NCBI GenBank assembly: GCA_902635545.1
Contig: CACPOL010000006.1
Coordinates: 1-64,000, forward strand
Reading direction: 5' to 3'
Length of the DNA stretch: 64,000 bases
Source: an uncultured Pelagibacteraceae bacterium
GTDB lineage: Bacteria; Pseudomonadota; Alphaproteobacteria; Pelagibacterales; Pelagibacteraceae
In this document: positions 1 through 64,000 of the stretch, in pieces
How the letters are laid out: every line of letters begins with the position of its first letter
Position numbering within the stretch: the first letter of the stretch is position 1
Program-made: the position numbers and the translations under genes
The notes under the pieces: model-generated
The model's input: only the letters and a program-made list of their open reading frames with translations
Databases searched by the model: none
What the model was told of the DNA's origin: nothing

Positions 1-335
1 GCCTCACAAATCAAATATTTACAATCATCATGAAATTTTTTTGTTATATCTTTTGTTAAACTAGATATTGAGATTTTTTTTTCTTTTGATGATTTAATAA
101 TTTTATCATCTATATCGGTTATATTTCTAACATAAGTGACTGCATCACTTCCATATTTACATTTAAGAACTCTAAATAATAAATCAAAAATTACTAAAGG
201 TCTTGCATTCCCAATATGAGGATCATCATAAACGGTTGGTCCACAGACGTACATACCAATTTTTTTATCATCGATTGGAATGAACTTTTCTTTTTTCCCA
301 CCAAGACTATTTGATAAATATATATCTTTATTCAT
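1..335 (-). CDS. cysS: Cysteinyl-tRNA synthetase, N-terminal part (runs off window start)
   Basis: Minus-strand translation from ATG at 335 reads [58 protein letters not shown]..., with the CysRS motif CGPTVYD.HIGNAR. Absent from the ORF track because it is truncated. Confidence 0.93.
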
Positions 336-380
336 TACTCTAGGAATATACTTTAATTATAGATTTGTGAATCTAATTGA

Positions 381-1118
381 TTAGTTGGGAATCTTGCATA
401 CTGGAATAGGATCCATTTTATGTAAGTTAGCTTTTCGTATTTTTAAATATTTATCTCTATTCGATGAATTTTCATTAATCATTGCTTCCTCAAGTTCTTT
501 ATATGATAGCCCAAGTTGACCTTCATCTGTTCTTCCATCATCCCATAAACCATCAGTTGGAGGAGCCTCGATTATTTCTTGCAAAATTTTAAGTTCTCTA
601 CCGAGCTCCCAGATTTCACTTTTATTACAATCAGCTATTGGAGAAATATCTACACCACCATCACCATATTTTGTATAAAAACCAACACCAAAATCCTCAA
701 CTTTGTTTCCAGTTCCAACTACGATACCTTGGTTAGCAGCAGCAACTTGATACAAAGTTGTCATTCTTAATCTTGCCCTAGAATTTGCCATTCCATGATC
801 GTTATCAAATTTTGATAAAGAGGTTTTAAAGGCTCCAAATAGGTTATCTAATTCTATTGTGTAACCATTAACATTTTTAAAATTTTGTTTTAGCCAAGCT
901 TGATGTTTAAGACTTAAATCATGCTGCTCATTTTTTTGCTTAATTGGCATGGATAAAACTATTGTTTTCATTCCTGTTAAAGCGCAAAGTGTGCTTGATA
1001 CAGATGAATCAATGCCTCCAGATATACCAATGACTAATGACTTGGCTTTTACTGGCATTGAATTTACATATTCTTTTATCCAATTTTTAATAAAATCTAT
1101 TTTTTTTTTAGTTTCCAT
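381..1118 (-). CDS. nadE: NAD+ synthase (single-domain, ammonia-dependent type)
   Basis: P-loop SGGIDSSV, GTGNKVEDFGVGFYTKYGDGGVDISPIADCNKSE motif; no glutaminase domain. Confidence 0.92.
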   Translation of the reverse strand: METKKKIDFIKNWIKEYVNSMPVKAKSLVIGISGGIDSSVSSTLCALTGMKTIVLSMPIKQKNEQHDLSLKHQAWLKQNFKNVNGYTIELDNLFGAFKTSLSKFDNDHGMANSRARLRMTTLYQVAAANQGIVVGTGNKVEDFGVGFYTKYGDGGVDISPIADCNKSEIWELGRELKILQEIIEAPPTDGLWDDGRTDEGQLGLSYKELEEAMINENSSNRDKYLKIRKANLHKMDPIPVCKIPN

Positions 1119-1156
1119 TATTACAATATATTGAGTCGCTCTTAATTTAAAAGTGA

Positions 1157-2542
1157 CTAAGATGCCGCTTTAATGTTATTTTTTGCGTAATTTGAATTTT
1201 TCTTAATTTCATCTGAAATTAAAAATGCTAGTTCTAACGACTGATCTGCATTTAATCTTGGATCGCAATGAGTATGATACCTGCTGGATAAGTCTTGATC
1301 GGAAATATTTTTTGCTCCTCCAGTACACTCTGTTACATTCTGTCCTGTCATTTCAATATGAAGACCACCAGCATAAGATCCTTCGCTTTGGTGCACTTCA
1401 AAAACATTTTTAACTTCATTCAATACACTATTAAAAGGTCTAGTTTTAAAACCAGTCGTAGATACTAAGGTATTACCATGCATCGGGTCGCATGACCAAA
1501 TTACATTTAAACCCTCTTTTTTAATTCCTCTTATTAATTTCGGTAAAAATTTATCAACCTTATCATGCCCAAATCTTGAAATTAATGTGATCTTTCCTTT
1601 TTCATTTTTAGGATTAATCTTTTCACATATTTTTGCAATGTCATCAGGCTTTGAGGTTGGTCCACATTTAATTCCTATTGGATTTTCAATTCCTCTACAA
1701 AATTCTACATGGCCTCCATCTATTTGTCTTGTTCTATCACCAATCCAAACAAAATGCGCTGAAGTATCGTGCCATTCTCCAGTTGTTGAGTCTACTCTTG
1801 TCATTGCTTCCTCAAAAGGTAATAATAAAGCCTCATGAGAAGTCCAAAAGTTTACAGTTTTTAATCTTCTGTTAAAATCAGAATTTATTCCGCACGCATC
1901 CATAAAAGCTAAAGCATCTGCAATTTTATCTTCTAACTCTTTAAACTTTTTAGCTTGAGGACTTTTTTTTATATATCCTAAGTTCCACAAATGAACTTTT
2001 TTAAGATCTGAAAAACCTCCATGACAAAACGCTCTAATCAAATTTAAAGTAGAAGCAGATTGTGAATATGCTTTAAAAAGTCTTTTTGGATCAGGTTTTC
2101 TCGCCTTCTCTGAGAATTCAATTCCATTTATATTATCACCTAAATAACTTGGTAATTCTTTTTCACCTTGTTTTTCTGTTGGTGCGCTTCGTGGTTTTGA
2201 GAATTGGCCTGCTATTCTTCCAAGTTTTACTACTGGTAAAGATGCAGAATAAGTTAAAACTAAAGACATTTGTAAAAATACTTTAAAGTAATCTCTTATT
2301 TTATCTGGATTAAACTCAGCAAAACTTTCAGCACAGTCACCACCTTGTAATAAAAAAGCTTTACCATCTACCACTTCAGCTAACTGTTTTTTTAGATGAG
2401 TTGTCTCACCAGCAAATACTAAAGGAGGAAAATTTTTAATCTTATTTAAAACTAAATTAAGATCCTTCTCATCCTCATATTTTGGGATGTGTTTTACTGG
2501 ATAATTTCTCCAACTGTTTACTTTCCATTTTTTCATAATCAA
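1157..2542 (-). CDS. Class II 3-deoxy-7-phosphoheptulonate (DAHP) synthase
   Basis: 461 aa; plant-like class II motifs LLQGGDCAESF, KLGRIAGQFSKPRS, WSCDPMHGNT. Confidence 0.93.
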   Translation of the reverse strand: MIMKKWKVNSWRNYPVKHIPKYEDEKDLNLVLNKIKNFPPLVFAGETTHLKKQLAEVVDGKAFLLQGGDCAESFAEFNPDKIRDYFKVFLQMSLVLTYSASLPVVKLGRIAGQFSKPRSAPTEKQGEKELPSYLGDNINGIEFSEKARKPDPKRLFKAYSQSASTLNLIRAFCHGGFSDLKKVHLWNLGYIKKSPQAKKFKELEDKIADALAFMDACGINSDFNRRLKTVNFWTSHEALLLPFEEAMTRVDSTTGEWHDTSAHFVWIGDRTRQIDGGHVEFCRGIENPIGIKCGPTSKPDDIAKICEKINPKNEKGKITLISRFGHDKVDKFLPKLIRGIKKEGLNVIWSCDPMHGNTLVSTTGFKTRPFNSVLNEVKNVFEVHQSEGSYAGGLHIEMTGQNVTECTGGAKNISDQDLSSRYHTHCDPRLNADQSLELAFLISDEIKKNSNYAKNNIKAAS

Positions 2543-2571
2543 CCTTAGATTGTTTTAACAGAGTTTAATGA

Positions 2572-4392
2572 TTATTCAACAGTGACCGATTTAGCTAAAT
2601 TCCTAGGCTTATCTATATCATATCCTTTTTTTAGTGCAGAATAATAAGCTAGTTTTTGTAAGGGAATAGTTAAAAGAAAAGGAATTAAATCATAGTTAGA
2701 ATTCTCTACTTCGATAGTTTGCCAAATATTTTCTGAAACTACTTCATCTGTGCTTTTATTTGTTATTAATAAAACTTTTGCACCTCTTGCAATAACTTCC
2801 TGCATATTAGAAATAGTTTTTTTATAATAATTATCTCTTGGTGCTAACACCACTACTGGCATTCCATCCTCAATAAGTGCAAGAGGACCGTGTTTCATTT
2901 CACCAGCTGGATAACCCTCTGCATGAACATAAGATAATTCTTTTAATTTTAATGCTCCCTCCAAAGCAATTGGATATGAGAAACCTCTTCCAAGAAACAT
3001 TGAACCTTTTGCTTCAGAAAAAGTATCTGCGGACATTCTTATTTTATCTTCTGTCAGTAAAGTTTCTTGAACTAGTTTAGGTAATAATTTTAAATCTTTA
3101 ATTTTATTTGTTAAATTTTTTTTATCTAAATCATTTGTTAAAGAAGAGATCTTCAAAATAAATATGTATAAAACTAACATTTGCCCTAAAAATGCTTTTG
3201 TTGATGCAACACCCACTTCAGGTCCACAATGTATAGGTAAAACAAAATTTGCGTCTCTGGCTATTGAGCTCTCAATAACATTAACAATTGAACATGTTTT
3301 CATCTTATTCTTATTACAAAGGTCTAAAGCAGCATAAGTATCCGCTGTTTCTCCAGATTGAGAAACAAATATATATAAAGTATCTTCTTTAAATCTATTT
3401 TTTCTATATCGAAACTCTGATGCAATATCTGTTGATACATTTAATGATGTTAATTCTTCAAACCAATATTTTGCCATTAAACATGAATGATATGCTGTGC
3501 CACATCCAATTAAAACAACAGATGATATATTATCAAATTTCCATGGTATATTGTAAATATTAATTTCATTATTAATATTATCTATATACTCTTTAACACA
3601 ATTCTTAATTGTTATTGGCTGTTCCTCAATTTCTTTAGCCATAAAATGTTTAAAATCTCCCTTTTCATAATTTTCTTCTTGAGAAGAAACATGCAAAACT
3701 TTCTTATTTACCTTAATCCCATTTTCATTAAAAAATTCAACGTTATTTTTTTTTAGTAAGCAAAATTCACCGTCATCTAAATATGAAATTTTATTTGTCA
3801 TCGATTTTAATGCGTATGAATCAGATCCTAAATAATTTTCATTTGGTCCATAACCAACAGCAAGAGGGGATCCTCGTCTAGCACCAACAATTAAATCTGA
3901 TTGATCTTTAAAAATAATTCCTAAAGCAAAACTCCCATGTAATTGTTTTAATACTTTAATTATTGTGTCTTTTAAATTATTTTCTTTTAAGTATTCTGTA
4001 ATTAAATGTACAATCACTTCAGTATCAGTTTGGGATTTAAATTTATGACCCTTTTTAATTAAGAGTTTCTTTAAAATAGTTGAATTCTCAATTATTCCAT
4101 TGTGAACAACCGAAACTGTTTCAGATGAATGAGGGTGTGCATTTACTGTATTAGGTATTCCATGTGTTGCCCATCGCACATGACCAATACCTAATGTGCC
4201 TTTAAGACTCTTTGTAACTAAATTTTTTTCTAGATTGTCAACTCTACCCTCTGATTTAATTTCATTGATAAAACCATTGTCAATTGTAGCAATACCCGCA
4301 GAGTCATAGCCTCTGTACTCAAGTTTTCTAAGAGAATTTATTATTGCAGAAGATACTGGTTTATTACTCGTTATACCTATAATACCACACAT
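2572..4392 (-). CDS. glmS: Glutamine--fructose-6-phosphate aminotransferase (isomerizing)
   Basis: MCGIIGI N-terminal Cys nucleophile, two SIS domains, C-terminal DKPRNLAKSVTVE. Confidence 0.97.
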   Translation of the reverse strand: MCGIIGITSNKPVSSAIINSLRKLEYRGYDSAGIATIDNGFINEIKSEGRVDNLEKNLVTKSLKGTLGIGHVRWATHGIPNTVNAHPHSSETVSVVHNGIIENSTILKKLLIKKGHKFKSQTDTEVIVHLITEYLKENNLKDTIIKVLKQLHGSFALGIIFKDQSDLIVGARRGSPLAVGYGPNENYLGSDSYALKSMTNKISYLDDGEFCLLKKNNVEFFNENGIKVNKKVLHVSSQEENYEKGDFKHFMAKEIEEQPITIKNCVKEYIDNINNEINIYNIPWKFDNISSVVLIGCGTAYHSCLMAKYWFEELTSLNVSTDIASEFRYRKNRFKEDTLYIFVSQSGETADTYAALDLCNKNKMKTCSIVNVIESSIARDANFVLPIHCGPEVGVASTKAFLGQMLVLYIFILKISSLTNDLDKKNLTNKIKDLKLLPKLVQETLLTEDKIRMSADTFSEAKGSMFLGRGFSYPIALEGALKLKELSYVHAEGYPAGEMKHGPLALIEDGMPVVVLAPRDNYYKKTISNMQEVIARGAKVLLITNKSTDEVVSENIWQTIEVENSNYDLIPFLLTIPLQKLAYYSALKKGYDIDKPRNLAKSVTVE

Positions 4393-4395
4393 AAA

Positions 4396-5022
4396 TTATT
4401 TTTTTTTATTTTTTTTATAGTTTTTTACTTCTACTTGAGCAGATCTTGTTAATGCTAATGAATTTTTTTTAACATTTTTAGTTATTACAGAACCAGCTCC
4501 AATTATACTTTTTTCATTTATTGTAACTGGTGCTACTAATGAGGAATTAGAACCAATAAAAACATTTTTTTTTATATTTGTTTTACTTTTTTTTACACCA
4601 TCATAGTTACAAGTAATTGTACCAGCACCAATATTTACATTCATGCCTACGTTTGTGTCTCCAATATAAGAGAGGTGGCTAACTTTTGATTTTTTACCAA
4701 TAATACTTTTTTTTACTTCAACAAAATTTCCAATTTTTGATCCTTCTTTTAAAATTGTTCCAGGTCTTAATCTAGCGTATGGTCCTACTTCAACTTTATT
4801 TTCTATTCTGCAGTTTTCCAGGTGACTAAAGGATTTAATTTGAACGTTATTGCCTACTTTTACCCTAGGTCCAAAAACTACATAAGGATCAATCACAACA
4901 TTTTTTCCAATTTTTGTATCTTTTGAAAAAAAAATTGTATCAGGGCCAATCATTCTTACCCCAGATTTGATAAATTTATTTCTTAGTTTTTGTTGTAATT
5001 TTTGTGAATTTATTTGTTTCAT
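4396..5022 (-). CDS. GlmU-like C-terminal acetyltransferase (left-handed beta-helix) without uridylyltransferase domain
   Basis: 208 aa hexapeptide repeats; [44 protein letters not shown] are GlmU C-domain signatures; begins at the inter-domain linker. Confidence 0.85.
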
Positions 5023-5091
5023 TTGAAAAAATCTTTATATTAACTTTAGATGTTTCTTAATTCACAAAATATTTCTTAAAAATACTTTTAA

Positions 5092-5775
5092 ATGACTCAA
5101 AAATATACAATTTTATTTGATCTAGATGGAACATTAGTTGACACAGCTCCAGATTTAATGAACGCACATAATTATGTAATGAGGAAATATGGTTACCCCA
5201 CAAAATCAACTGACGAAATAAGAAATTTAGTAGGCAAAGGTGCCGGTGCCTTAATTGGAAGATCAATTTGGGGACAGGCAAAAAAAGAATTTAGTAAAAT
5301 CAATGATAATTTAATTAAAGATAAAATGGTGAAAGAGTTTATAAATTTTTATGGAAAGAACATAATTAATGAAAGTACTCTGATAAAGGGGGTTAAAGAA
5401 TTTTTAGAGTGGTGTAAAAATAAAAAGATATCAATGTCTGTTTGTACAAATAAGCAAGAACATCTATCAGTAAAGCTTCTAAAAAAAATTGGAATATACG
5501 ATTATTTTGATTTTATAGCAGGTTCAGATACTTTTGATTATTGTAAACCAGACTCTAGACATATAACCTCTATTATAGAAATTGTTGGTGGAGATATAAA
5601 AAAATCTTTAATGATAGGAGATAGTGAAAATGATGCTAATGCTGCAAAGGAATCTGGCATTCCTATGATTTTATTAAAAAATGGGTATACTGAAAAAAAT
5701 ACTAATGAAATTTACCATAATCACCTTATTAATGACTTTAATGGCATTGAAAAAATTGTAGCAAAATATCTTTAA
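5092..5775 (+). CDS. gph: HAD-family phosphatase, phosphoglycolate phosphatase-like
   Basis: DLDGTLVDT, CTNKQ, MIGDSENDANAAK HAD motifs. Confidence 0.85.
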   Translation: MTQKYTILFDLDGTLVDTAPDLMNAHNYVMRKYGYPTKSTDEIRNLVGKGAGALIGRSIWGQAKKEFSKINDNLIKDKMVKEFINFYGKNIINESTLIKGVKEFLEWCKNKKISMSVCTNKQEHLSVKLLKKIGIYDYFDFIAGSDTFDYCKPDSRHITSIIEIVGGDIKKSLMIGDSENDANAAKESGIPMILLKNGYTEKNTNEIYHNHLINDFNGIEKIVAKYL

Positions 5776-5828
5776 TATTGATTATTTTTTTTTAACTATT
5801 AAAACAATTTCGAACATTAGGAGTTATT

Positions 5829-7331
5829 TTGATAGTACATAAAGTAAAAGTTTACCCATCTAAAATCCATCTTCCTAAAAAAAAACAACTTGCATGGAAA
5901 ATAGCTGAAATAGCAAGTGATAAAGCGAAATTAAATAAACAGGCAATTGAGATGGTTATTAATAGAATAATTGACAACGCTTCAGTTGCTATTGCTTCTA
6001 TTAATAGACGACCAGTAATTTCTTCAAGAGAAATGGCATTAAAACATTCTAGAAAAAATGGTGCAACTTTATTTGGTGTTAGTAGCAAATTAAAATTCGA
6101 TTGTGAGTGGGCTGCCTGGTCAAATGGCACAGCTGTAAGAGAATTAGATTTTCATGATACTTTCTTGGCAGCTGATTATAGTCACCCAGGAGATAATATT
6201 CCTGCCTTAATAAGTGTAGCTCAACAAAATAAAAAAAGTGGTTTGGACCTGCTAAGAGGAATTATTACTGCTTATGAAGTTCAAGTAAATTTAGTTAAAG
6301 GCATCTGTTTACATAAACATAAAGTAGATCACATAGCTCATCTTGGTCCTAGTGTTGCAGCTGGGATAGGTTCAATGTTGAAATTAAATACTGAAACAAT
6401 TTATCAGGCTGTACAACAGGCATTACATACAACAATTTCCACCAGACAATCAAGAAAAGGTGAAATCTCAAGTTGGAAAGCTTATGCACCAGCACACGCA
6501 GGAAAACTTGCAATAGAGGCTGTTGATAGAGTGATGCGTGGCGAAGGTGCTCCGAGTCCAATCTACGAAGGAGAGGATAGTGTTATTGCAAGAATTCTTG
6601 ATGGTAAAAAAGCATTATACAAAGTACCTCTACCAAAAAAAGGAGAGACAAAAAAAGCTATTCTTGAAACTTATACAAAAGAATATTCTGCTGAATATCA
6701 ATCACAAGCTTTAATTGATTTAGCAAAAAAACTTAAAAAGAAGGTACAAAATTTAAATCAAATTAAGAAAATAGATATTTATACAAGCCATCACACTCAT
6801 TATGTGATTGGCACTGGGGCAAATGATCCTCAAAAGATGGATCCTAACGCAAGTAGAGAAACTTTAGATCATTCTATAATGTATATATTTGCCGTTGCTT
6901 TAGAAGATGGCACTTGGCACCATGTAAAATCATATACCAGGGCTAGGGCAAAAAGAAAAAGTACAATTAAAATTTGGAGATCAATAAAAACTCACGAAGA
7001 TAAGAAATGGACTAAAAAATATCATGACCCAAACCCTAAAAAAAAAGCTTTTGGAGCAAAAGTAGTAATAACTCTTAAAAATGGAAAAAAAATCACTGAA
7101 GAACAAGGTGTTGCAGATGCTCATCCCTTCGGTTTACGTCCTTTTAAAAGAAAAAACTATATAAATAAATTTTTAATACTTACTGAAAGAATACTAGACA
7201 AAAAAGAAAGTAATAGATTTTTAAAAGTAGTACAAAATTTAAAAAAGTTGAAATCAGGTCAATTAGATAAATTGAATTTAGAGTTAAAAAGAGGCAAACT
7301 TAAAAGAAATTTAAAAAAAGGAATTTTTTAA
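5829..7331 (+). CDS. prpD: 2-methylcitrate dehydratase (MmgE/PrpD family)
   Basis: 500 aa MmgE/PrpD-like; TTG start preceded by AGGAG; in operon with prpB and prpC. Confidence 0.9.
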
Positions 7332-8227
7332 TGCATTTTGTAAAGAATGATCCATTTCAAAAAAGAAAAAATTTTGTTAATAAGCTTAAATCTAAAAAAA
7401 TTTTAAGAGTGCCTGGAGCATATAATCCATTAACAGCAAAATTAATTGAGGAAATAGGTTATGATGCAGTTTATGTCTCTGGAGGTGTGATGGCAAATGA
7501 TCTTGGTTTTCCTGATATTGGTTTAACAACACTGCAGGATGTAAGCACGAGGTCTTATCTTATATCAAGAGTAACTAACCTTCCAACAATTGTCGATATA
7601 GATACTGGTTTTAAATCATGTAAAGAAACAATCGAAACATTTGAAGAATTTGGAATCTCTTCTGTTCATTTAGAAGACCAAATTGAAAGGAAGAGATGTG
7701 GTCATTTAGATAATAAAGAATTAATTTCTACTGAGGCAATGGTAAAAAAAATTAAAGAATGTGTGGCTGCCAAAAAAGATGAAAACTTCAAGATTATTGC
7801 GAGGTCTGATGCAAAAAGTGTAGAAGGAATTGATAAAATGATTGAAAGATGTAAGGCCTATATTGATGCAGGTGCAGAAATTATTTTTCCAGAAGCTTTA
7901 CATGATGAAAAAGATTTTGAAAAAGTAAGAAAAGAACTTCCATGTTATTTACTAGCAAACATGACTGAGTTTGGAAAATCAAAACTATTTAATTATAAAG
8001 AGTTGGAGCAATTTGGATATAATATTGTGATTTACCCAGTGACAACGCAAAGATTGGCCATGAAAAATGTTGAAGATGGATTAAGAGACATTTATGTAAA
8101 TGGACATCAAAATAATATAATTGATAAAATGCAGACTAGAAAACGATTATATGAGCTTGTTGATTATGAAAAATATAATAATTTAGATGATAAGATTTAT
8201 AATTTTAGCACTGAAGGACATGAATAA
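7331..8227 (+). CDS. prpB: Methylisocitrate lyase (isocitrate lyase/PEP mutase superfamily)
   Basis: VPGAYNPLTAKLIEEIGYDAVYVSGG, HLEDQ..RKRCGH; TAATG overlap with prpD. Confidence 0.9.
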   Translation: MHFVKNDPFQKRKNFVNKLKSKKILRVPGAYNPLTAKLIEEIGYDAVYVSGGVMANDLGFPDIGLTTLQDVSTRSYLISRVTNLPTIVDIDTGFKSCKETIETFEEFGISSVHLEDQIERKRCGHLDNKELISTEAMVKKIKECVAAKKDENFKIIARSDAKSVEGIDKMIERCKAYIDAGAEIIFPEALHDEKDFEKVRKELPCYLLANMTEFGKSKLFNYKELEQFGYNIVIYPVTTQRLAMKNVEDGLRDIYVNGHQNNIIDKMQTRKRLYELVDYEKYNNLDDKIYNFSTEGHE

Positions 8228-9351
8228 TGAGTGATGAAATAAAAAAGGGTTTACTTGGAATAGTTGTTGATGAAACTGAGGTGTCTAAAGTTATGCCTGA
8301 AATTAATTCTTTAACTTATAGAGGTTATACAGCACAAGATTTATGTGCAGAATGTAAATTTGAAGAAGTTGCTTATTTGATATTAAATGGTGAACTGCCA
8401 AATAAAAAACAACTAAAAAATTTTGAAAAACAAGAGAGAAAAGATAGAAAGCTCTCAAAAAATTTAATTGAAGACATTAAAAAATTCCCAAAAAATGCTC
8501 ATCCGATGGATGTTGCGAGAACAGCTGTAAGCATTATGGGATTAGAAGATAAAGAGACTAAAGACAATTCTCCTAAAGCAAATATGAGAAAAGTAATGAG
8601 AATTTTTGCAAAAACACCAGTTGCTTTAGCAGCATTCTACAGGTCTAGAAAAGGAAAAAAGATTATACCGCCAAAAACCAATCTATCTTTTGCTGAAAAC
8701 TTCTTCCACATGTGTTTTGGCAAAGTGCCAGACAAAGAAATTGTAAAGGCTTTTGATGTTTCTTTAATATTATATGCTGAGCACAGTTTCAATGTTTCAA
8801 CTTTTACTGCAAGAACAATAACAAGTAGCCTATCAGATATTCATGGTGCGATAACGGGTGCTATCGCAAGTTTAAAAGGTCCATTACATGGTGGTGCCAA
8901 TGAAGAAGTCATGCATATGATGAATAAAATTAAAAAACCAGAAAATGCTTATAAATGGATTAATAAAGCTTTAGATAATAAAGATGTAGTAATGGGATTT
9001 GGTCATAGAGTATATAAAAGTGGAGACTCTAGAGTTCCAACAATGAGAAAATATTTTAGTAAAGTAGCAAAAATTAAAAAAGATAAAAAATTTGAAAAAA
9101 TCTATGACATAGTTGAAAAAGTGATGATTGAAAGAAAAGATATTTACCCAAATGTTGATTATCCAACTGGTCCTATGTATCATCTAATGGGATTTGATAC
9201 TGATTTTTTCACACCAATATTTGTAATAGCAAGAATAACTGGTTGGTCAGCACATATTATTGAACAACATGCTGCAAATAAACTTATTAGACCCCTAGCT
9301 AGCTATAAAGGAAATCAACATCGAAAAGTTGTTCAATTAAATCAAAGATAA
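8227..9351 (+). CDS. prpC: 2-methylcitrate synthase / citrate synthase family
   Basis: GAITGAIASLKGPLHGGANEEVM, MGFGHRVYK citrate synthase motifs; operon with prpDB. Confidence 0.9.
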   Translation: MSDEIKKGLLGIVVDETEVSKVMPEINSLTYRGYTAQDLCAECKFEEVAYLILNGELPNKKQLKNFEKQERKDRKLSKNLIEDIKKFPKNAHPMDVARTAVSIMGLEDKETKDNSPKANMRKVMRIFAKTPVALAAFYRSRKGKKIIPPKTNLSFAENFFHMCFGKVPDKEIVKAFDVSLILYAEHSFNVSTFTARTITSSLSDIHGAITGAIASLKGPLHGGANEEVMHMMNKIKKPENAYKWINKALDNKDVVMGFGHRVYKSGDSRVPTMRKYFSKVAKIKKDKKFEKIYDIVEKVMIERKDIYPNVDYPTGPMYHLMGFDTDFFTPIFVIARITGWSAHIIEQHAANKLIRPLASYKGNQHRKVVQLNQR

Positions 9352-9419
9352 CTAAGTTGGAATATTTATTAAAATTTTATAACTTTTATAAATTTTGAAA
9401 TTTATGATATTATTTAAGG

Positions 9420-10100
9420 ATGATATTTAGACAATTATTCGATCATCAATCTAGCACTTATACATACCTTATATCATCTGGAAAGGGCCGTGAGGCCTTA
9501 ATAATAGATCCCGTAATTGAAAATGTAAAAAATTATATAAATTTATTAAAAGAACTTAATTTAAAATTAGTTAAGGTCATTGATACCCATATTCATGCTG
9601 ATCACGTAACCGGTGCCTCAAAACTTAAAAATATAACTAATTGTTCGACAATTATGGGAGAACACAGTCCAGCTGAGACAGTAGAAATCAAAGTCAAAGA
9701 TGATGAGTTAATAAATTTAGATAATCTTAAAATTAAAGCTATGTATACCCCTGGACATACATCAGATAGTTATAGTTTTTTGATGAATAATTATCTTTTT
9801 TCAGGTGATACTTTATTAATAAATGGAACAGGCAGAACTGATTTTCAAAATGGTAATGCTAAAGACTCATATAATTCAATTTTTAATAAACTTCTGAAAT
9901 TACCAGAAGAAACTCTTTTATACCCCGCACATGATTACAAGGGTGAAAAAGTAAGTACAATTGGTAAAGAAAAAAAACATAATCCAAGATTACAAGTTAG
10001 TAGTGTTGATGAATACATTGATATTATGAACAATCTTAACTTAAAAAAACCTGTTAAGATTGAGTCTAATGTATCTAAAAATATTAAATTGGGTGCTTAA
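9420..10100 (+). CDS. MBL-fold hydrolase, ETHE1/persulfide dioxygenase-like
   Basis: THIHADHVTGA, TPGHTSDS, FSGDTLLINGTGRTDFQNG, YPAHDYKG. Confidence 0.85.
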   Translation: MIFRQLFDHQSSTYTYLISSGKGREALIIDPVIENVKNYINLLKELNLKLVKVIDTHIHADHVTGASKLKNITNCSTIMGEHSPAETVEIKVKDDELINLDNLKIKAMYTPGHTSDSYSFLMNNYLFSGDTLLINGTGRTDFQNGNAKDSYNSIFNKLLKLPEETLLYPAHDYKGEKVSTIGKEKKHNPRLQVSSVDEYIDIMNNLNLKKPVKIESNVSKNIKLGA

Positions 10101-10102
10101 GC

Positions 10103-10471
10103 TTAAATAGAAGATTTAATAGCTTTATATATTAAATCTTTTCTTGTCTCACCAATGCTTCTGTAAACCAATTTTTTATCTTTAAATATTAAAAGTGTAG
10201 TTTGATATTGGACATCAAATAAATTTGCAATTTCTTTATTAGTTACATCAAATGTAAAATATTCTATATTATCAAATTCATCCTTTGCTTTATTCAAAAC
10301 TTTCATTTGGCTTGCACAAGAAGAACAATATTTAATCCAAGAACTTACAATTACAACTTTACCTTCTGATTGAGCTTTATCAAACAAATCTTTTTTAAAA
10401 GTTGTTTCTTTTTCCATTGCATTCACATTGAATGCAATTAAACAAAAAATGAGTGTAAAGATTTTTTTCAT
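10103..10471 (-). CDS. Thioredoxin-fold protein with signal peptide and CSSC motif
   Basis: MKKIFTLIFCLIAFNVNA signal-like N-terminus; VIVSSWIKYCSSCASQM. Confidence 0.7.
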   Translation of the reverse strand: MKKIFTLIFCLIAFNVNAMEKETTFKKDLFDKAQSEGKVVIVSSWIKYCSSCASQMKVLNKAKDEFDNIEYFTFDVTNKEIANLFDVQYQTTLLIFKDKKLVYRSIGETRKDLIYKAIKSSI

Positions 10472-10478
10472 AAAAAAT

Positions 10479-10793
10479 TTATAACACGAATATTAAAAAC
10501 CAATAAGAGGCTAATCCTGAAATAATTGTCGCAATAATATTCTTGCTTATTATACCAATTAGCGTAGCAATAATTGCTGCTATTATTTTTGGATTATTCT
10601 CCAAATGAAAATCTCCAGAATTATCAAGAAAAATAGCAGGAAATATTATTGCAGGAAAAATTGCTGATGGTACATAAGATAAGATTTCTCTCATTCTTTT
10701 GTTAAACATTTCCTTTTTCAATAATGCAATCATTGAAAATCTTGTTAAAAAAGTTATTAAACCACAATATATTATTAAAGACCAATTACTCAT
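10479..10793 (-). CDS. azlD: AzlD-family branched-chain amino acid transport subunit
   Basis: Small hydrophobic protein (IYCGLITFLTRFSMIALL, YVPSAIFPAIIFPAIF) overlapping an AzlC homologue. Confidence 0.8.
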   Translation of the reverse strand: MSNWSLIIYCGLITFLTRFSMIALLKKEMFNKRMREILSYVPSAIFPAIIFPAIFLDNSGDFHLENNPKIIAAIIATLIGIISKNIIATIISGLASYWFLIFVL

Positions 10794-11481
10794 TATTTTT
10801 TAAATATTTTGTTAAGATTGCCGCAAAAACAAGTGCTGTTAGACCAGCAACTATTACGTAAGCTTTATAAGGAATATAATTAAATCCAAACGTAGCTACA
10901 ATACCTGAAATAATTATAACAATTACATTTATTAATTTTCTAAAATCATTAACTAACAATGCTAAGAAAGTTAATGGCACTGCAAAACTCAAACCAAGTT
11001 TTTCTGGTATAAATGAACCTAAAACAATGCCTAAAAATGTAGTTGTTTGCCATATTACCCAGCAAGTAATTCCACCACCAACTAAATGAAAATACTTATT
11101 ATGATCCCTATTATTTTTGAAGTATTCATTTGACCTGGCAAAAGCTTGATCAACTAAAAAATATGAAATAAGAATTTTCCAAATAATTTTCAAATCCGAA
11201 AGATGTTCAGAGACTACTGCTCCATATAAAAGATGTCTCGAATTTACTGCGCCAACTGAACTTATAATTACTAAAGATGAAGCTCCACCAGTAAATAGTT
11301 GTAATAATATTATTTGTGATGCTCCTCCAAAAATTATAATAGACATACCCATTGTTTCTAAAGGGGTAAACCCAACATCAATAGAAAGTACTCCAAATAT
11401 TAAACCAAAGGGAACTACCGGAATCATTAACGGACTTACGTCGATGATGCCTTTAAAAAAAATCTTTAAATTACTATTCAT
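10786..11481 (-). CDS. azlC: AzlC-family branched-chain amino acid exporter subunit
   Basis: PLMIPVVPFGLIFG, GGASQIILLQLFTGGAS, NSRHLLYGA are AzlC family features. Confidence 0.88.
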   Translation of the reverse strand: MNSNLKIFFKGIIDVSPLMIPVVPFGLIFGVLSIDVGFTPLETMGMSIIIFGGASQIILLQLFTGGASSLVIISSVGAVNSRHLLYGAVVSEHLSDLKIIWKILISYFLVDQAFARSNEYFKNNRDHNKYFHLVGGGITCWVIWQTTTFLGIVLGSFIPEKLGLSFAVPLTFLALLVNDFRKLINVIVIIISGIVATFGFNYIPYKAYVIVAGLTALVFAAILTKYLKNNE

Positions 11482-11498
11482 TTTCTAGAAGGCTTTTA

Positions 11499-12560
11499 TT
11501 AGAAGCAGACTATATGATCAATATGAATTGGTCTTTTTATTCCAAACTTTTCATCTAATTCATGTTGATGTATATGATGGGATTGAACAAAAACTGGAAT
11601 TAACTTTCTACTTTGTGTCTTTAAAGTATAAATAAAACCTGTTCCCCTAAATTTTCTATCGACAACTTCAAGCTTTAAATTACTCTTATCGTCATGTTCT
11701 AAATCTTCTGGCTGTATTAAGAGTTTAACCTTAGAGCCAATAGGAAAAGTTTTTATAAAATTACCGGTAATTTTACCTAAATCTTGATTTTCTAAACTCT
11801 TTGGACTTGTAACTTCTGCTGGTATTAAAACACCTCTATTTAAAAAATTAACTACCTCAATCGAATTTGGAAAATGATAAACTTTGTAAGGATCATCGAA
11901 TTGTTTCAATTCTTGATTTAAAATTATTCCACACTTAGATCCCAAATAAAACGCTTCATAAGAGTCATGTGTAACAATTATAGTGGAAATTTTAAGTCTA
12001 TTTAATATCTTTTTTAACCTAACTTGAATTTCTTCTTTAAAACTTTGATCAACATTCGATAATGGTTCATCTAATAACAAAAGATCAGGTTGTGTCATTA
12101 AAGATCTAGCAAGAGAGGCTCTTTGTGCTTCTCCAGCACTTATTTGGTGAGGATATTTATCTAAAATTTGATGAATATCTAGTAAATCAATTATTTCTTG
12201 TAAACTAATTTTTTTATCTTTTTTTTTTTTATTTTTCTCAGCTCCTAGTAATATATTTTTCTTAACATTATAGTGTGGGAATAAACTATTTTCTTGAAAA
12301 GCAAGAGACACATTTCTATCTTCAGGCTCTATATTTATTTTTTTTGATGAAAGTATTTTTTCTCTAATTTTTATTAAACCATTATCTATTTTTTCTAATC
12401 CAGCTATTGATCTCAGTATCGTTGTCTTTCCGATACCTGATGGGCCTAAAAGACAAATTACATCTCCTTCTTTTTCTATTGAAAAAGATACATTTCTAAC
12501 TTTAGTTTTTCCCCCAACTTTAAAATCAACATTTTTAACTTCAAAATATTTATTATTCAT
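11499..12560 (-). CDS. fbpC: Ferric-iron ABC transporter ATP-binding protein
   Basis: Walker A GPSGIGKTT, signature ISAGEAQRASLARSL, Walker B LLLLDEP; next to two-domain permease and Fe-type SBP. Confidence 0.85.
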   Translation of the reverse strand: MNNKYFEVKNVDFKVGGKTKVRNVSFSIEKEGDVICLLGPSGIGKTTILRSIAGLEKIDNGLIKIREKILSSKKINIEPEDRNVSLAFQENSLFPHYNVKKNILLGAEKNKKKKDKKISLQEIIDLLDIHQILDKYPHQISAGEAQRASLARSLMTQPDLLLLDEPLSNVDQSFKEEIQVRLKKILNRLKISTIIVTHDSYEAFYLGSKCGIILNQELKQFDDPYKVYHFPNSIEVVNFLNRGVLIPAEVTSPKSLENQDLGKITGNFIKTFPIGSKVKLLIQPEDLEHDDKSNLKLEVVDRKFRGTGFIYTLKTQSRKLIPVFVQSHHIHQHELDEKFGIKRPIHIDHIVCF

Positions 12561-14172
12561 ATGTTTCTCTCAAAATATACTTTGATGTAATTATAATAAA
12601 AAAACTTGCAATTAAAATTAAAAATAAAGATGGCACAGCTGCTGCTTCCAACAAGTCCTCAGATGCAGAGATGTAAGCAGTAGTTGCAAAAGTTTCAAAA
12701 TTAAAAGGTCTTAAGATTAGAGTAATTGGTAGTTCTCTAATTATTTCTAATGATATTAAAATTACAATAAATAAAAGCGAATTTCTTAAAAAAGGAATAT
12801 GAATATTCATAAAAGTTTTTCTTTTAGAATAACCAAGTAAATATGCGCTCTCATCAACTGAAATATTAATCTTTTCATACCCTGATTTTATCCCATTGAA
12901 AGCTAAAGAATAAAATCTAATAAAATAAACAAGAACTAATCCAAAAATAGAACCTATAAATATTTTCTTTATTGAATCAAAACCTAATAATTTAATTATG
13001 CTGTTATCGAACCATGCTATAAAAGTAATAAAGGCGATAGCTAGAATTACTCCTGGTATAGCATAGCCTGATATTGATAAAGTAGATAAAATATTGAGAG
13101 TTTTATTATTTGAAACTCTATTACCATAATTAGATATTAAAGAAAAAATTATCAAGACTAAACTAGATAATATGACTAAATACAGAGTATTAAAAAAGAG
13201 ATCTTTAATTTGTAAATCAAATAAATTTTCTGGAAACTTAATTGTCCAGTAAAACATTTGACTTAAAGGAAATAAAAAACTTATAAAAAAAATAATAAAA
13301 CAAAATATGAATGCTGATAAAGCCTCACCACCAAAAAGTTTAATTTTTTCTTTTTTTTTAAATCCCCCTTTTGAATTAAAATGATATTTAGCTTTTCTTC
13401 TGGATAGATTTTCCAAAATAAATAAAGAAAATATAAATAATAATAAGAAAAAAGATATTCTATTGGCAAAAGCTAAATCATCAAAATAAATCCAGGAGTT
13501 ATAAATACCAGTGGTCAGTGTGTTTATAGAGAAAAAATCAACTGCCCCAAATTCTGCTAAAGTCTCCATTGCTACCAAAGACAAACCAGCAACTATTGCG
13601 GGTCTAGCTGATGGAAGTATTATTTTATTAAAAGATTTAAACTTCGAAAAACCTAGATTTTTACCTAAATCTATTAGATTTTGTGATTGATATAAAAACG
13701 AAGCCCTTGCTAATATATATACATATGCATAAAGAGAGAAAGAAATAGACAATATCGCTCCAAACATACCATCGAATTTTGGGATATTTTTATTATAATT
13801 TGCTTCTCCAAATAAGTTTTTCAAAATAGTAAAAGCAGTTCCATAATTCTCAAAAAAAGCAGTCAGTGAATATGCGTAGATATATGGTGGAACTGCAAAA
13901 GATAATATTAATGCCCACTTAAAAAATTCACTTCCTGGAAATTTATAAAATGATACCAGGTATGCTGTCCCAGTGCCTATCACAAAGGTAAAAAATAAAA
14001 CGGAAATTAAAAGAATAAATGAATTAAAAATATATTCTATCAAAAAAGTATTTTTTAATATTTCATAATAGTTCGAAGTATTTTCAAAAAAGCTAGTAAA
14101 TACAGTTATAATTGGAATTAAAACTATACAGGAAATTAAAAAAGATGAAAAAAACCAACTATTGAATTTCAT
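12553..14172 (-). CDS. fbpB: Ferric-iron ABC transporter permease (fused double domain)
   Basis: 539 aa hydrophobic, duplicated inner-membrane component with two EAA-like loops; overlaps fbpC by 8 nt. Confidence 0.85.
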   Translation of the reverse strand: MKFNSWFFSSFLISCIVLIPIITVFTSFFENTSNYYEILKNTFLIEYIFNSFILLISVLFFTFVIGTGTAYLVSFYKFPGSEFFKWALILSFAVPPYIYAYSLTAFFENYGTAFTILKNLFGEANYNKNIPKFDGMFGAILSISFSLYAYVYILARASFLYQSQNLIDLGKNLGFSKFKSFNKIILPSARPAIVAGLSLVAMETLAEFGAVDFFSINTLTTGIYNSWIYFDDLAFANRISFFLLLFIFSLFILENLSRRKAKYHFNSKGGFKKKEKIKLFGGEALSAFIFCFIIFFISFLFPLSQMFYWTIKFPENLFDLQIKDLFFNTLYLVILSSLVLIIFSLISNYGNRVSNNKTLNILSTLSISGYAIPGVILAIAFITFIAWFDNSIIKLLGFDSIKKIFIGSIFGLVLVYFIRFYSLAFNGIKSGYEKINISVDESAYLLGYSKRKTFMNIHIPFLRNSLLFIVILISLEIIRELPITLILRPFNFETFATTAYISASEDLLEAAAVPSLFLILIASFFIIITSKYILRETYE

Positions 14173-14204
14173 ATTATAATCCGCCTTATAAACATGAAAA
14201 GTAA

Positions 14205-14240
14205 AGTGTCCATAACAAACTAGAGTCTATTATGGACACT
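14205..14240 (-). terminator. Hairpin with perfect 11-bp arms between the iron-binding-protein unit and the permease (attenuator, terminator or processing site)
   Basis: agtgtccataa (14205-14215) and ttatggacact (14230-14240) are exact reverse complements with a 14-nt spacer; in the minus-strand transcript followed by TTTACTTTT. Confidence 0.6.
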
Positions 14241-14252
14241 ATTTCAGAAAAA

Positions 14253-14423
14253 TCAAAAATTAAATACTTTTAGGATGTGCGGAACCTCCTTAGTTTTAAT
14301 TTCGGACAACTTTCTATCATTTATTCTTTTATTGATTTTTTCACACTCCTGGTTGCAAGGGTAACATGCTTTGGAAGAATTATTATAATCAACATCAGAT
14401 ATAAATTCTTTTTCTTTTTTCAT
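14253..14423 (-). CDS. Small Cys-containing protein (56 aa), uncharacterised
   Basis: Minus ORF MKKEKEFISDVDYNNSSKACYPCNQECEKINKRINDRKLSEIKTKEVPHILKVFNF; starts 1 nt after the fbpA stop with GGAAG upstream. Too short for the supplied track. Confidence 0.6.
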   Translation of the reverse strand: MKKEKEFISDVDYNNSSKACYPCNQECEKINKRINDRKLSEIKTKEVPHILKVFNF

Positions 14424-14424
14424 A

Positions 14425-15453
14425 TTACTTCCAACCAGCAGCAGTCATTACCTCTACTGCAGCAGCTTGATTTTTTCCATAAGAAGCTAGCTTAGTTTTC
14501 ATATCTTGTTTAAAGTCTAACCCTAAGTTATTTACTACTAATGGACTAGGTGAAACACCATCAATCATTGGAAACTCAAAAGTATTATTTGTAAAATGCT
14601 CTTGAGACGCTGGAGTTAATAAAAACTCTACAAGTTTGACAGCATTAGCTTTGTTAGGTGCACCTTTTACCAAAGCTGCACAACTAACATTCATGTGAGT
14701 TCCTCTATCATTTTGATTAGGGAAGAATGCTTTAACTTTTTTTGCAGCTTCTTGTTGTTCTGCACCTTTCTTACCGGATAACATAAGAGCTAAATAATAT
14801 GTATTAGCTACTGCAATATCAGCTTCACCAGCTGCCACTGCCATTATTTGAGCTCTGTCATTACCTGTTGGTGTTCTTGCCATATTAGCAACGACACCTT
14901 CAGCCCATGCAGCTGTTGCAGCCTTTCCATTGTTTTTGATCAATGAAGCTACAAGAGATTTATTGTAAATGTTGCTTGATTTTCTGATTACCAATCTACC
15001 TTTCCATTTAGGATCTGCTAGACCTTCATAAGTCATTCCAGATAATTCAGCACCAGTAACTCTTTCGGGTGAGTAATAAATTATTCTTGCTCTTTTTGCG
15101 ATACCAACCCACTTATTTGTTCTAAAGCTTTTTGGAACAGCTGCTTTGATTGCTGGGGAAGTTAAACCACCCTGAAGTGTTCCTTTCGAGTCCATAGCAC
15201 CACATCTTCCTGCATCTGCTGTAATGTATAAATCAGCTGAAGAATCTGCACCTTCACTAATTATTCTTTTCTCTAAAGCACCTGACTTTCCATTTATAAG
15301 GTTTACTTTTATGCCTGTCATATTAGTAAACTTTGAATAAAGCTCAGAGTCTGCCTTATAGTGTCTTGCATTAAAGACATTTACTTCATTAGCGATTGCT
15401 AAAGTTGAAATAAATAATGATATAATTAATGCAAATATTGATATTTTTCTCAT
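14425..15453 (-). CDS. fbpA: Ferric-iron ABC transporter periplasmic binding protein
   Basis: Signal peptide; VNVFNARHYKADSELYSKF, GADSSADLYITADAGR, NTYYLALML typical of FbpA/IdiA-type proteins. Confidence 0.9.
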   Translation of the reverse strand: MRKISIFALIISLFISTLAIANEVNVFNARHYKADSELYSKFTNMTGIKVNLINGKSGALEKRIISEGADSSADLYITADAGRCGAMDSKGTLQGGLTSPAIKAAVPKSFRTNKWVGIAKRARIIYYSPERVTGAELSGMTYEGLADPKWKGRLVIRKSSNIYNKSLVASLIKNNGKAATAAWAEGVVANMARTPTGNDRAQIMAVAAGEADIAVANTYYLALMLSGKKGAEQQEAAKKVKAFFPNQNDRGTHMNVSCAALVKGAPNKANAVKLVEFLLTPASQEHFTNNTFEFPMIDGVSPSPLVVNNLGLDFKQDMKTKLASYGKNQAAAVEVMTAAGWK

Positions 15454-15498
15454 TAATCTCTCCTATTACAATTGTTGAGATTGATAACTATTCGCATT

Positions 15499-15517
15499 GA
15501 GAATGATAATCAATCGC
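15499..15517. promoter_or_regulatory. Putative Fur box upstream of the iron transporter operon
   Basis: GAGAATGATAATCAATCGC matches 15 of 19 positions of the classical GATAATGATAATCATTATC; on the minus strand it covers a TTGATT-17 bp-TAGTTA promoter-like pair upstream of the start at 15453. Confidence 0.7.
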
Positions 15518-15539
15518 ACACAATGTCGCATAGGATTAT

Positions 15540-15572
15540 TTAAGAGAAAAACTAAGGCTCTTGGAGCCTTAG
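15540..15572 (-). terminator. Rho-independent terminator of aceA
   Basis: Minus strand CTAAGGCTC-CAA-GAGCCTTAG-TTTTTCTCTT: perfect 9-bp stem, 3-nt loop, T tract; located 40 nt past the aceA stop. Confidence 0.85.
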
Positions 15573-15611
15573 ATAAACAATAAAGAGGAAAATATTTTTA
15601 AATTTTGTAAA

Positions 15612-16886
15612 TTAAAATTGCTCCGACTCAGTTGAACCATCCATTGCAGTCGTTGAGCTTTTGCCACTACTTATAGTGTTCGAAACTGCATCAAAATATG
15701 AAGTGCCTACTTCTCTTTGATGTTTTACACTAGTATAACCATCTTTTTCTCTTGCAAACTCTTGTTGTTGTATTTTCGAATATGCAGTCATTCCTTCATT
15801 TTTATATTTTTGAGCTAATTCAAATATAGCGATATTCTGAGTATGAAAACCTGCAAGAGTAATAAATTGAAATTTGTATCCCATTTCACTTATTTTTTGT
15901 TGAAAAGTTGCGATTTCTGAATCTGATAAATGTTTTTTCCAATTAAAAGATGGGGAACAATTATATGCTAATAACTTTCCAGGGAATTTTTTATGAATAG
16001 CCTCTGCAAACTTTTTTGCTTCTTCTAAATTTGGTGTAGCTGTTTCACACCATATTAAATCAGAATAAGGTGCATATGCTAACCCTCTTGAAATTGCTTG
16101 TTCAATACCATGTTTTACATAATAAAATCCTTCTGGTGATCTTTTGCCCGTCAAAAAAGGTTTATCATTTTCATCGTTATCATTAGTTATTAATTTTGCA
16201 GCATTTGCATCAGTTCTAGCAAGTATAATCAAAGGAACATTAGCAATATCAGCTGCTAATCTCGCTGCTTTTAAGTTCTTAATCATTGTGCTAGTTGGAA
16301 CCAAAACTTTTCCTCCCATATGTCCACATTTTTTTTCACTAGCCAATTGATCTTCAAAATGAACTCCAGCAGCTCCAACTTTTATAAATTTTTTTGATAA
16401 TTCAAAAACGTTTAAAGGTCCGCCAAATCCAGCTTCTCCATCAGCAATTATTGGCAACATATAATCTACCCTATCTTTAGGTTTCATTTCACCATCTTTA
16501 ATTTCCATATGTTGAATTTGATCTGCTCTAATTAATGCATTATTCATAGACTCAACTAATTTTGGCGCACTGTCATATGGATACAACGATTGATCAGGGT
16601 ACATTTCCCCTGCACTATTTGCATCTGCAGCTACTTGCCATCCACTTAAATAAATTGCTTTTAATCCAGCCTTAGCATGTTGGACCGCATGATTTCCAGA
16701 TAATGAACCTAAAGTATTTACGTAAGGTTCCGAATTTAATAAATTCCACAATTTTATAGATTGTTGTTTGCACAATGAATATTCTATTTTTATTGAACCT
16801 CTAAGTCTCTCAACTTCCTCTGGGGAATAGTCTCGTTTAATACCTGCAAATCTTTTAAGGTCATAAGAAATATTTTCTGCACTCAT
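15612..16886 (-). CDS. aceA: Isocitrate lyase
   Basis: [46 protein letters not shown] isocitrate lyase motifs. Confidence 0.97.
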
Positions 16887-16951
16887 ATTATTTTTGGTAT
16901 CCTTTGTTTATTATTTATTTTAAGAGAAAAAAAAAGATAAAGTTGAACGAA

Positions 16952-17113
16952 TTAATTGCCGTCGTTTAGAGTCTCAGCAAGGTCTTTCATTCCACTTGAA
17001 CCCCAATCACAATTATCATCTCTCATGTAGATACCTTTGCTATTGTGTCTAGCTAGATCCTCTTTTCTTATGATTTGAGCCTCATTTTCAATGTTTTTTA
17101 ATATTTCGTCCAT
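16952..17113 (-). CDS. Small uncharacterised protein (53 aa) upstream of aceA
   Basis: Minus ORF MDEILKNIENEAQIIRKEDLARHNSKGIYMRDDNCDWGSSGMKDLAETLNDGN; fills the aceA/regulator gap; not in the supplied track. Confidence 0.55.
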   Translation of the reverse strand: MDEILKNIENEAQIIRKEDLARHNSKGIYMRDDNCDWGSSGMKDLAETLNDGN

Positions 17114-17125
17114 AGATGTCTTATA

Positions 17126-17213
17126 ATTTACAAGATTTACAAAATCTATAAAATAATATAAAAAGCTTGTAAAATAAGGAAATTTAATGTAAATTTAAAT
17201 TTACAAAATTTAC
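17126..17213. promoter_or_regulatory. Candidate operator region with repeated TTTACAA elements
   Basis: ATTTACAAGATTTAC (17126-17140) and ATTTACAAAATTTAC (17199-17213), 14/15 identical, 73 bp apart, plus an 18-bp perfect palindrome TGTAAATTTAAATTTACA (17188-17205). Confidence 0.65.
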
Positions 17214-17224
17214 TAATAGAAAAT

Positions 17225-18661
17225 ATGAGTCAATTAGATACAAAAATTGGTCCAAAAATCAAGGCTTTTAGGAGGCAATTAGGTCTTCAAGCAAATAAGC
17301 TTGCGGAAGAGTTAGATATTTCTCCAAGTTACTTGAATCTTATTGAGGGAGGAAAAAGGAAAATTGACGGTGATTTACTTTTAAAAGTTTGCGAAAAACT
17401 TAAAATTGAACTTTCAGATTTAACTTCAAAATCTGATGCTAATCTTGAAAACTCAATTTCAGAAATATTAGATGACAAATTGTTTGAAGATTTAGACATA
17501 CTCGGGCCAGAAGTAAAAGATTTAGTGAGTACCAATCCAAAAATCGGGAAAGCTTTGATAAGACTTGGAGATATTTTAAAAGAAAAAGACCATGAATTAA
17601 TTAACAAAATTGAAAAGCTTTCAGGGAAAAAAGTTGATAATAGGAAAAATTCTTTTCCTGGAGAAGTAATTTCAGATTTCCTTCAAGAAAATAAAAATTA
17701 TTTTCCTAAACTTGAAGAATTTGCAAATAAAATATTTGCTAAAGTTCAAAAAAATAATCGTACACGTTATGTTGCACTATGCGATTATTTAAAATCTGAG
17801 TATTCTATTATAGTTAAGGATGTAATTCCTGAGGAGGAAAAACCTTTTTCAAAAATATTTAATAAAGATAAAAAAGAACTCTTGTTAAGTGATTATAATT
17901 CTCTAGAAACTAAAAAATTATATGCTGCTTCACAGATAGCCCAGGAAGGTGCAATGAAAGAAATTGATGAATACTTATCAAATTTCTCTTTTCCATCAGA
18001 GGAATCAAAAAGATTAACTAAGGTAGCTCTTTTAAATTACTGCGGTGCCGCTATACTTATGCCATACAAATTATTTCATTTAGAATGTAAAAAACTAAAA
18101 TATGATTTAGAACTTCTACAAAATACTTTTGCAACATCATTTGAACAAGTAGCACATAGAGTTACATGTCTACAAGATCCTAAGTTACCTGGTATCCCAT
18201 TTCATATGTTAAGAGTAGACATGGCAGGTAATATATCAAAAAGATTTTCTTTATCAGGTATTGAAATTCCAAGATATGGAGGAGCATGTCCTAGATGGAA
18301 TGTATACTCAGCATTTACTAGACCAGGAGTAATACAAGCAGCAGTAAGTAAAATGACCAACGGTGAAAAATATGTTTGTATTGCTAGAACAGTTGAAAAA
18401 GGTGTTGGAAGGTTTGGTCGTTCAAAAAGTATATTGTCAATAGGATTAGGTTGTGAGGCAAAATATGCAAAAGAATTTGTTTATACTGAGAATATTAATG
18501 TAAGTGACAAAAGTTCAGAAATACCTATTGGTGTTTCATGTAGAACTTGTGATAGACTAGATTGTTCTCAAAGAGCATTTCCACCACTACATAAAAAATT
18601 TGATGTTGATATAAACTCAAGAGGTGTATCTGTTTTTGTAAATGACAAATCAAATGATTAA
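17225..18661 (+). CDS. Short-chain fatty acyl transcriptional regulator (XRE HTH, ScfR/RamB/PccR-like)
   Basis: N-terminal XRE HTH (IKAFRRQLGLQANKLAEELDISPSYLNLIEGGKRKI), IrrE-like middle domain, C-terminal conserved Cys region (GVSCRTCDRLDCSQRAFPPL). Confidence 0.88.
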   Translation: MSQLDTKIGPKIKAFRRQLGLQANKLAEELDISPSYLNLIEGGKRKIDGDLLLKVCEKLKIELSDLTSKSDANLENSISEILDDKLFEDLDILGPEVKDLVSTNPKIGKALIRLGDILKEKDHELINKIEKLSGKKVDNRKNSFPGEVISDFLQENKNYFPKLEEFANKIFAKVQKNNRTRYVALCDYLKSEYSIIVKDVIPEEEKPFSKIFNKDKKELLLSDYNSLETKKLYAASQIAQEGAMKEIDEYLSNFSFPSEESKRLTKVALLNYCGAAILMPYKLFHLECKKLKYDLELLQNTFATSFEQVAHRVTCLQDPKLPGIPFHMLRVDMAGNISKRFSLSGIEIPRYGGACPRWNVYSAFTRPGVIQAAVSKMTNGEKYVCIARTVEKGVGRFGRSKSILSIGLGCEAKYAKEFVYTENINVSDKSSEIPIGVSCRTCDRLDCSQRAFPPLHKKFDVDINSRGVSVFVNDKSND

Positions 18662-18662
18662 A

Positions 18663-19553
18663 TTAAGTTTTCCAATCACCAATTTTACTAAAAAGAAAAT
18701 TTCTAAAAGCAGTTATTCTTGCAGTATTTTTCAGTGATTGAGGATAAACAAAATGAGCTTCAGTAATTGGCCCTTCACACTTAGGAAGTACTTTGATTAA
18801 ATTGTTAGAATTTGAAACTAAATATTCTGGTAAAGCTGCTAATCCAACTCCAGACTCCACAGCTAATAATAGACCCATAACACTATTCACCTTCATTATT
18901 GATTTTCTTTTTTTTCCATCTTTTACACCTATCTTCAAAGCCCAATCAGGATTATAAACTGGAGACGGAGCACCCTTGCCAAAAGAAATAAATTTGTGTT
19001 TATTTAAATCATTGATTGACTTTGGCATACCATGTTTTTCGAGATATTTGTTTGACCCATATATATAGTACTTAATATCAACTAATTTTTTTTGAATATA
19101 ATTTAATTGTTTTGGTCTTCTCATAAAAATACCTATATCAGCCTGTCTAGTACTCAAATCTAATTCTTTGTCATCAAATACTAATTCTATCTCTATTTCA
19201 GGATTTAGTGTCATAAACTCTTGTATTCTCGGGGTAAGCCAATGGGTACCAAAACTTCTCACAGTTGTTATAATTAATTTTCCAGATGGTTTTGTTTTTT
19301 GATCTCCCAAAGAAACTTCAACTTCTTTCAGTTTTGAAATTACTTCATGGGCAGTTTTAAAAACATACTCCCCATTTTCAGTTAAAGTGAGCCCTCTAGC
19401 ATGTCTCTCAAAAAGTTGAACATTTAAATCTTGTTCTAAAGACTGTATTTGTCTGCTTATTGCAGATTGACTAAGGTTTAGATTAATTGTTGCATTTGTA
19501 AAACTACCAGCTTCTGCAACTGCATGAAATATCTTTAATTTGTCCCAATCCAT
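18663..19553 (-). CDS. LysR-family transcriptional regulator
   Basis: N-terminal LysR HTH MDWDKLKIFHAVAEAGSFTNATINLNLSQSAISRQIQSLEQDL. Confidence 0.93.
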   Translation of the reverse strand: MDWDKLKIFHAVAEAGSFTNATINLNLSQSAISRQIQSLEQDLNVQLFERHARGLTLTENGEYVFKTAHEVISKLKEVEVSLGDQKTKPSGKLIITTVRSFGTHWLTPRIQEFMTLNPEIEIELVFDDKELDLSTRQADIGIFMRRPKQLNYIQKKLVDIKYYIYGSNKYLEKHGMPKSINDLNKHKFISFGKGAPSPVYNPDWALKIGVKDGKKRKSIMKVNSVMGLLLAVESGVGLAALPEYLVSNSNNLIKVLPKCEGPITEAHFVYPQSLKNTARITAFRNFLFSKIGDWKT

Positions 19554-20554
19554 TATTTATTTAAATCAACTAAAACTCTTCCTGATATCTCACCTTTTAA
19601 TATCTTTGGATAAGTTTCAATCAATTCTTCTAAGCTAACTGTTTGAATAGATTTTTCTAATAAATTAAAATCAATTAAGTTTGCAGCTTCACCCCAGATA
19701 AATTCTCTTCTTTTAATACTACAATTAGCAGAGTCCATACCCCAAAGTTTTATTCCTCGTAACATAAATGGTATAACGTTTGTGTTTAATTCATTTGTAT
19801 TCGCATTTCCACATACAGCAATGATTCCATTAGGGTTAGTTTGTACAATAGTATTAGCTAGTATCTTGCCTCCTACTGTATCTACAACCCCGTCCCATAA
19901 TCCTTTATCAATAAGTCTTGGATCTTTATCAAATTCAGATCTATTGATAATATTTTGAGCACCCAAAGATTTTAAATAATCTGCTTTTGAATCTTTTCCT
20001 GTAACAGCGGTTACATTATATCCCATCTTATTTAATGCGATTACTGCAATACTTCCTACACCACCAGTTGCACCTGTTACCAAAACATTATTTACTTTTT
20101 CTCCAAGTAAAATTTCTTCTCTGGCCTTGATAGCAAAAGCACTCATTAAAGATGTTAAACCGGCTGTGCCAAGTATCATTGCTTGTTTACTTGTTAAATT
20201 ATTTGGTTTTTTTACTAAGAAGTCACCGTTTACTTTAGCAATTTGTGAATATCCACCATAAAAAATTTCTCCAACTCTAAATCCTGTAAGAATTACCTCA
20301 TCACCCTCTTTGAACTTAGAATTCTTGCTTTCTAAAACTGTTCCAGAAAAGTCTATACCAGGAATATGAGGAAATTCTTTTACTAATCGTCCACCGTTTT
20401 TCAAAATCATTCCATCTTTAAAATTAAGATCTGAATAATCTACTTTTATAGTAACATCCCCATGTTTTAAAAAGCTTTTATCAATTAATTTCACTTCTCT
20501 TGTAAACTCTTCACCTTTTTGATTTAAAATTAATGCTTTAAATTGATCAGACAC
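19553..20554 (-). CDS. acuI: Acryloyl-CoA reductase / YhdH-like MDR oxidoreductase (AcuI family)
   Basis: YSDLNFKDGMILKNGGRLVKEFPHIPGIDFSGTV, VTGATGGVGSIAV match the YhdH/AcuI family; exact substrate not provable from sequence. Confidence 0.75.
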   Translation of the reverse strand: MSDQFKALILNQKGEEFTREVKLIDKSFLKHGDVTIKVDYSDLNFKDGMILKNGGRLVKEFPHIPGIDFSGTVLESKNSKFKEGDEVILTGFRVGEIFYGGYSQIAKVNGDFLVKKPNNLTSKQAMILGTAGLTSLMSAFAIKAREEILLGEKVNNVLVTGATGGVGSIAVIALNKMGYNVTAVTGKDSKADYLKSLGAQNIINRSEFDKDPRLIDKGLWDGVVDTVGGKILANTIVQTNPNGIIAVCGNANTNELNTNVIPFMLRGIKLWGMDSANCSIKRREFIWGEAANLIDFNLLEKSIQTVSLEELIETYPKILKGEISGRVLVDLNK

Positions 20555-20557
20555 TTT

Positions 20558-21172
20558 TTATTCTTTTACAATACTAATAAATCTCAAATATCTATTTTGA
20601 TAACTAAGATCTTCTTTAAATTGACCTAGGTAATAATTTGTTACAGTTGTTGCTTGTTCTTTTTTAATTCCTCTCATAGTCATACACTGATGAGTAGAGT
20701 CAATTGTAACAGCTACACCTTTAGCATCCAAAGACTCCATAAGTGTATTCGCAATTTGCATAGTTAATCTCTCTTGTGTTTGTAGTCTTTTGGAAAAAAC
20801 CTCAACAACTCTTGCTAACTTACTTAATCCAACAACTCTTTTTTTTGGAATATATGCAACATGTGCTTTACCAATTATTGGTGCCATATGATGTTCACAA
20901 TGACTATGAACTGAAATATTTTTCTGAACAACCATATCATCGTACCCTTCAACATCACCGAAAGTTTTATCTAAAACTTTATTTGGATCTTCTTTGTAAC
21001 CTTTAAAATATTCTTTAAATGCTTTTACAACTCTTTTTGGTGTTTCTAATAAACCCTCTCTATTTGGATCTTCCCCCATCCAAGATAAAATTGTCTTAAA
21101 AGCTTCTTCAGCCTCTTTGTCTGAGACTTCTTTAAATTTTTCGTTATTATTAATATCTTTTACTAATTTCAT
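20558..21172 (-). CDS. folE: GTP cyclohydrolase I
   Basis: SHCEHHMAPIIGKAHVAYIP, GLSKLARVVEVFSKRLQTQERLT, HQCMTMRG. Confidence 0.96.
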   Translation of the reverse strand: MKLVKDINNNEKFKEVSDKEAEEAFKTILSWMGEDPNREGLLETPKRVVKAFKEYFKGYKEDPNKVLDKTFGDVEGYDDMVVQKNISVHSHCEHHMAPIIGKAHVAYIPKKRVVGLSKLARVVEVFSKRLQTQERLTMQIANTLMESLDAKGVAVTIDSTHQCMTMRGIKKEQATTVTNYYLGQFKEDLSYQNRYLRFISIVKE

Positions 21173-21248
21173 CTGAGGTTTTATACCTATAAATACACAT
21201 TTTTAAAATATTTAATATATCCATATATGTGCTACATAATTACCTTAA

Positions 21249-21716
21249 ATGTTCAAAAAAAGAGAAAATGTAGTTGAAATCGAAGAAGGAAATCTTCTTT
21301 CTCCAAAATTCGATAATGACGGATTAATTCCTGTTATCACCACGTGTTCAAAAACTAAAGAAATTTTAATGCATGGCTATATGAATATAGAAGCGTTAAA
21401 AAAAACTATTGAAACTAAACAAGCTCATTATTTTAGTAGATCGAGGAATACTATTTGGCACAAAGGTAAAACAAGTGGTTTTGTTCAAAAGGTTATTGAA
21501 ATAAGAATCGATGATGATCAAGATTCTGTTTGGTTAACAGTTGATATTGGGGATGGTGCTAGTTGTCATGTTGGGTATCGATCTTGTTTTTATAGATCAG
21601 TTCCATTAGGACCAATAAATAATGGTAGAAAAGTTGAAATGAAATTTACAGAAAAAGAAAAAAAATTTGATCCTAAAAAAGTTTATAAAGGTCAGCCAAA
21701 TCCAACAAAAGTTTAA
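21249..21716 (+). CDS. hisI: Phosphoribosyl-AMP cyclohydrolase
   Basis: GLIPVITTCSKTKEILMHGYMNIEAL, HYFSRSRNTIWHKGKTSG, GDGASCHVGYRSCFYR. Confidence 0.93.
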   Translation: MFKKRENVVEIEEGNLLSPKFDNDGLIPVITTCSKTKEILMHGYMNIEALKKTIETKQAHYFSRSRNTIWHKGKTSGFVQKVIEIRIDDDQDSVWLTVDIGDGASCHVGYRSCFYRSVPLGPINNGRKVEMKFTEKEKKFDPKKVYKGQPNPTKV

Positions 21717-22091
21717 ATGGGAAAAAAACAAAAAAATGTTCTTGGTGAAGACCTAGAAGAATGTTCTTTGGATCCGTTAACTGGCTGGTATAGAGATGGA
21801 TGTTGTAACACAGATGATAACGATAAAGGATTGCACACTGTTTGTGCTAAAGTAAATAATGAATTTTTAGAATGGTGTAAAGAAGCTGGTAATGATTTAA
21901 TTACTCCTCACCCTGAGTATGGATTTCCAGGACTAAAGGATGGGGATGGCTGGTGTGTTTGTGCAACTTGGTATGCAAGAGCAGTTGAGGCTGGAAAAGG
22001 TTGTCCAATTTTTTTGAAAAAAACTCACGAAAATACTTTAAAAATTTTACCTATCGAAACACTCAAAAAATTTGCAATAGATTTATCTTAA
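21717..22091 (+). CDS. DUF2237-family protein
   Basis: KNVLGEDLEECSLDPLTGWYRDGCCNTDDNDKGLHTVCA, GDGWCVCATWYARA are typical of DUF2237. Confidence 0.8.
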   Translation: MGKKQKNVLGEDLEECSLDPLTGWYRDGCCNTDDNDKGLHTVCAKVNNEFLEWCKEAGNDLITPHPEYGFPGLKDGDGWCVCATWYARAVEAGKGCPIFLKKTHENTLKILPIETLKKFAIDLS

Positions 22092-23711
22092 CTACATATT
22101 GCCATATTTTGGTCCACCTCCACCTTCAGGTGTAACCCAAATAATATTTTGTGAAGGTTCCTTTATATCGCAAGTTTTACAGTGAATACAATTCTGAGAA
22201 TTAATTACAAATTTATTAATATTGTTTTCTTTTTGGATTTCATAAACTCCAGCAGGACAATATCTTTGAGCAGGTTCATCAAATTGTTCTAATGTATAAC
22301 TAATAGGTAAATTTGGATCTTTTAATTGTAAATGCACTGGTTGATTTTCTGTATGATTTGTGCCTGTTAAATAAACTGAACTAGTTTTATCGAAAGTTAT
22401 AATATTGTCAGGTTTTGGATAATTAATTTTTGGCATTTGATTAGCAGGTTTTAAAGTTTCATGATCTGCATGCTTGTGTTTTAAAGTAAAAGGTAATCTA
22501 CCTCTAAATAAGATTTGATCTATACCTGTAAATATAATTCCAAGTATTAACCCCCAACTAAAACTTGGCTTTACATTTCTAGCTTTATACAGTTCTTCGT
22601 ATAACCAGCTTTTTTTAAATTTTTCTTCAAAAATAGATAAATCTTTTCCAGACAATATATGATCGTTTATTGACTCTGCTGCGATCATTCCACTTTTCAT
22701 TGCTGTGTGAGAGCCTTTTATCTTTGGCATATTGAGCGTGCCAGCATCACAACCGATAAGTAAAGCACCTGGCATAAACATTTTGGGTAAACTTTGAATA
22801 CCACCCTCAATTAATGCTCTAGCTCCATACGAAATTCTTTTGCCCCCTTCTATTATTTTTTTTATTGCTTTGTGAGTTTTAAATCTTTGAAATTCATCGA
22901 ATGGTGACAAGTGTGGATTCTTATAGTCTAAACCTATTACATAACCTAAGAAAACCTGTTTATTTTCTGCATGATATATAAAACTTCCACCATAAGTTTG
23001 GTTATCTAAGGGCCAGCCAGCTGTATGCATTACAAGTCCTTCTTCATGATTTTTTTCGTCTATTTCCCATATTTCTTTAAATCCAATTCCATATTGTTGA
23101 GGATCCTTTCCATTGTTAAGATTAAATTTTTCGATCAACTTTTTTCCTAAATGCCCTCTACAACCCTCTGCAAAAACAGTTACTTTTCCAACTAAATCTA
23201 TTCCAGGTTCAAAGCTGTCCTTTTTTTTTCCCTCTTTATCAATCCCCATATCTTGTGTGGCAACACCTTTTACAGATCCATCATCATTATACAAAACCTC
23301 GCTCGCTGGAAATCCTGGAAAAATTTCAACACCAAGCGCTTCGGCTTGTTCTGCCAACCATCTACATAAATTTGCTAAGCTTATGATATAATTTTTATGA
23401 TTTTGTTGCACTGAGGGTAGCAACCAAGTTGGCCAACTAAAAGATTTTGTTTTTCCCAAAAATAAAAATTTTTCTTTTGTGACTTTAGTTTTGATTGGAG
23501 AATTTAGTTCTTTCCAGTTAGGAATAAGTTCATCTAATGCTTTTGTCTCAAAAACATTTCCACTTAAAATATGTGCTCCAATTTCAGATGCTTTTTCAAG
23601 TAAACAAATACTTAGATTTGAATTCAATTGTTTTAATCTAATAGCAGTAGACAGTCCAGATGGACCACCACCAACAATTACTACATCATATTGCATTGTC
23701 TCTCTAGACAT
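22092..23711 (-). CDS. Electron transfer flavoprotein-ubiquinone oxidoreductase
   Basis: FAD motif VVIVGGGPSGLSTAIRL; C-terminal 4Fe-4S CIHCKTCDIKEPSQNIIWVTPEGGGGP. Confidence 0.95.
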   Translation of the reverse strand: MSRETMQYDVVIVGGGPSGLSTAIRLKQLNSNLSICLLEKASEIGAHILSGNVFETKALDELIPNWKELNSPIKTKVTKEKFLFLGKTKSFSWPTWLLPSVQQNHKNYIISLANLCRWLAEQAEALGVEIFPGFPASEVLYNDDGSVKGVATQDMGIDKEGKKKDSFEPGIDLVGKVTVFAEGCRGHLGKKLIEKFNLNNGKDPQQYGIGFKEIWEIDEKNHEEGLVMHTAGWPLDNQTYGGSFIYHAENKQVFLGYVIGLDYKNPHLSPFDEFQRFKTHKAIKKIIEGGKRISYGARALIEGGIQSLPKMFMPGALLIGCDAGTLNMPKIKGSHTAMKSGMIAAESINDHILSGKDLSIFEEKFKKSWLYEELYKARNVKPSFSWGLILGIIFTGIDQILFRGRLPFTLKHKHADHETLKPANQMPKINYPKPDNIITFDKTSSVYLTGTNHTENQPVHLQLKDPNLPISYTLEQFDEPAQRYCPAGVYEIQKENNINKFVINSQNCIHCKTCDIKEPSQNIIWVTPEGGGGPKYGNM

Positions 23712-23735
23712 ATTACTAATTTTTTACAGATTCTA

Positions 23736-24689
23736 TTATTTTTGTATAGTGTTTAATTTGTTCAATTCTTCTAAGAACTTGGGTAAAGCATCAAAAAGAT
23801 CAGCTTCTAAACCATAATCAGCAATACTAAATATCGGGGCCTCACCGTCTTTATTGATTGCTACAATAATTTTGCTTTCTTTCATTCCGGCTAAATGCTG
23901 AATAGCACCAGAAATCCCCACTGCAATATATAAGTCTGGAACTACAACTTTACCAGTTTGGCCGACTTGATGATCATTTGTTATATAACCAGCATCGACA
24001 GCTGCTCTAGAAGCACCTATTGCGGCGTTAAGTTTATCTGCAACAGCGGTGATCAACTTAAAATTTTCTCCACTTTGCATTCCTCTTCCTCCAGAAATTA
24101 CTACTCGTGCAGTGCCAAGCTCAGGTCTATCTGATTTGATTTCCTCTTTTTTTATAAATCTTGTTAAATCTGTTGAATCACCAGGATCACTCATTTGGAT
24201 TTCAGCAGAGCCACCAGAAGTTGGAGCAGGATCAAATGATGTAGGTCTAATTGTTACACATTTTATTTTGTCAGAACTTTTCACTGTTGCAAATGCATTC
24301 CCTGCATAAATTGGTCTTAAAAAAGTATCTTCAGAGATAACTTTTGTAATATCACTCACTTGAGAAACATCTAATAACGCAGCTACTCTTGGCATAAGAT
24401 TTTTACCAAATGTATTTGCAGAACAGACAATATGTGAATAATTTTTTGAAAGTTTTATAATTGCAGAAGTATAATTTTCGGCTAAGTAATTTTCATATAA
24501 AGAATTATTTACATGAAGTACTTTTTTTACATTTGGAACTTGAGAAATTGACTTAGCTACATTTTCTGAGTTTGAACCAAGCACTAATACATGAACATCT
24601 TCTTTAATTTTTGATGCAGCAGAGATGGCATTTAGAGTAAAAGGCTTGACTGCTTGATTATTATGTTCTGCTATTAATAAAACTGACAT
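23736..24689 (-). CDS. etfA: Electron transfer flavoprotein alpha subunit
   Basis: VISGGRGMQSGENF, GASRAAVDAGYITNDHQVGQTGKVVVPDLYIAVGISGAIQHLAGM. Confidence 0.96.
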   Translation of the reverse strand: MSVLLIAEHNNQAVKPFTLNAISAASKIKEDVHVLVLGSNSENVAKSISQVPNVKKVLHVNNSLYENYLAENYTSAIIKLSKNYSHIVCSANTFGKNLMPRVAALLDVSQVSDITKVISEDTFLRPIYAGNAFATVKSSDKIKCVTIRPTSFDPAPTSGGSAEIQMSDPGDSTDLTRFIKKEEIKSDRPELGTARVVISGGRGMQSGENFKLITAVADKLNAAIGASRAAVDAGYITNDHQVGQTGKVVVPDLYIAVGISGAIQHLAGMKESKIIVAINKDGEAPIFSIADYGLEADLFDALPKFLEELNKLNTIQK

Positions 24690-25438
24690 TATATTACTTT
24701 AGCCTCATTTTTTAATTTTTGAACTAATTCTTCAACAGTTGCGACTTTAATCCCAGCTTTTCTTTTTGGAGGCTCCTCAACTTTAATTTGTTCAATTCTA
24801 GGTTTTGTATCAACACCTAAATCACTTGCATTTATTTGCTCAATTGGCTTCTTTTTTGCTTTCATAATATTAGGTAATGAAGCATATCTAGGTTCATTTA
24901 ACCTTAAATCACAAGTTACAATCGCAGGTATATTGACCTCGATTATCTCTAGGCCCTCATCTACTTCTCTTGTAACCTCTAACAACTTATCTTTTAATTC
25001 AATCTTTGAAGCAAATGTAGCTTGAGGCCAATTCAAAAGTGCTGCTAACATCTGTCCAGTTTGATTACAATCATCATCAATAGCTTGCTTGCCCATAAAA
25101 ACTAAATCTGGTTTTTCTTTTTCAACAATTTTTTGTAAAACTTTTGAGACAGCAAGAGGTTCCACTATTCCATCAACTTTAACAAGTATACCACGATCTG
25201 CACCAACCGCTAAAGCTTTCCTGACTGTTTCTTGAGCTTTCTCTTCTCCAACAGATACTGCTATAACTTCACTGGCTTTACCAGACTCTTTAATTTTTAC
25301 TGCTTCTTCAATGGCATTATCATCAGGTGGATTAGTAGACATCTTTACATTTTCAGTTACTATACCTGATCCATCTTCCTTTACTCTTATTTGAACATTG
25401 TAATCAATAACTCTTTTAACCGCGACAAGAATTTTCAT
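24689..25438 (-). CDS. etfB: Electron transfer flavoprotein beta subunit
   Basis: [57 protein letters not shown]. Confidence 0.96.
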
Positions 25439-27870
25439 TATGCTCTCAATAATTTATTTTCAACATCATATGGACTTTCCTCTAAAATAGTTGCCTCATA
25501 TTTTTTTCCTAATATATCTACTTTAAGTTTTTCTCCAACATTAGCCAAATCTGGTTTAACCATTGCAAGTGCAATTGATTTATCTAACCTAAAGCCATAT
25601 TCGCCACCAGTAGCTCGTCCAACGACTTTATCATCTTTGTAGATTGGATTATTACCTAAAACATCAGAGTCAGTCGTGTTATGAACTTCTAAAGTAACTA
25701 ATTTATTATCAAAACCTTTTTCTCTCCACTTGTTTAAAGCATCAAGACCAATAAAATTTCCTTTATTTGGATGAATGAATCTATCTAAGCCTGACTCATA
25801 TGGAGAATATTCAATTGATAGTTCAGTGCCAACAAGCTTATACGATTTTTCAACTCTCAAACTATTCATAGCTCTAATTCCAAAAGGTTTAATGCCTAGA
25901 TCTTTTCCAGCTTCCATTAATTTGTCAAATATATGATTTTGATATTCAATAGGATGATGTAATTCCCATCCTAGTTCACCCACAAAATTAACTCTCATAG
26001 CATTTACTGGCGCATATCCTACATTCACATTTTTAGAAGTCAGCCATTTAAAGTTTTCATTAGAAAAATCATCTGTTGAAACTTTTTGCATTAATTGTCT
26101 AGATTTTGGGCCTGCAACAACAAGTACACCGGTACTATTTGTCAAATCTTCAAAAATTACTGAACCATCATTTGGCATCCATTTTTGTATCCAATCATGA
26201 TCTAATCTTAAATTAGCACCAGCTGAAACTAAATAATAACTATTTTCAGCCTCTTTCATTATAGTGAATTCTGAATGCACACCTCCTTTGGTATTTAGAG
26301 CATGACATAAATTTATTCTACCAATTTTTTTTGGGAGTTTGTTAGCTACTAAATAATCTAAAAATTCTTCTGCCTTCGGTCCTTTAATCCTACACTTTGC
26401 AAATGCTGTCATATCTAATAAACCAACGTTTTCTTTTACATTTTGGCATTCTTTCTTAATTGCATCGAACCATTTAGATCTTCTAAAAGACCAATCATCT
26501 TTTTGTTCCATACCATCAGTCGCAAAAAAGTTTGGTCTTTCCCATCCAAATTTTTGTCCAAAGACAGCTCCAAGTGCTTTCATCCTTTCATAGCAAGGTG
26601 AAGTTCTTAATGGCCTGGCAGCTGGTCTTTCTTCATCTGGATAATGCACTATAAAGACATGACTATAAGCCTCTTCATTTTTAGCTTTTAAATAAGACTT
26701 AGTCGCATAATTTCCATAACGTCTTGGTTCTACTCCAAGCATATCTATCGTGGGTTCTCCATCCACAATCCATTCTGCTAATTGCCATCCCGCTCCACCT
26801 GCCGCAGTAATTCCAAAACTATGTCCCTCGTTAATCCAAAAATTTTTTAATCCCCAAGCGGGACCAACTATTGGATTTCCATCTGGAGTATAACAAATTG
26901 CTCCATTATAAACTTTTTTAACTCCTACTTCTCCAAACGCTGGTACGCGATGTATTGCACCTTCAATATGAGGAGCGAGTCTATCTAGATCTTCTTGAAA
27001 CAACTCATACTCTGAATTTTTTGAGGGTCCCTCAACATAACAAGCTGGTGCTCCATCTTCATATGGGCCTAATATTAATCCACCTGCTTCTTCTCTCATA
27101 TACCATCTGCTATCACTGTCTCTCAACACTCCCATTTCAGGTAGACCTTCTTTTTTTCTTTTTTGAATTTCTGGATGTGGTTCTGTTACAATATATTGAT
27201 GTTCTACTGGAATAACCGGTATATCTAATCCGACCATTTCTCCAGTTTGTCTTGCAAAATTTCCTGAGCAAGAGATTATGTGTTCACATTCAATTGAACC
27301 TTTATCTGTTTCAACTATCCACCCCTCTCTAGTTTGCCTCATTGCTATAACTGTTGTGTTTCTATAAATTTCAGCTCCTCTATTTCTTGCACCTGTTGCT
27401 AAAGCCTGTGTTAAGTCTGCTGGTTGAATATATCCATCTTCTGGATGTTGAATTGCTCCGACTAAATCATCTGTGTTACACAAAGGCCAAATTTCTTTTA
27501 CCTGTTGTGGAGTTAAAAATTTTACATCTACCCCAATTGTTTTAGCTACACCAGCATATTGATAGTACTCGTCCATTCTATCTTTAGTACTCGCTAATCG
27601 AATATTTGATACGACACTAAAACCAACATTTTTTCCAGTTTCTTCCTCTAATTTTTTATAAAGATCAACTGCATATTTATGAAGTTGACCAACAGAATAA
27701 CTCATATTAAAAAGTGGTAATAGTCCAGCAGCATGCCAAGTTGAACCGGACGTAAGTTCTTTTCTTTCGACTAAAACAACATCTGACCATCCTTTTTTTG
27801 CTAAATGGTAAAGAGCACTAACACCAACTACTCCTCCACCAACAACTACTACTTTTGTTTTAGTTTTCAT
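25438..27870 (-). CDS. Dimethylglycine/sarcosine dehydrogenase-like FAD oxidoreductase with GcvT domain
   Basis: 810 aa: DAO domain with GSTWHAAGL (His typical of covalent FAD in DMGDH) plus C-terminal aminomethyltransferase domain ([10 protein letters not shown]). Confidence 0.88.
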
Positions 27871-27926
27871 TATTCGATTCCTACTAAATTTTTATTCATT
27901 ACGAAACAAAATTGTATTGTGGATAA

Positions 27927-28430
27927 TCAAATTGAACTTCCCAAGGGAATAGGACTAGATACCATTGTAGTAAGCCAACAATCTTTTAAAGGCCCTTCCT
28001 CTGTATATTTTTCGACCTGCCAATTAAATTTATGATAAATCTTTTCTTTATCTAAAATTATCACCTCAAATTGAGCCCATTTGTCACTACTTCCAATTTC
28101 AGTAATTGTATGACTTATATGATTTAAAAGCATTTGATAAGATCTTCCCTTTATCATCATTTTAAAATTAGGTAATGGACCAGTATTTTTTTTATTATCT
28201 GGGTGTGCAAAACTCCATGTTTGTTCTATTCCGCTATCTTTGAATTTTTTATCATTATTCTTAAGCCCAATTAATTGAATTTTTATAACTTCAGATGGTA
28301 AAATAAATTTATTTGGAGTCTGTAAATCTGCTCTCAATATATTTGTACTTAAAATAAAAAATATAAATACACTAAACGTTAAGTGCAGTTTTTTTAACAT
28401 CAGTAAGAAATTTTTCTCTTTTTTTATCAC
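27927..28430 (-). CDS. Exported protein, possibly DUF4864-like
   Basis: Signal-like MLKKLHLTFSVFIFFILSTNILRA; downstream start at about 28400 looks more likely than the track start at 28430. Confidence 0.5.
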   Translation of the reverse strand: MIKKEKNFLLMLKKLHLTFSVFIFFILSTNILRADLQTPNKFILPSEVIKIQLIGLKNNDKKFKDSGIEQTWSFAHPDNKKNTGPLPNFKMMIKGRSYQMLLNHISHTITEIGSSDKWAQFEVIILDKEKIYHKFNWQVEKYTEEGPLKDCWLTTMVSSPIPLGSSI

Positions 28431-28950
28431 TTACAAAGGGTACAGCAAAGTATCGTCGATAAACAACATCCGTTATGCCACATATGTTAAAAACTCCTCT
28501 TCTCAACCTTTTGGTTGGCATGTTAAGAAAAAAAGTTCTTACAGCAAATTGAGGAGACCCATAGGTACAAAACACTATTGCTTTTTTACCCTTAAGATTA
28601 CCTATTGGATAACCATAATTTCCAAATAATTTTTTAAATCTAAATGCCCATGGTGGGGCAAGAACTTTATCTATCCATCCCTCAACAATAGCTGGCATTC
28701 TAAAATTCCATATTGGTGCTACTATAACTATTGCATCAGAACTTTCTATTCTTTTTCTATGATCTAATACAGTAGTATCTGGCTCTTCACCTGCGTATAC
28801 AGGATCAAATTTTTCTTTATATAAATCAACGACATCAACAACATCGCCTTTCTTTTTTACTGTTTCAATAAAAGTATCTCTTATAGCAGCGTTAAAAGAT
28901 TTATCATTATAATGACCATAAATTAAAAATATTTTTTTCATTAGTCCCAA
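28372..28950 (-). CDS. NAD(P)H dehydrogenase (quinone)/flavodoxin-fold oxidoreductase
   Basis: IVIVAPIWNFRMPAIVEGWIDKVLAPPWAF is typical of the NQO/KefF-like family. Confidence 0.82.
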   Translation of the reverse strand: MGLMKKIFLIYGHYNDKSFNAAIRDTFIETVKKKGDVVDVVDLYKEKFDPVYAGEEPDTTVLDHRKRIESSDAIVIVAPIWNFRMPAIVEGWIDKVLAPPWAFRFKKLFGNYGYPIGNLKGKKAIVFCTYGSPQFAVRTFFLNMPTKRLRRGVFNICGITDVVYRRYFAVPFVSDKKREKFLTDVKKTALNV

Positions 28951-29516
28951 ATATTATTTAAAATTTCTTCTCTTTTACAGTTTTTTTTATAAATTAAATA
29001 ATTTAAAAATTTTTCTTTATAATAATCTTGATGATAATTTTCAGCTTCATAAAATTTATCAAATTTTTTAACAAAAGTTACTACTTTTTTTTTGAATTTT
29101 TTCTCAATCTTACTAATAGATGTATCAATTAAATTTTTTTCAAATTTTGAGTTATAAAATGCAACAGATCTATAACTGAAGCCTTTATCACAAAATTGTC
29201 CAGTAGGGTCAAAAGGATCTATATTTTTCCAAAAAACTTCTAATAAATCATTAAATTTAATTTGGTCTTTATTATATCTAATTTCAATTGTTTCAAAATG
29301 ACCTGTGTCTCCATAAATAACTTCTTTATAAGTTGGATTCGTTGTTCGACCCCCTGAATATCCAGATAAAACCTCCAAAACTCCATTTACTTTTTCAAAA
29401 GACTCTTCCATACACCAAAAACAACCTCCAGCAAAATAAGCTTTACCAATATTTTCAGAATAAAGTTTATTAAAATTAAATAAAATAATTAAAAAAAAAA
29501 ATAAAAACCTCTTCAC
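28941..29516 (-). CDS. msrA: Peptide-methionine (S)-S-oxide reductase
   Basis: AYFAGGCFWCMEESFEKVNGV, GYSGG, AENYHQDYY. Confidence 0.95.
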   Translation of the reverse strand: MKRFLFFFLIILFNFNKLYSENIGKAYFAGGCFWCMEESFEKVNGVLEVLSGYSGGRTTNPTYKEVIYGDTGHFETIEIRYNKDQIKFNDLLEVFWKNIDPFDPTGQFCDKGFSYRSVAFYNSKFEKNLIDTSISKIEKKFKKKVVTFVKKFDKFYEAENYHQDYYKEKFLNYLIYKKNCKREEILNNIWD

Positions 29517-29521
29517 AATTT

Positions 29522-29959
29522 TTACTCTTGTAGAACTGGAAAGGGCTGACGATTATTTAAGAAAAATTTTTGATATTCAATCTTTGTACATTTATTCTCA
29601 ATATACTCAATTTTGTTTGCTTCAAGTAATTTTTTGGCTTCCAAATTCTTAATTCCCAGTTGTAACCAAAAGAATTTGGCACCAATTTTTATTGTATCTT
29701 TTGCCAACTCCAATGCCTCCTCCGATGGCCTAAACACATCCACCATATCTATTGGTATTTCAATTTTTTGAAGGTTTCCATAAACTTTTTCTCCTAAAAT
29801 TATTTCTCCTTCAGCGCTTGGATTTATGGGTACAACTCTATAACCAAAGTTTTGCATATACTTCATCACAATTGATGAAGTTTTTTTAAGATCTTTACTT
29901 ACACCAACCATAGCTATTGTTTTTGAGTTTGATAAAATTTCTCTTATATTTTTTTTCAT
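29522..29959 (-). CDS. CoA-binding domain protein (YccU-like)
   Basis: TIAMVGVSKDLKKTSSIVMKYMQNFGYRVVPINPS, VDVFRPSEEA. Confidence 0.85.
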   Translation of the reverse strand: MKKNIREILSNSKTIAMVGVSKDLKKTSSIVMKYMQNFGYRVVPINPSAEGEIILGEKVYGNLQKIEIPIDMVDVFRPSEEALELAKDTIKIGAKFFWLQLGIKNLEAKKLLEANKIEYIENKCTKIEYQKFFLNNRQPFPVLQE

Positions 29960-30733
29960 TTACTTATTTTTCCATTTAGGTTTTCTTTTTTCTAAAAATG
30001 CGTTAATTCCCTCTTTTGCATCATTAGCCATCATATTTATTGTCATCATTCTACTTGTAAAGTTGTAAGCTTTTCTCAATGGCATCTCTAGCTGTTTATA
30101 GAATGTTTGCTTTCCAATTTTGATAGTTAGGTTAGATTTTGATGCAATTAATCTTGAAATTTTTAAAATCTCTATATCCAATTTTTTTTTTGGAAAATGA
30201 TCATTTATTAAACCAATTTCTTTGGCATAATTAGCTTTAATAGGCTCTCCAGTCAAAAGCATTCTCATCATTCTTTTTCTACTAATTTTTCTGCTGACTG
30301 CAACCATTGGTGTGCTGCAAAATAATCCTATATTTACTCCCGGGGTTGAAAATATTGCATCATCTGTGCTAAACGCTAAATCACAACTAGCAACTAACTG
30401 ACATCCTGCTGCAAAAGCTGCACCATGAACTTTAGCAATTACTGGTTTCTTTCCCTCAACAATTTGTAACATGAGTTTTGAGCAAAGATTAAATAATTTT
30501 TGATATTTTTCTTTTTTTTTTAAACTCTTTACTTCTTTTAAATTATGACCTGCACTAAAACCTTTTCCAGCTCCCTCAATAATTATAACTTTAGTTACTT
30601 TATCTTTATCAAGTTTTTTAAAAATATTGATCAAATCCTTTAAATTCTTGAAAGATAAAGAATTGTATGTTTTTGGATCGTTAATTATTACTCTTGCGAT
30701 ATCAGAGTTGAATTTTATGACCTTTATATTCAT
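29960..30733 (-). CDS. Enoyl-CoA hydratase/isomerase family protein
   Basis: GAGKGFSAGHNLKEV, KVHGAAFAAGCQLVASCDLAFST. Confidence 0.9.
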   Translation of the reverse strand: MNIKVIKFNSDIARVIINDPKTYNSLSFKNLKDLINIFKKLDKDKVTKVIIIEGAGKGFSAGHNLKEVKSLKKKEKYQKLFNLCSKLMLQIVEGKKPVIAKVHGAAFAAGCQLVASCDLAFSTDDAIFSTPGVNIGLFCSTPMVAVSRKISRKRMMRMLLTGEPIKANYAKEIGLINDHFPKKKLDIEILKISRLIASKSNLTIKIGKQTFYKQLEMPLRKAYNFTSRMMTINMMANDAKEGINAFLEKRKPKWKNK

Positions 30734-30739
30734 TAAAAA

Positions 30740-31114
30740 CTACTTAAGCTTTCCTTCTTCTCTCATTTTAGCTCTAATTTTTGTTGCTGAAATTTCTTGA
30801 ATTTCTTTTGGAAGTTCAATTTCCTCAATTTTATATCCTACACCTCTCCCATAACAAATATTTGTTATATTGGGCACTAACATAATCTTAAATCGTCCCT
30901 CAAATTCTGGGTTTAATCTATTTTCTATATTTTTTTTTACGGTTTCAAAATCAAATGGATTATCATCTACGCCTTGTACATCTCTAATTTGAATACAAAC
31001 TTGACCTGTTTTTTTTATTATTTCTTTAAAAAGACTATAATGACCCTCATGAAATGGTTGCCATCTCCCGAGCATTTGTGCAGTAGGTTTTTTATTATCC
31101 CATTTATATGACAT
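30740..31114 (-). CDS. Cytidylyltransferase/NMNAT-like nucleotidyltransferase
   Basis: HxGH-type GRWQPFHEGHYSLF and ISATKIRAKM motifs, 124 aa. Confidence 0.75.
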   Translation of the reverse strand: MSYKWDNKKPTAQMLGRWQPFHEGHYSLFKEIIKKTGQVCIQIRDVQGVDDNPFDFETVKKNIENRLNPEFEGRFKIMLVPNITNICYGRGVGYKIEEIELPKEIQEISATKIRAKMREEGKLK

Positions 31115-31521
31115 TATTTAATTTCCTTTAATATTTTAGGTGCCCAATTTTTAGCATCTTGCGTTGGAACATGAAAGTCATACTTATCGGGTTTTACAAA
31201 CATTTTATTAGTATCTTCAAATCTACCCTCTTTTATAGTGTCCATCCAAATGATGAAATCTGCTGGGAATAGTTGTCTTGCTTCTGGGGTCGGGCAAATA
31301 AAGTCTGCAACAACATAATTCCCCTCATCTCTCAATTTTATTGCTAAATCTGCCATTCTTTTTGCCTGACGCTTTCTTCCTTCCTCAGAAAAATCCCAAT
31401 CATTAGCTTTTTTTCTCACTTCATCTGCGTTCAGTCTTTTAGCATTAAGCATTGGCCCCAATTCATTAGCCAAGGTTGTCTTACCAGAGCCTGGTAAGCC
31501 CATAATTAATATAATCTTCAT
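31114..31521 (-). CDS. P-loop kinase, adenylylsulfate kinase (CysC)-like
   Basis: MGLPGSGKTTLANEL Walker A, LNADEVRKKANDWDFSEEGRKRQAKRMADLA resembles APS kinase, but short (135 aa). Confidence 0.7.
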   Translation of the reverse strand: MKIILIMGLPGSGKTTLANELGPMLNAKRLNADEVRKKANDWDFSEEGRKRQAKRMADLAIKLRDEGNYVVADFICPTPEARQLFPADFIIWMDTIKEGRFEDTNKMFVKPDKYDFHVPTQDAKNWAPKILKEIK

Positions 31522-31589
31522 AGTAATTTATTGTTAACAACACGCTTAATTTTAATCAACTAATATAGTGAAGCTATTGCTGAATTTCT

Positions 31590-31617
31590 TTGACAGCTTT
31601 TTCAAAAAAGATAATTA
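31590..31617 (+). promoter_or_regulatory. Putative promoter of the metF-like/gcvT-like unit
   Basis: TTGACA (31590-31595), 16-bp spacer, TAATTA (31612-31617); start codon only 9 nt further at 31626. Confidence 0.4.
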
Positions 31618-31625
31618 TAAATTAA

Positions 31626-32354
31626 ATGAAATTTTCTTTAGAAATAAGTCCTACTACTGATCTTGCTACGGTTCCACCTGTAAATGATGTATACATCACT
31701 ATGTTACCAGGAGGAGATTATAAAGAGACAGCACAACAAGCGGTTGAGCTAGTTAAAAAAGGATTTAACCCTGTGCCTCATTTTCCAGCAAGATCCATGA
31801 AAAATGAAAAAGAATTAAAGGATTATGTAAATATATGTAAAGATGGTGGGGTTAAACAAGCTCTAATTATTGGTGGTGGTAGAGAACCATTGGGAAAATT
31901 TGATAGCTCTTTTCAACTTTTAGAAACTGGCTATTTTGAAAAAATGAAGATAGGAATTGCTGGACACCCAGAGGGGAGTCCTGATATATCCGATTCAGAT
32001 TTAGAAAAAGCTATGATAGATAAAAAGCCTTATGCTGATTATATAGTAACTCAATGGTTATTAGATCATCAGCCTATTATAGATTTTATTTCTAAACAAA
32101 GCGTGCCAGTGCATGTTGGAATTACTGGGCCTCTTAAAATATCTAGCCTAATAAAATTCGCTAATATTGTTGGAGCAAAAAATTCCCTAAACTTTCTTAA
32201 ATCTAATTTTAGTAAGGCGTTAGATTTACTGAAACCTAAAGACCCTAATGATTTAATTGGAAAAGTTAAATCTCATACTGATTTTTTCCACATTTATACA
32301 TTCGGCGGCTTGAAGGAAACAAACAAGTGGTTGAAGGAGAATAGTTATGTCTAA
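31626..32354 (+). CDS. MetF-like (methylenetetrahydrofolate reductase family) protein, short form
   Basis: FSLEISPTTD, PHFPARSMKNEKELKDYV, LIIGGGREPLGKFDSSFQLLETGYF, GIAGHPEGSPD resemble MTHFR family motifs; 242 aa. Confidence 0.8.
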   Translation: MKFSLEISPTTDLATVPPVNDVYITMLPGGDYKETAQQAVELVKKGFNPVPHFPARSMKNEKELKDYVNICKDGGVKQALIIGGGREPLGKFDSSFQLLETGYFEKMKIGIAGHPEGSPDISDSDLEKAMIDKKPYADYIVTQWLLDHQPIIDFISKQSVPVHVGITGPLKISSLIKFANIVGAKNSLNFLKSNFSKALDLLKPKDPNDLIGKVKSHTDFFHIYTFGGLKETNKWLKENSYV

Positions 32355-33705
32355 AGAATTTGACTATACTAAATTAAAACATGTAACTTCTGTTGATCAA
32401 TCTGATAGAGAAGTTCCTTACAATTTAAGACAAAGTGGACCTACTAAAGTTGAAATGTTGATCTCAACAAGAGTAAGAAAATCACCTTATTGGCATTTAT
32501 CAATGCAAGCTGGTTGTTGGAGAGCAACTGTTTACAATCGTATATATCACCCAAGAGGATATGTTAAACCAGAGGATGGTGGTGCTATGGTTGAATATGA
32601 TGCAATAGTTAATCATGTAACAATGTGGAACGTTGCAGTTGAAAGACAAATTAGAGTTAAGGGCCCAGATGCAGAAAAATTTGTTGATTATGTCATAACG
32701 AGAGATGCGACTAAAATTTCACCAATGCGTGCAAGATATGTAATTTTATGTAATGCTTATGGTGGAGTTTTAAACGATCCAATTCTTTTAAGAATTTCAA
32801 AAGATGAATTTTGGTTTTCTTTATCAGACTCTGATATTGGAATGTATCTTCAAGGAGTAAATGCAGACGGAAAATATAATTGTGACGTTGAAGAAATAGA
32901 TGCATGCCCAGTTCAAATTCAAGGACCAAAATCGAAAGCTTTGATGAAAGATCTTTGTGGAGATCAATTTGATTTAGATAACATGCCCTTTTATGGATTA
33001 GCAGAAGCAAAAATTGGTGGAAGAAGTTGTGTAATATCGCAATCTGGATTTTCAGGAGAAGCGGGATATGAAATATATTTAAGAAATGCAACTTTATACG
33101 CAGACGATATGTGGAATGCTGTTCTTGAGGCTGGAAAAAAACATAATTTAATGGTTATTGCTCCAGCTCATCATAGAAGAATTCAAGCAGGAATTCTTTC
33201 TTGGGGGCAGGATATGGATCAACAACATAATCCATTCCAATGTAATTTAGGATATCAGGTTTCGTTATCTGGAAAAGGAGAATGGAACAAAAAAACAGAT
33301 TACGTTGGCAAGAAAGCTCTTGAAAAAATGAAGTCTGAACTTAAAGCAGGAAAAAAACCATATAAATTACAATTAGTAGGTTTTGAATTAGGTGGAAAGC
33401 CAATTGAAGATTATGCGCCTGATTTTTGGTTAATATCAAATCATGATGGTGGAGATCCAGTAGGATTTGTAACTTCTCCTTGGTATCATCCAGAAAAAAA
33501 AAAGAATATAGCAATGGGATATGTGCCATTTGATGGAACCTTAAATGCTAATGGTTTCCCAAAAGGAAAAGTAGGTACTAAATATAAAATTCATCTGCCT
33601 GAAAAATATTCAGAAAAACCAGGTTCACCAGTGGATGCACATATTGTTGATATACCATTTAAAGAATCCTACAATGCAAATACCAGGGAAGTCTCTAAAG
33701 GATAA
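32347..33705 (+). CDS. GcvT/DmdA-like THF-dependent aminomethyl- or methyltransferase (demethylase), substrate unknown
   Basis: 452 aa; STRVRKSPYW, MWNVAVERQIRVKGPDAEKFVDYVITRD, QIQGPKSKALM, SGFSGEAGYEIYLR; longer than canonical DmdA. Confidence 0.8.
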   Translation: MSKEFDYTKLKHVTSVDQSDREVPYNLRQSGPTKVEMLISTRVRKSPYWHLSMQAGCWRATVYNRIYHPRGYVKPEDGGAMVEYDAIVNHVTMWNVAVERQIRVKGPDAEKFVDYVITRDATKISPMRARYVILCNAYGGVLNDPILLRISKDEFWFSLSDSDIGMYLQGVNADGKYNCDVEEIDACPVQIQGPKSKALMKDLCGDQFDLDNMPFYGLAEAKIGGRSCVISQSGFSGEAGYEIYLRNATLYADDMWNAVLEAGKKHNLMVIAPAHHRRIQAGILSWGQDMDQQHNPFQCNLGYQVSLSGKGEWNKKTDYVGKKALEKMKSELKAGKKPYKLQLVGFELGGKPIEDYAPDFWLISNHDGGDPVGFVTSPWYHPEKKKNIAMGYVPFDGTLNANGFPKGKVGTKYKIHLPEKYSEKPGSPVDAHIVDIPFKESYNANTREVSKG

Positions 33706-33706
33706 T

Positions 33707-33742
33707 TTTAAGGGGGAGAACTTGCTATAATCTCCCCTTAAA
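33707..33742 (+). terminator. Hairpin downstream of the gcvT/dmdA-like gene
   Basis: TTTAAGGGGGAGA ... TCTCCCCTTAAA: 12 bp stem with one bulged G, 11-nt loop; no strong T tract follows. Confidence 0.6.
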
Positions 33743-33745
33743 TTA

Positions 33746-33850
33746 ATGATAAAATCATTTCTTATTGTTGTTTGCATAATTATTGCAATTGCTTTATTAC
33801 TTTTTCCATTGCTTATTTCTTACAATGAGCAAAAAAAAAATAAAAAATAA
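33746..33850 (+). CDS. 34-aa single-TM peptide
   Basis: MIKSFLIVVCIIIAIALLLFPLLISYNEQKKNKK; TAATG overlap with the next gene. Not in the supplied track. Confidence 0.45.
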   Translation: MIKSFLIVVCIIIAIALLLFPLLISYNEQKKNKK

Positions 33851-34395
33851 TGTTTGGTGAATTTTTAAGTATCATTGCAAGATCACTGAGATTGGATAAA
33901 TCTCTATATAAAGATAATAAAAACTTTGGGGAAGCTGCAATTTATTTTGCTGGATTAATAATGATTTTAGATGGTCTCGCTGGTGCAGTTGCAGCTAATA
34001 CTGTTATAAAAACTGCAATCGCAATGTCAGGTATAACTGCAATTTTTACTTGGTTTATCTGGGCATTATTTATTTTTGTTGTAGGAGTAAAACTTTTTCC
34101 AGATAAAGAAACGAAAGTTCCTTTTAAGAAAATTTTAATTGGAGTTGGTTATGCTCATTCCCCTGGTATTTTAAGATTTTTTGCTATTACCCCTGATTTA
34201 ATGATACCTATAATTTTTTTGACTCAGTTCTGGATATTCGCAGGTCTTATTATTTCTACTAAACAAATTTTAAATTTAAAGTCTAATTTTAAATCTTTTG
34301 GGATCGTATTTTTATCATTTTTAATAATAGCGTTTTTGTCTATTTCATTTGTAATGAGTAGAATTGATGCTTTGCCAATAAGTGCTATAAGTTAA
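33850..34395 (+). CDS. Yip1-family-like multi-pass membrane protein
   Basis: 181 aa, five or so hydrophobic segments, GVGYAHSPGILRFFAI typical of Yip1-type proteins. Confidence 0.6.
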   Translation: MFGEFLSIIARSLRLDKSLYKDNKNFGEAAIYFAGLIMILDGLAGAVAANTVIKTAIAMSGITAIFTWFIWALFIFVVGVKLFPDKETKVPFKKILIGVGYAHSPGILRFFAITPDLMIPIIFLTQFWIFAGLIISTKQILNLKSNFKSFGIVFLSFLIIAFLSISFVMSRIDALPISAIS

Positions 34396-34544
34396 ACTGG
34401 GAATATCGTTTTAGATATCTTACAAGAATTGCAGATCTTAAAGCCTATCAAAATTAAATTTTGGCTTACACTCTCATCCTCATTCTTGCACTCTTCACAA
34501 ATATTTCTATTTTTTAAATCTTCGTCATTATTTGTTGATTTCAT
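34392..34544 (-). CDS. 50-aa putative zinc-ribbon protein
   Basis: MKSTNNDEDLKNRNICEECKNEDESVSQNLILIGFKICNSCKISKTIFPV: CxxC-x18-CxxC; start overlaps prfB end. Not in the supplied track. Confidence 0.55.
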   Translation of the reverse strand: MKSTNNDEDLKNRNICEECKNEDESVSQNLILIGFKICNSCKISKTIFPV

Positions 34545-35626
34545 ATAAAGAACTTTCTAAAAATTCATCTATTTCACCGTTTAAAATCTTATCAGGATTA
34601 GTGCTCTCAAAATTTGTTCGATTATCTTTTACTAGTCTATATGGATGAAGCACATATGATCTAATTTGGTGACCCCATCCAATTTCTGACTTTTCACTTT
34701 CCAAATTTTTATTTTCTTTATCTCTTTTTTTGATCTCAAAATCATAAAGTCTTGCTTTAAGAATTTTAAGACATGTCTCTTTATTTTTATGTTGAGATCT
34801 TTCATTTTGGCACTGAACAACTATTTTTGTAGGAATATGGGTTACCCTTACAGCGCTATCAGTGGTATTAACATGCTGACCACCTGCTCCGCTTGATCTA
34901 TATGTATCAATTCTCAAATCTTTATCTAAAATCTCTACATCTATATTTTCATCAATAACTGGAAAAACCCAAACACTTGCAAAACTTGTGTGCCTTCTAG
35001 CACCTGAGTCAAAAGGTGAAATTCTTACTAATCTATGAATACCAGACTCAGTTTTTAACCATCCAAAAGCATATTCACCATCAATTTTAATTGTAGAGGA
35101 TTTTATACCAGCCTCATCTCCTTTATGTTCACTTATCAATTGAGATTTAAAGTTTTTATTTGATGTCCATTTTAAATACATTCTTCTCAACATTTCTGCC
35201 CAATCTTGACTTTCTGTACCTCCAGCTCCTGCATGAATTTCTATATAACAACTCAAACTATCATGCTCATTTGATAAAAAACATTTAACCTCATTTTTTT
35301 TTACAAAATTTTTTAGATTTTTTATACTTTGTAAAGTTTCGTCAATAACTAATTCATTCTTTTCTTCAATAGCTATTTGGTTTAATTCTTCCAAATCATT
35401 CAAAGATTTTTTAGTTTTTTCATAAGAATTAATTAAATCGTCATATAATTTCTTTTCTTTAATTATTTTTTGAGATTTAATTTTATCTTGCCAAAAATCT
35501 GCTTCTAGAATTGTCTTATTGTAATTTTCTAAAATCTTATAAATCTTATTTTTTTCAAAGATACTCCTGTATTCTTTGATTAATTTTTTTGATTTCAACT
35601 TTTATATTTAAAAATTCATTTTCCAT
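34528..35626 (-). CDS. prfB: Peptide chain release factor 2 (+1 programmed frameshift)
   Basis: GGQHVNTTDSAVR GGQ motif. A 23-codon leader frame from ATG at 35626 (MENEFLNIKVEIKKINQRIQEYL) ends at TGA (35557-35555) in CAG GAG TAT CTT TGA; +1 shift enters the main frame. Track start 35598 is an artefact. Confidence 0.93.
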
Positions 35627-37965
35627 TAATAAAACTTTAATATATTATTTTGTCTTAATCTATTGGTAATATTTAATTTGAATTCATTTTGATTTTCCAA
35701 ATCATTCATTTTGTAAGCTTCGATAATTGTTTTTGTTGAGGCAAATTGGGCTTTTTGACCTGTAATTGGGTCTATAACCATCATTTTAATATTGTCAGCA
35801 ACTTTAAATGGCCTTGCATCTTTTTTCTTTATCGCATTTTTGATAAAATCTTTAAAGATGGGAAGTGCTGTCTTTGCTCCTGTTTCAAATTTTCCTAAAG
35901 GTTTTGGATTATCTGAACCAACATAAACACCGACAACAATATTTGAAGTAAACCCAACAAACCAAGTATCTGTATTTTTGTTAGTGGTTCCTGTTTTGCC
36001 AGCTATATCCAATTTTAAATCTTTTAATTTTTTTCCAGTACCTCTCTGAACGACTCCCTCTAAAATTGAAGTCATTTGATAAGCAGTTTGAGGAGAGAAT
36101 ATTTGTTTAAAATTATCTTGAATTTTTGGATAATTATTTCCCATGTAAGATATTTGATCACAATTAATACATTTTCTTTTTTCATTATTAAAGATTGTAT
36201 TACCTTCACTATCCTGGATCCTGTCAATCATTATTGGTTTTACTAATTTTCCACCATTAACAAAAGAGGAATATGCTGAAGTTAATTTTAACAATGTTGT
36301 TTCGGCGGACCCAAGTGAAATTGACATCAATTCATTAGGATTATCATAAATCCCCAATCTTTTTGAAAATTTTACAATTTTTTCTAACCCCAAATTTTGA
36401 GCTATTCTAACAGTCATCAAGTTTCTAGATTTTTCCAATCCCATTCTTAAAGTTGAAGGACCATAAAATTTTTTTCCATAATTTTCAGGTTTCCACATCT
36501 TTAAATCTGAACCTTGATCTAAAACCAACGGTGCATCTAATATTAATGTCGATGGAGTATAATTATTTTCAAGAGCTAAAGCATAAACAAATGGTTTAAA
36601 TGCTGACCCTGGCTGCCTTAATGCTTGTGTTACCCGATTAAATTCACTTTTTTTGAAACTAAAACCACCACTTAATGCCAAAACTCTTCCTGTAAATGGA
36701 TCCATTACAACTATTCCCCCATTAACTTTGGGTAATTGTTTTAAACTAAAATTTTTATCCTTAATTTTCTCCACATATATTATGTCTCCAGTTTTAAATA
36801 ATTCATCGAATTCTTTTTTTGTCCATGAAATATCTTGATACTCAATTGTTCCCTTTTCCTGGTTTTCAGTTTCAATTTCTACTGAAAATTTATTAATTTT
36901 TTTTATTATTGCTAGATTCCAATTAATTGATTTTTCTAATCTATATTTTTTTAATTCTTTAGCCCAATCACTTGAAATCTTTTTATTTTCTATTGCTCCT
37001 CTCCAGCCCTTTCTTTTATCATAATTTAATAATCCTTTTCTTAACGACTCTGTTGCGATTTTTTGTAATTTTAAATTAATTGGTGTGTTGATATTTAAAC
37101 CTTGTTTATAAACTTTATCATAACTAAATCTTTCAATTACGTCTTTTCTAATATCCTCTACAAAGTATTGTGCGTCTTCAAGATAAATTTTTTTTCTTTT
37201 TTTTAGAAAAATATCTTCGTCACTTAATTTTTTAAAGTCATTCTCTTTAATGTAGCCATTATCTAATAAATTTTTTAAAACCAAATTTCTTCTAAATTTA
37301 GCTAATTCCTTATTTTTGTAAGGATTGTATCTACTTGGAGCTTTCGGCAATGCTGCTAACAGCGCTGATTCATTGTAATTAAGTTCATTAATTGGTTTAT
37401 CAAAATATTCTAAGCTTGCAGCAGCAACACCATAAGTTCCTTGTCCTAAATAAATTTGATTTAAATAGAGCTCTAAAATTCTCTCTTTTGAGAGTGCTCT
37501 TTCAATTCTAAAAGCAAGAATTGCCTCCTTTAATTTTCGATTAAAACTTATTTCATTTGATAATAAGAAATTTTTAGCTACTTGTTGTGTAATTGTTGAC
37601 GCTCCCTCTAGTCTTTTTGATGAGATAATATTTGATACGTTATTTATTATTGCTCTCAAAACACCTTTTGCATCAACCCCAGGGTGAGAAAAAAAATTTT
37701 TATCCTCAGCGGATAAGAATGCATTTATTACTCTCTTAGGAATTGATTTATAAGGCACAAATATCCTTTTTTCAGTGGAAAAATCATCTACTAATTGACC
37801 ATCACCAGAATAAACTTTACTTGAAACTGGAGGTTTATAGCTCTTTAAAAATTTATAGTCCGGTAAATTGTTGGAAAATGCCCATAAAATAGAAAATACC
37901 AATATAGATATCAATAAAAAAGAGCTTAAGAAAAATAATAAAAATTTTTTTAAAATTTTGTTCAT
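35626..37965 (-). CDS. mrcA: Penicillin-binding protein 1A
   Basis: Transglycosylase SAEDKNFFSHPGVD, transpeptidase SAFKPFVYALAL, GKTGTTNKNTDTWFVGFT. Confidence 0.95.
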   Translation of the reverse strand: MNKILKKFLLFFLSSFLLISILVFSILWAFSNNLPDYKFLKSYKPPVSSKVYSGDGQLVDDFSTEKRIFVPYKSIPKRVINAFLSAEDKNFFSHPGVDAKGVLRAIINNVSNIISSKRLEGASTITQQVAKNFLLSNEISFNRKLKEAILAFRIERALSKERILELYLNQIYLGQGTYGVAAASLEYFDKPINELNYNESALLAALPKAPSRYNPYKNKELAKFRRNLVLKNLLDNGYIKENDFKKLSDEDIFLKKRKKIYLEDAQYFVEDIRKDVIERFSYDKVYKQGLNINTPINLKLQKIATESLRKGLLNYDKRKGWRGAIENKKISSDWAKELKKYRLEKSINWNLAIIKKINKFSVEIETENQEKGTIEYQDISWTKKEFDELFKTGDIIYVEKIKDKNFSLKQLPKVNGGIVVMDPFTGRVLALSGGFSFKKSEFNRVTQALRQPGSAFKPFVYALALENNYTPSTLILDAPLVLDQGSDLKMWKPENYGKKFYGPSTLRMGLEKSRNLMTVRIAQNLGLEKIVKFSKRLGIYDNPNELMSISLGSAETTLLKLTSAYSSFVNGGKLVKPIMIDRIQDSEGNTIFNNEKRKCINCDQISYMGNNYPKIQDNFKQIFSPQTAYQMTSILEGVVQRGTGKKLKDLKLDIAGKTGTTNKNTDTWFVGFTSNIVVGVYVGSDNPKPLGKFETGAKTALPIFKDFIKNAIKKKDARPFKVADNIKMMVIDPITGQKAQFASTKTIIEAYKMNDLENQNEFKLNITNRLRQNNILKFY

Positions 37966-38060
37966 TTTTATTTAATTATATATACGAATTTGTTAAAGAT
38001 AAGGCACCAATAAATATACAAAATTTTAAAAATTAAAATGAAACAATTAAATAAAATTAT

Positions 38061-39839
38061 ATGGAAAAAAATTTATATATTGATGCTTCGCATCCAAATG
38101 AAACCAGAGTTGTGCTTAAATCAGGCGAAAATATTGAAGACTACGAATACGAAGGCCTAAATAACAACTTAATAAAAAACAACATCTATCTAGGAAAAGT
38201 AAGTAGAATTGAACCTTCTCTTCAGGCGGCTTTCATAGATTTTGGTCGAGAGAGACATGGATTTTTGTCATTTAATGATATTCAGTCAGATTATTATCAA
38301 ATACCTCAAAGCGATTTAGCTCGAATAAAAGAGGAAGAGGAAAAAGCGAGAGAAGCTCTTTCCAAAGAAAGTGCTGAGGAAGAGGAAAAAAATCTTAACG
38401 CTGGAAATTTAGAAATTAACGATCCAGTAGAAAAAAAACAAGAGGACGATAACCAATCTGAAGAGAAAGATTTAACAAAAAAAATTGATATAAAGTTCAA
38501 ACCAAAAAGATATAAAATCCAAGAGGTAATAAAACCTAACCAAGTTATTCTCGTTCAAGTATTAAAAGATGAGAGGGGGCAAAAAGGAGCTGCTTTAAGT
38601 ACTTTTATATCAATTGCTGGAAAATACATTGTTCTAATGCCTAACACTCCAAAAGGTGGGGGCATTTCTAGAAAAATTTTTAATCCTGCCGACAGAAAGA
38701 AAATAAGAAGCATCTTAAATGAGATAATAATTCCTAAAGAGATGGGATTAATTGTGAGGACAGCAGGATCAAATAAAACGAAAAATGAAATAGACCATGA
38801 TCTAAAAACTTTAATCAAAACATGGAATGGAATTAAAGATAATGCATTAGACTCAATAGCTCCTGCTTTAATACATCAAGAAAGTGAAATAATTAAAAGA
38901 ACTCTCAGAGATATGTATGATGAGGATACAAAAAATATAATTGTTGAAGGAAATGAAGGTTATAAAAAGGCTCAGTCTTTTATGAAAATGATGATGCCTT
39001 CTCATGTAAAAAAAATCAAAAAATACAGAGATAAAATTCCACTATTCTATAAAGAAAATATAGAACAAAAATTAAATCAAATTTTTGAAACAGAAATTAA
39101 GTTAAGCTCTGGTGGTTATTTAGTAATAAATCCAACTGAGGCTCTCGTTTCAATAGATATTAACTCAGGCAGTTCCATTAAACAAAAAAATGTAGAAAAT
39201 ACAGCACTAGATACAAATCTTGAAGCCGCTGAAGAGATTGCAAGACAAATTAAAATTAGAGATTTATCTGGTTTAATAATAATTGATTTTATCGATATGT
39301 TGAGTTTTGGTAATAGGCGATTGGTGGAAAGAAAACTAAAAGAAAAATGTAGATCTGACAGAGCTAGAATTCAAATAGGAAGAATAAGTAATTTTGGTTT
39401 ATTAGAAATGTCTAGACAGCGCCTGAGAGAAAGTGCAGTAAAATGGAAAGTAGCTTTAACCGATGAATCATTTGCCCAAAAAGTTTTAAAATTAGTCGAG
39501 ATTAAAGCTATTTCTAATAAAACAAAATTTGTAGAGTTGAGAATTTGTCAAAAAATTTCAGATTTTATTAAAAAAAATTTTGTAGATAATCTTAAATATT
39601 TTGAGAAAAAAAATAAAATTAAAATTGATGTAGTTACAGATAATAATTTAATAATTCCTGAATATATAATCAATTTTCAAAATAAATCTAAAAAAATTAT
39701 TGAAGTAGTAGAACACTTAGAATCTTTAAAAAATCCAGAGGATCAAAAGAAAGAAAAAAAATTTATTGATATCAGGAAAACTAAAACTTTTAAAAAAAAG
39801 AAATTTTACAAAAAAAAATTTTACAAAAAAGTAGTTTAA
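38061..39839 (+). CDS. rne: Ribonuclease E/G
   Basis: S1 domain start ([22 protein letters not shown]), [13 protein letters not shown] catalytic region; 592 aa. Confidence 0.93.
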
Positions 39840-40627
39840 ATTATTCCTTTTATTGGAGATGAAGGATTTCCAAGTAAAGTCTTTTTAATTCTACCAGCTA
39901 AAAAAGATTGTCTACCAGCAATTACTCCATTTTTAAATGCTAAAGCCATTTCAAATGGTTTTTTAGCTTTAGCTATTGCAGTATTAACTAAAACACCATC
40001 GCAACCTAATTCCATTGCAATAGCTGCATCTGATGCAGTTCCTAATCCAGCATCAATTATCAAAGGTAACTTTGTTTGATTTCTGATTATATTTATATTA
40101 ATCTTATTTTGTATTCCCAAACCAGAACCGATTGGTGCTGCCAATGGCATAATAGCACAAGCTCCAACATCCTCCAATCTTTTAGCCATCAGAGGATCAT
40201 CATTACAATAAACCATTACATTAAAACCCTCTTTGCTTAATACTTCAGTTGATTTGATAGTTTCAATCATATCTGGAAATAAATTTTTTTTATCACCTAA
40301 AACTTCTAATTTGACTAATTTCCATCCTCCTATTTCTCTAGCTAATCTCAAAGTTCTAAGAGCTTCAGTAGAATTAAAACATCCAGCAGTATTAGGAAGA
40401 TATGTAATTTTTTTTGGATCAATATAATCCATTAATAAAGGTTTTTTTTTATCTGAAATATTTACTCTTCTTACTGCTACGGTTACAATTTCAGCACCAG
40501 AAAGTTCAATAGCCCTAGCACATTCAGTCATACTTTTGTATTTACCAGTACCCACTATTAATCTGGAATTAAATTTTTTTTCAGCTACTATTAATTGATC
40601 TCTTTTTTTCAATTTAACCACCTCCAA
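39836..40627 (-). CDS. thiG: Thiazole synthase
   Basis: [54 protein letters not shown]. Confidence 0.95.
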
Positions 40628-40832
40628 TAAAATGAACTATCTCGATTTGATCATTTTTTTTCAATATAATTTTTTTCAATTTATTTTTATCTATAATTTC
40701 TCTATTTAGTTCGATTGCTACTTTTTTTAAGGGAATTTTCAATTTTTTTAAATATACAGACATAGTTAAATTATCATCTATTGTTGATATTTTACCATTT
40801 ACTTTAATTTTTATTTTTTTTATTTTTTTCAT
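40614..40832 (-). CDS. thiS: Sulfur carrier protein ThiS
   Basis: From internal [27 protein letters not shown]...[13 protein letters not shown]-terminal GG. The upstream start at 40940 would overlap aroQ. Confidence 0.9.
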
Positions 40833-40848
40833 ACTATATAAGTGCTGA

Positions 40849-41295
40849 ATGAGTAACAAAATTATAATTATTAATGGTCCTAATCTTAATCTATTAGGTG
40901 AAAGAGAACAATCACAATATGGCTCAATCACATTTGACAAATTAAAAAAAAATTGTTTATCTAAAGCAAAAGAATTAGATATAGATCTTGAATTTATTCA
41001 ATCAAATATTGAGGGCGAAATAGTGGATCATATTCAAGAGGCAAGAAATAAGTTTGACGGAATGATTATAAATGCAGCTGGTTTTACTCATACATCCGTG
41101 GCTATAAGAGATGCTCTAAGTCTTTTTAAAAAACCAATTATTGAAATTCATATATCTAATATTTATAAAAGAGAGAAATTTAGACAAAAATCTTTAATTA
41201 GTGACATTGCTACTGGTGGTATTTTTGGATTAGGAGATAATGGATATATTTTAGCCATAATTTCAATGCAAAAGATCTTAAAAAATGAAAATTAA
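40849..41295 (+). CDS. aroQ: 3-dehydroquinate dehydratase, type II
   Basis: IIINGPNLNLLGERE..YG, IINAAGFTHTSVAIRDAL, EIHISN. Confidence 0.96.
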   Translation: MSNKIIIINGPNLNLLGEREQSQYGSITFDKLKKNCLSKAKELDIDLEFIQSNIEGEIVDHIQEARNKFDGMIINAAGFTHTSVAIRDALSLFKKPIIEIHISNIYKREKFRQKSLISDIATGGIFGLGDNGYILAIISMQKILKNEN

Positions 41296-41710
41296 TAAAA
41301 ATATAATAAAAGAATTAACAGATTACCTAAACGAATTCAATTTAACTGAGATTGAATATACAGAAAAAGATACTAAGATAAAAGTTTCTAAATCAATTTC
41401 AACAACTCTAAGTAATCCATCCAATCAATCATCATCAGTTATTAAAACTAAAAATGAAATTAAAAATTCAACTGCTGGAATTGAAATAAAATCTCCTATC
41501 ATTGGTACTGCTTATCTTGCACCTGAACCAGGCGCAAAAAAATTTGTTGACTTAGGAAAGAAAATAAAAAAAGGCGATACGATAATGATTGTCGAAGCAA
41601 TGAAAACAATGAATCATGTTCCTTCAACTGCTGATGGTATAGTAAAAGAAATTTGTGTCGAAGATGGTCAACCGGTCGAGTTTGGCCAAACTCTTATAAT
41701 TATAAGTTAA
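41285..41710 (+). CDS. accB: Biotin carboxyl carrier protein of acetyl-CoA carboxylase
   Basis: EAMKTMN biotinylation motif, SPIIGTAYLAPEPGAK. Confidence 0.95.
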   Translation: MKINKNIIKELTDYLNEFNLTEIEYTEKDTKIKVSKSISTTLSNPSNQSSSVIKTKNEIKNSTAGIEIKSPIIGTAYLAPEPGAKKFVDLGKKIKKGDTIMIVEAMKTMNHVPSTADGIVKEICVEDGQPVEFGQTLIIIS

Positions 41711-43047
41711 TGTTTAAAAAAATTTTAATTGCTAATCGTGGAGAAATTGCTGTAAGAATTATTAGAGCATGTAAAGAATGGGGCATTGAAACTGTTGCTG
41801 TGCATTCAGATGTTGATAGAGAAAGTATGCATGTAAGACTTGCAGATGAAAGTGTTTGCATAGGATCTCATCAACCATCAAATAGTTATTTAAATATACC
41901 GGCTTTAATGTCTGCTATTGAATTGACTAAAGCAGAAGCTATCCATCCTGGCTATGGATTTTTATCTGAAAATTTTAATTTTGCAAAAATCTTGGAAGAA
42001 AATAAAATTAAATTTATAGGTCCATCTTCAGAATTAATAAAAAAAATGGGAGATAAAATTCAAGCAAAAAAAATCGCCAAAGAGCATGGATTACCAGTAA
42101 TTGAGGGATCAGATGGAGGAGTTAGAAATATTGAGGAAGCAAAAATTCTTTGTAAAAAAATAGGTTTTCCGATTTTGATAAAAGCCTCTGGTGGAGGTGG
42201 AGGAAAAGGAATGAAAATTGTGAATAAAGAAGAAGACTTTGAAAATTCTTTCCTTACAGCAAAGTCTGAGGCAAAAAAATATTTTGGAAATGACGAAGTA
42301 TATATTGAAAAATTTTTTCAAAATCCCAGACATATAGAGGTGCAAGTATTGTCTGGAAAAAATAGAACTGTTCATCTTCACGAAAGAGATTGCTCTGTTC
42401 AAAGAAGGCACCAAAAATTAATAGAGGAAACTCCAAGCCCAGTTCTTAGTGATGAAATAAGAAAAGATCTTTTTGAAAAAACCGTGAATATGGTAAGTAA
42501 AATTAAATATGAGGGAGCTGGTACAGTAGAATTTATTTATCAAGATGGAAAATTTTATTTTTTAGAGATGAATACACGCGTTCAAGTGGAACATCCAGTT
42601 ACAGAAATGGTTACGGGCATAGACATTATTAAAGAACAAATTTGGATAGCCTTTACAGGAGAAACGGCACTCAAACAAAGTGATATAAATCCTAGAGGTC
42701 ATGCAATTGAGTGTAGAATTAATGCAGAAGATCCAAGCAAAAATTTTCAACCTTCTCCAGGAACAATTGGTATGTGTCATCAACCCTCTGGTTTTCGTAC
42801 AAGGGTAGATGGATCAATTTTCCAAGGTTATAAGGTTACGCCTTATTATGATAGTATGATTTGTAAGGTAATAACTCAGGGGAGGAATAGAAAGGAAGCA
42901 ATTCAAAGAATGAATCGTTCCTTAGATGAGTTCGTAATTGATGGTATAATTACAACAATCCCTCTTCATAAAAAATTATTAAGTCATGAAAAATTTATTA
43001 AATCAGATTTCAATGTTAGCTGGTTAGATAATGAAAAAATAATCTAA
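41710..43047 (+). CDS. accC: Acetyl-CoA carboxylase biotin carboxylase subunit
   Basis: MFKKILIANRGEIAVRIIRACKE start at 41710 (TAATG overlap), GGGGKGMKIV, EMNTRVQVEHPVTE. Track start 41653 is an extension. Confidence 0.96.
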   Translation: MFKKILIANRGEIAVRIIRACKEWGIETVAVHSDVDRESMHVRLADESVCIGSHQPSNSYLNIPALMSAIELTKAEAIHPGYGFLSENFNFAKILEENKIKFIGPSSELIKKMGDKIQAKKIAKEHGLPVIEGSDGGVRNIEEAKILCKKIGFPILIKASGGGGGKGMKIVNKEEDFENSFLTAKSEAKKYFGNDEVYIEKFFQNPRHIEVQVLSGKNRTVHLHERDCSVQRRHQKLIEETPSPVLSDEIRKDLFEKTVNMVSKIKYEGAGTVEFIYQDGKFYFLEMNTRVQVEHPVTEMVTGIDIIKEQIWIAFTGETALKQSDINPRGHAIECRINAEDPSKNFQPSPGTIGMCHQPSGFRTRVDGSIFQGYKVTPYYDSMICKVITQGRNRKEAIQRMNRSLDEFVIDGIITTIPLHKKLLSHEKFIKSDFNVSWLDNEKII

Positions 43048-43457
43048 TAACATTTACTTAACCATATATCGTATACAGGATGGTCAAAAGGATTAATTGT
43101 AGGACTAGAGGAAAAGGTCCATCCATTAAAAACAAAAACTTCGTCGTTCTTATTATTTGTTAAATCTTTTACTTGTAAATAAGCAGTAATTTCAGGGTTA
43201 TCATCAAATTCAGAATTTTTACATTTAATACTTTTTATCATCAGATCTTTATATTTCTTTTCTTCTCCAATTTTTAATTTTAATAAAGTATTTTTTGAAC
43301 TTATTTTATCTAAAACTTTTATTTCAATAAATTCACCAATTAAAGTTTGTTTTTTTTCTTGAGCCATTAAATTCTGTGGGGAAAAAAAAACTAATAAACT
43401 TACAAAAATTATAGAAAAATTAACTTTTCCAACTTTTATATTTTTTTTTAATTTCAT
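43044..43457 (-). CDS. DUF2155-family exported protein
   Basis: Signal-like KVNFSIIFVSLLVFFSPQNLMAQ; VFNGWTFSSSPTINPFDHPVYDIWL typical of DUF2155. Start revised from 43622. Confidence 0.8.
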   Translation of the reverse strand: MKLKKNIKVGKVNFSIIFVSLLVFFSPQNLMAQEKKQTLIGEFIEIKVLDKISSKNTLLKLKIGEEKKYKDLMIKSIKCKNSEFDDNPEITAYLQVKDLTNNKNDEVFVFNGWTFSSSPTINPFDHPVYDIWLSKCY

Positions 43458-43776
43458 TATTATTTTTTGGATGATAGGCATTTTCTGTGCCTGTTTGATT
43501 TGGTATATGAGGTTTTTGCCATTCATACTTTTTAAAATCATGACTATTTTCAATTTTATTTTTTGTAAAATGCATCCATGAATACCATTCAACTGGTATT
43601 TTCGATGCGTCAATTTCATCATTATAAATCACCCATCTTTTTCCTTTTTTACTTTCATAATATTTATTACCAAAATTATCTTTTCCAACATATTTTCCAA
43701 AAAAAATAGTTTTTAATTTTGTTCCAATTGTTTCTTGATTCCACCAGACAAAAATTTTTTTTATAAATGTCAACAT
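43420..43776 (-). CDS. NADH:ubiquinone oxidoreductase accessory subunit NDUFA12-like
   Basis: GKYVGKDNFGNKYYESKKGKRWVIYN, VEWYSWMHFT, WQKPHIPNQTGTENAYHP. Confidence 0.9.
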   Translation of the reverse strand: MLTFIKKIFVWWNQETIGTKLKTIFFGKYVGKDNFGNKYYESKKGKRWVIYNDEIDASKIPVEWYSWMHFTKNKIENSHDFKKYEWQKPHIPNQTGTENAYHPKNNNEIKKKYKSWKS

Positions 43777-43891
43777 ATAAATTTAATATTTCTTCACCTC
43801 AAAATTGTATAAATTAAATTAGACTAAAATTTGATTTTGTATATAAATAAATTAAAGAAAGATTCAAAATAAATTTTAAATTATATAAAAA

Positions 43892-44713
43892 ATGGCTAAA
43901 TACTTAGTAGAAACTTATTATACTTGTACCTTTAAAGTGAATCACTATTTAGATGACATTAATGAAAATGAGTTAAAAAATTTAGAGAAAAGAGATGATG
44001 GAAAATTTGAAATCTTGGATGTTAAATTGGATAATAGAAAAACAAAAAGTCTTGATCCAAAAAACAATAAAATTATAGAAAGTAATAAAATAGATATTTT
44101 AAAAGAAAAAAATACCACCAAGATTGTTTCTAAAGAAAATAATAATTTTGTAAAAAAAATTAATGATGGAATAGGCAAAAGATTCAGTATGCCAGATAGA
44201 AGAAAAGGATATATTCAAAAGGCGACTATTGGAGATCATAAAGTTTATTTACATACTGGAGAGTACGAAGATGGTAAAATTGGTGAAATATTTATTGATA
44301 CAAGTAAAGAAGGTGAGCTTGTTAAAGCATTAATGAATAATTTTGCTATCGCAGTTTCCTTAGGTCTTCAATATGGTGTTCCTTTAGATGAATTTATTAG
44401 CGCATACGTTGGCACAAAATTTGAACCATCAGGAAAAGTTCATGGAAATGATAGAATATTAAGTGCAACATCGATATTAGATTATATTTTTAGAGAACTA
44501 GCAATATCATATCAGAATAGGGAAGATTTAGCACATACTCCTTCTATTGGTGGAAATGACAGCCCCTACTCTGAGGAAAACGAAAATGAAGGGCAAAATC
44601 AACTATTAAAAATAGTGAAAGATATTACAAGCAAAGGGTTTGTGAGAAATAATTATAAAAAAAATCTAGTAGATCTTTCTGATATAAAAATAAGTCTTAA
44701 AGGAAAAAAATAA
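43892..44713 (+). CDS. Stand-alone NrdJ C-terminal (TSCPD-type, NrdJb-like) protein
   Basis: [42 protein letters not shown]...[25 protein letters not shown] resembles the C-terminal region of B12-dependent RNR; no catalytic barrel. Confidence 0.75.
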
Positions 44714-44714
44714 A

Positions 44715-46499
44715 CTATTTTTTATTTTTTATTAGTAGGTTAAGTTCTTTTAATTGATCTTCTTTTACCTCAGATGGAGCATTCATCATTAAATCTTCTG
44801 CATTTTGATTCATAGGAAACATCGTAACTTCTCTTATATTTTTTTCATTAGCTAATAGCATTATTATTCTATCTAAACCTGGAGCAATACCTCCATGAGG
44901 TGGTGCTCCATAACTTAGTGCATTAATCATTCCACTAAAGTTTTTGTCCACTTCTTCTTTTTTATAACCAGCTATTGAGAATAATTGGTACATTAATTTT
45001 GGGATATGATTTCTTATTGCCCCAGAAGATAACTCTATACCGTTGCAAACAATATCGTATTGATATGCTTTAATATTTAAAGGTTCATCAAAATTTAATT
45101 TTCCAATTTCACCCTGTGGCATTGAAAAAGGGTTGTGGCTAAATTTTATTTTGTTATTATTTTCATCTTTTTCAAACATTGGGTAATCAACTATCCAACA
45201 AAATGCAAAAGTATTTTCGTCTATTAAATCAAGATCTTTAGCAATTTTATCTCTAGCAAGCGCACAAATTTTTTCAACTTCTTTAATTTTTCCACATGCT
45301 AAAAATAAACTATCTCCAACCTCTGCCTTTGTAATTTGCATTATTTCTTCTAAAGCAGAATTGCTAAAAAATTTGCCTATTGGACCTTTCGCATTAAATT
45401 CTTTATTTTTTTCAATTGTGAAATAAGCTAATCCAGATGCACCCTCATCTTTAGCCCATCTATCAATATTATCAAAAAAACTCCTTGGTTTATCTTTTGT
45501 ATTTTTTGTAACTATACATTTTACTCTTGAGCCATTTTTTACTAATTTTTTGAACATATCAAAAGAAACATCATCTCTGGTAAACACACTGGTGATATCA
45601 CGCACTATTAAAGGGTTTCTTAAATCTGGCTTATCAGATCCATATTTTGATAAAGAATCTTCATATGAAATTCTTGGAAATTCTTCTTTGATAATTTTTT
45701 TTTTAGAAAATTTCTTAAACAAATTTACCATTAATTTTTCAACAACTTTAAAAACATCCTCTTGTTCAACAAATGACATTTCTAAATCTAACTGATAAAA
45801 TTCTCCTGGACTTCTATCTGCTCTAGCATCTTCATCTCTAAAACATGGTGCGATTTGAAAATATTTATCAAAACCTGAAACCATAATGAGTTGTTTAAAT
45901 TGTTGAGGAGCTTGAGGTAATGCGTAAAATTTTCCAGGATTTAATCTACTAGGAACTAGAAAATCTCTTGCTCCCTCTGGACTTGACGATGTTAAAATTG
46001 GTGTTTGAAATTCTAAAAAACCTAATTTTATCATTTCATTTCTTATAAATGATATTACCTTAGATCTTAAAATTATATTTTCATGAATTTTTTTTCTTCT
46101 TAAATCGAGATATCTATATTTAAGTCTAATTTCTTCAGAATATTCTTGATCACTAAAAATTGGCATTGGCAACTCTTTACAAGATCCTAAAACTTCAAAT
46201 TTATCTATATTGATTTCTATTTCACCTGTTGTGATATCCGGGTTTATTGTTTCTTTACTTCTTTCAATAACTTTTCCATTTACCTTAATAACTGTCTCTA
46301 ACTGAGTTTTTTCTAATTCTTTAAAATGTAAATTTGCTTTATCAATTACGATTTGAGTTATTCCATAATTGTCTCTAAGGTCTATAAACAATAGATTTCC
46401 ATGATCTCTTTTTTTATTTATCCAGCCAGATAATATAACTTTTTCTCCAACATTATTTTTTCTAAGATCATTACAAGTATGGGTTCTATATTTATTCAA
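44715..46499 (-). CDS. aspS: Aspartyl-tRNA synthetase
   Basis: MNKYRTHTCNDLRKNNVGEKVILSGWI, FRDEDARADRSPGEFYQLDLEMSF, GLDRIIMLL. Confidence 0.97.
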   Translation of the reverse strand: MNKYRTHTCNDLRKNNVGEKVILSGWINKKRDHGNLLFIDLRDNYGITQIVIDKANLHFKELEKTQLETVIKVNGKVIERSKETINPDITTGEIEINIDKFEVLGSCKELPMPIFSDQEYSEEIRLKYRYLDLRRKKIHENIILRSKVISFIRNEMIKLGFLEFQTPILTSSSPEGARDFLVPSRLNPGKFYALPQAPQQFKQLIMVSGFDKYFQIAPCFRDEDARADRSPGEFYQLDLEMSFVEQEDVFKVVEKLMVNLFKKFSKKKIIKEEFPRISYEDSLSKYGSDKPDLRNPLIVRDITSVFTRDDVSFDMFKKLVKNGSRVKCIVTKNTKDKPRSFFDNIDRWAKDEGASGLAYFTIEKNKEFNAKGPIGKFFSNSALEEIMQITKAEVGDSLFLACGKIKEVEKICALARDKIAKDLDLIDENTFAFCWIVDYPMFEKDENNNKIKFSHNPFSMPQGEIGKLNFDEPLNIKAYQYDIVCNGIELSSGAIRNHIPKLMYQLFSIAGYKKEEVDKNFSGMINALSYGAPPHGGIAPGLDRIIMLLANEKNIREVTMFPMNQNAEDLMMNAPSEVKEDQLKELNLLIKNKK

Positions 46500-46500
46500 T

Positions 46501-47163
46501 TTATCCCTCTAAAGCTTCTTTAATAATTTTAAAATCAATAGATTTTTTTTTTTTTAAACTAATTTTGTCAATTTTATATATGAATTCTGATATTTTGTCA
46601 TACGATCTATCAATTCGTTTAATTATATAGTCTATTAATTTTTTCTCTATTAAAATTTGACGGTCAGATAAATTTTTTAATATTAAAGCAAACATTAATT
46701 CATCATCGGGTTTGTTAATACTCAATAAAAGACAGTTCTTAGATCTAGACCTAAGATCTTCTAAATTAAATTTGATATCTACTATTGGCTTTAAAGATGT
46801 AATTATCAAAAATTTATCATCCTGTTCTGCAATATTGAAAAGTGTATACAATAAATTTTCATTTATTTTATTATCGAGATTCTCAAGCACCACGTTTTGG
46901 TGAAATCTTATTTTTTTTAGGTTATCATTATTTAATTTATCATTTTCAAATTTAATACCTTTATGTTTCTTTAAAAAGATATTAATCAAATGACTTTTTC
47001 CAGAATATCTTTCTCCTGAAATATTTAAAAAGTTTTTTTCCCATTTTGGCCATTGCTTTATCATTTCAAAAATATGTTTATTGCTTTTGCTTACATAAAA
47101 ATCATCATCTTTAAAATTTTGCTCATAATCAAATTCTAATAATAATTGATTATAATTTTTCAT
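46501..47163 (-). CDS. DnaA-like Hda/HdaA-type ATPase
   Basis: Short AAA protein; WPKWEKNFLNISGERYSGKSHLINIFLKK, LRSRSKNCLLLSINKPDDELM. Confidence 0.8.
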   Translation of the reverse strand: MKNYNQLLLEFDYEQNFKDDDFYVSKSNKHIFEMIKQWPKWEKNFLNISGERYSGKSHLINIFLKKHKGIKFENDKLNNDNLKKIRFHQNVVLENLDNKINENLLYTLFNIAEQDDKFLIITSLKPIVDIKFNLEDLRSRSKNCLLLSINKPDDELMFALILKNLSDRQILIEKKLIDYIIKRIDRSYDKISEFIYKIDKISLKKKKSIDFKIIKEALEG

Positions 47164-48230
47164 TTAAGTACCCAAACATTGTTTTCTGTAATGAGTTCAA
47201 AATTTGCTTTTTTCATATCATCTAAAAAACCAATTGGCGAGCCATTGTAAATAATTCTATAAAAAGAATTTCTATTATTAAACTTTATTATAAAAAAATC
47301 TGAAACTAAATCTAAATCATTTAAGGTATTTTCAAATTCCTCAATCTTCTTATATTTGTTTGATTTGACTGAAATTGTTAAAGGTAATTTTATTGAAGTA
47401 TTTATCTCATTAGATTTTTTCCAAAAATCTTCATAAATTTTTTTAAGTTCTTTTATCACACTTTGAAAATCTTTTTCATCATCTATGTTAATTTCTGAAA
47501 AAATTTTATTATTTAACTTAAGTGAATTTTTTAAGTTAATTTTTGAAAGAACTCTGAGTTCATTTTTTTTTTTGAAAATTATTGTTACTATATAATCCTC
47601 TAAATCGTATTTTTCAATTAATTCCTTGAAATCATACTTTTCAATATTATTAAAATTTTTTTGTATAAACTTTAAATCATCTATATCTTCACTTGGTAAT
47701 AAATACTTTAATAAATGATAATTTTCATTAAGGTCATTCCATTTTTGATAAAAAATGTTTTTAGAAAATAAAAAAATATTATTTGATTCTAAATCAATTA
47801 TAAGTGGAATTAAAAGTAAATTATTTTTTATTGGAACAGAGGGAAATATATTTTTTTTTTCCAAAAATAAGAGTGTGTTTTTTTTGTTAAATACTACATC
47901 TAAATTTGCATAATATTTATCATCAATAAATTTTTCATTACTTATAGTAAATGAATCAACCATTCCTTTAATTTCATTTAATGGTGTATTCTTAATTTTT
48001 TTTTTATCACTTGAAGTTGTAATCATAGAAAGTAAATTTAAAAATGCTAATCTAAATCCCTTATCAACAACTTTATTTTTACTAAAATTAAGATCAAAAG
48101 ATTGTGAAATTTCAATATCATTTACCTTAAAAGTTTTGGCATTTAAGAAAGTTGTGGAAAAGAAAGTTAAAATTATGATAACTGTGATAAAAAAAATATA
48201 TAATCTTCTAAATTTTATTTTAATTTGCAT
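47160..48230 (-). CDS. DUF2066-family-like exported protein
   Basis: Position 5' of hda and opposite purM, as in other alphaproteobacteria; N-terminal signal-anchor. Confidence 0.55.
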   Translation of the reverse strand: MQIKIKFRRLYIFFITVIIILTFFSTTFLNAKTFKVNDIEISQSFDLNFSKNKVVDKGFRLAFLNLLSMITTSSDKKKIKNTPLNEIKGMVDSFTISNEKFIDDKYYANLDVVFNKKNTLLFLEKKNIFPSVPIKNNLLLIPLIIDLESNNIFLFSKNIFYQKWNDLNENYHLLKYLLPSEDIDDLKFIQKNFNNIEKYDFKELIEKYDLEDYIVTIIFKKKNELRVLSKINLKNSLKLNNKIFSEINIDDEKDFQSVIKELKKIYEDFWKKSNEINTSIKLPLTISVKSNKYKKIEEFENTLNDLDLVSDFFIIKFNNRNSFYRIIYNGSPIGFLDDMKKANFELITENNVWVLK

Positions 48231-48241
48231 AATTTATAGTA

Positions 48242-49270
48242 ATGAAAAAACGTAAATTTACCTATGAAAAAAGTGGTGTAAACATAGATCAAGCTGATAA
48301 ATTTGTTAATTACATTTCATCTATTGCATCAAAGAATAAAGGCAAAAAAAAGTTGAATAATATAGGGGGATTTGGATCTATTTCTAATATACCTCGAATC
48401 TATCAAAATCCTAAAATTGTAGCTTGCACCGATGGAGTTGGAACAAAGATTGAAATAGCTAATGAGCTAAATAAATATGATACTATTGGCATAGACTTAG
48501 TCGCAATGAGTGTAAATGATTTAATTGTTCAAGGAGCTAAACCATTAATTTTTTTAGATTATATATCGATTAATAAAATTAATTTAAACAAACTTAAATC
48601 AATAATAAAAGGAATCATTAAAGGTTGTAAAATCTCTGGATGTGAACTTGTTGGTGGTGAAACAGCTGAAATGCCAGGAACTTATGAAAAAGGTAAATTA
48701 GATATTGCTGGCTTTGCTGTTGGCATTGTTGATGAGAAAAAAATTTTAAAAAAAAATAAAATTAAAAAAAATGATTTAATACTTGGCGTACCATCAAATG
48801 GACTACATTCAAACGGATTTTCCCTAGTAAGGTATTTGTTAAAAAATAAAAAAATTAATATCAAAAAAAATAAATTTCTTAAAAAAGAATTACTCAAGCC
48901 AACAAAAATTTACGTAAAAGAAATTTTAAGCTTAATCAATAAAAATCTAATAAAAGGTTGTGCTAATATAACAGGTGGAGGTATCGGTGATAATATCAAA
49001 AGAATAATGCCTGATAACTTAGTTGCTGATATAAATTTAAAAAAGATTAAAACTCAAAAAATTTTTAGTTGGCTTAAAAATAATAATATTAGTGATAAGG
49101 AAATGTTAAAAACTTTTAACTGTGGTATTGGTTTTTGTCTTATTGTAGATCGAAAAAATGTAAAAAATGTAAAAAAAATTTTTAAAAAAAAATACAAACC
49201 ATATGAAATTGGTAATATCATTAAGGGGAAAAAAAAATTAAAAGTTAGTGAAAAAATTAGTTGGATCTAA
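48242..49270 (+). CDS. purM: Phosphoribosylformylglycinamidine cyclo-ligase
   Basis: ACTDGVGTKIEIA, CELVGGETAEMPG, GVPSNGLHSNGFSLVR, NITGGGIGDN. Confidence 0.97.
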   Translation: MKKRKFTYEKSGVNIDQADKFVNYISSIASKNKGKKKLNNIGGFGSISNIPRIYQNPKIVACTDGVGTKIEIANELNKYDTIGIDLVAMSVNDLIVQGAKPLIFLDYISINKINLNKLKSIIKGIIKGCKISGCELVGGETAEMPGTYEKGKLDIAGFAVGIVDEKKILKKNKIKKNDLILGVPSNGLHSNGFSLVRYLLKNKKINIKKNKFLKKELLKPTKIYVKEILSLINKNLIKGCANITGGGIGDNIKRIMPDNLVADINLKKIKTQKIFSWLKNNNISDKEMLKTFNCGIGFCLIVDRKNVKNVKKIFKKKYKPYEIGNIIKGKKKLKVSEKISWI

Positions 49271-49820
49271 ATTAAAAACAGCAATTTTTATTTCTGGAAA
49301 AGGAAGTAATTTAAAAAATCTTATTTATTTTTCACTATCAAAAAAATCCCCTATATCAATTAATCTAATTATATCTAATACTTCAAAAGCTAAAGGATTA
49401 ATATACGGAAAAAGATTTAAAATAATAAGAAAAATTTATAATTTTGATAATAAAAAAAATGAACATAAAATTCTTTCTTTATTGAATAAAAAAGGAATAA
49501 ATTTAATTTGCCTTGCAGGTTTTATGAAAATTTTATCTAAAAATTTTATAAAAAAGTTTAAAGGAAAAATAATAAATATTCATCCTTCTCTCCTTCCAAA
49601 ATATAAAGGTTTAAATACACATAAAAGAGCTATTATTAACCAAGAAAAATTTGCTGGATGCACTGTCCATTATGTTTCTCCTAAACTCGATTCTGGAAAA
49701 ATAATTTTACAAAAAAAAATCAAAATTTTAAAGAAAGAGAACAGCAGCTCACTTGCAAAAAGAGTTCTTAAAGAAGAACATAAATTGTATCCCAAAGCAA
49801 TATTGAAAATTTTAAACTAA
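49248..49820 (+). CDS. purN: Phosphoribosylglycinamide formyltransferase
   Basis: AIFISGKGSNLKNL, LAGFMKIL, NIHPSLLPKYKG, GCTVHYV. Confidence 0.95.
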   Translation: MKKLVGSKLKTAIFISGKGSNLKNLIYFSLSKKSPISINLIISNTSKAKGLIYGKRFKIIRKIYNFDNKKNEHKILSLLNKKGINLICLAGFMKILSKNFIKKFKGKIINIHPSLLPKYKGLNTHKRAIINQEKFAGCTVHYVSPKLDSGKIILQKKIKILKKENSSSLAKRVLKEEHKLYPKAILKILN

Positions 49821-50227
49821 CTATTAAAAAAAAAATTAATCTCTAACTTGGCATTTTCCTTGCTGTCGGAGCCATGAATTGAGTTTTTATCGATAGAAAT
49901 TCCATATTTTTTTCTTATTGTTCCCTCTTTTGCTTCTTTTGGATTTGTCGCTCCCATTAATTCTCTATTTTCCAAAACAGCATTCTCTTTTTCTATTATC
50001 ATTACTACAATTGGTCCTGATGCCAAATAAGCACATAAATCGTTATAAAATGGTTTAGTTTCATGAACTTTATAAAATTTTTCGGCCTCACTTTTATCAA
50101 TTTGTATTTTTTTTTCTTTTAAAATATTAAAACCTTTGCTTTTAAAAAGTTCTTTAATTTCTTGATCTAAATTTCTTTCAACTGCGTCTGGTTTAATTAT
50201 AGATAAAGTTTGCTCTAGGTTACTCAT
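49817..50227 (-). CDS. ndk: Nucleoside diphosphate kinase
   Basis: EQTLSIIKPDAVERN, MGATNPKEAKEGTIRKKYG, NSIHGSDSKENA. Confidence 0.97.
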   Translation of the reverse strand: MSNLEQTLSIIKPDAVERNLDQEIKELFKSKGFNILKEKKIQIDKSEAEKFYKVHETKPFYNDLCAYLASGPIVVMIIEKENAVLENRELMGATNPKEAKEGTIRKKYGISIDKNSIHGSDSKENAKLEINFFFNS

Positions 50228-51683
50228 AATTATCCTCTACAAATTTATTTAAAAGTCTTACTCCATATCCAGTAGCCCCACTCGGATTAATCGCCCCACC
50301 GTATTTTGAAAAAGCCATTCCTGCTATATCTAAGTGTGCCCAGGGTGTTTTATTTAATATAAATCTTTGTAAAAATTGTGCGGCAGTAGTTGAGCCTGCT
50401 CCACCTACATAATTTATATTTTGCATGTCGGCTATTTTTGAGTTCATAAGTTTATCGTAATTTTTATGTAATGGTAGCCTCCAAACTTTTTCATTAACTT
50501 TTTCTCCAGCATCAAATATTTGTTTAGATAATTTGTCATTATTTGAAAAAAGGCCCGCATACTCAGAACCTAAACACACAATAATAGCTCCAGTAAGAGT
50601 GGCTAAATCTATCATAAATTCAGGTTTAAATTTTTTTTCTGTGAATGTTAAAGCATCTGCTAAAACTAATCTTCCTTCTGCATCAGTATTTAAGATTTCT
50701 ATAGTTTTTCCACTATAAGATTTAACTACATCTCCAGGTCTTTGTGCATTTCCACCTGGCATATTTTCAACTAATCCCACAACTCCCACAGCATTTACTT
50801 TTGCTTTTCTTAATGCAAAATTTTTCATCAAACCAACCACAACAGCTGACCCTGCCATATCATATGTCATATCTTCCATAAATTTTGCAGGTTTAAGAGA
50901 TATTCCACCTGTATCAAAACAAACTCCCTTACCAACAAATCCTAATGGTTTCGTTTTTGATTTAGTACCCTTCCATTCTATTGTCACAAGATAAGATCCT
51001 CTAACACTACCTTGCCCAACACCTACTAATGCATTTAGACCTAAATTTTTTAATTTTTTCTCATTATAAACTGTTACCTTTAAACCATATTTTTTTAATT
51101 TTAGTAATCTTTTTGCATATTCATCTGGATGAAGAATATTTCCAGGTTCAGAAACAAGATCCCTTGTAAAAAAAGTCCCTTCTTCTAATGCTTTAAATCT
51201 GATTTTATTTTTAATTGATATAGAACTTTCTTTACCTATTAAATTTATAACTACTTTATTATTATTTTTTTTTGATTTGTATATATTAAATTCGTATGAT
51301 TTTAATTTCAGTCCATGTATAAAACGTCCAATAAAATCTTTTCCTGGTTTAGTTTTTAAACTTTCACTCATTATAGAAATATCGTTAAATAAATTTTTTG
51401 TTATAAAACTATAAAATTTAGCACCTAAACTTTCCACATCTGAACTTTTAAGGTCTTTTTTGACGGATACTAATATCAAATTATTTCTCTCATTTAGATC
51501 GAGTGAAATAATGCTTTCTTTTATATCTTTTTTATTTTTTAATATCTTTTCAACAAATAAATTTTCACTTTTTGATAAAAATTTTTTTGCGTGTTTTAAT
51601 TGGAACTTTTCTTCCGTGAACAATACCATTGCTCCTGAATTCCTTGATTTACCATTATTTTTGTAGAGAACTTGAACAGTCAT
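50220..51683 (-). CDS. pepA: Leucyl aminopeptidase (M17)
   Basis: VGKGVCFDTGGISLKPAKFMEDMTYDMAGSA, NTDAEGRLVLAD. Confidence 0.96.
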   Translation of the reverse strand: MTVQVLYKNNGKSRNSGAMVLFTEEKFQLKHAKKFLSKSENLFVEKILKNKKDIKESIISLDLNERNNLILVSVKKDLKSSDVESLGAKFYSFITKNLFNDISIMSESLKTKPGKDFIGRFIHGLKLKSYEFNIYKSKKNNNKVVINLIGKESSISIKNKIRFKALEEGTFFTRDLVSEPGNILHPDEYAKRLLKLKKYGLKVTVYNEKKLKNLGLNALVGVGQGSVRGSYLVTIEWKGTKSKTKPLGFVGKGVCFDTGGISLKPAKFMEDMTYDMAGSAVVVGLMKNFALRKAKVNAVGVVGLVENMPGGNAQRPGDVVKSYSGKTIEILNTDAEGRLVLADALTFTEKKFKPEFMIDLATLTGAIIVCLGSEYAGLFSNNDKLSKQIFDAGEKVNEKVWRLPLHKNYDKLMNSKIADMQNINYVGGAGSTTAAQFLQRFILNKTPWAHLDIAGMAFSKYGGAINPSGATGYGVRLLNKFVEDNYE

Positions 51684-51729
51684 TAATTTTATATATATAC
51701 TAATAGTTGAAAGGTTTTATAGTTAAAAA

Positions 51730-52875
51730 ATGTTTAATTTCAATGAAAAAATCATTTTTAAAAAATTTCTTTTAAATAATACCTATTTTTTTTTATTTAT
51801 TATTATCAACTTAAGTTTAATTGTTTGGATAATACAAGCAATTAATTATTTAGATTTTGTTACAGATGACGGACATGGATTTGAAATATACTTTTATTAC
51901 ACACTGCTAAACCTACCAAAAGTATTTACAAAACTTGTCCCTTTTGTTTTTTTCATATCAGTATTTTACACAATTACAAAATATGAAGAAAATAATGAGC
52001 TCAAGTTATTTTGGATTAATGGTATTCATAAAGAAAAATTTATTCAAGTATTAATTAAATATACTCTTGCATTATTCTTAATACAATTATTATTAACTGC
52101 GTTAATTTCACCTTTCACTCAGGATAAAGCAAGATCATTTCTAAAAAAATCTAATCTTGATTTTTTTCCATCTCTTATCCAAGAGAAAAAATTTATTGAT
52201 ACGGTAAAAAATCTTACTATTTTTATTGAAAAAAAAAATCCTAATAACGAATTTGAAAATGTTTATATCAAAGATGAATTAATAGATGAAAGTAACTCAA
52301 AAATAATTTTTGCTGAAAAGGGTAAACTTGAATACGACTATAATGGAAAAAGTTTTATAAAACTTTTTAATGGTAAACTGCTTAATATAGGTAAAGACAG
52401 AACAATAATATTTAATTTTCAAGAAACAAATTTTGATTTAAGTAATTTTGTAACTAAATCAACAACTTTTAAGAAGGTTCAAGAATTAAGTAACATTATC
52501 CTCTATAAGTGTTTAAAAGAATTTTATATCAATAATGAAATTTATCAGGATGAAAATGCAAAGTGTGATGAAAATTTTATTAAAGAAATTAAACAAGAAG
52601 TTTACAAAAGATTGATAAAGCCATCTTATTTATTCTTAATTGTAATTTTATCTTGTTTTTTGTTAGCTAGATCTAATGAACATCAAAATTATAGTAAAAT
52701 GAAAATAACAGTTTTCTTTTTAAATATATTTGTAATTATTTTGTCGGAAATATCAGTTGCTTATTCTGGTAAAAATGATTTTAACACTTTAATTTTTACT
52801 TTATTACCAATTCTAGCTTTTTTAACATCGTACATAATTCTAAAAAATAAAATTTTGATTAAAGATAAAAACTAA
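51730..52875 (+). CDS. lptF: LPS export permease LptF
   Basis: YjgP/YjgQ topology, first of lptF-lptG-lptD order. Confidence 0.85.
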   Translation: MFNFNEKIIFKKFLLNNTYFFLFIIINLSLIVWIIQAINYLDFVTDDGHGFEIYFYYTLLNLPKVFTKLVPFVFFISVFYTITKYEENNELKLFWINGIHKEKFIQVLIKYTLALFLIQLLLTALISPFTQDKARSFLKKSNLDFFPSLIQEKKFIDTVKNLTIFIEKKNPNNEFENVYIKDELIDESNSKIIFAEKGKLEYDYNGKSFIKLFNGKLLNIGKDRTIIFNFQETNFDLSNFVTKSTTFKKVQELSNIILYKCLKEFYINNEIYQDENAKCDENFIKEIKQEVYKRLIKPSYLFLIVILSCFLLARSNEHQNYSKMKITVFFLNIFVIILSEISVAYSGKNDFNTLIFTLLPILAFLTSYIILKNKILIKDKN

Positions 52876-53954
52876 TGATTAAAATTTATCAAAAAAACTT
52901 AATTTTTCATTTTCTAAAAAGTTTATTTAAAATACTCTTGATATTTTTTTTCTTAATTGTTGTATTAAATCTCTTTGAAGAAATAAAATTTTTTAAGAAT
53001 AATGAAGTAAATTTTCTTTTACCAATATTTTTAACTATACTGAATACTCCTTCTACCCTTTTTGATGTATTGCCTTTTATTTTTTTAATGTCTGGTCTAT
53101 ATTTTTTTAGTGAAATTTTAGATAAGAATGAATTAATAATTTATAAAAGTTATGGTCTTACAAATGTAAAAATAATAAGCATTATATCTTTAACAACTTT
53201 TTTAATAGGAATAATTGTAATTTTTATTTTTTACAATTTAACATCTAACTTAAAATTTTTATATTTAGATATTAAAAATGAATACACAAAAGATAATAAG
53301 TATTTAGCAGTCGTGACCTCAAATGGTTTGTGGATTAAAGATGAAAAAAAAAATCATATCAATATTATTAATGCAGAAAAAATTGAAGGAGACTATTTAT
53401 ATAATGTTGTAATATCTCAGTTTAATAAAAGTTACGTTTTTAAAAGGTTGATTGTTGCAGATCAAGCAAATATTAAATCTAATAATTGGAAAATTACAAA
53501 TGCTAAAATTACTGAAAATAATTCTACAACCTCTGGATTAAAAGAAATTAGTTTTGAGTCAAATTTCAATAGAGAAAAAATTTCCACCCTTTTTTCCAAC
53601 CTTTCATCATTGAACCTTTGGGAGCTAAAGAGACTTAAAAAAGACTATAAAATACTTGGTTATTCTGCCCTAAAAATTAGTCTTCATGAACAAAAGCTTT
53701 ATTCTTATCCACTTTACTTAACTATAATGGTCTCAATAGCATCTATTTTAATGTTAAATATTAAATACAACAAATCTAAAATTTTTAATTTAATAGTTGG
53801 AATTTTAATTTCGGTAATGATTTACTATATAAATTATTTTCTAAATATTTTATCAGAAAATAATGATTTACCATATTTAATTTCAATATGGGGTTCTCAA
53901 TTTATATTAATTTTAATAATTTCTATTGGATTGGTAAGGGTAAATGAAAAATAA
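52875..53954 (+). CDS. lptG: LPS export permease LptG
   Basis: YjgP/YjgQ topology, overlap with lptF and lptD. Confidence 0.85.
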   Translation: MIKIYQKNLIFHFLKSLFKILLIFFFLIVVLNLFEEIKFFKNNEVNFLLPIFLTILNTPSTLFDVLPFIFLMSGLYFFSEILDKNELIIYKSYGLTNVKIISIISLTTFLIGIIVIFIFYNLTSNLKFLYLDIKNEYTKDNKYLAVVTSNGLWIKDEKKNHINIINAEKIEGDYLYNVVISQFNKSYVFKRLIVADQANIKSNNWKITNAKITENNSTTSGLKEISFESNFNREKISTLFSNLSSLNLWELKRLKKDYKILGYSALKISLHEQKLYSYPLYLTIMVSIASILMLNIKYNKSKIFNLIVGILISVMIYYINYFLNILSENNDLPYLISIWGSQFILILIISIGLVRVNEK

Positions 53955-56343
53955 AATAATCGATTTCTCAAAATTTTTTTTATTCTTATTAACTTTATTT
54001 TTTCTATTAACTGCAAACAGTCAAGAAATTCAATTTAAATCATCTAAAATTTTAAGTTTAGATAATGGAAATATATTAAAGGCTGAAGATGGAGTTAGCA
54101 TTATAGGAATTAAAGACCTAATTATAGAAAGTGACTCTAGTGAATATATTAAAGATAAGTCATTAATAAAAATTTTAGGTAATGTTAAAATCATAGATAA
54201 ATTGAATAATATAACTGTATTGGCTGATGAAATTTTTTATTTTAAAAATGAAAATTTTATCAGATCAAATGGACCTACAAATATTTCTATCGATGAAATT
54301 TATGAAATTAAAACTAGTGATATAAACTACAATATCGATTTAAATGAAATTTACACTGAAAAGAAAAGTGAATTTAAAGATAATAAAGATAATTCTCTAA
54401 TTTCTAAAAAATTAAAGATTGATTTAATTAAAAAGATTTTAAGTGCTCAAGAAATAAAATTAAAAGACAATCAATTAAATATTTACAATTTAGAGAATAT
54501 AAAAGTTGATTTACAAAATAATAAATTTCTTGGAAAAGATTTAGAAATTAACTTTAATAATTCAATATTTAATTCACCTGAAAATGAACCAAGACTTAAA
54601 GGGAAAGCTTTTATTTATAATAAAGATATTTCAAAAGTTAAAAAAGGTGTTTTTACAACATGTAAAAAAAGAGATGGTTGTCCGCCATGGCAGTTATCAG
54701 CTTCTGAGATTAAACATGATAAAAGAAAAAAAAGTATAATATATGATAATGCTTGGTTAAAACTTTATGATGTACCAGTATTCTACTTTCCTAAATTTTT
54801 TCATCCTGATCCAACTGTTAAAAGGCAATCAGGTTTTTTAATTCCACAGTTTTCTCAATCAACTAATCTTGGGAATTACCTTTCAACACCATATTTTCAT
54901 GTAATTTCTGAAAGTTCTGACTTAACATTTTCTCCGAGATTTTATTCTGATCAAAAAATGATTTATCAAAACGAATTTAGAAAAGTAACAAAAAATTTAG
55001 ATAATATTTTTGATTTTAGTTTTCTAACATCAAAGATGTTTAGATTAAAAGAAACCCAAAGTCATTTTTTTTCAGAAACATTTTATAATTTTGATACTAA
55101 AAATTTTGAGTCTTCTCAAATTAGTCTTAAAGTTCAACAAACATCAAACGATCTTTATCTTAAAACCTATAACTTATCTTCACCATTAATAGAGAACGAA
55201 AGCACATTACATAATCAACTTAAATACGAAATTATTGGTGATGATCTAGAATTTGAAATCACAACTGAGGTTTACGAAGATTTAAGTATTAAAAAAGAAA
55301 GCGATAAATTTGAATTCATTTATCCGAGTTATAATTTTTCAAAAGATTTATATTTAAATCAGTCTTCCAATATAAGTTTCAACTCAAGTGGTTTTAATAA
55401 ACAATTTAATACCAACGTAAGTGAGGCAATTATTATTAATGACCTTAGTTATAAATCAATAAATAAAATTACGGATCTTGGTTTAATACATAATTATGAA
55501 ATACTTTTAAAAAATTTTAATTCAGACACCAAAAATTCATCAAAACATAAAAATAAAAATGAAAATGAGATAAAATCAATATTAAACTATCAAGTAAAGT
55601 TACCATTACAAAAAATAGGAAAAAAATTTAATAGCTCCATAACACCAACGATTTCAGCAAGATACAGTCCTAATAAATCAAGAAATATAAGCGAAAAAGA
55701 TAGACTTTTGGATTTTAGCAATATTTTTTCATTAGACAGAATAGCCTCTGAAGAAACTGTTGAGGGTGGTCAATCAATTACATTTGGAAATGAATACTCT
55801 TTATTGAACAAACTCAATAATGAATTATTTTCTCTAGATTTAGGTTTAGTCTTAAGTGATGTTGATAAAGATAGGTTACCTGAAAAAACGACTTTAAACA
55901 AAAAGACATCTGATATAATTGGTTCTTCAATGTTTAAACCAAGTGAATTTTTTGAATTAAAATATGATTTTTCATTAAATGAAAATTTTGAAACATTAAA
56001 TTATAACAAGATAAGTTCAAAAATAAGTGTTAATAATTTTGTAACAAGCTTTGAATTTTTAGAAAAAAATAATTTAATTGGAGATGAGTCCTATCTATCA
56101 AATAATACAAAACTTTCATTTAATGAGAGAAACTCTTTAGAATTTAGTACCAGAAAAAATAAAACAAAAGATATTACAGAGTATTATAATTTAATGTATC
56201 AATATAAAATGGATTGTTTAACTGCTGGAATACAATATAGAAAAAATTATTATGAGGATGAAAGTTTAAAACCAGAAGAAAATATATTTCTATCTATAAC
56301 TATAATGCCTTTAACAACCGTAAATTCTCCTAACTTAAAATAA
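53944..56343 (+). CDS. lptD: LPS assembly protein LptD
   Basis: OstA-type N-terminus (ADEIFYF), YDVPVFYFPKFFHPDPTVKRQSGFLIPQFSQSTNLG, outer-membrane barrel. Confidence 0.9.
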   Translation: MKNKIIDFSKFFLFLLTLFFLLTANSQEIQFKSSKILSLDNGNILKAEDGVSIIGIKDLIIESDSSEYIKDKSLIKILGNVKIIDKLNNITVLADEIFYFKNENFIRSNGPTNISIDEIYEIKTSDINYNIDLNEIYTEKKSEFKDNKDNSLISKKLKIDLIKKILSAQEIKLKDNQLNIYNLENIKVDLQNNKFLGKDLEINFNNSIFNSPENEPRLKGKAFIYNKDISKVKKGVFTTCKKRDGCPPWQLSASEIKHDKRKKSIIYDNAWLKLYDVPVFYFPKFFHPDPTVKRQSGFLIPQFSQSTNLGNYLSTPYFHVISESSDLTFSPRFYSDQKMIYQNEFRKVTKNLDNIFDFSFLTSKMFRLKETQSHFFSETFYNFDTKNFESSQISLKVQQTSNDLYLKTYNLSSPLIENESTLHNQLKYEIIGDDLEFEITTEVYEDLSIKKESDKFEFIYPSYNFSKDLYLNQSSNISFNSSGFNKQFNTNVSEAIIINDLSYKSINKITDLGLIHNYEILLKNFNSDTKNSSKHKNKNENEIKSILNYQVKLPLQKIGKKFNSSITPTISARYSPNKSRNISEKDRLLDFSNIFSLDRIASEETVEGGQSITFGNEYSLLNKLNNELFSLDLGLVLSDVDKDRLPEKTTLNKKTSDIIGSSMFKPSEFFELKYDFSLNENFETLNYNKISSKISVNNFVTSFEFLEKNNLIGDESYLSNNTKLSFNERNSLEFSTRKNKTKDITEYYNLMYQYKMDCLTAGIQYRKNYYEDESLKPEENIFLSITIMPLTTVNSPNLK

Positions 56344-57281
56344 TGCTAAAAAAAGATTTGATAATTGTTTTCCTAATAATTTTTTTTTTAAAAATTACTC
56401 CCATTTATGCAGCTTTAGAAACTTATGTTGTAGTGAGAATTGATAATCAAATAATAACAAATTACGACATTAAAAAAGAATATGATTATCTATCAGCATT
56501 AAATAAACAATTTCAAAATCTTTCTAAAGATAGAGGTATGAAATTAGCTAAAGAATCTTTAATTAGAGAAAAAATAAAAAAGGTTGAAATTGAAAAATAT
56601 TTTGATTTCGAAAAAGTAAATACCGACCTAGTAAATATTCTAATTACAAATCTATACACAAGTTTAGAAATTGATAATCTAAATGAATTTAAAGAATATT
56701 TGGATAGTTTTGATTTAAATTTTAATGAAGTAAAAAAAAAAATTAACTTAGAAATATATTGGAACAAATTAATAAGAGATAAACATTCAAATATGATAAA
56801 TATTGATATCAAAAAACTAAAAGAAAAAGTTCAAAAAAAACAAATTGAAAATCAAAATGTCAAAGAGTTTGATCTTTATGAAATTCTTTTCCAAGTTGAT
56901 AAACAGAGTGAATTGAAAACGAAAACTGAGGAGATAAATAAAAGTATTATTGATAATGGATTTAAAAATACAGCTTCAATTTATAGTGTATCTAACACTG
57001 CAAAATTAGGAGGATATATTGGATGGATAGATCAAAATAAATTATCAGAAAGAATTCTAAATAAGTTAAAAAAAACAAAGGTAGGAGATGTGACAGAACC
57101 TATAAACTTAACCAATGGATTTTTGATTTTAAAAATAAACGAAGTTAGAGAGAAAAAAATTAGTATAGATAAAGAAAAACTCTTACAAAATTTAATTGAT
57201 TTTGAAAAAGAAAGACAACTAAATCAATTCTCTTTAAGTTATTTTAATAAAGTAAAATTAAATATGGAAATAAATGAATAA
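56343..57281 (+). CDS. surA: SurA-like peptidylprolyl isomerase/chaperone
   Basis: VVVRIDNQIITNYDIKKEYDYL, rotamase-like SVSNTAKLGGYIGWIDQNKLS. Confidence 0.8.
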   Translation: MLKKDLIIVFLIIFFLKITPIYAALETYVVVRIDNQIITNYDIKKEYDYLSALNKQFQNLSKDRGMKLAKESLIREKIKKVEIEKYFDFEKVNTDLVNILITNLYTSLEIDNLNEFKEYLDSFDLNFNEVKKKINLEIYWNKLIRDKHSNMINIDIKKLKEKVQKKQIENQNVKEFDLYEILFQVDKQSELKTKTEEINKSIIDNGFKNTASIYSVSNTAKLGGYIGWIDQNKLSERILNKLKKTKVGDVTEPINLTNGFLILKINEVREKKISIDKEKLLQNLIDFEKERQLNQFSLSYFNKVKLNMEINE

Positions 57282-58239
57282 AAAACCAATTATAATTGTT
57301 AATGGGGAACCGTATAGTGTTTTTTTAGAAATTTTATTCAAAAGTATAAAAAAATATAAATCAAAAAAACCAATTATTCTTATTGGGTCGAAAAAATTAA
57401 TTTCTCAACAAATGAAAAAATTTAAATTTAACTCAAAACTTAATCTGATTGACCAAAATAAAATTGATTTTAAAAAGATTAATAACAAAAGAATAAATAT
57501 TATTAACGTTGATCTTCCATCAAATTATAGATTTTTAAAAATTTCAAAATCCTCTAAAAATTACATTACAAATTGTTTTAATATTTCTTTAAAATTATTA
57601 AAAACAAAAAAATTTTCAGGTCTTATTAATGGACCTATTTCAAAAAAACACTTTCTGCAAAATAAGTTCTTAGGAATTACTGAGTACCTTGCAAAAAATA
57701 CTAATATAATAGATGATTTTGCAATGTTAATTTATGAAAAAAATTTATCAGTTTGTCCTATAACAACACACTTACCTTTAAAAGCAGTAAGTAAAAGTTT
57801 ATCTAAAAAGAGTATTATTTCAAAAGCACAATTAATTAAAAAATTTTTTATAAAGAATTTCAAAAAAAATCCCAAAATAGCGATAACAGGTTTAAATCCA
57901 CATTGTGAAAGCTATGAAAGAATAAGTGAAGAAAAAAAATTTATTATACCCGCAATTAAATATCTTAAAAAAAAAAAATTTTATATTTCAGGTCCCTTGC
58001 CAGCTGATACAATATTTTTAAAACAAAATGTTAAAAAATTTGATGTTATAATTGGTATGTATCATGATCAAGTTTTACCTCCCGCTAAAGCTCTTTATAA
58101 CTTTTCACCAATAAATATAACCCTAGGTTTACCTTTTGTTAGAATTACTCCTGATCATGGTCCAAATGAGTCAATGGTTGGAAAAAATTTATCTAATCCA
58201 CAAAGTTTAATTGAAGCTATAAAATTTTTGGATAAATAA
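57274..58239 (+). CDS. pdxA: 4-hydroxythreonine-4-phosphate dehydrogenase
   Basis: NGPISKKH, GLNPHCES, GMYHDQVLPPAKAL, RITPDHGPNE. Confidence 0.93.
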   Translation: MNKKPIIIVNGEPYSVFLEILFKSIKKYKSKKPIILIGSKKLISQQMKKFKFNSKLNLIDQNKIDFKKINNKRINIINVDLPSNYRFLKISKSSKNYITNCFNISLKLLKTKKFSGLINGPISKKHFLQNKFLGITEYLAKNTNIIDDFAMLIYEKNLSVCPITTHLPLKAVSKSLSKKSIISKAQLIKKFFIKNFKKNPKIAITGLNPHCESYERISEEKKFIIPAIKYLKKKKFYISGPLPADTIFLKQNVKKFDVIIGMYHDQVLPPAKALYNFSPINITLGLPFVRITPDHGPNESMVGKNLSNPQSLIEAIKFLDK

Positions 58240-59028
58240 ATGTTAATTAAGCCAAAAAAAAGTTTAGGTCAAAACTTTTTAACTGATAAGAAAATTTTGA
58301 ATAAGATAGTCGATGAGGTAGAAATTAATAACAATGAAATCCTAGAAATAGGTCCGGGAACCGGAAATTTAACAGAATATATAATAAAAAAAAAACCAAA
58401 GAAAATTTATGTAGTTGAAAAAGATAAACAACTAACAATATTCTTAAAAAATAAATTTGATAATAAGATTAATATAATTAACGAAGATATACTTAAAATT
58501 TATGAAAATAAAATTTCAAATGAACGACTAATAGTATTTGGAAATTTACCATACAATATTTCAACTGAAATACTATGTAAATGGATCTTAAATTTGAAAG
58601 ATGTATTTTGGTTTAAACAATTAATTTTAATGTTTCAAAAAGAAGTTGCTGAAAGAATAATTGCTGATTTCAATACATCTCAATATGGAAGACTTTCAAT
58701 TTTATCAAGCTGGAGATTAAATATAAAAAAAATTTTTGATATAAAGCCATCAAGTTTTTACCCAAAACCAAAAGTTGAAAGTTCTCTTTTAGTTTTCACA
58801 CCAAAAAAAAAGTATTTTAAATTAAAAGATCCAAAAAATCTTGAAACTGTTACTAGAGTTTTTTTTAATGAACGAAGAAAAATGTTAAAAAGACCATTTA
58901 ATAAATTATTTAAAAATGCCTTAGAAATTTCTAATAAACTCAATATTGATTTAAAATTAAGGCCTCAAAATTTAGATACTAATACCTATTATAATATTAC
59001 TCAAGAATATGAAAATTTAAGAAGTTAA
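58240..59028 (+). CDS. rsmA: 16S rRNA (adenine1518/1519-N6) dimethyltransferase
   Basis: [43 protein letters not shown]. Confidence 0.96.
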
Positions 59029-59649
59029 ATTCTCAACATGCTGTCTAATTAAGTCAATATTATAATTTTTTGGTTTTTCTTTTATTTCTGCATCAATTAT
59101 ATCTTTAATTTCAGAATAACAATCATCCAGATTATCATTAATTAAAACATAGTCATAATTTATCCAATGCAAAACATCGCGAGTAAACTCTTTCATTCTT
59201 TCTTCAACAATTAATTTATCTTTCATGTCTCTATTTGACAGTCTTTCAAATAAGACTTTTTTACTAGGTGGTAAAAGAAAAAAAGTGATAAGTTTAAAAT
59301 TCATCTTTTTATTCTTAATTTGATCAGCACCTTGCCAATCAATATCAAAAATAACATTTTGACCTTTTTTTAATTTTTCTAAAACCGGGGTTTTTGTTGT
59401 TCCATATAAATGATTGAATACTTTTGCATATTCTAAAAACTCGTTTTTATTAATTAAATCTCTAAATTTTATTTCATCAACAAAATAATAATCTTTATTT
59501 AAAATTTCTGATTGTCTTGGTTTTCTCGTAGTGTGAGAAATTGAAATATGATAATTATTTTTTTGGGATAATAACTTTACTAAAGTTGTTTTACCTGCCC
59601 CAGATGGGGATGATAAAATTATCATTATCCCATCTTTTTTTGTGGACAT
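59017..59649 (-). CDS. gmk: Guanylate kinase
   Basis: [36 protein letters not shown]. Confidence 0.96.
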
Positions 59650-59657
59650 TTAAATTT

Positions 59658-59897
59658 TTAATTACTTTTGCCTTCAATAAATTTTACTGCATCACCAACA
59701 GTGAGAATTTTTTCAGCCTCACTGTCAGAAATTTCTGAACCAAACTCCTCTTCGAAAGCCATTACTAATTCAACAGTGTCTAAACTATCAGCTCCCAAAT
59801 CATCTATAAAACTAGATTGATCTGTAACTTTAGCTTCATCAATACCAAGATGGTCAGCAACAATTTTTTTTACTTTGCTTGAAATATCTTCTGACAT
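59658..59897 (-). CDS. acpP: Acyl carrier protein
   Basis: [23 protein letters not shown] with phosphopantetheine Ser. Confidence 0.98.
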
Positions 59898-59948
59898 TTG
59901 TTTGTTCCCTTTTGTTATAAATCGTTAATAAATTAAAACTTAGTTTTG

Positions 59949-60686
59949 TCAACCCAAATACATACCCCCGTTAACATGAATAGTTTCGCCATTTATATAA
60001 TTAGATTGATCAGAGCTTAGAAAAACCACCACATTAGCCACATCTTTTGGTTCACCCAATCTGTTAGCTGGTATTTTTGAAAGTAAAGTTTCCTTGTACT
60101 TCTCATCTATTTCATCTGTCATAGAAGTTTTTATAAATCCAGGAGAGATACAATTTATATTAATATTCTTTTTAGCATATTCAATTGCTAAACTTTTAGA
60201 CATAGCAATTATACCTGCTTTTGATGCAGCATAATTTGCCTGACCAATATTTCCTGTGTGTCCAACAACTGACGTAATATTAATAATTTTTCCAGATTTA
60301 TTTTTTAACATTTTTTTGATTGAATATTTGCTCATTAAAAACGTAGAAGTTAGATTTATGTTTATAACTTTATTCCATTCTTCGATAGACATTCGTATCG
60401 ATAAATTATCTATGGTAATACCTGCATTATTTACAATACAATCTAACTTACCATCCAATTTGTTGGTTGCTTCATTGATAAATTCCTCAATTTTTTCATG
60501 CTGAGATATATCGAACTTGATAATTTCAATATTTTTATAATTATTCTTCAATTTTTCTAGTTTTTCAATTTTAGTGCCAGTAGCTAAAACTTTTGCTCCA
60601 TTAGAGATTAGTTTTTCAACAATTGAATTGCCTATGCCTCCTGAAGCTCCTGTTACTATTATATTTTTATTTTTTAATTCACTCAT
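59949..60686 (-). CDS. fabG: 3-oxoacyl-ACP reductase
   Basis: VTGASGGIGNSIV, NNAGIT, YAASKAG; in fab cluster. Confidence 0.95.
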   Translation of the reverse strand: MSELKNKNIIVTGASGGIGNSIVEKLISNGAKVLATGTKIEKLEKLKNNYKNIEIIKFDISQHEKIEEFINEATNKLDGKLDCIVNNAGITIDNLSIRMSIEEWNKVININLTSTFLMSKYSIKKMLKNKSGKIINITSVVGHTGNIGQANYAASKAGIIAMSKSLAIEYAKKNININCISPGFIKTSMTDEIDEKYKETLLSKIPANRLGEPKDVANVVVFLSSDQSNYINGETIHVNGGMYLG

Positions 60687-61611
60687 TTATTTTTATTAAA
60701 CTTATATCTTCTTCATTATTAATTGCACCTGTTTTAACAATTTTATTTGTTCTTTTTACTAAGCCTGTCAAAACCTTACCTGGGCCTATCTCTATAAAAT
60801 GATCAATTCCTTTTTCAATCATAAATAAAACACTTTCTCTCCAACGAACCTTACTTTCAATTTGTTTAATAAGTAGAGTCTTGAGGTCATCAGGGTTAGA
60901 AATTTCTTTTGCGGTCACATTTGAAATTAATGTGTTTTTAAAACTTTTAAAATTCAATTTATTAATTTCTTCATTCATTATTTTGGTTGCATCATTCATT
61001 AAATTGCAGTGAAAAGGCGCGCTCACAGGTAGTTTAATATTTTTTATTTTATGAGATTTTAAATCATCCATAAATTTTTCTAAAGCCTTTATTTCCCCAC
61101 TAACAACTAACTGTCCCTCTGAATTATCGTTTGCAATAAAACATTTATATTTAGAAATATTTTCCTTTAAAATAGTTTCAATTGTTTCTATATTCGAGCC
61201 TAATATTGCGACCATACCTCCTAGACCCTTAGGAACTGAATTTTGCATTGCTTTTCCTCTAATCTTTAAAATTCTTAAAGTTTCTGAGAAATCTAAAGAT
61301 CCTGAACAAGCTAATGCTGAATATTCTCCTAATGAGTGACCGGCAAAATATTTTGCTTTATTCAAATCTACATTAAAATCATTTTTTGCTAATTGAAATA
61401 TAGAATAACTTAATAAAAATATTGCTGGTTGTGTGTTTTCAGTCAAGTCTAATTTTTCTTTTGGACCTTCAAGTATTAATTTTGAAATTGGAAAACCTAA
61501 GGTTTCATCTGCTTCTTTAAATAATTTTTTAACTAATTCGAATTTTTCGTACAGATCTTTACCCATACCTACTGCTTGAGAGCCTTGTCCAGGAAAAATG
61601 ACTGAAAACAT
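60679..61611 (-). CDS. fabD: Malonyl-CoA-ACP transacylase
   Basis: FPGQGSQAVGMGKDL, GHSLGEYSAL, SAPFHCNLM. Confidence 0.96.
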   Translation of the reverse strand: MFSVIFPGQGSQAVGMGKDLYEKFELVKKLFKEADETLGFPISKLILEGPKEKLDLTENTQPAIFLLSYSIFQLAKNDFNVDLNKAKYFAGHSLGEYSALACSGSLDFSETLRILKIRGKAMQNSVPKGLGGMVAILGSNIETIETILKENISKYKCFIANDNSEGQLVVSGEIKALEKFMDDLKSHKIKNIKLPVSAPFHCNLMNDATKIMNEEINKLNFKSFKNTLISNVTAKEISNPDDLKTLLIKQIESKVRWRESVLFMIEKGIDHFIEIGPGKVLTGLVKRTNKIVKTGAINNEEDISLIKINE

Positions 61612-61698
61612 TTAAATATTTTTTATTTTATAATGGTTTTAAGTATTGATATTAAAGGATTATAATAGTATATCCTCACCTTTTATTAAAGTACTAAT

Positions 61699-62055
61699 AT
61701 GAATTTATACGAACACACAATTATAGCTAGACAAGATACAAGTCCATCAGAGTTAAAACAATTAACTGAAAAATACTCTAAAATAGTTGAAAAAAATAAC
61801 GGAGAAATTGTTAAAACTGAAAATTGGGGATTGCTAAATTTGTCATATCTAATAAAGAAAAATAAAAAGGGAAGCTATATTCATTTTAAAATTAAAGGAA
61901 ATGGTAAAACTATAAGTGAACTTGAAAAAAATGAGTCAATTGATAAAAATCTCTTGAGATATTTAACTATTAAAGTTAAAAAATTTGATCTTGAAACTAA
62001 TTACTTCTCAAAAAAAGAGAATGATGATAAAAGTGAAATAAAACAAAATAATTAA
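61699..62055 (+). CDS. rpsF: 30S ribosomal protein S6
   Basis: [46 protein letters not shown]. Confidence 0.95.
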
Positions 62056-62057
62056 TT

Positions 62058-62333
62058 ATGCCACCAAAAAAAAGATCGGGAAATAAAAAAAATAAACAAA
62101 GTAACTTTGCAAAGTTAAGTATTTTTCAACCAAATAAATATAAATTTAAAAAATCTTGTCCTCTATCGATAAAAGGTGCTCCATTAATTGATTATAAAAA
62201 TATTAGATTATTAAAAAAATATATATCTGAAAATGGAAAGATTTTGCCGTCTAGAATTACAAACGTAAGTCAAAAAAAACAAAGAGAACTATCTTTATCG
62301 ATTAAAAGAGCAAGAAATTTAGCACTGATTTAA
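62058..62333 (+). CDS. rpsR: 30S ribosomal protein S18
   Basis: [48 protein letters not shown]. Confidence 0.95.
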
Positions 62334-62792
62334 ATGAAAGTAATATTATTAGAAAATTTAAGAAGAATTGGATCTATTGGAGAAATTATAGATGTTAAAA
62401 GAGGTTTTGCAAGAAACTTTTTAATAGCAAATAAAAAAGCTCTTTATGCTTCCAAAGAAAATATTTTAGAAGTTGAAAAAATTAAAACAGAATTAGGAAA
62501 AAAAGATGCAGAAAGGAAGAAGGAAGCAAAAAAAATATCAGAACAAATTAACAATAAGGAATTTGAAATTAAAAAGTTAAGTACAGAAAATAAAGAACTT
62601 TATGGTTCAGTAAAACCAACAGAAATTTCAAAATTAATAAAAGAAAAAGAAAACCTTGAAATAAAACCATCTTTAATACAACCTTTAAAAGAAATAAAAG
62701 CCCTAGGAAAATTTAAAGTGAAAGTTTCTTTACACTCAGAAGTAGACTCTGAAATAACTATTAATGTAACTTCAGCAGAGACTATACAATAA
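62334..62792 (+). CDS. rplI: 50S ribosomal protein L9
   Basis: MKVILLENLRRIGSIGEIIDVKRGFARNFLIANKKAL. Confidence 0.96.
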   Translation: MKVILLENLRRIGSIGEIIDVKRGFARNFLIANKKALYASKENILEVEKIKTELGKKDAERKKEAKKISEQINNKEFEIKKLSTENKELYGSVKPTEISKLIKEKENLEIKPSLIQPLKEIKALGKFKVKVSLHSEVDSEITINVTSAETIQ

Positions 62793-62859
62793 TTATACAT
62801 TTTTTTCCCCAATAAATAATTATTATTTTTTTTTAAAAAATTTCAGATAAGTTAATTTA

Positions 62860-64000
62860 ATGGAAAATAATCTTAGTCTTGTAAAAGATACTTTCAAAGA
62901 GCTACCAAATAATATTGAGGCTGAACAGGCGGTAATTGGTTCGATTCTTGTCACAAATGAAATATTCGATGAAATAAATACAATTATCTCTAGTAAGAAT
63001 TTTTATGATCCAATGCATCAAAAAATATTTTCTGCAATTGAAAATCTAATTTACAAAGGTATGCTTGCCAACCCAATTACCTTAAAAAATTATTTTGAAA
63101 ATGAAAAAGATGAAATTAATGTTCCAGATTATTTGGTAAAAGTAACAAAATTTTCGACTTCCTCAAGACAGGCAACTGAATATTCAAGAATTATATATGA
63201 TATGTTTGTTAGAAGAGAATTAATCAAAATTTCTGAACAAACTATAGACACAGCAAAAATAAATGACTTAAATACTAGTGGGCAAAAAATTATTGAAAAT
63301 TCCGAAAGACTTCTTTTTGATCTTGCTGAAAAGGGATCTTTTAACTCTTCGATGATAAAATTTGATGATGCGATGAAACAAACTATCGAAATGGCATCCG
63401 CTGCATATAAAAACGAAGAGGGAATAGTAGGTGTTCCAACTGGATTAAGAGATCTTGATGATAGGTTGGGTGGATTACATCAGTCTGATTTAGTTATTAT
63501 TGCAGGACGTCCATCTATGGGAAAAACTGCTTTGGCAACAAACATAGCTTTTAATGCAGCCAAAAAATTACAAGAAGGTGGAAAAAAATCATCAATCGCT
63601 TTTTTTTCCTTAGAAATGTCTTCAGAACAGCTTTCTACAAGAATTTTAGCTGAACAATCTAGAATTAAATCAAATGATATTAGAAGAGGTAGAATATCAG
63701 AAGAACAATTTGATAAATTTATTGAAACTTCGAAAAATATTGCTGAACTTCCATTATACATAGATGAAACACCGGCCATAAGTATAGCTGCAATGAGTAA
63801 CAGAGCTAGGAGAATTAAAAGATTATTTGGATTAGAAATGATTGTTGTTGATTATATTCAATTAATGAAAGGATCGTTCAATTCTAAAGATGGAAGAGTT
63901 CAAGAGATTTCAGAAATTACACAAGGTTTGAAAGCAATAGCAAAAGAGCTCTCAGTCCCAGTTGTTGCCCTATCTCAATTGTCAAGAGCTGTTGAGCAAA
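62860..64000 (+). CDS. dnaB: Replicative DNA helicase DnaB, N-terminal part (runs off window end)
   Basis: Plus-strand translation MENNLSLVKDTFKELPNNIEAEQAVIGSILVTNE... GRPSMGKTALATNIAFNAA, FSLEMSSEQL, DYIQLM. Not in the track because it is truncated. Confidence 0.96.
   Translation, partial: MENNLSLVKDTFKELPNNIEAEQAVIGSILVTNEIFDEINTIISSKNFYDPMHQKIFSAIENLIYKGMLANPITLKNYFENEKDEINVPDYLVKVTKFSTSSRQATEYSRIIYDMFVRRELIKISEQTIDTAKINDLNTSGQKIIENSERLLFDLAEKGSFNSSMIKFDDAMKQTIEMASAAYKNEEGIVGVPTGLRDLDDRLGGLHQSDLVIIAGRPSMGKTALATNIAFNAAKKLQEGGKKSSIAFFSLEMSSEQLSTRILAEQSRIKSNDIRRGRISEEQFDKFIETSKNIAELPLYIDETPAISIAAMSNRARRIKRLFGLEMIVVDYIQLMKGSFNSKDGRVQEISEITQGLKAIAKELSVPVVALSQLSRAVEQ

Follow-up and report, generated by a model that had tools for sequence, protein, structure and literature searches.

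Which compound gives up its methyl group to a GcvT/DmdA-superfamily protein that is encoded, in an uncultured SAR11 bacterium, directly behind a short homologue of methylene-THF reductase (MetF)? The gene pair lies in a 64,000-nt stretch of DNA (hereafter the window) from a SAR11 assembly of 968 kb that is 82% complete, and the features that we discuss are collected in Table 1. An original prediction had described a 242-aa MetF overlapping by 8 nt a GcvT-family protein of 452 aa, here called P0002, and both open reading frames and the overlap are found in the window as described. Pfam recognizes the GCV_T (137 bits) and GCV_T_C (27 bits) domains in P0002, and orthologues with 81-94% identity are present in most SAR11 genomes searched. 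Moreover, metF stands directly before P0002 in 80 of the 80 Pelagibacter loci that we fetched, the two genes overlapping by 8 nt at 60 loci and by 14 nt at the other 20. These domains, the orthologues, and the conserved gene order indicate that both are real genes.

Table 1. Locations of the features discussed (positions refer to the window unless another locus or record is given).
Feature	Location	Strand	Length	Description
metF (P0001)	31626-32354	+	242 aa	short methylene-THF reductase homologue
P0002	32347-33705	+	452 aa	GcvT/DmdA-superfamily; GCV_T and GCV_T_C domains, clade, gene context
DMGDH homologue	25438-27870	-	810 aa	full-length match to rat DMGDH 4p9s, 660 bits
ETF beta subunit	24689-25438	-		Pfam ETF, 151 bits; adjoins DMGDH gene
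ETF alpha subunit	23736-24689	-		Pfam ETF and ETF_alpha
ETF-ubiquinone oxidoreductase (ETF-QO)	22092-23711	-		Pfam Fer4_ETF_QO and ETFQO_UQ-bd
APS-kinase-like protein and small nucleotidyltransferase-looking protein	30740-31521	-		just upstream of metF
Protein after P0002	33850-34395	+	181 aa	likewise in most Pelagibacter loci
Rieske oxygenase of the G012 locus	L171:3559-4764	-	402 aa	divergent to metF
SAM-type methyltransferase	L105:866-1495	-	209 aa	Methyltransf_11; also at related loci
DmdA-like paralogue, SAR11 family f2	L165:7160-8296	+		directly downstream of P0002
DmdA-like paralogue, SAR11 family f2	L168:4526-5683	-
Further GcvT-family clade	L161:4114-5253
Further GcvT-family clade	L162:3720-4871
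Further GcvT-family clade	L164:3510-4649
Further GcvT-family clade	L169:4384-5523
Further GcvT-family clade	L159:6971-8113
P0002 relative (H31)	MT835505.1:32890-34032			Bacteriophage sp. record, human faeces

Two of the genes that flank the pair have no Pfam match, namely those for the 181-aa protein downstream of P0002 and for the small nucleotidyltransferase-looking protein on the other side. The latter reappears, as does the APS-kinase-like gene, at other SAR11 loci. The APS-kinase-like gene is present even though SAR11 have been reported to lack assimilatory sulfate reduction. A search with Rfam of the window and eight related loci found no riboswitch at metF-P0002.

The pair had been taken for an undescribed module, but it corresponds to SAR11_1264/SAR11_1265 of Ca. 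Pelagibacter ubique, a correspondence drawn from the descriptions in published papers rather than from the HTCC1062 sequences. According to the accessible part of the paper by Sun et al. (2011; PMC3160333), which by its description concerns the same arrangement of metF and an adjoining aminomethyltransferase close to DmdA, the substrate of SAR11_1265 was called unknown, and the enzyme was speculated to take off the second methyl group of DMSP by demethylating MMPA. The gene context in the accessible text covered three SAR11 Ia genomes. A sulfur study from 2016 found that mRNA of SAR11_1264/1265 fell to 0.10-0.20 of its exponential-phase level in later conditions (PMC5069961).

As judged from its sequence, P0002 is not DmdA. 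It scores 228.4 bits on the NCBIfam DmdA equivalog model, below the cutoff of 410, and it also stays below the cutoffs of the NCBIfam models for GcvT (151 of 300, 131 of 236, and 117 of 459 bits), LigM (39.6 of 580 bits), and DesA (41.4 of 800 bits). In a tree of 45 GcvT-domain proteins, P0002 and its SAR11, alphaproteobacterial, and haloarchaeal orthologues form one clade (support 98/93), and DmdA and its closest paralogues form another (100/99) that does not include P0002. The DMSP-linked tryptophan of DmdA (W171 in the numbering of PMC7487153, taken as W197 on an assumed shift in numbering) is replaced by phenylalanine in 24 of 25 clade members (F235 in P0002), though this column is weak evidence alone, since the plasmid DmdA of Phaeobacter has a tyrosine there. 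Conversely, the THF residues of DmdA (S122, E204, and Y206) are kept in P0002 as S158, E242, and Y244 and are invariant in the clade, and the N-D-P motif is common to both proteins, P0002 having N-D where GcvT has D-D. DmdA (3tfh) thus shares with P0002 the GcvT fold and, by analogy, a methyl-THF product, but it is only about 30% identical to P0002, stands among other neighbours, and is some 80 residues shorter (368-369 aa). As predicted, the additional length includes an insert (residues ~67-82, YHPRGYVKPEDGGAM) and an extended C-terminal region; the insert segment YHPRGYVKPEDGG and the C-terminal part are traits of the entire P0002 clade, whose members span 406-462 aa, mostly 428-462. A grouping inside DmdA with identical active-site residues, which would have refuted the original prediction, was thus looked for and not found, and a substrate other than DMSP is probable, as predicted. 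An AlphaFold2 model built from 20 Pelagibacter sequences (pLDDT 42) was too low in confidence for use.

Two further relatives were seen in the course of this comparison. A GcvT-family clade of ~380-aa proteins, distinct from both DmdA and P0002, is common to SAR11 and Phaeobacter, and a protein 40% identical to P0002 occurs in a phage record, where it is probably bacterial sequence.

A role in the DMSP pathway, either as a second DmdA or on MMPA as Sun et al. guessed, nevertheless has points in its favour. The solved structure nearest to P0002 is DmdA (150 bits), an OpuAC neighbour discussed below resembles a DMSP-binding protein, and in SAR11 family f2 a DmdB-like ligase (59% to SAR11 DmdB) is encoded near the locus. 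The flanking of the f2 locus by this ligase gene and a DmdA-like paralogue also counts against glycine betaine (GBT) as substrate. On the DmdA model the adjacent paralogue scores 372 bits against the cutoff of 410, and it could itself explain the DmdB-like gene. Furthermore, no dmdBCD genes were recognized at the alphaproteobacterial or haloarchaeal loci examined, and MMPA is a thioether and as such a poor methyl donor to THF. Together with the score, the clade, and the replaced tryptophan, these observations make a DMSP-pathway role of P0002 quite unlikely.

The nature of the methyl donor is further narrowed by the short MetF. In the PDB it has a single strong match, 7xg9 (118 bits), which we take to be S6MTHFR of Sphingobium, the partner of LigM. 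On the Pfam MTHFR model it scores 20.9 bits, just under the cutoff of 24, and on canonical MetF models 22-28 bits against about 300; it is the one MTHFR homologue found in the assembly. S6MTHFR is reported to oxidise the methyl-THF made by LigM, and the LigM/S6MTHFR system of Sphingobium SYK-6, in which a demethylase that uses THF works together with a short MTHFR acting oxidatively, would be an analogue of the present pair with a different donor, an aromatic ether (PMC12585457). The MetF match and a length of P0002 similar to that of LigM and DesA would suit an O-demethylase of methoxylated aromatics, but we regard such an activity as highly improbable, as P0002 scores only about 40 bits on either model and no aromatic-catabolism genes were recognized beside it at the loci examined. 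P0002 as a LigM-like protein was dropped on the model scores. SAR11 lack both MetE and MetH (PMC12478193), and the one PF02574 protein that the assembly encodes belongs to the short MmuM type, which leaves MetF as the only known sink for methyl-THF here. A redox-neutral transfer of the methyl group from a donor of the onium type, the kind of reaction that DmdA carries out, is thereby suggested, and the short MetF would work in the oxidative direction. The predicted coupling of a methyl-THF-forming demethylase to MetF is supported. Given methyl-THF as product and an onium donor, the conversion of GBT to dimethylglycine (DMG) would be the sole such step in the pathway that the neighbouring genes suggest.

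We propose that P0002 is a candidate THF-dependent GBT demethylase that removes the first methyl group to give DMG, a reading to which we assign a probability of roughly two in three. In the window, a DMGDH gene 3.8 kb from metF is the first in a run with genes for ETF-beta, ETF-alpha, and ETF-QO. The metF-P0002 neighbourhood had been anticipated correctly as far as the pair itself is concerned, but the GBT and C1-oxidation gene set in the window, including this DMGDH-ETF operon, had been missed. Among the 56 full-length Pelagibacter loci, i.e. those with 8 kb on either side, 55 encode a DMGDH-type flavoprotein within 8 kb of metF-P0002. Two different flavoproteins (35% identical) occur in several arrangements, which argues that the association with P0002 is not one frozen block and favours GBT as the substrate. 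The same is suggested by betaine-type transporter genes, an OpuAC protein and a betaine/choline-type (ProW/ChoW-like) permease, which lie on the same strand ~60 nt upstream of metF in 21 of 80 loci. The OpuAC protein has a betaine-type binding domain, but its best PDB match is DmpX, a DMSP-binding protein, which counts against GBT. A formate-THF ligase is encoded nearby in 17 of 80 loci and adjoins metF in family f2. Two complete genomes of a sister genus in the same family are missing P0002, MetF, and DMGDH together, and this joint absence also speaks for GBT.

Other genes of these clusters complicate the assignment. A Bhmt-type gene is present in the cluster at 19 of 80 loci, and the second flavoprotein at 19 of 80. 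Human BHMT (1lt7) is the PDB match (162 bits) of one of the Bhmt-type proteins, and NCBIfam returned no match for the Bhmt/MmuM proteins at E <= 1e-60. Strains with bhmt in the cluster already own a GBT demethylase candidate, which weighs against P0002 acting on GBT. So does a Rieske oxygenase that adjoins the locus in 45 of 80 cases and is absent from the window. The one at the G012 locus has carnitine monooxygenase as its best PDB match (114 bits), and it was not filed as GbcA, since it scores 125 bits on that model against a cutoff of 670. At some loci the 209-aa methyltransferase listed in Table 1 is encoded with the Rieske gene on one side and the second flavoprotein on the other, and an unmatched protein cluster related to it occurs in 38 of 80 loci.

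The Rieske oxygenase and SAM methyltransferase that accompany the locus in many SAR11, and the breadth of the transporter family, would also suit a P0002 that produced methyl-THF from another quaternary amine (e.g. proline betaine, carnitine, choline, or homarine), its GBT-related neighbours only sharing transporter and C1 genes with it. Our literature search for homarine as the substrate gave no usable lead. More generally, the partners of P0002 that recur in SAR11, in several other alphaproteobacterial genera, and in haloarchaea are those for the demethylation of DMG and sarcosine, compounds that arise from GBT and not from these other amines, and we therefore consider a different quaternary amine unlikely.

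The association with GBT degradation extends beyond SAR11. Of 385 Alphaproteobacteria genomes, 19 encode P0002 (E <= 1e-75), and a DMGDH orthologue is found in 15 of these 19 compared to 60 of the 366 without P0002 (Fisher 1.3e-8, or 8.6e-7 with SAR11 left out, both values overstating significance because the counts take related genomes as independent). In five non-SAR11 genera, P0002 and DMGDH lie within 12 kb of each other. This co-occurrence and proximity argue for GBT as the substrate. In one of these genera (genome G261), P0002, DMGDH, ETFB, ETFA, and ETF-QO form a run with one small opposite-strand ORF between. In a further genus (L140, L141, and L154), metF and P0002 share a same-strand run with soxBDAG and a DMGDH-like gene, which likewise points to GBT, although its DMGDH-like protein is only ~32% identical to the DMGDH of the window, a point against this reading.

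Orthologues of P0002 with 50-57% identity are also found on 16 haloarchaeal plasmid records, of which we examined the loci of seven, and an MTHFR gene is close to P0002 in six. The seventh, from Haloarcula sp. GH36, has no MTHFR or similar neighbours by P0002. In Haladaptatus salinisoli, a 19-kb stretch encodes formate dehydrogenase, formate-THF ligase (FTHFS), folP, P0002, SHMT, MTHFR, two flavoproteins, and threonine ammonia-lyase; overlapping gene sets accompany P0002 in Salinigranum, Halorientalis, Halobellus, and Haloarcula marismortui, and the Halomicrococcus locus includes a BCCT transporter. The Haladaptatus orthologue of P0002 is WP_227356502.1, and the two flavoproteins encoded near it can be matched over their whole length to dimethylglycine oxidase of Arthrobacter, with 568 and 572 bits. 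The set reads as a route from GBT through DMG, sarcosine, glycine, and serine to pyruvate, combined with C1 oxidation, in which the first step alone would be without a known enzyme, and these megaplasmid sets thereby favour GBT as the substrate of P0002. A previous study placed dimethylglycine oxidase genes of haloarchaea near BCCT transporters and named no GBT demethylase (PMC3102087).

Known routes from GBT to DMG are GbcAB, Bhmt, and MtgBCD, and a study from 2025, which found MtgBCD, a cobalamin-dependent system, in marine bacteria other than SAR11, proposed Bhmt as the only route used by SAR11 (PMC12478193). MtgB was found in none of the SAR11 genomes that we tested. Among the 22 SAR11 genomes that are at least 90% complete, P0002 is encoded by 21 and a Bhmt-type protein by 13, and eight have P0002 without Bhmt. 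Two complete SAR11 genomes (G307 and G397) encode P0002, MetF, and DMGDH yet neither a Bhmt-type protein nor MtgB, their PF02574 protein being of the MmuM type only, which further argues for GBT as the substrate; a Rieske oxygenase adjoins the P0002 locus in both. Beyond SAR11, the G261 genome (96% complete, with P0002 and DMGDH) gave no Bhmt-type, MtgB, or Rieske match.

We hypothesize that P0002, acting free of cobalamin and O2, would convert GBT and THF directly to DMG and 5-methyl-THF, which the overlapping short MetF would oxidise to 5,10-methylene-THF, with FolD and Fhs carrying the latter on to formate. The nearby DMGDH would demethylate DMG, passing electrons through ETF and the ETF-QO of its operon, and a sarcosine dehydrogenase or oxidase would in turn take the methyl group off sarcosine. 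The fold and the logic of this scheme, a GcvT-family methyl transfer to THF coupled to MetF, are already known from DmdA and LigM, and what would be new is the substrate and a module common to SAR11 and haloarchaea. We know of no other protein with the GcvT fold for which a quaternary ammonium would pass its methyl group straight to THF. MtgBCD of Ruegeria pomeroyi (PMC12478193), as proposed here for P0002, moves a methyl group of GBT to THF in an aerobic marine bacterium, but is multi-subunit and cobalamin-dependent. Bhmt, the GBT demethylase proposed for SAR11, belongs to an unrelated family and uses homocysteine as the acceptor. In a literature search that had most subscription papers and preprints outside it, we found no proposal of P0002 as a GBT demethylase. 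We lean towards regarding P0002 as a further class of GBT demethylase, a single GcvT-family protein on which THF would directly receive the methyl group of a quaternary ammonium, with no need of cobalamin, O2, or homocysteine, and that occurs in SAR11, scattered Alphaproteobacteria, and haloarchaeal megaplasmids, being commoner than Bhmt in the SAR11 sampled.

GBT ranks with the most abundant osmolytes of the sea, and of the organisms likely to consume it, SAR11 are the most numerous. The view that SAR11 rely on Bhmt alone ties GBT demethylation to methionine synthesis, and many SAR11 genomes lack Bhmt. If P0002 is indeed a GBT demethylase, it would be a candidate for the missing first step of the predicted GBT use by haloarchaea (PMC3102087), and bhmt would be wrong as the sole marker gene of GBT turnover by SAR11. 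These bacteria would then oxidise all three methyl groups of GBT for energy, limited neither by vitamin B12 nor by their demand for methionine.
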